This document shows, in pieces, positions 1 to 38,078 of a stretch of 38,078 nt of DNA; position 1 is the stretch's first letter; every line of letters starts with the position of its first letter. The DNA comes from Enorma massiliensis phI (GTDB lineage Bacteria; Actinomycetota; Coriobacteriia; Coriobacteriales; Coriobacteriaceae). The notes below the pieces were generated by a model. It was given only the letters and a program-made list of their open reading frames with translations, was not told where the DNA came from and searched no databases. Location of the stretch: the NCBI RefSeq assembly GCF_000311845.1, contig NZ_HE978574.1, positions 1,569,008 through 1,607,085 of the forward strand, given 5' to 3'. A program made the position numbers and the translations under genes.

Positions 1-32
1 GCCGCGGGGCGCGCGCCACCCGTCTTCCGCGC

Positions 33-57
33 GGCGCCCGACGCGCCCTCGGGCGCC
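33..57. other. GC-rich hairpin downstream of the femX-like gene
   Basis: A perfect 9-bp inverted repeat (GGCGCCCGA / TCGGGCGCC) with a 7-nt loop lies 40 nt beyond the stop of the minus-strand femX-like gene. Neither side carries a T-tract, so it is not a convincing intrinsic terminator. The first 96 bases contain no gene I can support, and the sequence is extremely GC-rich. Confidence 0.3.
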
Positions 58-96
58 GACGGGGCGCCGGAATCTGATCGCATCGACGGCACAGCG

Positions 97-1068
97 CTAT
101 TTGAAGAGACGGCGGTAGAGCTTGAGCGCGGCGTCCCACACGTGGTAGAGCGGCGAGAGCGGGCGGTCGAACGTGCCGATCCACACCGTGGGCTCGCCGG
201 CGAACAGCAGCTTGAAGTTGCTCACACCGCCCTCGAGCAGGCCGTTCAGATCGTAGAGCGCGGCCCCCGCCTCCTTAGCGGCGCACATGGCATGCCATTT
301 GAGCAGGTAGTTCGCCCGCAGGCGCTTGCCCTCCTCGGTCACGCCGCCCCACAGCTCGAACGCCGTGCCCGACGTGGTGATGTTCCACAGGAACGCGAGC
401 GGCCGCCCCTCGAACTCCGCGAGAAAGACCTGGTTGACATCCGAGCACGCGGTGAACGCGGTGCGGTAGTACTCATCGGTGTGGAGCGCGAAATCATCGC
501 TCTCCGCGGTGTGGTGGTAGATGTCCATGATCGCGTCGAGGTCGTCTGCCGTGGCGCTGCGCACGGTCACGCCCGAACGGCCCGCCTTGCGGATGTACTG
601 CCGCGCCTTCTTCGAATGGAGGCCCGCCATGATCTCGTCCTCGCTGGGCGCCAGGTCGATGGCCGCCGTACGGGGCAGCGAGATCTTCTCGGAGGGGAGC
701 CATGCGCTGCTCAGCGCGACGGAGCCCTCCGGGACGGCCGGGTCGATCTTGAGGGAGACGGCCGAGAGGTTCGCCTTGCACCACGCCGCGACGTCGTCCG
801 CGACCCGGGGGACATCGGCCGTCCGGTCCGCCACGGGGCCGCGCGGGGCGTAGCAGATATGGCCGAACGGCCAGGGGAGCTTGCGAACGAGCACCTGGCA
901 TGCGCCGGCGAAGGCGCCGTCGCGCTCGACCACGATGCGCCGCGCCCTCCACGAGCCCGTGTGCTCCTTGAGCTCGCCCCATCCCCATGCCTGCATGGGG
1001 TGACCGGCATGCTCGTTGATGAGACGGTTCCATGCACCAGCGTCGGTGACCTCGCGATATTCGACCAT
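97..1068 (-). CDS. FemX/FemAB-family peptidoglycan bridge aminoacyltransferase
   Basis: This 323-residue protein resembles FemX/MurM-type ligases, which move an amino acid from an aminoacyl-tRNA onto the side-chain amine of the stem-peptide diamino acid in UDP-MurNAc-pentapeptide or lipid II, in the cytoplasm. The length fits the compact FemX form with two GNAT-like lobes and no coiled-coil arm. Family-like features are the QAWGWGELKE segment near residue 26, the SKKARQYIRKA segment around the middle, and the C-terminal YDLNGLLEGGVSNFKLLF motif. The start at 1068 is chosen because AAGGTTGGAG sits 3 nt upstream; an upstream in-frame ATG at 1152 would overlap the divergent tRNA promoter. The nearest neighbour, divergent and 106 bp away, is an unusual tRNA gene, and other cell-wall genes follow. 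The amino acid transferred cannot be read from the sequence. Confidence 0.88.
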   Translation of the reverse strand: MVEYREVTDAGAWNRLINEHAGHPMQAWGWGELKEHTGSWRARRIVVERDGAFAGACQVLVRKLPWPFGHICYAPRGPVADRTADVPRVADDVAAWCKANLSAVSLKIDPAVPEGSVALSSAWLPSEKISLPRTAAIDLAPSEDEIMAGLHSKKARQYIRKAGRSGVTVRSATADDLDAIMDIYHHTAESDDFALHTDEYYRTAFTACSDVNQVFLAEFEGRPLAFLWNITTSGTAFELWGGVTEEGKRLRANYLLKWHAMCAAKEAGAALYDLNGLLEGGVSNFKLLFAGEPTVWIGTFDRPLSPLYHVWDAALKLYRRLFK

Positions 1069-1133
1069 GAGCTCCAACCTTTTCTCGATTTCAACTGCAT
1101 ACTCTATCATGCCCGCATATCTCGCCAGCGCCC

Positions 1134-1161
1134 TTGCACTAATACGACACATTGGTATAAT
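1134..1161 (+). promoter_or_regulatory. Promoter of the solitary tRNA gene
   Basis: TTGCAC (1134-1139) and a consensus TATAAT (1156-1161) are separated by 16 nt. Transcription would begin at about 1168, only a few bases before the mature tRNA 5' end. This is one of the best -10 boxes in the window. Confidence 0.75.
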
Positions 1162-1174
1162 GTGCTCTGCACCT

Positions 1175-1249
1175 GCCGGTGTAGCTCAACGTTAGAGTAC
1201 CGGTCTTGTTTTCCGGGGATGCAGTGTTCGACTCCTGCCATCGGCTCCA
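1175..1249 (+). tRNA. Aberrant tRNA, Gly-like body with UGU at the anticodon position
   Basis: A 75-nt cloverleaf can be drawn. The acceptor stem (GCCGGTG 1175-1181 with CATCGGC 1239-1245) is complete, followed by U73 and an encoded CCA. The D-arm is GCTC / GAGT with a 7-nt loop AACGTTA, which lacks the usual G18-G19 pair (AACGGTA in ordinary tRNA-Gly). The anticodon stem has four good pairs plus a U31-U39 mismatch; the loop is CTTGTTT, giving TGT (Thr) at 34-36 with U instead of a purine at 37. The T-arm keeps TTCGACT but has one bulged T (1225). The 4-nt variable loop, U73 and D-loop resemble bacterial tRNA-Gly more than tRNA-Thr. Promoter and terminator are intact and the gene stands alone, divergent from a FemX-type ligase. 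It may be a non-proteinogenic tRNA for cell-wall synthesis, or a decaying tRNA gene. Amino-acid identity is uncertain. Confidence 0.7.
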
Positions 1250-1261
1250 TCGCTTCTCGTG

Positions 1262-1282
1262 ACCGCCTTCGGGTGGTTTTTT
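1262..1282 (+). terminator. Intrinsic terminator of the tRNA gene
   Basis: ACCGCC and GGTGGT pair (6 bp including one G-T) around a TTCG loop and are followed by a run of T. It lies 12 nt after the encoded CCA, so the tRNA is a single-gene transcription unit. Confidence 0.8.
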
Positions 1283-1413
1283 CATATCTGCACCAAGCGG
1301 GCAGGAGGCTGCACCCAAGGGATTTGGACCTCAGGACACAGGCCTCATCGAGCGGTTGCGTCGGCGGCCTCTGGAGGATTCGGGCGACCCCTGCGCCCCC
1401 CTCACCAGTAGTC

Positions 1414-1419
1414 TATAAT
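1414..1419 (+). promoter_or_regulatory. Candidate -10 box for the ATP-grasp/aminotransferase operon
   Basis: A consensus TATAAT lies 72 nt before the start of the first ATP-grasp gene, without a recognisable -35 box. The rest of the gap 1283-1490 shows no gene and no clear structure. Confidence 0.45.
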
Positions 1420-1490
1420 CGCAGGCGACCGAAGGGCTCGACGCTCAGCCGTCGCGCCCGGCACCATCCGCAACCTATCCCGGAGATTCT

Positions 1491-2735
1491 ATGCCCTCTT
1501 CCACCACGCCCGCGCGCACCGACTTCGTCCCAGTCGTCCTCGGAGGGGACATCGGGTCGTACGCGCTCATCCGCGAATTCCACGAAGCCTACGGCATCAA
1601 GAGCATCGCCATGGGAACCGGCTTCATCGGGGCCATCACCCATTCGAAGATCGCTGAGCTCCACCATATCGACGCCTACGCCGAGCGCCCGCTCCTGCAG
1701 GGCCTCGCGGAGGTGCATGAGCGCTACCCGGAGCGGCGCATCGTGCTCGTCGCCAACACCGACCCGCTCATCGACACGCTCGAGGGCATGCACGACGACC
1801 TGCCCGCGTACGTCTCCTGCACCATCCCGCCGCGCACGGCGTTCGACGCCGTCTGCGACAAGGGCACCTTTGCTCGGCTCTGCCGCGAGCACGGCCTCGA
1901 GGCGCCGCGCACCGAAGTCGTCCGCCTCTCCGGAACGGGCCCCATCGCCCCCTCGGAGATTCCCTTCCCCGTCGTGGCGAAGCCCGCGGTCTCGGCCGGG
2001 TACTACGGCACGCTGCTCAAAGGCTTCAAGAAGGTCTACTACATCACGGCCCAGGCGGAGCTCGACGAGCTCTGGAGGGGCCTGCGGGCGGCGGGCTTCG
2101 ACGGCGACTTCCTCGTACAGGAGCTCATCGGCGGCGACGACACCTACATGGACTCCCTCACGCTCTACATCGGCCGCGACGGCAGGCCGCGCCTGCTCGG
2201 CGCCGCCCAGGTGCTCCTGGAGGACCACGCGCCTGCCATGCTCGGCAACCCCGTCGCCATGCTCATCCGCGAGAAGCAGGAGCTCTGGAAGCGCGCGGCC
2301 GAGCTCCTCGCCAGCGCGGGCTACCGCGGCTTCGCGAACTTCGACGTGAAGCGCGACCCCGCGACCGGACGCGAGGTCTTCCTTGATTGCAACCCCCGCA
2401 TGGGCAGGAATTCGTACTACAACGTCGCAGGCGGCGTTAACCCCATGGAGGTCCTCGTGCGCGACTCGATCGACGAGGCAGACGACGAGGTGCGCGTCGC
2501 GAGCGACCCCGCCCTCTACACGCTCGTCCCGCTGTCGCTCCTGCGCCGCTACGTGCGCGATGAGGCCCTGCTTTCCGAGGTCAACGACCTCATCCGGCGC
2601 AAGCGCGTCTTCGACCCCCAGCGCTACGCGCCCGACCGCGGCGTGCGCCGCATGCTCGACGTCGAGCTGACCGAGAAGAACCAGATCAGGAAGTTCGCAC
2701 GGTACTACCCCGAGGCCACGGACACCTCGTTCTAG
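1491..2735 (+). CDS. ATP-grasp ligase, D-aspartate ligase (Asl)-like
   Basis: This 414-residue soluble protein resembles the ATP-grasp family (COG3919) that includes the enterococcal D-aspartate ligase, which couples a D-amino acid to the side chain of the stem-peptide Lys using ATP. The N-terminal segment FVPVVLGGDIGSYALIREF resembles the start of that enzyme. K164 (VVAKP) sits where ATP-grasp folds bind ATP, and the metal-binding motif is DCNPRMGR at 299-306 (family form E/D-x-N-P-R). The start has GGAG about 6 nt upstream. The DegT-family gene follows 72 nt downstream in the same direction, so the two probably form an operon. A paralogue with the same MPSSTT start lies at 5755-7008. The family assignment is firm; the substrate (D-Asp or another amino acid) is inferred. 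Confidence 0.8.
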   Translation: MPSSTTPARTDFVPVVLGGDIGSYALIREFHEAYGIKSIAMGTGFIGAITHSKIAELHHIDAYAERPLLQGLAEVHERYPERRIVLVANTDPLIDTLEGMHDDLPAYVSCTIPPRTAFDAVCDKGTFARLCREHGLEAPRTEVVRLSGTGPIAPSEIPFPVVAKPAVSAGYYGTLLKGFKKVYYITAQAELDELWRGLRAAGFDGDFLVQELIGGDDTYMDSLTLYIGRDGRPRLLGAAQVLLEDHAPAMLGNPVAMLIREKQELWKRAAELLASAGYRGFANFDVKRDPATGREVFLDCNPRMGRNSYYNVAGGVNPMEVLVRDSIDEADDEVRVASDPALYTLVPLSLLRRYVRDEALLSEVNDLIRRKRVFDPQRYAPDRGVRRMLDVELTEKNQIRKFARYYPEATDTSF

Positions 2736-2807
2736 CGTGTCCGGCGCGGGTAGGCGCACCGCCGCGCAAGCGCCGCCTCAGAAAACCTTCGATGAAAGGA
2801 CGACGGA

Positions 2808-4010
2808 ATGCCGCAGCACCAAGAGACCGCGAACGCCCTCAAGGGCCTGCGCGAGGCGTTTGCCGAGCGGACGGGCACGCGTGCCCGCGATTGGCACCTC
2901 GTGTTCAAGGCGCGCTACGGCATGCGCGAGGTGTTCCGCACCCTCCGCGAGCAGCGCGGCGACGGCGCGGTCGTCACCACGCTCTTCACCGGCTGCACCG
3001 CCGTCGACTCCATCACGTCGGCGGGGCTCAGGCCTACCTACGCCGCCATCGACCCCGCGACGCTCACCGTCGACGCGGAGGCGCTGGAGGTCGGGGCGAA
3101 CGTCCGCGCCGTGATCGACCAGCATTCCTACGGCATGATCGACGCGCAGAAAAGCGCGCGGTGCGCCGAGAAGGCCCACGCGGCCGGGGCGCTCTACGTG
3201 GAGGACAGCGCCCATTGCCTGGCCCGCATGGCGCGCGATGCCTCCGGCGCGCCGCTCGCCGACATCTCCATCCATTCGATCGGCATCGAGAAGCAGCTGG
3301 GCGTGGGCTTCGGCGGCGCAATCTGGGTTAACCCCGCACTCGAGGACGCCGGGCTGCACCGCGCGCTCGAGGACGCGTTCGACGCGCTGCAGCCGCTCCC
3401 GTCCCGGATCGCCGCCGCCGCGCACCGCTACCGCCTGCAGAACCGCGTGCTCGCGCATCTGCCGCGCCCCATCAGCAGGCCGGCCCGGGCCGGCCTCGCC
3501 GCGGCAGGCCTCCTCGAGCTGCCGGTCGCCGAGACGGAGCGCGAAGGCCGGCTTCCCTATCCCGGGTACCTGCCGAGCGAGGACATCGCCCAGAAGATCC
3601 TCACCGCCTTCCCCACGCTCGACGCCGACGAAGCGAACAGGATCCGCTGGACGCAGGGCTACCTCGAGGCCCTCGAGGGGCTGGGCGGCATCGAGATCCC
3701 CGGTGCGGCGCGCGGTGCGGCGCGCGACCAGGCGCTCATCCGCTTCCCCATCATCCTCCCCAGCGAGGCCGCGGCGGACCCCCTCATCGCGGACCTGCGG
3801 GGCAACCATCTGTACTGCGTCGACTGGTACCGCGTGCCCTTCTACCCGGGCGCGCTCGACCTCTCCGCCTACGGCATGTCAGAGGACGATCAGAGCTACC
3901 GGGAGTTTCGCGCCCGCTACGGCGGCATCGTCGGGCTTCCCACCGATATCGACATCGAGCGCCTGCCCGAGGCCGTCGAGATCGTCCGCCGGCACGTGCG
4001 CCGCTCTTAG
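2808..4010 (+). CDS. DegT/DnrJ/EryC1/StrS-family PLP aminotransferase
   Basis: This is a 400-residue PLP-dependent fold-type I enzyme. The features seen are a substrate-entry segment TLFTGCTAVDSI near residue 57, DQHSYG at 104-109, VEDSAH at 131-136 with the Asp expected to contact the pyridine nitrogen, and SIGIEKQLGVGFGGAIWV with K162 in the place of the Schiff-base lysine. Family members usually aminate nucleotide-linked keto-sugars, but some act on other ketones, so the substrate is unknown. GAAAGGA lies about 8 nt before the ATG. The gene is the second and last of the ATP-grasp operon, which suggests it prepares or modifies a component used by the ligase. That is inference. No sugar-nucleotide genes are nearby to support the classical role. 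Confidence 0.75.
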   Translation: MPQHQETANALKGLREAFAERTGTRARDWHLVFKARYGMREVFRTLREQRGDGAVVTTLFTGCTAVDSITSAGLRPTYAAIDPATLTVDAEALEVGANVRAVIDQHSYGMIDAQKSARCAEKAHAAGALYVEDSAHCLARMARDASGAPLADISIHSIGIEKQLGVGFGGAIWVNPALEDAGLHRALEDAFDALQPLPSRIAAAAHRYRLQNRVLAHLPRPISRPARAGLAAAGLLELPVAETEREGRLPYPGYLPSEDIAQKILTAFPTLDADEANRIRWTQGYLEALEGLGGIEIPGAARGAARDQALIRFPIILPSEAAADPLIADLRGNHLYCVDWYRVPFYPGALDLSAYGMSEDDQSYREFRARYGGIVGLPTDIDIERLPEAVEIVRRHVRRS

Positions 4011-4189
4011 AGCCGTCGCTCGCAAGGTGGGCGACAGGCGCGCCAGCACGGGTGCGGGCCGCGCATCTACCACGCGCGTCGGTGCACAGCCGCCGGAATA
4101 CCGGCGCGCACAGCGGCGCGCGTGGCGTCCGTCCCGCATTCACCCGTTTGAGCGCGCCGTTCCTGCGCACCCACCCCTCGATATGAAAC

Positions 4190-4221
4190 GAGGCCCCGCA
4201 GCGCATGTGCCACGGGGCCTC
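4190..4221 (-). terminator. Hairpin between the convergent DegT and NlpC/P60 genes
   Basis: GAGGCCCCG (4190-4198) and CGGGGCCTC (4213-4221) form a perfect 9-bp stem with a 14-nt loop. On the minus strand it is followed by GTTTCAT, a weak T-tract, so it probably ends the NlpC/P60 transcript. The rest of the 4011-4189 gap shows nothing recognisable. Confidence 0.5.
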
Positions 4222-4259
4222 ATCGACAATCGGAACGAAGAAAGCCGACTAAGGATCCA

Positions 4260-5492
4260 TTACACCGGCGAGCCGCCACCAACGAAGTTGCGGGAATTCG
4301 AGCTGAGGCTGCTCCTGATGACACCAACGCCGGGCGACGATGCATGCACGTAGCGGCCGCCCCCGATATAGATGCCGACGTGGTAGATGCTTGAGCTGCT
4401 GCCGCCATAACCCCAGAACACGAGGTCGCCAGGCGAGAGGTAGGAAGTATTCGTGACCAGATGGCCCTTATTTTTCACGAGATTGCACTGAGCCTGGGAG
4501 GAACGCGGAAGCGAGATGCCGACCTGCTTGTAGCTGTACTGCACCAGGCCGGAGCAATCGAACGTGTCGGGGCCCTCGGTGCTGAAGACATACGGCTTGC
4601 CAACCTGCGCCAGAGCGATATCTACGACGCTTGACGGGGCATTGCCGGAATCGGTGTTGTTGTTCGAGCCGCCACCGCCGCTGGATCCACCGTTGTTGCT
4701 GGAGCCGCCGTTGTTATTGGACCCTCCGTTGTTGGAGCCGCCGCCGTTGTCGTTGGAGCCCCCGTCGTCGTCAGATCCGCCGTTGTCGTTATTCGAATTG
4801 CCGTTATCGCTGCCGCCACCCTGGTTGTTGTTGGCGGCCTCCTCGGCTGCAGCCTGCTCGGCAGCGGCACGCGCCGCCTCCTCGGCCAGAGCGGTCTGGA
4901 GCTCGCTATCAAGGCTGTTGTAATACGACTGCTGCTCGGAAACCTTCGACTGGATATCCTCGGTCTTCTGCTGCTGATCGCTCACCAGCTGCTGCTGCTC
5001 TTGCTCCTGCGTCGCAAGGTCGCTCTTCTTCTGCTCGAGCTCCTGCTGCGTCTGCTTCACCTGATCGATGAGCTCGGCATCGCGGTTGGCCATGCTATTC
5101 GCATAGTAGACGCGAGAAAGCAGTTCCTCGAAATCGGAAGCGCCGAGCACCACGGAAAGCGTGCTGTTGGAGCTGTTCTGCTTGTAGGTCTCGGCAAGGC
5201 GCTGCGAAAGCTCGGCCTGGCCCTGCTCAAGCTCCTGCTGCTTCTCCTCGATATCAGCCTCGGTCTGCTGAATCTCGGCCTGCACCGACTCAAGGTCGGA
5301 CTGGAGCTGGTAGAGCTCGTTATTTGCCGCCTCGAGCTCGTTGGAATATGTCATAAGCGTGCTGTACGCGTCGTTGACCTTCGACTGAAGGTCCGCTGGA
5401 TCGTCCGCAAAGGCAGTAGCCGGCACGCCGCTCAGTGCGAGCGACGCGGAGGCGAACAGCGTTACAGCGATTCTGGCACGTTTGAGCTGCAT
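4260..5492 (-). CDS. Secreted coiled-coil NlpC/P60 peptidoglycan endopeptidase
   Basis: This 410-residue exported hydrolase has a signal peptide at 1-29 (cleavage after AFA) and a Gln/Glu-rich coiled coil at about 32-215. An Asn/Gly/Ser linker follows at about 221-285, then an NlpC/P60 domain at about 287-410. The catalytic set is visible: C313 in FDCSGL, H371 in YHVGIY and H383 in YVHAS. The layout matches PcsB/RipA/CwlO-type cell-separation enzymes that cleave the stem peptide, with the coiled coil holding activity in check; that regulation is known for relatives and inferred here. GAGAGGA precedes the ATG. The 262-nt upstream gap (5493-5754) contains a TATAGT-like -10 on the minus strand but no clear -35. 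Confidence 0.9.
   Translation of the reverse strand: MQLKRARIAVTLFASASLALSGVPATAFADDPADLQSKVNDAYSTLMTYSNELEAANNELYQLQSDLESVQAEIQQTEADIEEKQQELEQGQAELSQRLAETYKQNSSNSTLSVVLGASDFEELLSRVYYANSMANRDAELIDQVKQTQQELEQKKSDLATQEQEQQQLVSDQQQKTEDIQSKVSEQQSYYNSLDSELQTALAEEAARAAAEQAAAEEAANNNQGGGSDNGNSNNDNGGSDDDGGSNDNGGGSNNGGSNNNGGSSNNGGSSGGGGSNNNTDSGNAPSSVVDIALAQVGKPYVFSTEGPDTFDCSGLVQYSYKQVGISLPRSSQAQCNLVKNKGHLVTNTSYLSPGDLVFWGYGGSSSSIYHVGIYIGGGRYVHASSPGVGVIRSSLSSNSRNFVGGGSPV
4638..4832 (-). repeat. Low-complexity Asn/Gly/Ser linker-coding repeat
   Basis: Roughly 65 codons of imperfect tandem NNGGS/NNNGGS units join the coiled coil to the NlpC/P60 domain. The DNA is built from short repeats of GTTGTT and GGAGCC-like units, so length change by slippage or recombination between strains is likely. 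Confidence 0.8.
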
Positions 5493-5754
5493 ATCATCAG
5501 TCCTCTCAATCGCAAGACCTGTTCACTATACCAACCATGCGCCGCACACGCCACCACCGCGCCCAAGCTTCAAACGATGGGCACACTGCTTAAGATGCGC
5601 GCGGCAAGATTCGCGCGGAACGGCCGCCGATTCGCTCACGGCGCCGCGATCTCTTTCGTACGGAGCCGTTCTCCAATTCGCACGGCGCCGTCCGCCCACC
5701 CAAGCACGAGCTCTTCCTCTAGACGCCCGTCACGCTGGAGCACGGACCCAGCCA

Positions 5755-7008
5755 CTAGATACCCGTCGCGTTGATGCGGGGGTAGTACTTCGCGAACTTG
5801 CGATAGTAGTTGAGGCCGATGGCCGTCTCCGTAAGGTTGCGGCGCAGGTCGTGTTCGAAGGGCGCCTTCGTGGGATTCACTGCCCTACCGGCGCGAATCA
5901 GGGAGCGCGCCTCGCTGGCAAGATCGCCCGAAAGATAGCGCAGTGCGAGACGCAGGGGCACCACGGAGTAGAGCGCCGTCTCGCGGTGCGTGAAGAGCGG
6001 CAGGTCCTCCTCGTCGAGCAGGTCCTTCACACCAAGCCACATGGGGTTCACCGCCGAAGCAGATACGTAATACGAGTTCCTCCCCAAGCGCGGGTTGCAC
6101 TCGAAGACGAAAAGCTCGCCCGTGCGCTCGTCTACCTTGAGGTCGAAGTTCGCCGGCCCATGCCAGCCCACCGAACGCAGCAGCTCGACCGCTCCCCGCG
6201 AGAACGCGGAGAGATCGCGCGTGACCATGGTCACGGGGTTGCCGATCATGTCGGGCCTGTGGTCCTCGAGCAGCACCTGCGCGCCCGTATCGAGCACGAG
6301 CTCGCCACGCCGATCGATGTAGACGGTGAGCGAGCGCTTGAAGGTGTCGTCGCCAAAGACCGGCTGCTGCATAAGCATGGTGCCCGAGAAGCCTACCTCG
6401 CGCAGACGCCGGAACAGGTCGTCGACCTCGGGCTGGGATTGGAGTAAATAGACCTTGTCGAACCCCTTGCGCCGCGCCGGCACATATTCAACGGACGAGG
6501 AGGCCTTGACGATGACAGGGAAGGCGTCGGGCCAGGGCTCGATGGGCGCGTCGCCGGCGAGCGAGACGTTCACCGTCTTGGGCAGACGAACGCCGTGCTC
6601 TGCCGCGAGACGCGCGAACGACTCCTTGGTATCAACGGCGTGTATCGCATCGAGCGGAGCAGCGAGCACGACGACGCCCTGCGGCAGGCTGTCGCGGATG
6701 CGCGCGATGTTCTCGACATGCATATCCATATTGCTCGTCACGAACAGGCGCTTGCCGCCCGCCGTGCGAGCAAGGTCGCAGATCGTCTCGCGGATGTGCT
6801 CGGCATCCATCTTGCGCAGCGGAACAACGTCGAAGATCGTGGAGCGCGAGATGGCGCTGATCGGCGCGGGGGCGATGCAGTAGGACCGAACGCCGAACGC
6901 CTCATAGAACTCTCGACCAACCGCATAGGCACCAAGATCGCCGCCAACGATGACCGGGATGAAGTCGTCACGCCGCTCGATGGGCGAAAACGTGGTTGAG
7001 CTGGGCAT
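5755..7008 (-). CDS. Second ATP-grasp ligase, D-aspartate ligase-like paralogue
   Basis: This 417-residue protein is homologous to the ATP-grasp ligase at 1491-2735. It has the same opening MPSSTT, the same DDFIPVIVGGDLGAYAV-type N-terminus, and the same VLLEDH(R/A)P block followed by a GNPV motif. The metal site is FECNPRLGRNSYY near residue 300. The start at 7008 is set by GGAGG about 9 nt upstream; a longer reading to 7071 has no ribosome site. It is transcribed away from murJ and towards the NlpC/P60 gene. Like its paralogue it probably adds an amino acid, possibly D-Asp or a second bridge residue, to peptidoglycan precursors. The difference in specificity between the two copies cannot be read here. 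Confidence 0.78.
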   Translation of the reverse strand: MPSSTTFSPIERRDDFIPVIVGGDLGAYAVGREFYEAFGVRSYCIAPAPISAISRSTIFDVVPLRKMDAEHIRETICDLARTAGGKRLFVTSNMDMHVENIARIRDSLPQGVVVLAAPLDAIHAVDTKESFARLAAEHGVRLPKTVNVSLAGDAPIEPWPDAFPVIVKASSSVEYVPARRKGFDKVYLLQSQPEVDDLFRRLREVGFSGTMLMQQPVFGDDTFKRSLTVYIDRRGELVLDTGAQVLLEDHRPDMIGNPVTMVTRDLSAFSRGAVELLRSVGWHGPANFDLKVDERTGELFVFECNPRLGRNSYYVSASAVNPMWLGVKDLLDEEDLPLFTHRETALYSVVPLRLALRYLSGDLASEARSLIRAGRAVNPTKAPFEHDLRRNLTETAIGLNYYRKFAKYYPRINATGI

Positions 7009-7155
7009 AAACCGCCTCCGAAGTGTTTTGAACGCAAGCAACAGCTTGCAAGTATAACTTTGCTCTCGCACCTGGCCGCGCCTACACAGAATACCCAGCC
7101 GAGAGCCGCGAAGCCCGCGCGCAAATCTGGAGATGCCATCGACGCGCCGCGTGCG

Positions 7156-7164
7156 TGCTAGAAT
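7156..7164 (+). promoter_or_regulatory. Candidate extended -10 promoter of the murJ-like gene
   Basis: TGCTAGAAT fits an extended -10 element (TGnTAnnnT) 62 nt before the murJ ATG. No -35 match is seen. The 218-nt gap 7009-7226 lies between divergent genes and must also hold the promoter of the second ATP-grasp gene, where TATACT occurs on the minus strand without a good -35. Confidence 0.4.
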
Positions 7165-7226
7165 GGCGGCTTAGCTTGAAACGCCGTCGCTGAGCCCTCC
7201 CCCAGCGACCTGCGCAAAGGATCGGC

Positions 7227-8909
7227 ATGAAGCATTCAAACAACGCCACCTCGAACGCGAGCGCCCACCAGCCCAAGCATATGCGGAGCGCCCAAGCAGA
7301 ACCCGCGAACTCGGCCACGACGACCGCCTCTCGGTCGGATATCGGGCGCAGCACGCGCATGATGAGCGTGCTCGTGATTCTCTCCCGCCTGACGGGCTTC
7401 CTGCGCACGTGGGCGCAGGCGTTCGCCGTGGGCGCGACCATCATCTCGAGCTGCTACACGCTTTCGAACAACCTGCTCACACAGCTGTACGGCCTTGTTG
7501 CCGGCGGCCTGATCGTCACCGGGTTCATGCCCGTCTACGTCCAGGCACGCAAGCGCGGCGGGCAAGAGAGCGGCAACGACTACGTCTCCAACCTCCTGAG
7601 CATCGTCGGGCTCGCGCTCGCCGTGATCGTCGCGCTTTCCATCATCTTCGCCCCGCAGCTCGTATGGCTGCAATCGTTCAACGCGACCAGCGACTTCGAT
7701 GCCGACCTCGCAGTATGGTTCTTCCGCATCTTCGCCGTCGAGTTCCTGCTCTACCCGCTTTCGGGCATCTTCACCGGCATCAACAACGCTGACCGAGAGT
7801 ATTTCTGGAGCAACTTCGCTCCCACGCTGAACAACATCATCGTGGCCGCGTCCTTCGGCATCTACACGGTCCTTATGCCGGTGAACCAAGAGCTCGGGCT
7901 CATCGTTCTCGCAATCGGCAACGTGCTCGGCGTGGTGTTCCAGGTCGGCGTCCAGATTGTGCCGGCGCTCCGCCGCGGCGTTCGCTTCCGCTTCAAGGTG
8001 GACCTCCGCGACCCTCGCCTCAAGGACACCCTTTCCATCGGCGTTCCCATGCTCGCCGTCACCATCACCACGTTCATCACATCGTCGATTCAGACGAGCT
8101 ACGCGCTGTCCATCTCGGCTGCGGCCTCGTCCATCATGTACTATGCGCAGGTGTGGTACGCGCTTCCGTACTCGGTCTTTTCGACGCCGCTTTCCACCGC
8201 GCTCTACACCGAGCTCACGGAAAGCTACGCCACCGGCGACCTCGACTCGTTCCGGCGCGACCTCGCAGACGGCACCAACTCCATCAGCTTCTACCTCATC
8301 CCGTGCACCCTGTTGCTCATTGTGTTCTCCATCCCGCTCTCATGTGTGCTTGCGGGCTCGATGACCACGGACGACATTCTCATGACCGCGAACTACCTTT
8401 CGTGGTGCGCGCCGACCCTCACGTTCTGGGGGCTCGCCGGCTACCTGCAGAAAGCATCGAGCTCGATGGGGCGCATGAGCTATTTCGCCGTCTCCGCCGT
8501 GCTGGGCAGCGTGGGGCAAGCGCTCATCTGCGTGGTGTTCACGCCGATCTTCGGGCTGCCCGCCGTCGCGCTCTCCAGCCTCGCTTACCAGGGAACGCTG
8601 GTCATCGTCACGTTCGTCGTCATGCGCAAGCGCCTGGGCCGCATCGGCCTGCGCGGCATCGTCAAGGGGCAGTTGCAGGCATTGATCGGGGGTATCGCAG
8701 GAGCCATCGTCGGCGGTGCGCTGCTCTGGCTGGTTGGCGGGTTCAACCCCGCAATCGGAGCCATGCGCTCGGTCGTCAACTGCGTGATCGCCGGTGTTCC
8801 CGCGCTGATTGCGGTTGTTGTCGCAGGCACGGTGCTCGGAAACCCCACTGCGGTCGAGCTCGTGGACAGCGGCAAGCGGGCGCTCAGGCGCCTCACGGGG
8901 CGGAGGTAG
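7227..8909 (+). CDS. murJ: MurJ/MviN-type lipid II flippase
   Basis: This is a 560-residue polytopic membrane protein of the MOP superfamily that flips lipid II across the cytoplasmic membrane. The MurJ N-terminal helix motif is clear: SRLTGFLR at 53-60 with R54 and R60, followed by NNLLTQLYGLVAGG and FMPVYVQ. About 14 hydrophobic segments follow through residue 545. Compared with ordinary MurJ proteins there is a hydrophilic Ser/Ala/Asn-rich extension of about 40 residues before the first membrane helix. The ATG is preceded by AAAGGA. It belongs functionally with the neighbouring cross-bridge ligases, which build the lipid II that MurJ exports. It ends 54 nt before the convergent ybaK-like gene; a small CCGTGC/GCACGG hairpin (8918-8933) without a T-tract lies between. 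Confidence 0.9.
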   Translation: MKHSNNATSNASAHQPKHMRSAQAEPANSATTTASRSDIGRSTRMMSVLVILSRLTGFLRTWAQAFAVGATIISSCYTLSNNLLTQLYGLVAGGLIVTGFMPVYVQARKRGGQESGNDYVSNLLSIVGLALAVIVALSIIFAPQLVWLQSFNATSDFDADLAVWFFRIFAVEFLLYPLSGIFTGINNADREYFWSNFAPTLNNIIVAASFGIYTVLMPVNQELGLIVLAIGNVLGVVFQVGVQIVPALRRGVRFRFKVDLRDPRLKDTLSIGVPMLAVTITTFITSSIQTSYALSISAAASSIMYYAQVWYALPYSVFSTPLSTALYTELTESYATGDLDSFRRDLADGTNSISFYLIPCTLLLIVFSIPLSCVLAGSMTTDDILMTANYLSWCAPTLTFWGLAGYLQKASSSMGRMSYFAVSAVLGSVGQALICVVFTPIFGLPAVALSSLAYQGTLVIVTFVVMRKRLGRIGLRGIVKGQLQALIGGIAGAIVGGALLWLVGGFNPAIGAMRSVVNCVIAGVPALIAVVVAGTVLGNPTAVELVDSGKRALRRLTGRR

Positions 8910-8963
8910 CGCAAGCTCCGTGCAACAGCACGGCGCGGTGGCCGCGAGCGCGCTCGCCGCGCC

Positions 8964-9452
8964 CTACCGCGTGATGGCCGCCACCGTCGCTCCGACGAAG
9001 CTCACGAGGTCAGTAGGCGCGATCACGAGCTGGATGCCGCGCCGCCCGCCCGAAATGAAAATCTGATCCCACAGCTCGCAGGTCTCGTCGATGACCGTGG
9101 GAAACCGCTTCTTCATGCCCACGGGCGAACAGCCGCCGCGCATATAGCCGGTCACCGGAACGAGGTCGCGCACGTGCATCATGACGAGCGACTTCTCACC
9201 GAGCGCGCGTGCCGCCGCCTTGAGGTCGAGCTCTTCCGCCACGGGAATGCAGCAGACCGCGTGTCCGCCCGACGCCGTCTCGCACACGAGCGTCTTGAAG
9301 CCCTGGCCCGGCTCCTCGCCCAACTGCTCAGCCACGTGCACGCCGGAAAGGTCGTTCTCATCGACCTCGTACGTGCGCACGTCGAACGCGATACCGGCAC
9401 GCTCCAGCTCGCGCATCGCGTTCGTCTTCTGCAGCTTCTCGCGCTTGGCCAT
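8964..9452 (-). CDS. ybaK: Cys-tRNA(Pro) deacylase, YbaK/EbsC family
   Basis: This 162-residue protein has the full-length YbaK fold, which hydrolyses Cys-tRNA(Pro) formed by prolyl-tRNA synthetase errors. Typical features are the KTNAMRELERAGI opening, GFKTLVCE (the lysine aligns with the catalytic lysine of the family), the Gly-rich VTGYMRGGCSPVG segment and the ISGGRRG turn near the C-terminus. GGGAGGG lies just before the ATG. It follows uvrA by 53 nt in the same direction and is probably co-transcribed. There is no visible link to the upstream aberrant tRNA apart from distance, so the generic editing role is the default. Confidence 0.93.
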   Translation of the reverse strand: MAKREKLQKTNAMRELERAGIAFDVRTYEVDENDLSGVHVAEQLGEEPGQGFKTLVCETASGGHAVCCIPVAEELDLKAAARALGEKSLVMMHVRDLVPVTGYMRGGCSPVGMKKRFPTVIDETCELWDQIFISGGRRGIQLVIAPTDLVSFVGATVAAITR

Positions 9453-9505
9453 CGACCCTCCCCTGCGTAAGCGCCCCTACGTAAGCTCCCCTGCGCCCAT
9501 GGCAG

Positions 9506-12373
<2,868 letters not shown>

Positions 12374-12518
12374 GTGCTCCCCCGTTCTGTGTTTCGCAGC
12401 CTCCGATTCTAGCGCACGGCAGCGCACGCCTGTTCGCGTTGTGCGGGCGTCACGGTTTGTCCAAGCCTTGTTCGATGCCGCTTCTGCACGGGACAGATTG
12501 CGCCCGCTCCCCCCGCCC

Positions 12519-12600
12519 CAATGAGACAGTTGTGCCGGGTCAAACTGTCTCACTTATTTTCGCCCAATGAGACAGTTGTGCCGGGTCAAACTGTCTCACG
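12519..12600. repeat. Tandem pair of palindromic dispersed repeats (family A)
   Basis: Two nearly identical 34-35-nt units (12519-12553 and 12566-12600) start 47 nt apart. Each is itself an inverted repeat: TGAGACAGTT ... AACTGTCTCA around a GTGCCGGGTC-type centre. A third, slightly diverged copy lies in the opposite orientation at 18227-18257, and a half-site like GGGACAGATTGCGCCCG is found at 12490-12506. The pair lies upstream of uvrA and upstream of the mrp-like gene. Confidence 0.8.
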
Positions 12601-12657
12601 GACGGACAATGCGCATTTTCATGCCGAAATCACCCAGCATCTGTGCATTATCCATCC

Positions 12658-12723
12658 GAACGTCATGGTGAGAAACGACGACGTTCAGTGAGCGCCGTTC
12701 GGCACGTGCATGATGGGTACAAT
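12658..12723 (+). promoter_or_regulatory. Candidate promoter and palindrome before the mrp-like gene
   Basis: A TACAAT -10-like box (12718-12723) lies 58 nt before the mrp start, without a clear -35. Upstream is a 7-bp inverted repeat GAACGTC (12658-12664) / GACGTTC (12680-12686) that could be an operator. The 12374-12781 gap otherwise holds the family A repeats and nothing coding. Confidence 0.35.
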
Positions 12724-12781
12724 ACGGACATACCAAACGTTCGCCCGGCCCGCAGCCGGGCTCTACATGAAAGGACGTCCC

Positions 12782-13636
12782 ATGGCTTCTTGCGAGCATG
12801 CAGCCGCCGCCGGCGGCCAGACTGCTCCCACGCAATTCGAGGAGAACAGCCTTTCCGAGGTGAAGCACGTTATCGCCGTGCTTTCGGGCAAGGGAGGCGT
12901 GGGCAAGTCGTTCGTAACCGGGGCGCTCGCCATCGAACTGAGCCGCCGCGGACACACGGTCGGCATCCTCGACGCCGACATCACCGGCCCCTCCATCCCC
13001 AAGATGATGGGCATGAGCGGCAAGCGGGCGAGCGGCCTCGGCAAGCTCCTCCTTCCCGAGATATCCGCCACCGGCATCAAGGTCATGTCTTCGAACCTCC
13101 TGCTCGAGCGCGAGACCGATCCGGTGCTCTGGCGCGGGCCCGTCATCGCGGGCGCCATCCGCCAGTTCTGGAGCGATACCTCCTGGGGCCCGCTCGACTA
13201 CCTCCTTGTTGACATGCCCCCGGGCACGGGCGATGTTGCGCTCACCGTGTTCCAATCGCTTCCGGTCGACGGCATCGTCGTAGTCACGAGCCCGCAGGAC
13301 CTCGTATCCATGATCGTCGCCAAAGCCGTGAACATGGCCGAGAAGATGCACGTGCCGATTCTCGGCATCATCGAGAACATGAGCTATATCACCTGCCCGG
13401 ATTGCGGCCGTAAGATCGAGGTCTTCGGGCAGAGCAACCTCGACGAGGTGGCGGCGGGCTATGGCCTCAAGGTCCTCGGCCGCCTTCCCATCGACCCCGC
13501 GCTCGCAGCCGCCTGCGACGAAGGCACCATCGAATCTGCGCTGCCCATGGGGCTTCTTCCTGAGGCGCTCGCCGTTTGCGAGGCGGTCGAGGTGCGCGCG
13601 AACGCAGATGCCGAGCCCGCTGAGCCAGAGGCGTAA
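12782..13636 (+). CDS. Mrp/NBP35-type P-loop ATPase, Fe-S cluster carrier
   Basis: This 284-residue cytosolic ATPase has a deviant Walker A GKGGVGKS at 36-43 and LDADITGPS as switch I. The signature VDMPPGTGD lies at about 143-151, and the cluster-bridging pair C205-x-x-C208 (ITCPDCGR) is near the C-terminus. Mrp/ApbC proteins carry and deliver Fe-S clusters to apo-enzymes as dimers. The start at 12782 has GAAAGGACG upstream; a longer frame from 12710 lacks a ribosome site. It is followed at some distance by two flavoprotein genes in the same direction, with no obvious promoter in the 170-nt gap. Confidence 0.92.
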   Translation: MASCEHAAAAGGQTAPTQFEENSLSEVKHVIAVLSGKGGVGKSFVTGALAIELSRRGHTVGILDADITGPSIPKMMGMSGKRASGLGKLLLPEISATGIKVMSSNLLLERETDPVLWRGPVIAGAIRQFWSDTSWGPLDYLLVDMPPGTGDVALTVFQSLPVDGIVVVTSPQDLVSMIVAKAVNMAEKMHVPILGIIENMSYITCPDCGRKIEVFGQSNLDEVAAGYGLKVLGRLPIDPALAAACDEGTIESALPMGLLPEALAVCEAVEVRANADAEPAEPEA

Positions 13637-13806
13637 CCGCAGACGAAGAACCGGCAGTGGAGCCGTGAGCGTCAAACGGCGCACGTGGCCCTGCTGTCAT
13701 TCGACATCCATGGCAGGCGCCTTCGCCTCGCCCGTTCGCCGCATCGATGCGAAGTCGAGCGGCAAGGGCCCTCGCCCATTTCCCAACCATGACGACCAGG
13801 AGCAGC

Positions 13807-15156
13807 ATGCCGCGTACCGAAGTTGAGCCATATGACGTCATCGTGATCGGCGGTGGGGCATCCGGCCTCGCCGCCGCCCTCTCCGCTGCCCGCACGGGGG
13901 CACAGACGGCTGTCGTGGAACGCGATGTGGCCTGCGGCCTCCCCATCCTCTCTACCGGCAACGGACGCTGCAACCTCTCGAACACCTTGCTGCATCCGGG
14001 CCATTATCGGCACCCCGAGGCTGCTCGCACCGTGATGGGTGCCACGCCCGAGGAAGACCTCGCCGCATGGTTCCATTCGATCGGCCTGGCAACCTGCCGC
14101 GAGGGAAACCTCCTCTTCCCCATGAGCAAGCGCGCAGAATCGGTGCGCGATGCGCTCCTCGCCGCTTGCGAGCGCGAGGGCGTCGAGCTCATCTGCTGCT
14201 GCGAGCCCGTGCGCGCGACATGGAGGGAGAACAGCGCGGTGCAAGAGCCCCGGAAAGCGGAGACGGCTGAACGCGGCGCATGGAAGCTCGACGTCCTCGC
14301 GCCTACGCGGCCGCTGCGCGCCCACCGAGCGCGCGATGCCAAGGCCGAGCTCCGTGCGCTCCGCAAGGCGCTCTCCGTTGCACCCAAGCGCTCCCACGCC
14401 CTGTTCGCGCGAACGGTCGTGCTTGCCCCCGGCGGCTCGAGCGAGGGCGTCTGCCAGCTCTTCGACCTGCCTCACCTTGAGGAATCCCCCGTGCTCTGCC
14501 CCGTTTCCTGCACGCCGCTCGACGACCGGGGACGTGCTGGCGCTGACCTCCTCGCACGCCTCGACGGCCTCAGGGCCGAAGCCGAGCTTTCGCTCTTGCG
14601 TGACGGCGAGCTCGTTTGGCGGGAACGCGGCGAGGTGCTCTTCCGCTCGTACGGCCTTTCGGGCGTGGTTACCTTCAACCTTTCGCGCCGGGTCGAGACG
14701 GGCGACCGCATCGAGGTCGACCTGTTTCCCGATACGCCCGAACCGGCACTTGCCGACGCCTTCCGCATGCGAGAGCGCGTGGTCGGAGACATGGGCCCGC
14801 GCGCTTACCGCTGGTTCGACGGCATGCTCGCCCCCGCGCTCGGGAGAGCGGTCATCTTGCTGGGCGGCGGCACCCGCGAAGGTTGCGCCCGCGCAGCCAA
14901 GCACCTGGGCTTTCGCGCTAACGGGCGCACCGAGACGGGCGTCGCCCAAGTTAAGCGCGGGGGAATCCCCTTCAGCGCGATCGACCTCTCCACGCTCTCG
15001 GTGACGCACCCGGGCAACGCCGCAGCAGCCGGCACGCTCTTCGCCTGCGGAGAGGCCCTTGATATGGACGCGGATTGCGGAGGGTACAATCTAGCATGGG
15101 CTTGGATTTCTGGGACATGCGCCGGCAGGTCCGCTGCGCGTGCAACGAGACCATAG
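13807..15156 (+). CDS. HI0933/BaiN-like NAD(P)/FAD-dependent oxidoreductase
   Basis: This 449-residue flavoprotein has an N-terminal Rossmann motif VIVIGGGASGLAAA and the family motif TGNGRCNLSN at about 56-65, which marks the HI0933/BaiN/YhiN group. Near the C-terminus GGVxxxE-like and CGEALDMDADCGGYN segments complete the FAD site. BaiN has been linked to bile-acid reduction in gut clostridia, but most homologues have no known substrate, so no specific reaction is claimed. AGGAG precedes the chosen ATG; a longer frame from 13747 lacks one. The next gene, also an FAD protein, starts 84 nt downstream. Confidence 0.85.
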   Translation: MPRTEVEPYDVIVIGGGASGLAAALSAARTGAQTAVVERDVACGLPILSTGNGRCNLSNTLLHPGHYRHPEAARTVMGATPEEDLAAWFHSIGLATCREGNLLFPMSKRAESVRDALLAACEREGVELICCCEPVRATWRENSAVQEPRKAETAERGAWKLDVLAPTRPLRAHRARDAKAELRALRKALSVAPKRSHALFARTVVLAPGGSSEGVCQLFDLPHLEESPVLCPVSCTPLDDRGRAGADLLARLDGLRAEAELSLLRDGELVWRERGEVLFRSYGLSGVVTFNLSRRVETGDRIEVDLFPDTPEPALADAFRMRERVVGDMGPRAYRWFDGMLAPALGRAVILLGGGTREGCARAAKHLGFRANGRTETGVAQVKRGGIPFSAIDLSTLSVTHPGNAAAAGTLFACGEALDMDADCGGYNLAWAWISGTCAGRSAARATRP

Positions 15157-15240
15157 GCTGCCACGCCCTCGCCGTGCGGGCACCTCGCCTGCATACCGCC
15201 CCTATGAGCTTGAGACGAAATGAATGGAGGCGCTGAGCCC

Positions 15241-16971
15241 ATGATCGAGATCTCTGACATTCGCGCGACCCTCGCGCAGGGAGCCGCCGAGCAGAGCTGC
15301 CTCGCCGTGGGCCTCATCGATGCTGTGCGCCTCTTCACCTGCCTCCCCCACTACTTTGCCCACATCGAGCTCCGGCGCCGCTCCATCGACGCCAGGCGCA
15401 AATCTGACGTGCACATCGTGCTCACGGTGCGCATACGATTCGCCGAAGGAGTCGATGAGAACGCGATGCTCGCCCGCGTGCCCGAGCGCGACCGCCGCCG
15501 CGTTCGCATCGTCTCGCCGGACCCGAGCGTTTCCGCGCCGCGCATCTCGACCCTGCCCGGAACGCGCCCCGTCGTCGTAGGCGCCGGCTGCGCCGGCCTC
15601 TTCGCCGCGCTCAGGCTCGCCGAGGCGGGCCTGGAACCCCTCCTCATCGAACGGGGCGACGATGCAACCAGGCGAACCCAGGCCATCGAGCGCTTCAACC
15701 AAACCGCAACGCTCGACCCCGAGAGCAACATTCAGTTCGGGCTCGGCGGCGCCGGCACGTTTTCTGACGGAAAGCTCAACACGGGCACGAAGAACGCCGC
15801 CCATCGCTACATCCTCGAGACGCTCGTTGAGGCCGGTGCGCCCCGCGAGATTCTCTGGGACGCCAAGCCGCACGTGGGCTCGGACATCCTCCCCACCGTG
15901 GTCACGCGGATCGTCGAGCGCATCCGCGCGCTCGGAGGCGAGGTGCGCTTCCGCACGAAGCTCGTCGATATCGAGCGAGAGCGCCCCGCAGCGGGCGCCA
16001 TCACGGCCATCGTCGTGGAAGGCGGGGCGGGCGGCCTTGACCCCCTCTCGCTTAAACGCCCCGAGGCGGATAGGGCGGCCTTGCGCCAGGAAAGCGCTCG
16101 CAGCGAGCGCATACCGTGCGACCAGCTCATCCTCGCCTGCGGGCACTCCGCCCGCGACGTGTTCGAGCTTCTCCTGCACCGCGGCTTCGCCGTCCAGCGC
16201 AAAACGTTCGCCATGGGCGTGCGCATCGAACACCTGCAGAGCGCAATCGACCGCGCGCAATACGGGCCGGCGGCCGGGCACCGCGCGCTCAGAGCCGCGC
16301 CCTACAAGCTCGTCGCCCATCTGCCCAACGGGCGGAGCCTGTTCTCGTTTTGCATGTGCCCCGGCGGCCAGGTTGTTGCCGCAGCATCGGAACCGGGGGG
16401 CGTGGTTACGAACGGCGCGAGCCTCTACGCCCGCGACGGAAAGAACGCCAACTCGGCCCTTCTGGCAAACATCACCCCGCAGGACCTTCCCGGCGACGAC
16501 CCGCTTGCCGCCGTGGCGCTCCAACGCGCCTGCGAGCAGCGCGCCTACGAGCTTGGCGGGGGCAGCTTCCGTGCCCCTGCGCAGCTCGTCGGAGACTTCC
16601 TGAAGCGCCGTCCAAGCGAAGGGCCGGGCACGGTCGCCCCCACCTACCCGCTCGGAGTCACATGGACCGAGCTCGACAGAACGCTGCCCGCACACGTCAT
16701 CGAGACGCTGCGCCTAGGCATCCCGGCGCTCGACCGCAAGCTCAAGGGATTCAACGTGGCCGACGCCGTGCTCACGGGTGTCGAATCGCGCTCGAGCTCG
16801 CCCGTAACCGTAGCGCGCGACCGCAGCTGCGCAGCGCTCGACGCGCCCGGGCTCTACCCTTGTGGCGAGGGCGCGGGCTACGCCGGCGGCATCATGAGCG
16901 CTGCGACCGACGGGCTCCGCTGTGCCGACGCCGTGCTGGCGGAGCTTAGCCAGAAAGCCGCCGCACGCTAG
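15241..16971 (+). CDS. COG2509-type FAD-dependent dehydrogenase
   Basis: This 576-residue protein has an N-terminal domain of about 100 residues containing the RRSIDARRKSDVH stretch typical of this family, then an FAD-binding Rossmann segment PVVVGAGCAGLFAALRLAE. FGLGGAGTFSDGKLNTGTKN and a C-terminal CGEGAGYAGGIMSAATDG complete the FAD pocket. The family is widespread in anaerobes and its physiological substrate is not established. The start at 15241 has GGAGG about 10 nt upstream, which itself overlaps a possible earlier ATG at 15220. It is probably co-transcribed with the preceding flavoprotein. Confidence 0.85.
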   Translation: MIEISDIRATLAQGAAEQSCLAVGLIDAVRLFTCLPHYFAHIELRRRSIDARRKSDVHIVLTVRIRFAEGVDENAMLARVPERDRRRVRIVSPDPSVSAPRISTLPGTRPVVVGAGCAGLFAALRLAEAGLEPLLIERGDDATRRTQAIERFNQTATLDPESNIQFGLGGAGTFSDGKLNTGTKNAAHRYILETLVEAGAPREILWDAKPHVGSDILPTVVTRIVERIRALGGEVRFRTKLVDIERERPAAGAITAIVVEGGAGGLDPLSLKRPEADRAALRQESARSERIPCDQLILACGHSARDVFELLLHRGFAVQRKTFAMGVRIEHLQSAIDRAQYGPAAGHRALRAAPYKLVAHLPNGRSLFSFCMCPGGQVVAAASEPGGVVTNGASLYARDGKNANSALLANITPQDLPGDDPLAAVALQRACEQRAYELGGGSFRAPAQLVGDFLKRRPSEGPGTVAPTYPLGVTWTELDRTLPAHVIETLRLGIPALDRKLKGFNVADAVLTGVESRSSSPVTVARDRSCAALDAPGLYPCGEGAGYAGGIMSAATDGLRCADAVLAELSQKAAAR

Positions 16972-17030
16972 GCAACAGCCCCGGCATCACGCCGTCGAGC
17001 ACCTGCAAATGACCTGCTAGAGCGCGTACG

Positions 17031-17045
17031 TTGACCATATGTCAA
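17031..17045. promoter_or_regulatory. TTGAC-N5-GTCAA palindrome upstream of the fatty-acid operon
   Basis: TTGAC and GTCAA flank CATAT, a 15-bp palindrome 59 nt after the COG2509 stop and about 170 nt before fabH. The same half-sites recur with wider spacing at 17138-17162. It may bind the regulator of the fab operon. The remainder of 16972-17214 has no gene. Confidence 0.4.
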
Positions 17046-17129
17046 ACGTGAACATCCCGTGGAATAGAGCGCCGCGAAGCGCAAATTTCGCCCTGAGCGC
17101 CCCCGTGCGAGGCAGTTCTTCGCTAGCAT

Positions 17130-17162
17130 TATAATGGTTGACGTTAATTAACATTTCGTCAA
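17130..17162 (+). promoter_or_regulatory. fabH promoter -10 box with overlapping operator palindrome
   Basis: A consensus TATAAT (17130-17135) is followed at once by TTGACG (17138-17143) and CGTCAA (17157-17162), with the smaller palindrome GTTAATTAAC between them. The inverted repeat would cover +1 to about +20, a classical repressor position. The -35 region is not recognisable. Known fatty-acid regulators such as FapR and FabT bind in this way, but the sequence here does not match their boxes closely enough to name one. Confidence 0.6.
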
Positions 17163-17214
17163 TAAGCAGGCGTGACATCGCTTGCTTCGAATTGCACCGC
17201 GAGCATGGAGGATC

Positions 17215-18207
17215 ATGGCCTTCCACATCACCGGAACGGGCTCGGCGCTGCCGCAGCGATCCGTCACCAACGATGAGCTTTCGAGCTTTCTCGACACCTC
17301 AGACGAATGGATTGCCGCCCGTACAGGCATCCGCGAGCGTCGCATCTGCACCACGGAGACCCTTGACGAGCTTGCGATCGCCGCATGCCGGCGTGCGCTC
17401 GATGCGGCCGGGATCACCGCCGCCGACATCGACCTCATCGTGTGCTCGACGACCTCCGGCGATCATCTCATGCCCGCCGAAGCCTGCGCCATCGCCGAGG
17501 GCCTCGGCGTGGACTGCCCCGCCTTCGACGTGTCTGCCGCATGCGCCGGCTTCGTCTTCGCGCTCGATATCGCAGACGGCTTCTTTGCTCGCGGGCGCAG
17601 CCAGCGCGCCCTTATCGTCTCGGCCGAGAAGATGTCACGCATCCTCGATTGGTCCGATCGCGCTACCTGCGTGCTCTTTGGCGACGGTGCGGCGGCGTGC
17701 GTCGTGGAGGCGGGCGGCGAGAGCCCGCTCGCGATCAACCTGGCATGCAAGCCGAACCTCACCGCCCTCGCCGTACCCGGCATCGCAGGGACCTCTCCGT
17801 TCGACGAGACCCGCGACGGGAACGACGCGCGCTCGGCCGGTTCAACGACCCAGGCCTGCTCCCTCACCATGAAGGGGCAGCAGGTGTTCAAATTCGGCGT
17901 CACCACCATCTGCGACGCCGTGAACGGCCTTTGCGAACAGGCGGGCATCGAGGTCTCTGCAATCGACCACTTCATCTTTCACCAGGCCAACGAGCGCATC
18001 CTCGCGGCAGCGAGCGCGCGGCTCGGGCTCGACGATACCAAGGTTGCGCGCACGCTCGCGCACACGGGAAACATCTCGAGCGCCTGCATCCCCTATACCA
18101 TCGACACCCTCGCCCGCAACGGCGAGCTCAAGCAGGGCGAGCTCATCGCCCTCGTGGGCTTTGGCGCCGGGCTCGACACCGGCTCATGCCTTATGCGCTG
18201 GAGCTGA
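17215..18207 (+). CDS. fabH: 3-oxoacyl-ACP synthase III
   Basis: This 330-residue condensing enzyme starts type II fatty-acid synthesis by joining acetyl-CoA or branched acyl-CoA to malonyl-ACP. The catalytic triad is visible: C110 in DVSAACAGF, H256 in FIFHQANER and N286 in HTGNISS. GGAGG lies 3 nt before the ATG at 17215. It is the first gene of the fab cluster and follows a strong -10 box with an operator-like palindrome. Downstream, a 121-nt gap holding a family A repeat separates it from acpP. Confidence 0.96.
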   Translation: MAFHITGTGSALPQRSVTNDELSSFLDTSDEWIAARTGIRERRICTTETLDELAIAACRRALDAAGITAADIDLIVCSTTSGDHLMPAEACAIAEGLGVDCPAFDVSAACAGFVFALDIADGFFARGRSQRALIVSAEKMSRILDWSDRATCVLFGDGAAACVVEAGGESPLAINLACKPNLTALAVPGIAGTSPFDETRDGNDARSAGSTTQACSLTMKGQQVFKFGVTTICDAVNGLCEQAGIEVSAIDHFIFHQANERILAAASARLGLDDTKVARTLAHTGNISSACIPYTIDTLARNGELKQGELIALVGFGAGLDTGSCLMRWS

Positions 18208-18226
18208 CCGCGTTCTATGAGACGGA

Positions 18227-18257
18227 TGAGACAGATTGACCCGGTACAACTGTCTCG
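18227..18257. repeat. Family A palindromic repeat, third copy
   Basis: TGAGACAG and CTGTCTCG flank ATTGACCCGGTACAA. The unit matches the reverse complement of the tandem copies at 12519-12600 except for a few substitutions. It lies within the fab operon between fabH and acpP, where its RNA could fold into a 7-bp stem extended by TTG/CAA. Confidence 0.75.
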
Positions 18258-18328
18258 TTTCGTGCACCACCCTTGTTGTCCACGGCGCAACGGGCGCCGG
18301 GAAGATACCAACCGTAAAGGAGTACACC

Positions 18329-18565
18329 ATGGCTGAGTCCACCACCTTCGAGCGCATCTGCGACATCATCCGCGACAACGGCGGCACCGCCGACATGGAG
18401 CTCACCCCCGAGACCAAGCTCGCCGACGCGGGCCTCGACTCCCTCGCCACCGTCGAGGCCGTCATCGCCTGCGAGGACGAGTTCGACATCGAGATCGAGA
18501 CCGACTCCAACCCGGAGACCGTGGGCGAGTTCGTCGAGCTCGTCGAGTCCCTCATGGAGAACTAA
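18329..18565 (+). CDS. acpP: Acyl carrier protein
   Basis: This 78-residue acidic protein carries growing acyl chains on a 4'-phosphopantetheine attached to S38 in the motif DAGLDSLATVE. AAAGGAG lies upstream of the ATG. Length and charge are typical. CoaE, which makes the CoA needed to load the pantetheine arm, is encoded at 29951-30637. The next gene, fabK, begins one base after the stop codon, so translation is probably coupled. Confidence 0.96.
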   Translation: MAESTTFERICDIIRDNGGTADMELTPETKLADAGLDSLATVEAVIACEDEFDIEIETDSNPETVGEFVELVESLMEN

Positions 18566-18566
18566 C

Positions 18567-19511
18567 ATGCTCCACACCCCCATCTGCGACCTTCTGGGCA
18601 TCGAAAAGCCCGTCTTCCAAGGCGGCATGGCCTGGATCGCCGACGCGAGCCTTGCCTCTGCCGTCTCCGAGGCGGGTGGCCTGGGAATCATCGCTGCCAT
18701 GAACGCGAACGCCGAATGGCTCCGCAACGAGATCCACGAGCTTCGCGCCAAAACCGATAAGCCCTTCGGCGTGAACGTGATGCTCATGAGCCCGTTTGCC
18801 GACGAAGTTGCCCAAGTGGTCATCGACGAGCAGGTGCCCGTCGTGGTCACCGGCGCCGGCAACCCCACCAAGTACATGAAGGCTTGGGTGGCCGCAGGGA
18901 TCAAGGTCGTACCGGTCTGCGCCTCGGTGGGCCTGGCCCGCATGGTCGAGCGCGCCGGAGCCACGGCCGTCGTGGCCGAGGGCGGCGAGTCCGGCGGCCA
19001 CGTGGGCGACGCTTCGACGATGGCGCTCGTCCCGCAGGTCGTTGACGCCGTGAAGATCCCCGTCATCGCTGCCGGCGGCATCGGCGACGGACGCGGTATG
19101 GCAGCGGCCCTCATGCTGGGCGCCCAGGGCGTCCAGGTGGGCACGCGCTTCCTCGTGGCCAACGAGTGCACCGTCTCCGAGGAGTACAAGGAGCGCGTGC
19201 TCAAGGCCAAGGACATCTCGACCATCGTGACCGGCCGTCGTACCGGGCACGCCGTCCGCTGCCTCAAGACCCCCTTCACCACCACCTTCGCAAAGAAGGA
19301 GAACGAAGGGGCCCCCGTTGAAGAGCTTGAGCAGATGGGAGCGGGCGCGCTGCGCAAGGCCGCCAAGGACGGCAACTACGAGGAAGGCTCGTTCATGTGC
19401 GGCCAGATCGCCGGCATGGTGCACGAGCGCCAGAGCGCTGCCGAGATCGTGGACGACCTTGTGAACGGTGCCGAGAAGCTCCTGAAGGAGGCTCCCGCAT
19501 GGGTCAGGTAG
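18567..19511 (+). CDS. fabK: Enoyl-ACP reductase II (FabK)
   Basis: This 314-residue FMN-dependent TIM-barrel reductase performs the last step of each elongation cycle. Family features are the opening PVFQGGMAWIADASLA, the flavin-binding VAEGGESGGHVG segment, and AAGGIGDGRGMAAALMLGAQGVQ(V)GTRFL. Its presence, and the lack of a fabI gene in this cluster, imply an organism that uses FabK rather than the short-chain reductase FabI, although another reductase elsewhere cannot be excluded. It overlaps fabD by 13 nt. Confidence 0.95.
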   Translation: MLHTPICDLLGIEKPVFQGGMAWIADASLASAVSEAGGLGIIAAMNANAEWLRNEIHELRAKTDKPFGVNVMLMSPFADEVAQVVIDEQVPVVVTGAGNPTKYMKAWVAAGIKVVPVCASVGLARMVERAGATAVVAEGGESGGHVGDASTMALVPQVVDAVKIPVIAAGGIGDGRGMAAALMLGAQGVQVGTRFLVANECTVSEEYKERVLKAKDISTIVTGRRTGHAVRCLKTPFTTTFAKKENEGAPVEELEQMGAGALRKAAKDGNYEEGSFMCGQIAGMVHERQSAAEIVDDLVNGAEKLLKEAPAWVR

Positions 19512-20458
19512 CATTCCTGTTCGCGGGCCAGGGCGCACAGCACCCCGGCATGTGCATGGAGCTTGCCGAGCGCGAGCCCGCCGCCCGCGCCGTCTTCGAG
19601 ACGGCGGACGCCGTGCGCCCCGGCACGAGCGCCCAGTGCTTCGAGGGCACCCAGGAGGAGCTCAACGACACGGCGAACACCCAGCCGTGCGTCTTCGCCG
19701 CCGACCTCGCCTGCGCCCGCGCGCTCGAAGCGCATGGCGTGACACCTGCCGCCGTTGCCGGCTTCTCGCTTGGCGAGGTGGCTGCGCTCACCTTTGCCGG
19801 CTCCTATACCGACGCTGAGGGCTTCGCGCTCGTATGCCACCGCGCTGAGCTCATGGCCGCTGCCGCCGAGGCACACCCCGGTGCTATGCGCGCCATCCTG
19901 AAGCTCGATGCAGAGACGGTGGAGGGGCTCGCCCAGCAGGCGGGCGAAGCATGGCCCGTGAACTACAACAGCCCGCAGCAGACCGTGGTTGCCGGAGCGC
20001 CAGCAGCACTCGAGAAGCTCGACGCCCTTGTGCGCGACGCCAAGGGCCGCTCGATGCCCGTCGCCGTCTCTGGAGCGTTCCACAGCCCGAATATGGCCGA
20101 AGCGTCCGAGAACCTGGCCGCCTACCTCGCCGAGGGCCATGCCCCGGCAGCACCGCAGGTGCCCGTCATCGCAAACCGCACCGCCGAGGCCTACCCCGCA
20201 GGCAACGCCACCGAGGACGCTACGGCGCGCGCCGCGCTCCTTGCCGAGCAGGTGTCTCACCCCGTGCAATGGGTCCGCACCCTGCACGAGCTCGAGGGCC
20301 GTGGCATCGACACCTTCATCGAGGTGGGCCCGGGCAAAACGCTCACCGGCCTCGTGAAGCGCACCCTCAAAGGCGCGACCGCGCTTACCTGCGAGACACC
20401 CGAGCAGCTCGACGCCGTACTCGAGGCGCTCGGCATGACCGACGCGAAGGAGGCATAA
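19499..20458 (+). CDS. fabD: Malonyl-CoA:ACP transacylase
   Basis: This 319-residue enzyme transfers malonyl from CoA to ACP. The nucleophile is S90 in GFSLGEVAAL and the partner is H195 in SGAFHSPNM; the opening FLFAGQGAQ is the usual oxyanion segment. The start at 19499 is inside the 3' end of fabK and has AAGGAGG upstream, showing tight coupling. fabG starts one base after its stop. Confidence 0.96.
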   Translation: MGQVAFLFAGQGAQHPGMCMELAEREPAARAVFETADAVRPGTSAQCFEGTQEELNDTANTQPCVFAADLACARALEAHGVTPAAVAGFSLGEVAALTFAGSYTDAEGFALVCHRAELMAAAAEAHPGAMRAILKLDAETVEGLAQQAGEAWPVNYNSPQQTVVAGAPAALEKLDALVRDAKGRSMPVAVSGAFHSPNMAEASENLAAYLAEGHAPAAPQVPVIANRTAEAYPAGNATEDATARAALLAEQVSHPVQWVRTLHELEGRGIDTFIEVGPGKTLTGLVKRTLKGATALTCETPEQLDAVLEALGMTDAKEA

Positions 20459-20459
20459 G

Positions 20460-21227
20460 ATGGCTGCCACCGAAACCACTGCATCCGCCGGCGCGCGCCG
20501 CGTAGCGCTCGTGACGGGTGGTTCGCGCGGCATCGGTCGCGCCATCTGCCTCGAGCTCGCCCGCGCCGGCATGGACATCGCTGTGGTCTACGCCGGCAAT
20601 GAGGAAGCCGCCCAGGACACCGTCGCCGCTGTGGAGGAACTCGGGCAGGCTGCCCGTGCCTATCGCTGCGATGTCGCCTCCGCCGAGGAGGTCGATGCCA
20701 CCATCAAGCAGGTCATCGCCGACTTCGGCGGCGTGTGGGCGCTCGTCAACAACGCCGGTGTCACGCGCGACACGCTCTTGGCCCGCATGAAGGAGGACGA
20801 CTTCGAACGCGTTATCGACGTCAACCTCAAAGGCGCCTATCACCTGGTGCGCGCCCTCACGCGGCAGTTCATGCGCCAGCGCGGCGGCCGCATCATCAAC
20901 ATGAGTTCCGTTGTGGGGCTCATGGGCAATGCGGGCCAGGTAAACTACGCCGCCTCCAAAGCAGGCCTCATCGGCCTCACCAAATCCGTCGCCCGCGAGC
21001 TCGCCGGGCGAAACGTCACGGTCAACGCCGTTGCGCCCGGATTCGTTGAGACCGATATGACCGCCGCCCTTCCCGAGGCCGCCCGCACGGCATACGAGCA
21101 GCAGATTCCACTCGGCAGGCTCGCGAGCCCCGAGGAGATCGCCGCGCTCGTGGGCTTCCTGGCGAGCGATGCCGCAGCTTACATCACCGGCGAGGTCATC
21201 CGCTGCGACGGCGGCATGGCGATGTAG
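20460..21227 (+). CDS. fabG: 3-oxoacyl-ACP reductase
   Basis: This 255-residue short-chain dehydrogenase reduces 3-oxoacyl-ACP with NADPH. It has the cofactor motif TGGSRGIG at 19-26, NNAG at 97-100, and catalytic S150, Y163 and K167 (YAASK). The C-terminal ITGEVIRCDGGMAM is typical of FabG. The start overlaps the end of the fabD ribosome-site region (AGGAGGCATAAG before the ATG). A 132-nt gap with a long hairpin follows before fabF. Confidence 0.96.
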   Translation: MAATETTASAGARRVALVTGGSRGIGRAICLELARAGMDIAVVYAGNEEAAQDTVAAVEELGQAARAYRCDVASAEEVDATIKQVIADFGGVWALVNNAGVTRDTLLARMKEDDFERVIDVNLKGAYHLVRALTRQFMRQRGGRIINMSSVVGLMGNAGQVNYAASKAGLIGLTKSVARELAGRNVTVNAVAPGFVETDMTAALPEAARTAYEQQIPLGRLASPEEIAALVGFLASDAAAYITGEVIRCDGGMAM

Positions 21228-21240
21228 CGCGCCAACAGAC

Positions 21241-21334
21241 GGGACAAGGTGTCAGGCTCGCTTGCCCCGTCTCGCCCAACCGCACGGAAGCAGGCGAAAC
21301 GAGCTTGCGGCGAACGAGTCTGACGCTTTGTCCC
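21241..21334 (+). repeat. Long imperfect hairpin between fabG and fabF
   Basis: Two 26-nt arms (21241-21266 and 21309-21334) are inverted repeats starting GGGACAA and ending TTTGTCCC. They differ at five positions, four of which become G-U pairs in RNA, leaving one true mismatch. The structure sits within the operon 12 nt before the fabF ribosome site. It may be a dispersed element or an mRNA processing or stabilising site. No target-site duplication is visible. Confidence 0.7.
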
Positions 21335-21359
21335 ACGCACGCCTAAGAGGAGTTTGAAC

Positions 21360-22601
21360 ATGGAACACAGAGTGGTCGTCACCGGCATGGGCGCGGTCAC
21401 GCCCGTCGGCAACAGCGCCACCGAGACCTGGGACGCCTTCATCGCTGGAAAGAACGGCATCGGCGCCATCACGCGATTCGACACGACCGACTTTAAGGTC
21501 AAGGTAGCCGGAGAGGTCAAAGACCTCGACTGCGCCGAGCGGCTCGGATGCAACACACGCCATATGGATCTCTTCGTCCAGTACGCACTCGTCGCCGCCG
21601 ACGAAGCCATCGCGCAAGCCGGTCTTGACGCCGAGGGCTCCTGCGATCGCGACCGCGTGGGCGTCTACGTTGGTTCGGGCATCGGAGGCATGAAATCCTA
21701 CACCGACAATGTCGACGTCATGCGCGCCCGCGGCGCACGCCGCGTCTCGCCCTTCATGATCCCCATGATGATCGCGAACATGGCAGCCGGCGAAATCGCC
21801 ATCCGGCAGAAGCTCTATGGCCCCACCCTGCCCGTGGTGACCGCCTGTGCCACCTCGGCACACACGATCGGCGAGGCGTTCCGCGCCATCAAGCACGGCT
21901 ACGCCGACGCCATCGTTGCCGGTGGCTCCGAGGGAGCGCTCGTACCCGAAGCCGTGGCCGGTTTCACGAATGCTAAAGCGCTGACCAAGAACCCCGACCC
22001 CGAGACGGCGTGCCGTCCGTTCGACGCAGGCCGCGACGGCTTCGTGATGGGCGAGGGTGCAGGCATCGTCGTGCTCGAGGAGCTCGAGCATGCCCGTGCG
22101 CGCGGAGCCAAGATTCTGGCCGAGGTCGTGGGCTACGGCAACACCTGCGACGGATACCACATCACGAGCCCCGACCCCGAGTCGCGCGGCATCACGCGCG
22201 CCATCGTCGAGGCCATGGAGGGCACCGGGCTTGACGCTGCCGAGGGTCTTTACATCAACGCCCACGGTACTTCCACCAAGCTGAACGATGCGTCCGAGAC
22301 GCGTGGCTTCAAGCTTGCGCTCGGCGAGGAGGCGGCCCGCGCGGCGCACATCTCCTCCACCAAATCCATGACCGGGCATATGCTCGGCGCGACGGGGGCC
22401 GTCGAGGCCATCGCCTGCGTCGGCGCGCTCACCGAGGGAATCATCCCTCCCACGATCCACTACGCCGAGGCCGACCCCGAGTGCGATCTCGATTACACCC
22501 CCAACCAGGCCGTTTCGGCACAGGTGCGCTGGGCGCTCTCCACGAACCTCGGGTTCGGCGGGCACAACGCGGCTCTGGCGTTCAAAGCATACGAGGACTA
22601 A
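21360..22601 (+). CDS. fabF: 3-oxoacyl-ACP synthase II
   Basis: This 413-residue elongation condensing enzyme has the Cys-His-His set: C163 in VTACATSAHT, H302 in NAHGTSTKLND and H340 in KSMTGHMLGATG. It extends acyl-ACP with malonyl-ACP and usually controls unsaturated-chain elongation. The ATG at 21360 with GAGGAG upstream is preferred to the in-frame TTG two codons earlier. accB starts two bases after the stop. Confidence 0.96.
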   Translation: MEHRVVVTGMGAVTPVGNSATETWDAFIAGKNGIGAITRFDTTDFKVKVAGEVKDLDCAERLGCNTRHMDLFVQYALVAADEAIAQAGLDAEGSCDRDRVGVYVGSGIGGMKSYTDNVDVMRARGARRVSPFMIPMMIANMAAGEIAIRQKLYGPTLPVVTACATSAHTIGEAFRAIKHGYADAIVAGGSEGALVPEAVAGFTNAKALTKNPDPETACRPFDAGRDGFVMGEGAGIVVLEELEHARARGAKILAEVVGYGNTCDGYHITSPDPESRGITRAIVEAMEGTGLDAAEGLYINAHGTSTKLNDASETRGFKLALGEEAARAAHISSTKSMTGHMLGATGAVEAIACVGALTEGIIPPTIHYAEADPECDLDYTPNQAVSAQVRWALSTNLGFGGHNAALAFKAYED

Positions 22602-22603
22602 CC

Positions 22604-23122
22604 ATGCACATCGATTCAAAGAAGCTCAACGAGGTCGCCGCGCTCATGGAGGACCATGGCCTTACGCGCGTGCGCCTCTCAGAGGAAGACGGACGCGTGG
22701 TCGAGCTGGAGCGCATGACCGCCCCGGCGCCCGAAGCCATCGCTGTCCCGGTCGCCGCGCCCATGGCCGCCGCAGCGACCCCCGCGGCTGCCCCCGCTTC
22801 CCCAGCGGTCATCGCGCCAACCGAGGCGCCGGCACCTGCTGCCGAAACCGCACCGGCCCCTACCGCCTCTAACACCATCTCCGTCGAGGCCCCGATGGTC
22901 GGTGTATTCTATGCAGCTCCCTCACCCGGCGCCGACCCGTTTGTCAGCGTGGGCTCCACGGTCCACGTCGGCGACACGCTCTGCATCATCGAGGCCATGA
23001 AGCTCATGAACGAGGTCGTTGCAGAAGCCGACGGTACCGTTGCCGAGATCTGCGTCCAGGACGGGGACCTCGTGGAATTCGGCTCCTGCATCATGAAGAT
23101 CGTCCCGGGCGGTGAGGCGTAG
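22604..23122 (+). CDS. accB: Biotin carboxyl carrier protein of acetyl-CoA carboxylase
   Basis: This 172-residue carrier has a short N-terminal helix region, an Ala/Pro-rich flexible linker at about 39-90 and a C-terminal biotinyl domain with the biotinylation lysine K133 in the motif EAMKLMNE. It shuttles CO2 between AccC and the AccDA carboxyltransferase to make malonyl-CoA. It lies between fabF and fabZ with almost no spacing. Confidence 0.96.
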   Translation: MHIDSKKLNEVAALMEDHGLTRVRLSEEDGRVVELERMTAPAPEAIAVPVAAPMAAAATPAAAPASPAVIAPTEAPAPAAETAPAPTASNTISVEAPMVGVFYAAPSPGADPFVSVGSTVHVGDTLCIIEAMKLMNEVVAEADGTVAEICVQDGDLVEFGSCIMKIVPGGEA

Positions 23123-23548
23123 ATGAAGCGCGACGAGCTCAAGAAGATTCTCCCCCATCGCGAGCCGATGCTCCTGCTTGATGAAGCCGAGGTTGTCGAC
23201 GGCGTCGCTCACGGACGAATCACCATCACGGGCGACGAGTTTTTCGTTCAGGGCCATTTCCCCGGCAACCCCGTCGTTCCCGGCGTGATCCTCTGCGAGA
23301 TGCTCGCCCAGAACTGCTGCGTGCTCATGGGTGATGGCCTTTCCGGACAGGAAAATGTGACGCCGTTCTACACGAGTCTCGATAAGGTTCGCTTCAAGCA
23401 CCCCGTGCGCCCTGGGGACACCGTGGAGCTCACGTGCCAGATCACGCGGCACCGGGGCCCCTTCTACTTTGCGAGCGGCGAGGCACGCGTCGGCGATGCG
23501 CTCTGCGTGACGGCCGAGATGTCTTTCGCCCTCATGCCCGCAGAATAG
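23123..23548 (+). CDS. fabZ: 3-hydroxyacyl-ACP dehydratase
   Basis: This 141-residue hotdog-fold enzyme removes water from 3-hydroxyacyl-ACP. The catalytic motif GHFPGNPVVPGV contains H45, and E59 lies on the central helix (ILCEML). The ATG follows the accB stop with no intervening base. The 298-nt gap after it contains a MITE-like element and the apparent accC promoter. Confidence 0.96.
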   Translation: MKRDELKKILPHREPMLLLDEAEVVDGVAHGRITITGDEFFVQGHFPGNPVVPGVILCEMLAQNCCVLMGDGLSGQENVTPFYTSLDKVRFKHPVRPGDTVELTCQITRHRGPFYFASGEARVGDALCVTAEMSFALMPAE

Positions 23549-23660
23549 CGCCCGGATACGCTGCGGGCGGGCGAGATGGCGCCTGGAGCAACCTTCGCCG
23601 CCAGGCATCCGCTCATCCCGCCTGCCCTCAACGCACTTTTTTCGAAAATCCACAATTTTG

Positions 23661-23831
23661 TGGCAGTTATTTCAACTATGAACGATTGGGGCCGCCATGC
23701 CACGCCCCAAACGTCTCAATTAAGCCTCTTAGTCCCTCCGCACGAAGCGCTTTCCTGCGGTTTTGTGCTTGAGCGCCGATCGCCAGGCAAAATATTATCC
23801 GCGCAATCGTTCATAGTTGAAATAACTGCCA
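23661..23831. mobile_element. MITE-like element with 28-bp perfect terminal inverted repeats
   Basis: The left end (23661-23688, beginning TGGCAGTTATTTCAAC) is an exact reverse complement of the right end (23804-23831) over 28 bp. The element is 171 bp long and encodes no plausible protein. It is flanked by a direct repeat ATTTTG (23655-23660 and 23832-23837), as expected for a target-site duplication made by a DDE transposase acting in trans. It is inserted between fabZ and accC, so close to accC that the right-hand duplication merges with the GGAGG ribosome site. No transposase is in the window and the family is unknown. The rest of the 23549-23846 gap holds no gene. Confidence 0.75.
23769..23798 (+). 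promoter_or_regulatory. Candidate accC promoter inside the MITE-like element
   Basis: TTGAGC (23769-23774) and TATTAT (23793-23798) are 18 nt apart. Transcription would start near 23805, at the edge of the right-hand terminal repeat, giving a leader of about 40 nt before the accC ATG. The match is moderate. Confidence 0.45.
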
Positions 23832-23846
23832 ATTTTGGAGGCATCG

Positions 23847-25199
23847 ATGTTCAAGAAGATCCTCATCGCCAACCGCGGCGAGATCGCGGTGCGCGTCATC
23901 CGCGCGTGCAAGGAGATGGGCGTCCAAACCGTAGCCGTCTACTCCACGGCCGACGCGAACGCGCTCCATGTACAGCTCGCCGACGAGGCATATTGCATCG
24001 GCGGGCCGCGTCCGCAAGATAGCTACCTTAACGAAGATGCCATCCTGACTGTTGCCGTCGCAAGCGGAGCAACCGCCATCCATCCCGGCTACGGCTTCCT
24101 TTCCGAGAACGCAGGGTTCGCGCGCCGTTGCCGCGAATGCGGCGTGGTGTTCGTGGGGCCATCGCCCGAAGTAATCGAGCGCATGGGCGACAAGGATGCC
24201 GCGCGCCGCTGCGCCAAGGAGGCCGGCGTGCCCATCGTCCCCGGCTGCGACCTGCTCAAGAGCGCCGACGAAGCCGAACGGGAAGCCGAGCGCATCGGCT
24301 GCCCGGTTCTCATCAAGGCGCGCGCGGGCGGCGGCGGGCGCGGTATCCGAAAGGTCGAATGCGCACAAGACGCCGGCAAAGCTTTTACCGAAGCCCACGC
24401 CGAAGCCGAGGCTGCCTTCGGCGACGGGGAGTGCTATATGGAGAAGTTCGTCGCCCCCGCGCACCATGTCGAGGTGCAGGTGCTCGCTGACGCCCATGGC
24501 AACGTGGTCACGCTCGGCGAGCGTGAATGCTCGGTGCAGCGCCGAAACCAGAAGCTCCTGGAGGAAAGCCCCGCGCCATGCCTCGAGGGTCGCGACGACA
24601 TCCGCGAGCGCATGTACGAGGCAGCGCGCAATCTGGCGCGCGCAGTCGGCTACGAAGGGGCGGGCACGATCGAGTACCTATACGCAGACGACGGCAATTT
24701 CTACTTCATGGAGATGAATACGCGCCTGCAGGTCGAGCACCCCGTCACCGAGTTTGTAACCGATATCGACCTGGTCAAGTGGCAGCTTCGCGTGGCCGCG
24801 GGCGTCGAGTTCCCCTATGCGCAAGACGAGATCATGCCCGCAAAGCGCTCCCATGCCATCGAATGCCGCATCAACGCAGAGGGCCCCGCGCCCGACTACC
24901 GCCCCTCCTGCGGCACCATCCACTCCATGCATGTGCCCAACGGCCCATGGGTGCGATTCGACTCGTCTCTCTATCCCGGCGCCGTCGTGCCACCGTACTA
25001 CGACTCGATGCTCGGCAAGCTCATCGTGCGCGCGGGCACTCGTGAAGAGGCCATCCGCAAGATGCGCTCGGCGCTCACCGAACTCATCATCGACGGCGTC
25101 GACGCTAACACCGAGCTCCAGCTCGATATCCTCTCGAACTCCGAGTTCCTCTCCGGCATCTATCACACGAACCTGATGGAGCACCTCTATGAAGACTAA
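23847..25199 (+). CDS. accC: Biotin carboxylase subunit of acetyl-CoA carboxylase
   Basis: This 450-residue ATP-grasp enzyme carboxylates the biotin of AccB. It shows KILIANRGEIAVRVIRACKEMG at the N-terminus, the Gly-rich ATP loop ARAGGGGRGIRKVE and the catalytic EMNTRLQVEHPVTE motif. The start at 23847 has TTTTGGAGG immediately upstream, part of which comes from the flanking duplication of the inserted element. It overlaps accDA by 11 nt. Confidence 0.97.
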   Translation: MFKKILIANRGEIAVRVIRACKEMGVQTVAVYSTADANALHVQLADEAYCIGGPRPQDSYLNEDAILTVAVASGATAIHPGYGFLSENAGFARRCRECGVVFVGPSPEVIERMGDKDAARRCAKEAGVPIVPGCDLLKSADEAEREAERIGCPVLIKARAGGGGRGIRKVECAQDAGKAFTEAHAEAEAAFGDGECYMEKFVAPAHHVEVQVLADAHGNVVTLGERECSVQRRNQKLLEESPAPCLEGRDDIRERMYEAARNLARAVGYEGAGTIEYLYADDGNFYFMEMNTRLQVEHPVTEFVTDIDLVKWQLRVAAGVEFPYAQDEIMPAKRSHAIECRINAEGPAPDYRPSCGTIHSMHVPNGPWVRFDSSLYPGAVVPPYYDSMLGKLIVRAGTREEAIRKMRSALTELIIDGVDANTELQLDILSNSEFLSGIYHTNLMEHLYED

Positions 25200-26898
25200 G
25201 CAGAAGGGCATCAACAAGCTCGAGGGCCCCGTGACGGACATCCCCATCGAGCTCCCCGAGCGCCGTGCCTACGTCAAATGCCCGGGTTGCCGGCGCATCA
25301 TCGACCTCGAACAGCTTGAGGCGTCGCACGATGTCTGCCCGCGCTGCGGCCACCACATGCGCCTTGGCGCGAGAAAGCGCCTCGAGGCCACCGTCGATGC
25401 CGGCAGCTTCGAAGAGTGGGATGCCGAGCTTGAGGCAACGGACATCCTCGCATTTCCCGGTTACATCGAGAAGCTCGAGCGCGCCCAGCGTTCAACGGGC
25501 GATAAGGATGCCGTACTCTGCGGGCGCGCCACGATCGGCGGCGAACCCTGCGCCATCTTCATCATGGATGGCGACTTCATGATGGGCTCGATGGGCTCGG
25601 TCGTGGGTGAGAAGATCTGCCGCACCTTTGAACGAGCCGCTGAGCTTCGCCTGCCGGTCGTGGGTATCACCGTCTCCGGTGGTGCCCGCATGCAGGAGGG
25701 CACCACCTCGCTTATGCAGATGGCCAAGGTCTCGGGAGCGCGTGCGCGCTTCGCCAAGACGGGCCTCCCCTACCTCGTGCTCCTCACCGATCCAACCACG
25801 GGCGGCGTGACGGCCAGCTTCGCCATGGAGGGCGACATCATCCTCGCCGAGCCCGGTGCGCTCATCGGCTTCGCGGGGCCGCGCGTCGTGGAACAGACCA
25901 CCCACAAGCGCCTCCCCGCCGGCTTCCAGCGTTCAGAATTCCTGCTCGAGCACGGCTTTCTCGACCTTATCGTCGAGCGCGAGAACGTCCCCGCAACCCT
26001 CTCCGAGCTCCTCGCGCTCCACGCCGGACGCATTCCCGCAGCCGATGCTCCGCACGTTCTGCCCGAGCGACATGAGCCGCACACGCTCCTCAAGAAGGCG
26101 GGCCGCAAGCGCCGGCGTAGCGGCAATGAAGCTCCGAGCGCATACGATATCGTGCAGGCAGCCCGCTCGGTGGAACACCCCACCGCCCTCGAGCTTATCG
26201 AGCTCGGCTTCGACGGATTCATCGAGCTCCACGGAGACCGGTACTTCAGCGATGACCCCGCCATCGTGGGCGGCATCGCATGGGTCGGCGACCAGGTGTT
26301 CACCGTCATCGGCACCGAGCGCGGGCGATCGACCAAGGAGCGCGTCGCGCGCAACTTCGGCTCCGCCCACCCCGAGGGGTACCGTAAGGCTCAGCGCCTC
26401 ATGAAGGAGGCTGAGCGCTTCGGAAGGCCCGTCCTCTGCCTCATCGACACTGCAGGGGCGTACTGCGGAATCGGCGCCGAAGAGCGCGGACAGGGCGAAG
26501 CCATCGCCTCGAACCTCGTCGTTATGTCTGAGCTCGAGACACCCATCGTGAGCATCGTCGTGGGGGAAGGGGGCTCGGGAGGCGCTCTTGCGCTCGCCGT
26601 TGCCGACCGCGTGCTCATGCTCGACAATGCAGCCTATTCCGTGGTAAGCCCCGAGGGCTGTGCGTCCATTCTCTGGAAGACCACCGATCGCGCCGCCGAC
26701 GCCGCAGAGGCTCTCGCGCTCACCGCGCCTCGCCTCGCCGAGCTCGGCATCGTTGACGGCACCATCGCGAGCTCCGGCACCCATCGCGAGCTCGCTGAGC
26801 GCATCATCGACCGGGTCACGCACGAACTCGCTGAGCTTGCATCCCTTAAGCCCGACGCCCTCGTCGAGGCCCGTCAAGCCAAATTCCGCGCGATGTAA
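25189..26898 (+). CDS. accDA: Fused acetyl-CoA carboxylase carboxyltransferase beta-alpha
   Basis: This 569-residue protein joins the beta and alpha carboxyltransferase subunits, which are separate AccD and AccA chains in most bacteria. Residues about 1-300 are AccD-like, with a Cys4 zinc finger C31-x2-C34...C50-x2-C53 and the GGARMQEGTTSLMQM crotonase-fold segment. After a basic linker (KKAGRKRRRSG), residues about 315-569 are AccA-like, with FIELHGDRYFSDDPAIVGGIA and GEGGSGGALALAVAD. It moves the carboxyl group from biotin to acetyl-CoA to form malonyl-CoA. It is the last gene of the cluster and is followed by a terminator. Confidence 0.95.
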   Translation: MKTKQKGINKLEGPVTDIPIELPERRAYVKCPGCRRIIDLEQLEASHDVCPRCGHHMRLGARKRLEATVDAGSFEEWDAELEATDILAFPGYIEKLERAQRSTGDKDAVLCGRATIGGEPCAIFIMDGDFMMGSMGSVVGEKICRTFERAAELRLPVVGITVSGGARMQEGTTSLMQMAKVSGARARFAKTGLPYLVLLTDPTTGGVTASFAMEGDIILAEPGALIGFAGPRVVEQTTHKRLPAGFQRSEFLLEHGFLDLIVERENVPATLSELLALHAGRIPAADAPHVLPERHEPHTLLKKAGRKRRRSGNEAPSAYDIVQAARSVEHPTALELIELGFDGFIELHGDRYFSDDPAIVGGIAWVGDQVFTVIGTERGRSTKERVARNFGSAHPEGYRKAQRLMKEAERFGRPVLCLIDTAGAYCGIGAEERGQGEAIASNLVVMSELETPIVSIVVGEGGSGGALALAVADRVLMLDNAAYSVVSPEGCASILWKTTDRAADAAEALALTAPRLAELGIVDGTIASSGTHRELAERIIDRVTHELAELASLKPDALVEARQAKFRAM

Positions 26899-26900
26899 GG

Positions 26901-26984
26901 GCACCGAGCTTCTCGACACGCTTATCCCCGGAAATCAGCAAAGCTGATTTTCTGCGGAATCGTGCACCGAGAAGCTCGGCACCG
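26901..26984 (+). terminator. Terminator region of the fab-acc operon
   Basis: An inner perfect 8-bp hairpin AAATCAGC / GCTGATTT (26932-26950, loop AAA) ends in a short T-run and is a reasonable intrinsic terminator. It sits inside a larger inverted repeat whose arms share the core CGAGCTTCTCG (26905-26915) and CGAGAAGCTCG (26968-26978). The fab-acc operon and uvrB converge here, so it may stop both transcripts. Confidence 0.6.
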
Positions 26985-27015
26985 AAAACTCCGCAGGCCG
27001 GACGCACTCCGCAAA

Positions 27016-29271
27016 CTAATGCTTCATCTTGGAGCGCACGCCCTGGCGCTTGCGACCGCTTGCGAACTTCGACCCTTTGCGCGCGTTCTTGCGCAGCGCC
27101 TCCATGACCGCGTCCTCGCTTTCGCCCTCGAGCATCGCCTTGATGTGCACGATTGCATCGCGCAGGCGCGCCGCCTCCTCGAAGTCCATCGCTTCGGAAG
27201 CGCTCCGCATATCGTCCTCCATGGTAGCCACGATGCGCTGCACCTCATCGCGCGGTAGGTCGGAGAGCTCCTCGGCCAAGCGCTGCCCCGTCGACGCCGT
27301 AACACCGGGCGCTTCCTCGGCGCCTGCGCCATCGGCCGATGGCGTGAAGAACTCGCCATGTCCAAGCGAGTCGCCGCGCGACCGGTCGCGCTTGCCAACG
27401 TTTTCCGCCGCCTCGGCGATAAAACTCGAGATGTCGTTGATGGCCTTGCGAACTGTCTTGGGCTTGATTCCGTGCTCCTCGTTGAACGCCATCTGTATCG
27501 AGCGACGGCGATTGGTCTCGTCAATCGCCTCACGCATGGAATCGGTCATGGTGTCGGCATACATGATGACCTCGCCATCGGCGTTTCGAGCCGCGCGGCC
27601 GATGGTCTGGATGAGGGAGCGCCGGTTGCGAAGGAACCCCTCCTTGTCGGCGTCCAAAATGGCCACGAGCGATACCTCAGGCAGGTCGAGGCCCTCACGC
27701 AGCAGGTTAATGCCTACGAGCACATCGATCTTTCCTTGGCGAAGGTCGCGCAATATCTCGACACGGTCCATCGTCGCCGTATCCGAGTGCATGTAATTCA
27801 CCTTAATGCCTGCATCGAGCATGTGGTCGGTAAGGTCTTCCGCCATCCGCTTGGTGAGCGTCGTCACGAGTACGCGCTCATGGCGAGCGGTGCGAACCCG
27901 AATTTCGTCGAGCAAGTCGTCAATCTGACCATGCACCGGGCGAACATCGATCTTAGGGTCCAGAAGGCCCGTAGGTCGAATGATCTGCTCGACGTTGTTC
28001 TGGCTCACGCGCAGCTCGTAGTCGCCCGGTGTCGCGCTCACATAGATGAACTGCGGCACACGGGCCTCAAACTCATCGAAGCGCAGCGGGCGATTATCGA
28101 GGGCCGAAGGAAGGCGGAACCCATGTTCCACGAGCGTCACCTTGCGCGAGCGGTCGCCCTCGTGCATGCCGCGAATTTGCGGCACGGTAACATGGCTCTC
28201 GTCGATGATGCAGATCATGTCCTTGGGGAAGTAGTCAATCAGCGTATATGGAGGTTCCCCGGGCTTGCGGCCATCGAGGTGACGCGAGTAATTCTCGATG
28301 CCGTTGCAATAGCCCATGGTCTCGAGCATCTCAAGGTCGTAGCTCGTGCGCTGCTCCAGGCGCTGCGCCTCAAGAAGCTTGTCGGCTGCCTTGAGCTCGG
28401 CGACACGATGCTCCATCTCGGTTTCGATCGATTTCACCGCAGCGGCCACCTTGGGTTTCTCCGTCACGTAGTGCGAAGCGGGCCACACGGGAATAGCGTC
28501 GTACTCGCGCAGAATCTCGCCCGTGACTTCGTCGATCTCGGCTATGAGTTCAACTTCGTCTCCGAAGAACTCGAAGCGAAGCGGATGTTCGGCATACGGA
28601 GGAAACACGTCGACGGTGTCGCCACGCACGCGGAACGTGCCTCGCGCCAGATCGAAGTCGTTGCGGTCGTATTGGATGTCAATGAGCGCATGGATGAAGT
28701 CGTCGCGCTCGAGGGGCTCCCGCTTATCGACATTCGGCGCAAGGCCAGCGTAATCCTCAGGCGAGCCAATACCGTAGATGCACGACACCGAGGCGACCAC
28801 GATCACGTCGTTGCGAGAGAGCAACTGGGAGGTCGCCTGATGCCGGAGCATCTCGACCTCCTCGTTAATCGAAGCGTCCTTTTCGATATAGGTATCGCTC
28901 TGCGGCACATAGGCCTCGGGCTGGTAATAGTCGTAGTAGGAGACGAAGTACACGACCGCGTTATGGGGAAAGAACTCCTTGAGCTCGCTTGCCAGCTGGG
29001 CCGCGAGCGTCTTATTCGGCGCCATGACGAGCGTCGGCTTGCCAAGCGCTTCGATAGTCTTCGCCATGGTGTAGGTCTTTCCCGAACCTGTCACACCAAG
29101 AAGGACTTGATAGCGGTCCCCGCGCTCCACGCCCTCCACGAGCGAGGCGATGGCTTGCGGCTGGTCGCCCGAAGGCTCAAAGGGGCTCACGACCTCGAAG
29201 CGCGCAGGCTCGCTCGCCGTCCCAAATCGACGCAGCTCGCCGCCGACGCGCTCAACCTCGAACGAACTCAT
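27016..29271 (-). CDS. uvrB: Excinuclease ABC subunit B (UvrB)
   Basis: This 751-residue helicase-like protein of nucleotide excision repair receives damaged DNA from UvrA and recruits UvrC. It has Walker A GVTGSGKT at 59-66, the beta-hairpin segment [13 protein letters not shown], the helicase box IDESHVT and a C-terminal UVR domain ([14 protein letters not shown]). It is about 80 residues longer than the Escherichia coli protein; the extra length is a variable linker before the UVR domain and a Lys/Arg-rich tail. AGGAGG precedes the ATG. It lies downstream of the lytic transglycosylase in the same direction, with a 105-nt gap. Confidence 0.97.
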
Positions 29272-29376
29272 GAGACCTCCTCAAACTGGCTGCCGCACAA
29301 ACAGGGCGCGGCGGCATGAAACGCGCGGTTACGACGCCGAATTAGGGTCAAAACGTAACGATACGGCTCCTTTTAC

Positions 29377-29964
29377 TCACATACCCTCAAACGTGCCAGC
29401 ATAGAGCTCCTGATAGCGCTTATGGGCGTTTTTCACGCGAATGAGATATGCCTGCGTCTCGGGAAAGGTAATCGCGTTATGAAGCGCTGTAGCAGCCGAT
29501 GCCCATTCCTCAACGTTACTCAACCCTGCATTATAGGCAGCGATTGCATAGTCGGTCGAGCCGTTGAAGTAGTCGATGAGGTATCTAAGGTAGGCGCAGC
29601 CGAACATGATATTCGTCTCGGCATCGGAAAGGTCCTCGGGATCATACTCCGAGCCATCAACAAGGCCCAGGCGAACCATATCGCTCGCCGTATCGGGCAT
29701 GAGCTGCATGAGACCCTGGGCACCACGATATGATTCGGCTTCGGAATTCCAGTTCGACTCACACTCGATAACCGCAGCCACAAGATACGGATCGACGCTA
29801 TATCGAGCGCTCGCTTTGCTGATATAGTCCTGATACTCCAAGGGATAAAACGGCCGAAGCAGCAATGAGGGCGCGCTCGTATATCCAAAGGAGATGAGCC
29901 CGAAAAGCAAGACGAGGCAAAGCGGAATAACCCGGAACCACCCAAAGGCTCTAAGCGCGCTCAC
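29377..29964 (-). CDS. Membrane-anchored lytic transglycosylase (SLT domain)
   Basis: This protein of about 195 residues has one N-terminal hydrophobic segment (residues 8-28) and a Slt70-type catalytic domain. The catalytic Glu is E69 in ECESNWN, followed by the conserved GAQGLMQLMPDTA and later AIAAYNAG. It should cleave the MurNAc-GlcNAc bond on the outer face of the membrane. The GTG at 29964 with GGGAG 6 nt upstream is preferred; a GTG at 30012 would give 211 residues and a larger overlap with coaE. It overlaps coaE by 14 nt, so the two are probably translationally coupled. Confidence 0.85.
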   Translation of the reverse strand: MSALRAFGWFRVIPLCLVLLFGLISFGYTSAPSLLLRPFYPLEYQDYISKASARYSVDPYLVAAVIECESNWNSEAESYRGAQGLMQLMPDTASDMVRLGLVDGSEYDPEDLSDAETNIMFGCAYLRYLIDYFNGSTDYAIAAYNAGLSNVEEWASAATALHNAITFPETQAYLIRVKNAHKRYQELYAGTFEGM

Positions 29965-30637
29965 GAGCAGCTCCCAGCTTATCCTGAACCTCCTGCAAGC
30001 GGAATGAAGCACCTGAAGGCTCTTTGAGGGCTATATCATGATGCTCCGCCCATGCATCAATAGCAGAAAGAAGGCCGGCCATATCGTCTACATTTTCAAT
30101 AACATAATCAGCAAGAGAGCAAAGCTCGTCCTCGGAGGGTTGCGCCTGCGAGCGCGCATCGAAATCTTGAGGCTGCATTCCACGGGAAAGGGCGCGCTCG
30201 CGGCGCAGCTCCTCAGGTGCGGAAATAGCGACGACCTCATCCGCGAGATCAAATACATCAACGAATGACTTCGGAACAGAAATCTCAACTACAGCCAGGC
30301 TGCATGATGGACCGCTTGCCGCACAGCAGACAGGCGGAACAAGCATGCGCGCAAGGCGCTCCTTAACGTGGGGATGAACGATTTGGTTGAGAAGTTCGGT
30401 ATGCTCAGAGTCGCAAAATGCAGAATGAGCGAGCTCGGAAGTAATGATGCAGCCGTCCTCATCGAGAATATGCATGCCAAACGCGCAGGCAAGTTCCTTA
30501 ACGATCTCGGACTCGGGCTCGTAGAGTGACTTCGCAAGATCGTCCAGATCAATGCGCCAGGCACCGCGAGAAGCAAGATAGCGCGTCGCCAACGATTTAC
30601 CCGAAGCGATATTCCCGATAAAGAATGCTGTAAACAC
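29951..30637 (-). CDS. coaE: Dephospho-CoA kinase
   Basis: This 228-residue kinase phosphorylates dephospho-CoA, the last step of CoA synthesis. It has the P-loop GNIASGKS at 8-15, DLDDLAK after it (substrate-binding DxD-like region), and the QIVHPHVKERL segment typical of CoaE. The usual GGIGSGKS loop is changed to GNIASGKS, which keeps the essential Gly, Lys and Ser. The length is slightly above the usual 200. It is the first gene of a coaE-transglycosylase-uvrB series, and a bidirectional terminator lies upstream. Confidence 0.88.
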   Translation of the reverse strand: MFTAFFIGNIASGKSLATRYLASRGAWRIDLDDLAKSLYEPESEIVKELACAFGMHILDEDGCIITSELAHSAFCDSEHTELLNQIVHPHVKERLARMLVPPVCCAASGPSCSLAVVEISVPKSFVDVFDLADEVVAISAPEELRRERALSRGMQPQDFDARSQAQPSEDELCSLADYVIENVDDMAGLLSAIDAWAEHHDIALKEPSGASFRLQEVQDKLGAARERA

Positions 30638-30708
30638 GGAAGGTCCTCCATGCGCTCGCCAACTACTGGACTATATAGAATACGATTATTGGGAGCTCTA
30701 CATACAAA

Positions 30709-30738
30709 AAAAGGCTTTTGGATAACCAAAAGCCTTTT
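30709..30738 (-). terminator. Strong intrinsic terminator of the PTS-MFS operon
   Basis: AAAAGGCTTTTGG (30709-30721) and CCAAAAGCCTTTT (30726-30738) form a perfect 13-bp stem with an ATAA loop. On the minus strand it is followed by seven or more T, so it ends the operon that stops at the MFS gene and insulates coaE. It could also work on the plus strand. Confidence 0.85.
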
Positions 30739-30820
30739 CATGTTAAGCGAACGGCTCGGTGCCGTCCACCGGTCAGCGGCGCCCTGCCCTCCCACGGTCT
30801 ACACCGCAGTACTCTCGGCG

Positions 30821-30865
30821 CTCGAAATGCCACATTGGGGACTGTCCTCAATGTGGCATTCCGAG
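30821..30865. repeat. Palindromic repeat after the MFS gene (family C)
   Basis: AATGCCACATTG (30826-30837) is repeated in inverted orientation at 30849-30860, around a GGGACTGTCC-type centre, with outer CTCG/CGAG pairs. The whole 45-nt unit ends 4 nt from the MFS stop codon. It resembles a REP-type dispersed palindrome, but only one copy is in the window. Confidence 0.6.
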
Positions 30866-30869
30866 CTGC

Positions 30870-32288
30870 CTAATCCTGCTGTTCCGCTCGAAGCGAAAGC
30901 AAGAAGCCCACGCCGGCGATTATGCCAACGACCGCAAGCATCCAAAATGCCGTGACGCTACCGGAAAGTGTGGCGAATGCCATATCGGTGCCCGAAGCCT
31001 GTGCAGACGCGACGCACGTCGATGCCAGCGAGGTGCCGAACGCGCTTGCAAGCTGCTGTGCGGTGTTCGCAATCGCATTACCGTCGGCAGCGAGATCGCC
31101 GGGAAGGCGCTTCAGCGCGTTCGTCATGCAGTTTCCAAGGGTGTTTCCCTGTCCGAATCCAAAGAGCACATAAAGCGCAACCATGAGGGAAACCGAAAGC
31201 CTCGAGCCAGCAATGGCATAGAGAGCGGGCGCGAGCACGACGGCAACCATGCCCGTGCATACCGGAACGGTTGCCCCCACGCGATCCAACAGCTTGCCCG
31301 AAAGAGGAGAGAGCGAAGCGGCTAAGATGCATCCCGGCAGCATGATGGTTCCCGCTTGCAACGAATCGGCACCCAAGACAAGCTGCGCGAAGTTGGGGAT
31401 GAGGTACCCCAGTCCCAAAATGATGAGCTGCACGCCCATCACGGGGACGAGCGCGAAGGCGAATCCCCGCTGCGCAAGAGGGCGAATGCTCAGAACGGGA
31501 ACGGTTGCGCGGGTGGCATGCATCCCGAAAGCCCCGATGAATGCCGCAGCTAGCGCGAAAAGCATAAGGGTGCGCACACCAAGCCAGCCCGACAATGCGG
31601 CCTCGTTGATCCCCAGCACCAACGCCGAGAATCCAAACGCCAAAAGCAAAAAGCCCCGCACATCAAACGAAATGGTGCCTCGCAGCGTCTCGCGCTCTCC
31701 GCGCATACCAGATAGGCCGAGGGCAAGTGCCGCAACCACGACGGGAGCTAACACTATGAAAATCATGCGCCAGCTCGCCACGCTCACCATGAGGCCGCCG
31801 AGCGATGGTCCGATTGTGGGCGCTACCGCGGTGATGAGCGAGGCGACGCCCATCATGAGGCCGACCTTCGGAGCGGGAACACGATTGATGATGATGTCAT
31901 ACATGAGCGGCAGCCCAATGCTCGCCCCCACGCCCTGCAGAACTCGACCCATGAGAAGCACCGCAAATGCGGGAGCAATGGCGCCCGCCACCGTACCGCA
32001 CAGAAAAAGCGCGATGGCGCCGATGAAAAGCGCCCTTGTGGAGAAGCGCCGGCGCAAATACGCGAAAACAGGAATACACACGGCCAGCGTGAGCAGATAC
32101 GCAGTCGTAACCCATTGCACAGTTGCCGTACCGACCTCGAATTCGCGCATGAGCGCCGGGAACGTCACGTTCATAGACGTCTCGACCACCACGCCGCAGA
32201 AATTCAAGCTGCCTGCGGCGATAATGCAAGCAATGAGCCTCCCCTCCATCATCGCCGCGGCGCGGTTCCCTGAGCGATTTCGCTCCAT
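30870..32288 (-). CDS. MFS drug-efflux-type transporter (DHA2/EmrB-QacA-like)
   Basis: This 472-residue membrane protein has about 14 hydrophobic segments. The helix-4/5 region GRVLQGVGASIGLPLMYDII and the motif ITAVAPTIGPSLGGLM are typical of DHA2-type drug:proton antiporters. It begins at an ATG that overlaps the stop of the PTS IIB gene (TGATG), so it is translationally coupled to a sugar-uptake operon. The transported compound is unknown. Possible roles are export of a toxic aglycone freed by the glycosidase or of excess sugar; this is inference. A start 13 codons later is possible. Confidence 0.82.
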   Translation of the reverse strand: MERNRSGNRAAAMMEGRLIACIIAAGSLNFCGVVVETSMNVTFPALMREFEVGTATVQWVTTAYLLTLAVCIPVFAYLRRRFSTRALFIGAIALFLCGTVAGAIAPAFAVLLMGRVLQGVGASIGLPLMYDIIINRVPAPKVGLMMGVASLITAVAPTIGPSLGGLMVSVASWRMIFIVLAPVVVAALALGLSGMRGERETLRGTISFDVRGFLLLAFGFSALVLGINEAALSGWLGVRTLMLFALAAAFIGAFGMHATRATVPVLSIRPLAQRGFAFALVPVMGVQLIILGLGYLIPNFAQLVLGADSLQAGTIMLPGCILAASLSPLSGKLLDRVGATVPVCTGMVAVVLAPALYAIAGSRLSVSLMVALYVLFGFGQGNTLGNCMTNALKRLPGDLAADGNAIANTAQQLASAFGTSLASTCVASAQASGTDMAFATLSGSVTAFWMLAVVGIIAGVGFLLSLRAEQQD

Positions 32289-32596
32289 CACAGGTTGTGC
32301 TCCTGATAGATTTTGTCGATGAGCTTTGTGACCTTTTTACCGTCCATGAGCCCATAGGTCTGCATGTCGATTGCCCGAACCACACGGTCGGGACCAGCGA
32401 TTTTTTGGATATCGTCGACCAGGAAGCGAATCTGAGGCGCGATGAGAATCACTTTGATGTCATCCTCAAGGTTGTTCGCGTATACGCTCTCTGAGTACGC
32501 TTTGACCTCGTAGCGCCCCTTGGACGCCTCGCGAATCTGGCGAGCCATGATGCTCGTCGACATGCCGCCGTTGCACACAAGCATAATTTTTTCCAT
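32288..32596 (-). CDS. PTS lactose/cellobiose-type IIB component
   Basis: This 102-residue cytosolic component has the active cysteine C8 in IMLVCNGGMSTSIMA, the standard phosphate-accepting loop of the lactose/cellobiose IIB family. AAAGGTGA precedes the ATG. It receives phosphate from the IIA protein encoded upstream and passes it to sugar bound by IIC. The 169-nt gap separating it from IIA contains two strong hairpins. Confidence 0.92.
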   Translation of the reverse strand: MEKIMLVCNGGMSTSIMARQIREASKGRYEVKAYSESVYANNLEDDIKVILIAPQIRFLVDDIQKIAGPDRVVRAIDMQTYGLMDGKKVTKLIDKIYQEHNL

Positions 32597-32643
32597 AATA
32601 AATCACCTTTCTTCTCACTTGGCCGACTGAACCGTCTAGGTGC

Positions 32644-32724
32644 TTCGGGCGCGCAGGCGCTACGCCCGAATTCTCACAACACTCCGCGCCCATCTGGGGA
32701 GGGGCGGCGGTAGAACCGCCGCCC
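32644..32724 (-). other. Two GC-rich hairpins between PTS IIA and IIB
   Basis: One stem pairs TTCGGGCG (32644-32651) with CGCCCGAA (32663-32670). The other pairs GGGCGGCGG (32702-32710) with CCGCCGCCC (32716-32724). Neither is followed by a T-tract on the minus strand. They are more likely mRNA processing or stabilising structures in the polycistronic transcript than terminators. Confidence 0.55.
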
Positions 32725-32765
32725 GAAATGACCAGCAAAACCACACGTCAAGTGCAGCCACGCAT

Positions 32766-33104
32766 CTATGGCCTCAACGCATGGAGTTCCCGATACACCT
32801 CGATGAACTCCTTGACATACGTTTTACAGCTCTCACCATCCATGAGCTGCGCTTCCGCATGCATAAGCATGAGCGATGAGGGCACATCGCCTGATTCCGC
32901 ATCACGCTGGATAAGAGCCATGTGGGTATTGTGTCCTTCGATGAAAAGTTCTGAACCCCGCTCCATAAGCTCTCCGACGCGATCGAACTCACCGGCGCGG
33001 GCCGCCCGGAGCGCCTCCATGTAGCACGACTTAGCTTCACCAACGTGTGCGATGATGTCGAAGCAGGCCAGCTGAACATCATTCATCGTCTCACCATCAC
33101 TCAT
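32766..33104 (-). CDS. PTS lactose/cellobiose-type IIA component
   Basis: This 112-residue helical protein resembles LacF/ChbA. The phosphorylated histidine is most likely H82 in LMHAEAQLMDG, which aligns with the family HAQDHLM; the Asp that binds the metal in the family is Ala here. GAGGA 5 nt before the ATG at 33104 sets the start, overlapping the IIC gene by 8 nt. A second possible ATG lies 6 codons downstream. Confidence 0.88.
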   Translation of the reverse strand: MSDGETMNDVQLACFDIIAHVGEAKSCYMEALRAARAGEFDRVGELMERGSELFIEGHNTHMALIQRDAESGDVPSSLMLMHAEAQLMDGESCKTYVKEFIEVYRELHALRP

Positions 33105-34401
33105 CGTCTTCCTCGCTCTCGCCTTCCGTCTCAAGCTGAATCTGCTGCTTCTCATATACCTTAAAGAATGGATAGTAGATGGCAGCATCGACAATCGTGA
33201 ACACGATGATAAAGATCACGGCCTTCCAGTCCATGGTGGAGAGGAACGCGCCGAAGATGTTTGGCATGTTCCAAGAAAGCAGCGCGAACGTCTTTTCAAG
33301 AATGCCCGCACTCATGAGCAGATACGCGGCGATACCGTTCACCAACGGGGCGAGCATGAACGGGATGAAGAAAATGGGGTTCAAAACAACGGGCAGGCCG
33401 AAAACGATTGGCTCGTTGATACCGAAGAAACTCGGGATGATGCCGATGCGACCGACGTACTTGCACAGCTTCGACTTAGAACGCAGCAGCAAAATGCCCA
33501 AAGCGAGCACGCTGCCGCAACCACCGATAATCACGAAGTAGACCCAGAACGGGGTGGTGTAGATGAATTGCAACGGCTCTCCGGCAAGCTGAGCAGCAGC
33601 GTTCACGGCAAGGTTGCTCTCGCGGATAGGACCGACGAAGCCGGTGACGGCCGTATCGTGAATGCCGAAGAAGAACAGGAAGTGCGTCACGAGGGTAACG
33701 AGTGCGAGGAACACGATGTTATCGGATGCGGCAAACGACGGGGCGATTACCATATAGAGGAACCCGGCCATCGTGGTGCCCATGCTGTGGAAGAATACGA
33801 AGCCGAGCGAGAACACAAGCATGAGAACCAAGCAGGGAACCATGTTCGCAAAGGTGTCGCTCAGAACCTCGGGAACGCTCGGCGGCATCTTGATGCGACC
33901 GAAATTCCGCGATGTCATGAAACGGTATGCCTCGACCGTGAAAATGGAAATGATCATCGCTGGGATAAGCCCCTTGCCACCGATATAGCTCAAATCCGCA
34001 ATCGTGCCGTCCCAGCCAAGCGACTGGGGCCCTGCCACGAGCATGAGGAAGCCCGCGATGTTCACCAGGAGCGGGGTGAATGGGTTGATCTTATAGTGGC
34101 GGCACAGATAGTAGGTGATGCCGATGCCAAAGTAGAAAGCAAGGGCACCGATAGTCACCGTGTTGATCCACGTGAGTATGAAGTTTGCGTTCTCGGCGAA
34201 CACCGCCCACGCATAGAAGAACCCCTCAGCCTCCTCTTTCGCAAACGGCGCGGCGCCGAGCACCGACGCGATGCCTCCCGTGAGCGTGATGGGCAGCAAG
34301 GTTAGGAACGAGTCACGAATTGCCTTGAGATATCGCCAGTTCGCCATCTTGTTTGCGATCGGCAAAAGCTTGCGTTCGATTGTCTCATTGATCGATGCCA
34401 T
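33097..34401 (-). CDS. PTS lactose/cellobiose-type IIC permease
   Basis: This 434-residue membrane component has about ten hydrophobic segments. The family signature GINEPIVFGLPVVLNP is present, as is FFFGIHDTAV in the sugar-binding half. It carries the beta-glycoside across the membrane as it is phosphorylated. AAGGAAGGA precedes the ATG at 34401. The C-terminus is acidic (EGESEEDDE). The glycosidase gene lies 17 nt upstream in the same operon. Confidence 0.93.
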   Translation of the reverse strand: MASINETIERKLLPIANKMANWRYLKAIRDSFLTLLPITLTGGIASVLGAAPFAKEEAEGFFYAWAVFAENANFILTWINTVTIGALAFYFGIGITYYLCRHYKINPFTPLLVNIAGFLMLVAGPQSLGWDGTIADLSYIGGKGLIPAMIISIFTVEAYRFMTSRNFGRIKMPPSVPEVLSDTFANMVPCLVLMLVFSLGFVFFHSMGTTMAGFLYMVIAPSFAASDNIVFLALVTLVTHFLFFFGIHDTAVTGFVGPIRESNLAVNAAAQLAGEPLQFIYTTPFWVYFVIIGGCGSVLALGILLLRSKSKLCKYVGRIGIIPSFFGINEPIVFGLPVVLNPIFFIPFMLAPLVNGIAAYLLMSAGILEKTFALLSWNMPNIFGAFLSTMDWKAVIFIIVFTIVDAAIYYPFFKVYEKQQIQLETEGESEEDDE

Positions 34402-34418
34402 GAAATCCTTCCTTTCAA

Positions 34419-35840
34419 TCACTCTTGGGTCGAAGCTTCGGTCCGGTAGTTCGACCGATTGACGATGTCGCCGCCCGAGGCAATCACTTCTTTGAACCAC
34501 GCGTATGAACGCTTCGGCACGCGCTTCAGCGTGCCATCCTGCACCCCGATAAGCCCGTATCGTTTTTCCATACCGCTAATCCAGGAATAGAGGTCCATAA
34601 GCGACCACACGAAGTACCCGCGCATATCGACGCCGTCATCCATGGCGTCAAGGAGCGCGGCGATGTGATCTTCGAGGAACGAGATACGGTAAGAATCATC
34701 TATCGGGTCATCGCCGATATCCTCATAGCAGCCCATGCCGTTCTCAGTGAGGAACAGCGGCACGTGGTATTTCTCATAAGCACGCTTGAGACCCCAATAG
34801 AGCCCTTCGGGATTGATCTCCATACCCCATTCGGTCGCTTTGTGCTTAGAGCTGTTAACCTGTTCAAACCAGCCTTTGACTACAATCTTGCTGCGACCGC
34901 CACCTTTACCCTTCGTGTTGTAGGTAACCTGCGTCTCGCCCTCTTCGTACTTCTTGATGTCCGCGCTCGAATAGTAATTGAGCCCAAGAAAATCAACGGT
35001 GTTCTCGCGCATAATCTTGAGGTACTCGGGCTTCATGCACGAAATGTCATAGGTCTTTGCAAGTTCCGCAATGAGATCGATGGGCGGCTCGCCGAAAACG
35101 GCGGTATCGAGCACCCAGTTGTTATTGAAGTTGTCCGCATAGCGCACGGCAATCTGCGTCTCGATGTCGTCATCGACGCCGTATACCGGCGTATAGCTAT
35201 GCACGATGCCGATCATGCCCTGGTAGCCACCCTCGCGAAAGGCACGAACACCGAGCGCGCTTGCCAACATAATATGGAAGCCTGCTTGGATGTATTCCTG
35301 CACATCCGTGTGGAACGGAGGATAATCACCACCCATATAACCGCGTGATGTAACCCATTTGGGCTCATTCATCGTCACCCAGAAGCGCACGCGGTCACCG
35401 AAAGCCTCAAAACACACCCGAGCGTAGTGTTCAAACGCCAACGCGGTCGCATCGCTTGTCCAGCCCCCGAGCTCCTCCCAATACATGGGCAAATCCCAGT
35501 GAAAGATCGTCACGAACGGTTCAATGCCCGCCTCAATGCAACAGTCGATGAGATCGTTATAGAACGCAATACCGCGTTCATTCACGGTACCTTCGCGGTC
35601 GCTGATGATGCGTGGCCACGCGAGCGAAAAGCGGTAGGCTGTGTGACCGCCCGCTTTAGCAAGCGCGATGTCTTCACGAAATCGGTGATAGTGGTCGCAC
35701 GCCACGTCCGCATCGGGAAGCCCGCGCTCATGCAGATAACAATCCCAAATCGACTCAACCTTGCCATCTGCGTCCCAGGCCCCTTCACATTGATACGATG
35801 CCGTTGCACCGCCCCACAAGAAACCTGAATTTATCGCCAT
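34419..35840 (-). CDS. GH1 phospho-beta-glycosidase
   Basis: This 473-residue cytosolic glycosidase of family GH1 has acid/base E159 in TMNEP and nucleophile E366 in TENG. The phosphate-binding triad of 6-phospho-glycosidases is present as S419, K426 and Y428 (SWISGMEKRY). The residue after S419 is W420, as in 6-phospho-beta-galactosidases, where 6-phospho-beta-glucosidases usually have Ala or another small residue. It hydrolyses the phosphorylated disaccharide or glycoside brought in by the adjacent PTS. GGGAG lies 5 nt before the ATG at 35840. An upstream in-frame ATG at 35852 is a weaker choice. Confidence 0.93.
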   Translation of the reverse strand: MAINSGFLWGGATASYQCEGAWDADGKVESIWDCYLHERGLPDADVACDHYHRFREDIALAKAGGHTAYRFSLAWPRIISDREGTVNERGIAFYNDLIDCCIEAGIEPFVTIFHWDLPMYWEELGGWTSDATALAFEHYARVCFEAFGDRVRFWVTMNEPKWVTSRGYMGGDYPPFHTDVQEYIQAGFHIMLASALGVRAFREGGYQGMIGIVHSYTPVYGVDDDIETQIAVRYADNFNNNWVLDTAVFGEPPIDLIAELAKTYDISCMKPEYLKIMRENTVDFLGLNYYSSADIKKYEEGETQVTYNTKGKGGGRSKIVVKGWFEQVNSSKHKATEWGMEINPEGLYWGLKRAYEKYHVPLFLTENGMGCYEDIGDDPIDDSYRISFLEDHIAALLDAMDDGVDMRGYFVWSLMDLYSWISGMEKRYGLIGVQDGTLKRVPKRSYAWFKEVIASGGDIVNRSNYRTEASTQE

Positions 35841-35903
35841 ATCCTCTCCCATCTTCTCGCATACGAAACTATCAATCTGGCGCGGGCCCAGCACCGAGAT
35901 ACC

Positions 35904-37823
35904 CTATTGCGACAGTTCACCGCCCAAGCCCATCAGCTCTTGGAGCGTTTCATATTTCCGCTCCTCAAGCAGCCTGTCGATTGCCGACTCGCTTGAAAGC
36001 AGCGCAGCGATACCACTGTTGAATTCGTCGGGATTGAATGTTGGATCATTCGAAAAGGAGATGAGAAACACCGCTTGGACCTCGTGCACGCCCCATGAAA
36101 CCGGCTGATCAAGCAGACCGACCGCAACAAAGGGTGCGCAAGAGACGGCGCACGCCGGATGCGGCAGGGCAACGCGATTACCAAAGGATGTCGGGGCAAT
36201 CTTCTCGCGTTCGAACACAAGATCCCGAAAGACCTCAGGAAGATGGACACGCTCGATTGCAGCATTAGCCAGAAAGGTAAGAATGCCTTCCTTTGTCGCC
36301 TCATGAACGTGCGCAAAAAATAGCTCACGCGGGAAATGTCGAATGAGACCGCCTGAATCCTCGCGCCTCAAAAGCTCGATGATGCCCACAACATCGGACT
36401 GATCGAGAAATACACTCACCTCGCGCACAGGAACTGGCACCGGAGTGGTAAGTGGAACCGTTGTGAACACATAGTCGATATTCGAGAAGTCCATATGCGC
36501 GATTTGACTTGCATCACAGGTCGTAATGGTATCAATATACGCGCCGAACTCCTTGCGGCAACGATATTCAAGCAACCGAGCCGTTCCGGCACCAGATGCG
36601 CATACTACGAGAACATTTTTCTTGGGAGGATCGTCATCGGAGCGTTCGATAGCAAGCGCAAATGCGAGAGCAAGATACCCAATCTCGGGCGCCTTCAACG
36701 ACGACCCATAGTGACGTTCCAGCACGCGCGACCCGTCAACAGCCATAGACCATGCAAGCGGATACCGTGCCTTGATTTCCTCAGTAAGCGGATTTTTCGC
36801 AACCATATGATATTGAAGACGGACCGCAAGCGGCACGACATGGCAAGCGAGATTCATACGCAACTCAAGATCATCGCGAAAGTCGAGCTGGTATACCTGC
36901 CAGACCTCCTCGATCATCTCGGCAACAATCTGCCAAACCTCTTCAGAAATCAACGGAGAAGGGTCTTCTTCCGGCGAGCTTGGCAATCGATCCCACGACA
37001 TCCGCTTTCCTGCAAAATGTAGCGCAATATATGCAATCTCTTCACGCGGAAGGTCGACAGCAAACTGACGTGCAAGTTCACGTGCAACAGCCTCGGCAGC
37101 CGCGTATTCAGGCGTATCTGTAATCTCCTCAAGTGAAGAGCCCTCCATTGGAATATATGCATGTGCTCGGATGCGCATTATGGCAACAGCGACGTGCACA
37201 ATCAGGTTGCGATAATTGATGCTGCTGAACGTAAGTTGCGAGTCTTGTAACACGCTGTCGACACACGCCTGCACCGATTCCATCGTCACGCCAAATGTAC
37301 TTGCACCCCGAGAATCCAATGCGCTTTGAAAGAACGTATCTGCAAAGCATAGGCGCTTCTGTGCCTCCTCGCCAGAGATGCGAATACCACGATATGGACG
37401 ACTCTCTAGCTCCAAACCATAACGGGTGAGCGTAAGCTCAACCGTACGAAGATCGCTTGAAACGGTACGTCGCGATACATAGAGCGCCTGTGAAAGCGTA
37501 TCGAGGGTAACCCAGTCTGAACGTGAAAGTAAATCACCCAGAAGATAGGAAACACGCTCCTCCGGTGAGTCCGGCACACCAGTTGATCGAGGCGAAACAT
37601 TAAGAATGTGTTCAAGCTCCTTCTCATCGATGACCTTGAGCTCATAGACTCCCGGATGGGTAGGCTCAATTAACGCAATCCCGGAGAGAAGACTGTTGGC
37701 CTGTTTAATGTAGCGGCGTACCGAACGGGTGCCAACATCAAGACGGGCAGCCAACTCATCCGTCCTGAGTGGCTTATGCTCCTGGCGAAACAGCCCGATG
37801 ATATCAAACGCTCGATCTGACAT
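35904..37823 (-). CDS. BglG/LicR/MtlR-type PTS-controlled transcriptional regulator
   Basis: This 639-residue multidomain activator has an HTH at about 1-60, a second Mga-like HTH at about 85-150, PRD1 at about 185-285 (H210 and H269) and PRD2 at about 295-395. A IIB-like domain follows (C408 in VVCASGAGTA), then a IIA domain with H555 in ALPHP. Such proteins sense sugar and PTS state through His/Cys phosphorylation and activate the adjacent operon. The second PRD2 His appears to be Ala (A387), so one control site may be lost. AGGAGGG precedes the ATG. The glycosidase, three PTS genes and the MFS gene follow in the same direction. Confidence 0.9.
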   Translation of the reverse strand: MSDRAFDIIGLFRQEHKPLRTDELAARLDVGTRSVRRYIKQANSLLSGIALIEPTHPGVYELKVIDEKELEHILNVSPRSTGVPDSPEERVSYLLGDLLSRSDWVTLDTLSQALYVSRRTVSSDLRTVELTLTRYGLELESRPYRGIRISGEEAQKRLCFADTFFQSALDSRGASTFGVTMESVQACVDSVLQDSQLTFSSINYRNLIVHVAVAIMRIRAHAYIPMEGSSLEEITDTPEYAAAEAVARELARQFAVDLPREEIAYIALHFAGKRMSWDRLPSSPEEDPSPLISEEVWQIVAEMIEEVWQVYQLDFRDDLELRMNLACHVVPLAVRLQYHMVAKNPLTEEIKARYPLAWSMAVDGSRVLERHYGSSLKAPEIGYLALAFALAIERSDDDPPKKNVLVVCASGAGTARLLEYRCRKEFGAYIDTITTCDASQIAHMDFSNIDYVFTTVPLTTPVPVPVREVSVFLDQSDVVGIIELLRREDSGGLIRHFPRELFFAHVHEATKEGILTFLANAAIERVHLPEVFRDLVFEREKIAPTSFGNRVALPHPACAVSCAPFVAVGLLDQPVSWGVHEVQAVFLISFSNDPTFNPDEFNSGIAALLSSESAIDRLLEERKYETLQELMGLGGELSQ

Positions 37824-38038
37824 ACTGCATCCCTCCTGATATCATCTTGCCAGCCAACAATGGCAACCTCAACGAATCATACTGTCCGGGTGTGCGGACA
37901 GAAATTGCGCTATTTGAGAGTTGCAGGGTATATGGCTCAAAAACAGGATCGGAGGAAGCAGCTGCATATGGGCTTACAGAATCCAAGGTACGAAAAGAGG
38001 CCGAGAGGTCTTAGAGAAATGAAGGCAAAAACAAAATA

Positions 38039-38057
38039 GCCTCGTGTATCGAGGCTA
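38039..38057 (-). terminator. Terminator of a minus-strand gene beyond the right edge
   Basis: AGCCTCG and CGAGGCT pair (7 bp) around TGTAT. On the minus strand the stem is followed by ATTTTGTTTTT, a good T-tract. It would stop a transcript entering from the right of the window. The 37824-38038 gap otherwise shows only a weak 59-codon reading frame that I do not accept as a gene. Confidence 0.7.
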
Positions 38058-38078
38058 AACAATCTAGAGCTAATACCA

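Follow-up and report, generated by a model that had tools for sequence, protein, structure and literature searches.

What is a solitary tRNA gene of aberrant structure doing beside a gene for a FemX-type cell-wall ligase, and which amino acid, if any, does its product carry? The window analyzed here is a stretch of 38,078 nucleotides (contig 1, positions 1569008-1607085) of a 2.28 Mb genome, and the tRNA is its sole RNA family match in an Rfam search. A promoter and a terminator belong to this gene alone, and femX is divergent from it. The preliminary description regarded it as a tRNA-Gly-like molecule reserved as amino acid donor for the FemX-type enzyme.

The non-canonical, tRNA-Thr-like gene occupies positions 1175-1249 (+ strand, 75 nt) and has the anticodon UGU, U73 and an encoded CCA. 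Positions 1175-1246 match the Rfam tRNA family (RF00005) over its full length with 45.1 bits (gathering score 29), the lowest score among the 48 Rfam tRNA matches of the genome, and the gene is missing from the ARAGORN output. Reading of the sequence confirmed the full acceptor stem, U73, CCA and anticodon of the preliminary description: the stem has 7 bp, and U73 lies at 1246, CCA at 1247-1249 and UGU at 1207-1209. The 7-nt D-loop (AACGUUA, 1188-1194, +) keeps G18 and has U instead of G19 (1192), the anticodon loop (CUUGUUU, 1205-1211, +) carries U37 at 1210 and is preceded and followed by the mismatched U31 and U39 (1204/1212), and the T-arm (1221-1238, +) has six bases in its 5' strand versus five in its 3' strand, with a bulged U at 1225. 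These defects, also listed at the outset, were all found on reading, and RNAalifold folded eight homologues into an identical cloverleaf that includes the T-stem bulge. In each of the genome's 45 canonical tRNAs, the D-loop GG is retained and position 37 is a purine.

The transcription unit that had been described proved to be real. A -10 element TATAAT (1156-1161, +), identified by reading, lies 13 nt upstream of the tRNA and is preceded, at a distance of 16 nt, by a weak -35 element TTGCAC (1134-1139, +), while an intrinsic terminator was called at 1261-1283 (+), 11 nt downstream. A consensus promoter scanner called no promoter for this gene because the -35 element is weak; TTGCAY occurs at the same place in three homologous loci (G003, G184 and G199), and -10-like hexamers occupy the corresponding place in the homologous loci. 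There the tRNA is followed by G+C stems and then T-rich tails, the terminator sequence itself not being conserved. A 735-aa open reading frame on the + strand across the tRNA was rejected as a shadow ORF.

The proposed kinship with tRNA-Gly had to be abandoned. The tRNA shares 72-78% identity with Thr(UGU) tRNAs versus 64% with the best tRNA-Gly, and the next best matches of a covariance model built on the non-canonical tRNAs (R1) were Thr(UGU). Bacterial glycine identity resides in G3-C70, C35 and C36, and threonine identity in G1-C72, C2-G71, G4-C69, G5-C68 and G34-G35-U36 (PMC9976931). The determinants of the staphylococcal wall tRNA-Gly are absent, with C3-G70, G35 and U36 in all eight non-canonical tRNAs, and the threonine determinants G1-C72, C2-G71, G4-C69, G35 and U36 are invariant in the same eight, pair 5-68 and base 34 being variable. 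The ordinary Thr tRNAs of the genome, with anticodons GGU, UGU and CGU, all carry U73, so that U73 is no mark of glycine here. Sequence identity and determinants rule out a tRNA-Gly origin; by its overall sequence, C3-G70, G35-U36 and the U73 found in the genome's other Thr tRNAs, the gene is, as judged from sequence, a fourth, extra tRNA-Thr. One ThrRS gene was found above the family cut-off, and with three ordinary Thr tRNAs and this synthetase, decoding and charging are covered.

The divergent gene (97-1077, -) was correctly described as coding for a FemX-type enzyme, an aminoacyl-tRNA-dependent peptidoglycan ligase. Its start codon is probably the ATG at 1068, the reading frame being open to 1152. 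The product matches Pfam FemAB (2.3e-28), and a profile of eight relatives matches FemX of S. aureus (6e-25) and FemX of W. viridescens (2e-16), the latter match being nearly full-length. AlphaFold gave a model of moderate quality (pLDDT 70), whose fold is matched best by these two enzymes. The FemAB profile and the double GNAT fold are both present, placing the protein in FemABX. Residues K36 and K305 of W. viridescens FemX align with the invariant K37 and K289, and the position of R211 is occupied by His. We take K36, R211 and K305 to be catalytic and substrate residues of the W. viridescens enzyme, with R211 presumably binding substrate.

Homologues of the tRNA are present in two genomes of the same genus (G002 and G003), in Collinsella tanakaei (G021) and C. 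ihumii (G029), and, in another family, in Olsenella sp. An270 (G184), G187 and G199. The close relative G002 is [Collinsella] massiliensis, which NCBI places in Enorma (Coriobacteriaceae). All eight tRNAs are 75 nt long, have U or C at position 19, carry the extra base in a six-base 5' T-strand and end in U73-CCA; A51-U63 is present in seven, and in the C. tanakaei copy the T-stem is broken further, with more pairs lost. U37 and the U31-U39 mismatch occur in seven of the eight, the exception being C. ihumii, where base 37 is A and 31 pairs normally with 39; the decoding defect is thus not shared by every copy. UGU, CGU and AGU all occur as anticodons, indicating that the wobble base drifts while G35-U36, which are read by ThrRS, stay. 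The C. ihumii copy (L066, 6009-6083), in which A37 is normal, is the one with AGU, which is unusual as the anticodon of a threonine tRNA in bacteria.

The six Enorma-like and Atopobiaceae tRNAs are 92-100% identical to one another, versus mostly 49-66% for their 75-nt flanks in global alignment, near the level of unrelated DNA; exceptions are 73 and 88% upstream in two close pairs. In three stem pairs, both bases have changed in a compensatory manner that keeps the pairing. Judged by its sequence, the tRNA is under selection and not decaying, because it is conserved against diverged flanks, its defects are kept and its stems are compensated. Conservation of the tRNA-femX pair with compensatory changes, which the preliminary description had suggested looking for, thus extends to eight genomes of three genera, and neither random decay nor a missing linkage, which it had named as grounds against its proposal, was seen: the defects are kept across three genera and the two genes lie in one cluster.

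A search of 397 Coriobacteriales genomes detected FemX at E < 1e-20 in 19, of which eight have a protein 61-100% identical and the other eleven one of 41-58%. The non-canonical tRNA, searched with R1, was found at 83 bits or more in exactly eight of the 397, the same eight that encode the close FemX. These represent three genera and two families, and the tRNA and femX are always in one locus. The next R1 matches, at 76 bits, were canonical Thr(UGU) tRNAs, and the weaker matches that were read were likewise canonical tRNAs. For the eleven genomes with a distant FemX, the tRNA was absent from the surroundings of that gene, up to ten kb on each side, where one tRNA-Leu call was spurious, and the best genome-wide R1 matches were all canonical or unrelated. 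From bare counts, the chance of such a match is ~7e-17 for 8/397 genomes and 3e-6 for 3/123 genera, figures that are not proper probabilities since the genomes are related; the eight are not independent, comprising three genera and perhaps a single origin followed by transfer. In the wider phylum, 396 sampled genomes contained the tRNA in none beyond two already known, and no exact match to it was found in viral contigs. The proposal of a donor reserved for FemX thus gains strong support for the reservation, through co-occurrence across 397 genomes and placement in one cluster, and none for the glycine kinship.

The eight FemX proteins form one clade with moderate support (83/76). The group of the window joins Atopobiaceae before Collinsella in the FemX tree (99/98), and the tRNAs split alike, at 92-97% for Enorma-like versus Atopobiaceae copies and 75-83% for Collinsella, which suggests, as far as the two sets of sequences go, that tRNA and femX move together between families. 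A protein of Bifidobacterium psychraerophilum neighbours the clade in the tree, and the genome of that species has no R1 match above 64 bits. At its locus (L095, 10001-15214), the FemX is 50% identical and DegT and ATP-grasp genes lie nearby in the absence of the non-canonical tRNA, so the wall cluster extends beyond Coriobacteriia.

The pair lies between uvrC and uvrA, in an interval that also holds genes for MurJ, ATP-grasp ligases and NlpC/P60 hydrolases. In the window, the tRNA is followed by an ATP-grasp carboxylate-amine ligase (1491-2735, +), a DegT/DnrJ/EryC1-type PLP enzyme (2808-4010, +) present in five of the eight loci, an NlpC/P60 peptidoglycan hydrolase (4260-5492, -), a second ATP-grasp ligase (5755-7071, -) 41% identical to the first, a MurJ-family lipid II flippase (7227-8909, +) and a YbaK/ProX-type aminoacyl-tRNA editing gene adjoining uvrA (8964-9452, -). 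In six of the eight loci, the tRNA and femX lie next to each other and diverge; in C. ihumii and C. tanakaei they are 3.8-4.4 kb apart, separated by two genes, for NlpC/P60 and MurJ. FemX-less uvrC-uvrA intervals, found in ten genomes including the same-genus G001 and G004, the latter 99% complete, lack the tRNA and keep MurJ, usually together with ATP-grasp and NlpC/P60 genes.

The first ATP-grasp protein has a confident AlphaFold model (pLDDT 88) with ATP-grasp fold matches that include an L-amino-acid ligase, and it is a possible second bridge-building enzyme. Cross-links of D-amino acids are made by ATP-grasp enzymes, those of glycine and L-amino acids by Fem ligases (PMC2922099); the first ATP-grasp protein may attach one more amino acid, perhaps of the D form. 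The two ligases, which are of the same family and flank the DegT and NlpC/P60 genes, may account for two further residues on the wall peptide.

In Coriobacteriales, the uvrC-uvrA interval resembles a hot spot for variable wall-biosynthesis genes, its sets of MurJ, ATP-grasp, DegT, NlpC/P60 and FemX genes differing between genera (window 97-13000 and loci L066-L069, L091, L096-L106 and L186-L195). In relatives, a protein of ~580 aa that contains long hydrophobic segments and matches no Pfam family is encoded between the tRNA and the ATP-grasp gene (L068 8349-10094, L069 8858-10600 and L096 10425-12170, all on the - strand); it is absent from the window. The YbaK/ProX gene adjoins uvrA in the examined Coriobacteriaceae even where FemX and the tRNA are lacking. 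It was rejected as part of the module, occurring in FemX-less relatives and not being found in the pair-bearing loci of Atopobiaceae. A reading of the cluster as a defence system was also discarded, with no PADLOC match.

We propose, with a probability of about 0.8, that the gene specifies a non-proteogenic tRNA-Thr dedicated to the adjacent FemX-type ligase. The single ThrRS would charge it via the kept acceptor-stem pairs and G35-U36. From known tRNA biochemistry, loss of the G19-C56 elbow contact, the bulged, weak T-stem, and U37 with the U31-U39 mismatch should together impair its use both by EF-Tu and in decoding, so that Thr-tRNA would stay available to FemX. FemX would then transfer L-Thr to the side chain of a peptidoglycan precursor, where it would form a bridge or a branch. 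Several observations speak against this reading: the distance between tRNA and femX in C. ihumii and C. tanakaei, the normal base 37 and 31-39 pair of C. ihumii, the relatedness of the eight genomes, the moderate support of the FemX clade and the His at the R211 position. The occurrence of the tRNA only with one FemX suggests that threonine is delivered to the wall and not to the ribosome.

The alternatives are best weighed against the same body of evidence. That the tRNA carries to the wall an amino acid other than threonine, such as Ser or Ala acquired by mischarging, is unlikely: Fem-type ligases such as MurM do take mischarged tRNAs (PMC4052509) and Coriobacteriaceae have a YbaK-type editing gene close by, but that gene is present also without FemX, the acceptor pairs and G35-U36 fit ThrRS, and no second ThrRS above the cut-off was found in the genome. 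Somewhat less likely still is a translating, slightly divergent fourth tRNA-Thr that hitch-hikes beside femX in a transferred cassette. Its cloverleaf and CCA are intact and its anticodon reads a Thr codon in every copy; however, the lost G19, the extra T-stem base and, in seven of eight, U37 are rare in translating tRNAs. The genome's other 45 tRNAs keep the GG and a purine at 37, and its ordinary Thr tRNAs supply the anticodons GGU, UGU and CGU already. Hitch-hiking would also leave unexplained the constraint on the sequence and its retention despite the rearrangement in Collinsella.

Deletion of tRNAOther alters the wall of B. cereus (PMC3399842), and a regulatory tRNA-like RNA that senses or controls wall synthesis, as proposed for tRNAOther, could be imagined in place of a donor. 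Against this, which we hold to be very improbable, stand the conserved ThrRS determinants, discriminator and CCA, a compact gene of tRNA size followed by a terminator of its own, and a partner that is an aminoacyl-tRNA-using enzyme of known type. Least probable of all is a decaying tRNA-Thr pseudogene, for instance the leftover of an island integrating at a tRNA gene. The lowest tRNA score in the genome and the additional broken pairs in C. tanakaei would suit such a relic, but the 92-100% identity across genera and two families beside diverged flanks, the compensated pairs, the kept promoter boxes and terminators, the defects common to all eight copies and the exact co-occurrence with FemX have largely refuted it. 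A second copy of the tRNA 3' end was not found within the window, and an attachment-site remnant was accordingly dismissed.

The dedicated tRNA-Thr proposed here resembles the tRNA-Gly species of the S. aureus FemXAB pathway in its altered D-loop GG and weakened T-stem (PMC4052509, PMC9976931), and in being present in addition to all canonical tRNAs, a Fem ligase presumably being its user; the changes at D-loop G18/G19 and in the T-stem, alongside a complete canonical set, are those by which a dedicated wall tRNA is recognized. S. aureus has three tRNA-Gly with UU or CU for G18-G19, plus A51-U63 (PMC4052509). The present tRNA differs in being specific for threonine rather than glycine by its predicted identity, in keeping G18 and losing only G19, in its bulged T-stem base and U37, in the location of its gene within the ligase's cluster, with which it is co-inherited, and in belonging to Actinomycetota rather than Bacillota. 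The linked ligase has family and fold in common with the FemX of W. viridescens and S. aureus, which use Ala-tRNA and Gly-tRNA, respectively (PMC4052509), whereas Thr-tRNA is predicted here. With tRNAOther of Bacillus cereus (PMC3399842) the proposed wall tRNA shares the character of a non-translating tRNA-like gene with a wall phenotype or role; tRNAOther, in contrast, is proposed to be part of a larger regulatory RNA and has no tie to a Fem ligase.

Our literature search, which covered mostly papers outside subscription, found no threonine wall tRNA or tRNA-fem gene pair and nothing usable on the wall bridges of Coriobacteriales. Threonine in the bridges of Micrococcus roseus was reported by Roberts et al. 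(1968), cited in PMC9142559. The donor there is reportedly a tRNA; we know of no description of a dedicated tRNA or ligase gene for that bridge. Dedicated wall tRNAs are known as a kind; what is new, as far as could be seen, is the amino acid, together with the lineage and the linkage of the two genes.

For most cases, it has been called unclear how charged tRNAs are diverted from the ribosome to the wall (PMC4052509). A natural genetic test is offered by one FemX clade that has a tRNA to itself, beside sister FemX clades that have none. It seems fairly probable that the orthogonal tRNA-Thr and its own FemX form a two-gene module that arose once, spread between families of gut Actinomycetota and installs threonine in peptidoglycan, which would be the first non-glycine wall tRNA to travel with its ligase. 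Dedicated wall tRNAs would then have evolved more than once, through similar defects (lost G19 and a weakened T-stem), and wall threonine is predicted in the culturable Collinsella tanakaei, C. ihumii, [Collinsella] massiliensis and Olsenella sp. An270.

Follow-up and report, generated by a model that had tools for sequence, protein, structure and literature searches.

A paired inverted-repeat element in front of accC in Enorma massiliensis and a putative two-part chromosomal system

The paired element between fabZ and accC

Analysis of a 38,078-nucleotide stretch of Enorma massiliensis phI (hereafter the window), which belongs to a genome of 2.28 Mb assembled into three contigs (G000), revealed a paired repeat element located between fabZ and accC, the identities of both neighbours having been checked by Pfam. 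The features of the locus are as follows:

23123..23548, + strand: fabZ-like gene with a FabA-like domain, the upstream neighbour
23634..23643, + strand: left outer T-tract, CACTTTTTTC, the counterpart of a family-wide T-tract at -26 to -21 (76 flanks)
23661..23831, no strand: whole paired element, TGG...CCA, 171 bp, with an inner 17-bp site-to-site length of 151 bp
23661..23688, + strand: left arm, TGGCAGTTATTTCAACTATGAACGATTG, a dialect-1 half-site
23751..23766, + strand: central motif, TTTCCTGCGGTTTTGT, family consensus AATCCTGsGGTTTTGT
23804..23831, - strand: right arm, an exact inverted copy of the left arm
23847..25199, + strand: accC, biotin carboxylase, with its ATG at 23847
23852..23858, - strand: right outer tract, degenerate, within the first accC codons (CTTCTTG on the minus strand)

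The two 28-nt arms (23661-23688 and 23804-23831) are 100% complementary and lie 115 nt apart, which bears out the perfect 28-bp inverted repeat claimed in a preliminary description of this DNA. They form the longest perfect inverted run, at up to 300 bp apart, in the whole window, the next longest measuring 13. The inner part of the arm, TTCAnnTATGnnCGATT, is common to the window's genome and four other genomes, while the central motif is positioned 63 bp, or six helical turns, from the left 17-bp site. The T-tracts, found 21-26 nt outside the arms, and the central motif belong to the element, which is thus larger than previously described; the ortholog of the degenerate right tract in a related genome (G002) reads CTTTTTG.

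Two of the four same-genus relatives, G002 and G004, possess an element at exactly this junction, ending 14-15 nt short of the accC ATG (15 nt from the right arm to the start codon in the window's genome and G002, 14-15 in G004). Their outer arm sequence differs from that of G000 and is changed in both arms. G002 is recorded as Collinsella massiliensis, which we take to be placed now in Enorma. In G001 (Enorma burkinafasonensis), fabZ adjoins accC and the element is absent, while a search for the junction in G003 (76% complete) gave no match. That an insertion split the fab-acc operon had been suggested; a recent event of this kind is at odds with the occupied junction in two related species, one relative being without the element. 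Judged by these comparisons, the accC element is an old inherited copy and not a recent insertion.

The same comparisons bear on the earlier assignment to miniature inverted-repeat elements (MITEs). This holds in so far as the element is dispersed, non-coding and bounded by inverted repeats, and the search for other copies that had been called for found the arms recurring in the genome as six pairs. A recent MITE insertion with a target duplication is, however, ruled out by the same-junction relatives and by the flanks: ATTTTG does lie on both sides, but as a target duplication it is put down to chance, a direct 6/6 match being found at one of 38 pairs, the window's own, where 0.32 is expected. 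Conservation of the whole sequence at this place with no other copies, named earlier as evidence against a MITE, was found by half: the architecture, but not the sequence, is conserved in place, and there are further copies. The promoter proposed to drive accC (TTGAGC, 18 nt, TATTAT) is indeed present at 23769-23798 (9/12), with one such match found versus 0.2 ± 0.5 in shuffles, but there are no promoter-like sites in the orthologous accC elements of both species examined, G002 and G004. Because the match is not conserved in these orthologs, and because elements are also found between convergent genes, a captured accC promoter is unsupported, and this reading was dropped.

Paired sites and the DNA helical repeat

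The arm occurs nine times in G000 with up to three mismatches, and a looser form occurs 12 times, as six pairs that we read as intergenic. A still looser pattern, with three mismatches, found no further arm sites in this genome; the dialect-1 set of G000 is therefore sharply bounded. The six pairs are confined to contig C1 (1.6 Mb), with none on C2 (0.67 Mb), while a second dialect (see below) is present on both. Short stretches aside, the six cores are unrelated; they fall into lengths of 114-116 and 125-126, about one helical turn apart. Three arm variants are found among the six pairs, both arms of a pair carrying the same variant, and three of the 12 arms differing further by single bases. 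With the window's own genome left out, three assemblies among those searched were the only ones to contain exact pairs, and the viral contigs searched for arms, pairs and protein returned none. The inner site TTCAnnTATGnnCGATT is present in five of 65 family genomes (10 sites in G000, 11 in G001, 27 in G002, 10 in G004 and four in G064; control, 0).

To define pairs, sites were found singly first, with the pairing distance unselected beyond a range of 100-260 bp. The resulting 38 pairs, across five genomes, measure only 150-152 (8), 161-163 (19), 171-172 (5) or 182-183 bp (6), a ladder with R = 0.944 at 10.5 bp. When each locus contributes a single pair (n = 28), R is 0.943 and the best period 10.5 bp; among 2000 simulated sets, R reached at most 0.618 at any period between 7 and 16 bp. 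The same steps separate species at single loci, matched by neighbouring proteins: lengths are 161/171/172/182/183 at the prs locus, 151/162/162 at accC, 152/182 at feoB and 150/182 at carAB, where the lone site of G001 has a decayed partner at 150 bp. It is difficult to account for the ladder and these whole-turn differences except by selection that keeps two sites on the same DNA face. In other clades, gene-linked pairs (n = 27) give R = 0.777 with a best period of 10.5, as measured on pairs hand-trimmed to TG...CA ends chosen after seeing the data; in mean phase they differ from the Enorma set by about 1.5 bp.

In many cores, a central motif is also in register with the arms. The motif AATCCTGsGGTTTTGT is matched at ≥11 of 15 positions by 27 of the 38 cores (average for shuffled cores, 0.55), at 42 (7), 52-53 (6) or 62-63 bp (14) from the 5' site (R = 0.974); the distance to the 3' site is likewise stepped (R = 0.965). 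Since the motif was defined on the same elements, its presence is partly circular, its stepped position not. Dialect 2 and other clades show it weakly or not at all, and its orientation varies among elements. Across 76 flanks, a T-tract is found at -26 to -21 (T 0.92 at -23); positions -11 to -8 are G/C, and position -4 is always A/T.

Pairs at several loci are inherited vertically, and their positions are old and conserved across genera, while the flanking gene sets differ between species. They are located before accC and carB, near homoserine O-succinyltransferase, prs and feoB genes, and also between convergent genes (e.g., L051 and L053), with no orientation rule. At one locus (L126:2963-3365), two elements abut, the second being degenerate, with one A/T tract common to both. 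Orthologous elements in genus g3 (which we infer to be Collinsella) have flanks 0.83-0.99 identical and cores 0.56 to 0.98 identical. Core identity falls as low as 0.56 where the flanks are at 0.92, a rapid change for which our best explanation does not account; an alignment of six such elements contains substitutions and almost no length change.

The linked protein family and its arm dialects

Two paralogous genes of G000 are associated with pairs:

C1:169005-170069: gene for a 355-aa protein with a PD-(D/E)XK/DUF559-like signature, with a pair directly 3'
C1:231095-232159: second paralog, 55% identical to the first, flanked by two pairs with arms TGGCTAAAAATGTCGATTT

A pair likewise lies downstream of the counterparts of the first gene in G001, G002, G004 and G064. 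The gene occupies a conserved prs locus in Enorma, where the protein is 62-76% identical between species and the neighbouring ribose-phosphate pyrophosphokinase 92-95%. Homologs are present in 63 of 64 family genomes, many genomes in the survey being drafts; among the matches listed in 296 genomes of the class, the close subfamily (score >300) is found only in the window's family. A pair was located within 1.5 kb at 29 of the first 30 loci, several of which are orthologous to each other and two of whose pairs score weakly. In a second set, a pair accompanied 13 of 14 closer homologs and none of five distant ones. At fresh loci, searched over 500 bp 3' of the gene, a pair was present for 18 of 20 homologs classed as close and for 11 of 20 classed as distant, with none at the other nine distant homologs and none in 100 shuffled regions; this larger sample overturned the notion, drawn from those five, that distant homologs are without pairs. 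The two close homologs that were missed in the fresh set keep the left arm and have lost the right half of the element, one of them near a contig end. In two genomes (L296:2040-2301; L300, minus strand, 2040-2400), unrelated DNA that includes a shared stretch, GTGGTGTAAGAG, takes the place of the right half of the gene-linked element, as if by insertion into the core. A further family of inverted pairs, GGGACAGGTTTATTTTGGCAGGTTTTAT, with an outer length of about 160-200 bp, is found near the same genes in genus g3 (L156:326-509, L157:2461-2660, L159:327-501, L166:316-515 and L172:3077-3275).

Thirty aligned members share S206-P-x-E209, D259, E270-Y, D285, R288 and G291. The candidate PD-(D/E)XK core residues E209, D259 and E270 are invariant, and the position of the catalytic lysine is N (EYN) in nearly all 30 members and EYS in one; the nuclease may therefore be inactive. 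Matches to DUF559 are weak and confined to 14 of the 30 members (best E-value 8.7e-4), a Pfam search with member 1 gave no hit at E ≤ 10, and the long N-terminal part has no match. The best PDB profile match, at E = 0.87 over residues 266-312, is a mobile-intron nuclease (3r3p), which we take to be the Vsr-like I-Bth0305I. We read the protein as having a PD-(D/E)XK-like (DUF559/Vsr-like) C-terminal signature in which N replaces K. It shares with DUF559/Vsr-like nucleases the C-terminal D...E-x-N-G-x2-H...D..R pattern, and differs from them in its EYN in place of E-x-K and in its long unmatched N-terminal part.

Profile searches with member 1 and with the 30 members matched the linked gene to no transposase model and to no AbiEi family; for the Y1 HUH tyrosine transposase in particular, there was no Pfam hit in member 1 (E ≤ 10) or in the 30 members (E ≤ 1). 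Both G000 paralogs matched 0 PHROGs families, and PADLOC returned DpdF, at E = 0.013, as its sole match. In place of the parent transposase anticipated earlier, the partner of the element is most likely this PD-(D/E)XK/DUF559-like protein with its own linked pair, which is of no known transposase kind.

The dialect-2 arm, TGGCTAAAAATGTCGATTT, is dispersed in G000 as nine pairs, two of them with one diverged arm, beside the six pairs of dialect 1. As each paralog has its own dispersed arm, one genome holds two protein-arm combinations; there are about 1-18 pairs per genome and dialect. The pattern of a third dialect, in genus g3, matches 18 of 64 genomes, of which 11 have a close gene, six have pairs without a close gene and G064 has one weak site. 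Within g3, an ACG to TTG change in both arms accompanies 17 fixed differences in the protein, every one of them within columns 31-175 (of 375) and none in the nuclease-like part, although the two TTG proteins may be sisters, making the switch one event at most. Class-wide hits to a gapped pattern in G016, G019 and G020 proved to be an unrelated array of AACCCATAGTT repeats, probably plasmid-type. The dense inverted and direct AACCCATAGTT/TTATTTCAACCCATAGTT repeats in these three family genomes (L055:1300-1860, at G016:C15:5306; L056; L057) are probably a plasmid-type origin or partition array.

A candidate two-part system and competing explanations

Taken from sequence comparison, the element is probably a paired recognition site, one of many, that belongs to a two-part system of the chromosome made up of a nuclease-fold protein and dispersed, helically phased sites. 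The first part would be the fast-evolving protein of about 355 aa encoded at C1:169005-170069; the second would be the dispersed sites, each of two inverted half-sites (an outer T-tract plus an arm of about 28 bp) held on the same helix face by whole-turn spacing, often with the central motif in phase too. The register of the half-sites and centre, together with the linked, fast-evolving nuclease-fold gene, points to a protein complex joining both arms. In such a complex, the protein would bind both arms at once and loop or wrap the core. Cutting or nicking of the DNA may keep or spread the sites, as RAYT is thought to spread REPINs; catalysis and mobility are both steps that we infer. An effect on accC, if any, would come from the bound loop or from the 28-bp stem that read-through RNA would form by the ribosome site, and not from promoter capture.

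The explanation that competes most directly takes the pairs as the regulon of a DNA-looping regulator, a DNA-bending repressor of about 355 aa (AbiEi-like or another DUF559 protein) with no mobility. A looping repressor requires phased inverted operators, elements lie before accC and carB or near homoserine O-succinyltransferase, prs and feoB genes, and AbiEi antitoxins bind inverted repeats, according to PMC7319586, much as binding is proposed here. We nevertheless consider this reading unlikely: the convergent intergenic pairs and the missing orientation rule do not suit operators, gene neighbourhoods vary between species, and the usual site is 3' of its cognate gene, not at its promoter. 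An AbiE operator lies upstream of an abiEi gene with AbiEi domains, an arrangement not found here, where the linked sites are usually 3', further sites are dispersed and no AbiEi model hits the protein. That a homing-endonuclease-like selfish gene targets arm-related sites and leaves the pairs as homing footprints is less probable again and would seem doubtful, even with pairs flanking the gene on both sides in several genomes and a mobile-intron nuclease as the best structural match; the gene stays at a conserved prs locus in Enorma, the dispersed things are pairs and not genes, and a catalytic residue is variant.

An ordinary MITE family, made up of non-autonomous remnants of a transposon whose terminal inverted repeats are long, would account for perfect inverted repeats in multiple intergenic copies. 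It would also fit two dialect-2 copies in G000 (C1:662436-662631 and C1:698112-698307; L213 and L215), whose cores are 84% alike in unrelated flanks; units therefore do get copied, and these two, which count for the two-part system as well, are the clearest sign of a copying event. Whole-length likeness is nonetheless lacking among the six dialect-1 cores, and with the near-absent target duplication, the whole-turn ladder, positions old enough to be conserved across genera and a linked gene that hits no transposase model, a MITE family is very improbable. Slightly less credit still is given to an RNA element, a hairpin in read-through mRNA with selected pairing in its 28-bp stem: the arms do change together between species, but loop length and motif position track the 10.5-bp repeat of DNA, both motif orientations and convergent intergenic sites occur, and an Rfam search of six loci found no known structured RNA, so that this candidate was set aside on the ladder and the Rfam result. 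Invertible promoters (invertons) sharing one recombinase were favoured at first, given arms that are nearly identical within a pair and different between pairs, and the motif orientation at the prs locus does differ between G002 and G004. They are now the least likely of the readings, dropped because of core orientation, which is kept in all 19 orthologous comparisons in genus g3 (inverted identity 0.45-0.54), with 0 of the 19 showing a core in both orientations at one locus; the motif also faces accC the same way in three species.

Among known systems, the two-part system proposed here most resembles REPIN-RAYT. As described in PMC3116915 and PMC8049555, REPINs are dispersed intergenic inverted doublets with a variable spacer (a 71-bp distance in the GI group; PMC3116915), the vertically inherited gene has the repeat in its flanks, and several repeat groups are each tied to their own paralog. 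The elements described here are likewise dispersed as inverted doublets and linked to a protein gene. The protein, however, is PD-(D/E)XK/DUF559-like, whereas RAYT is a HUH Y1 transposase; the spacing takes several values in 10.5-bp steps, in contrast to the 71 bp of the GI group; and T-tracts and a phased central motif are added. Because the defining Y1 transposase is lacking, the system may be said to work like a REPIN-RAYT, not to be one. BIME/RIP elements similarly place two inverted units around a middle protein site, in their case a central IHF site between two inverted palindromic units, and we know of no dedicated linked protein gene for them. In P1-type parS, arms are phased around a bent centre and species dialects exist, as here; the copies described here differ in being dispersed over the chromosome. 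A search of the open-access literature found REPIN and AbiEi papers and no description of this two-part system.

A bolder proposal, which we hold tentatively and at somewhat less than even confidence, is that these findings represent a previously unknown class of two-part system in the Coriobacteriales, in which a nuclease-fold protein writes or repairs its own phased paired sites and folds the chromosome into small loops, with species and paralog dialects that co-evolve. That the protein writes or repairs its sites is suggested by arms that stay matched in each pair and similar from locus to locus even as the cores diverge. If true, a second, unrelated protein fold, besides that of REPIN-RAYT, would maintain a population of small paired repeats, and the whole-turn rule would be a rare case in which DNA geometry read from genomes predicts a nucleoprotein complex. 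Furthermore, the dialects, two of them in one genome with two paralogs, would provide a natural series for the way in which DNA-binding specificity changes together with many sites, in hosts related to Enorma and Collinsella, gut bacteria for which little molecular biology is known.
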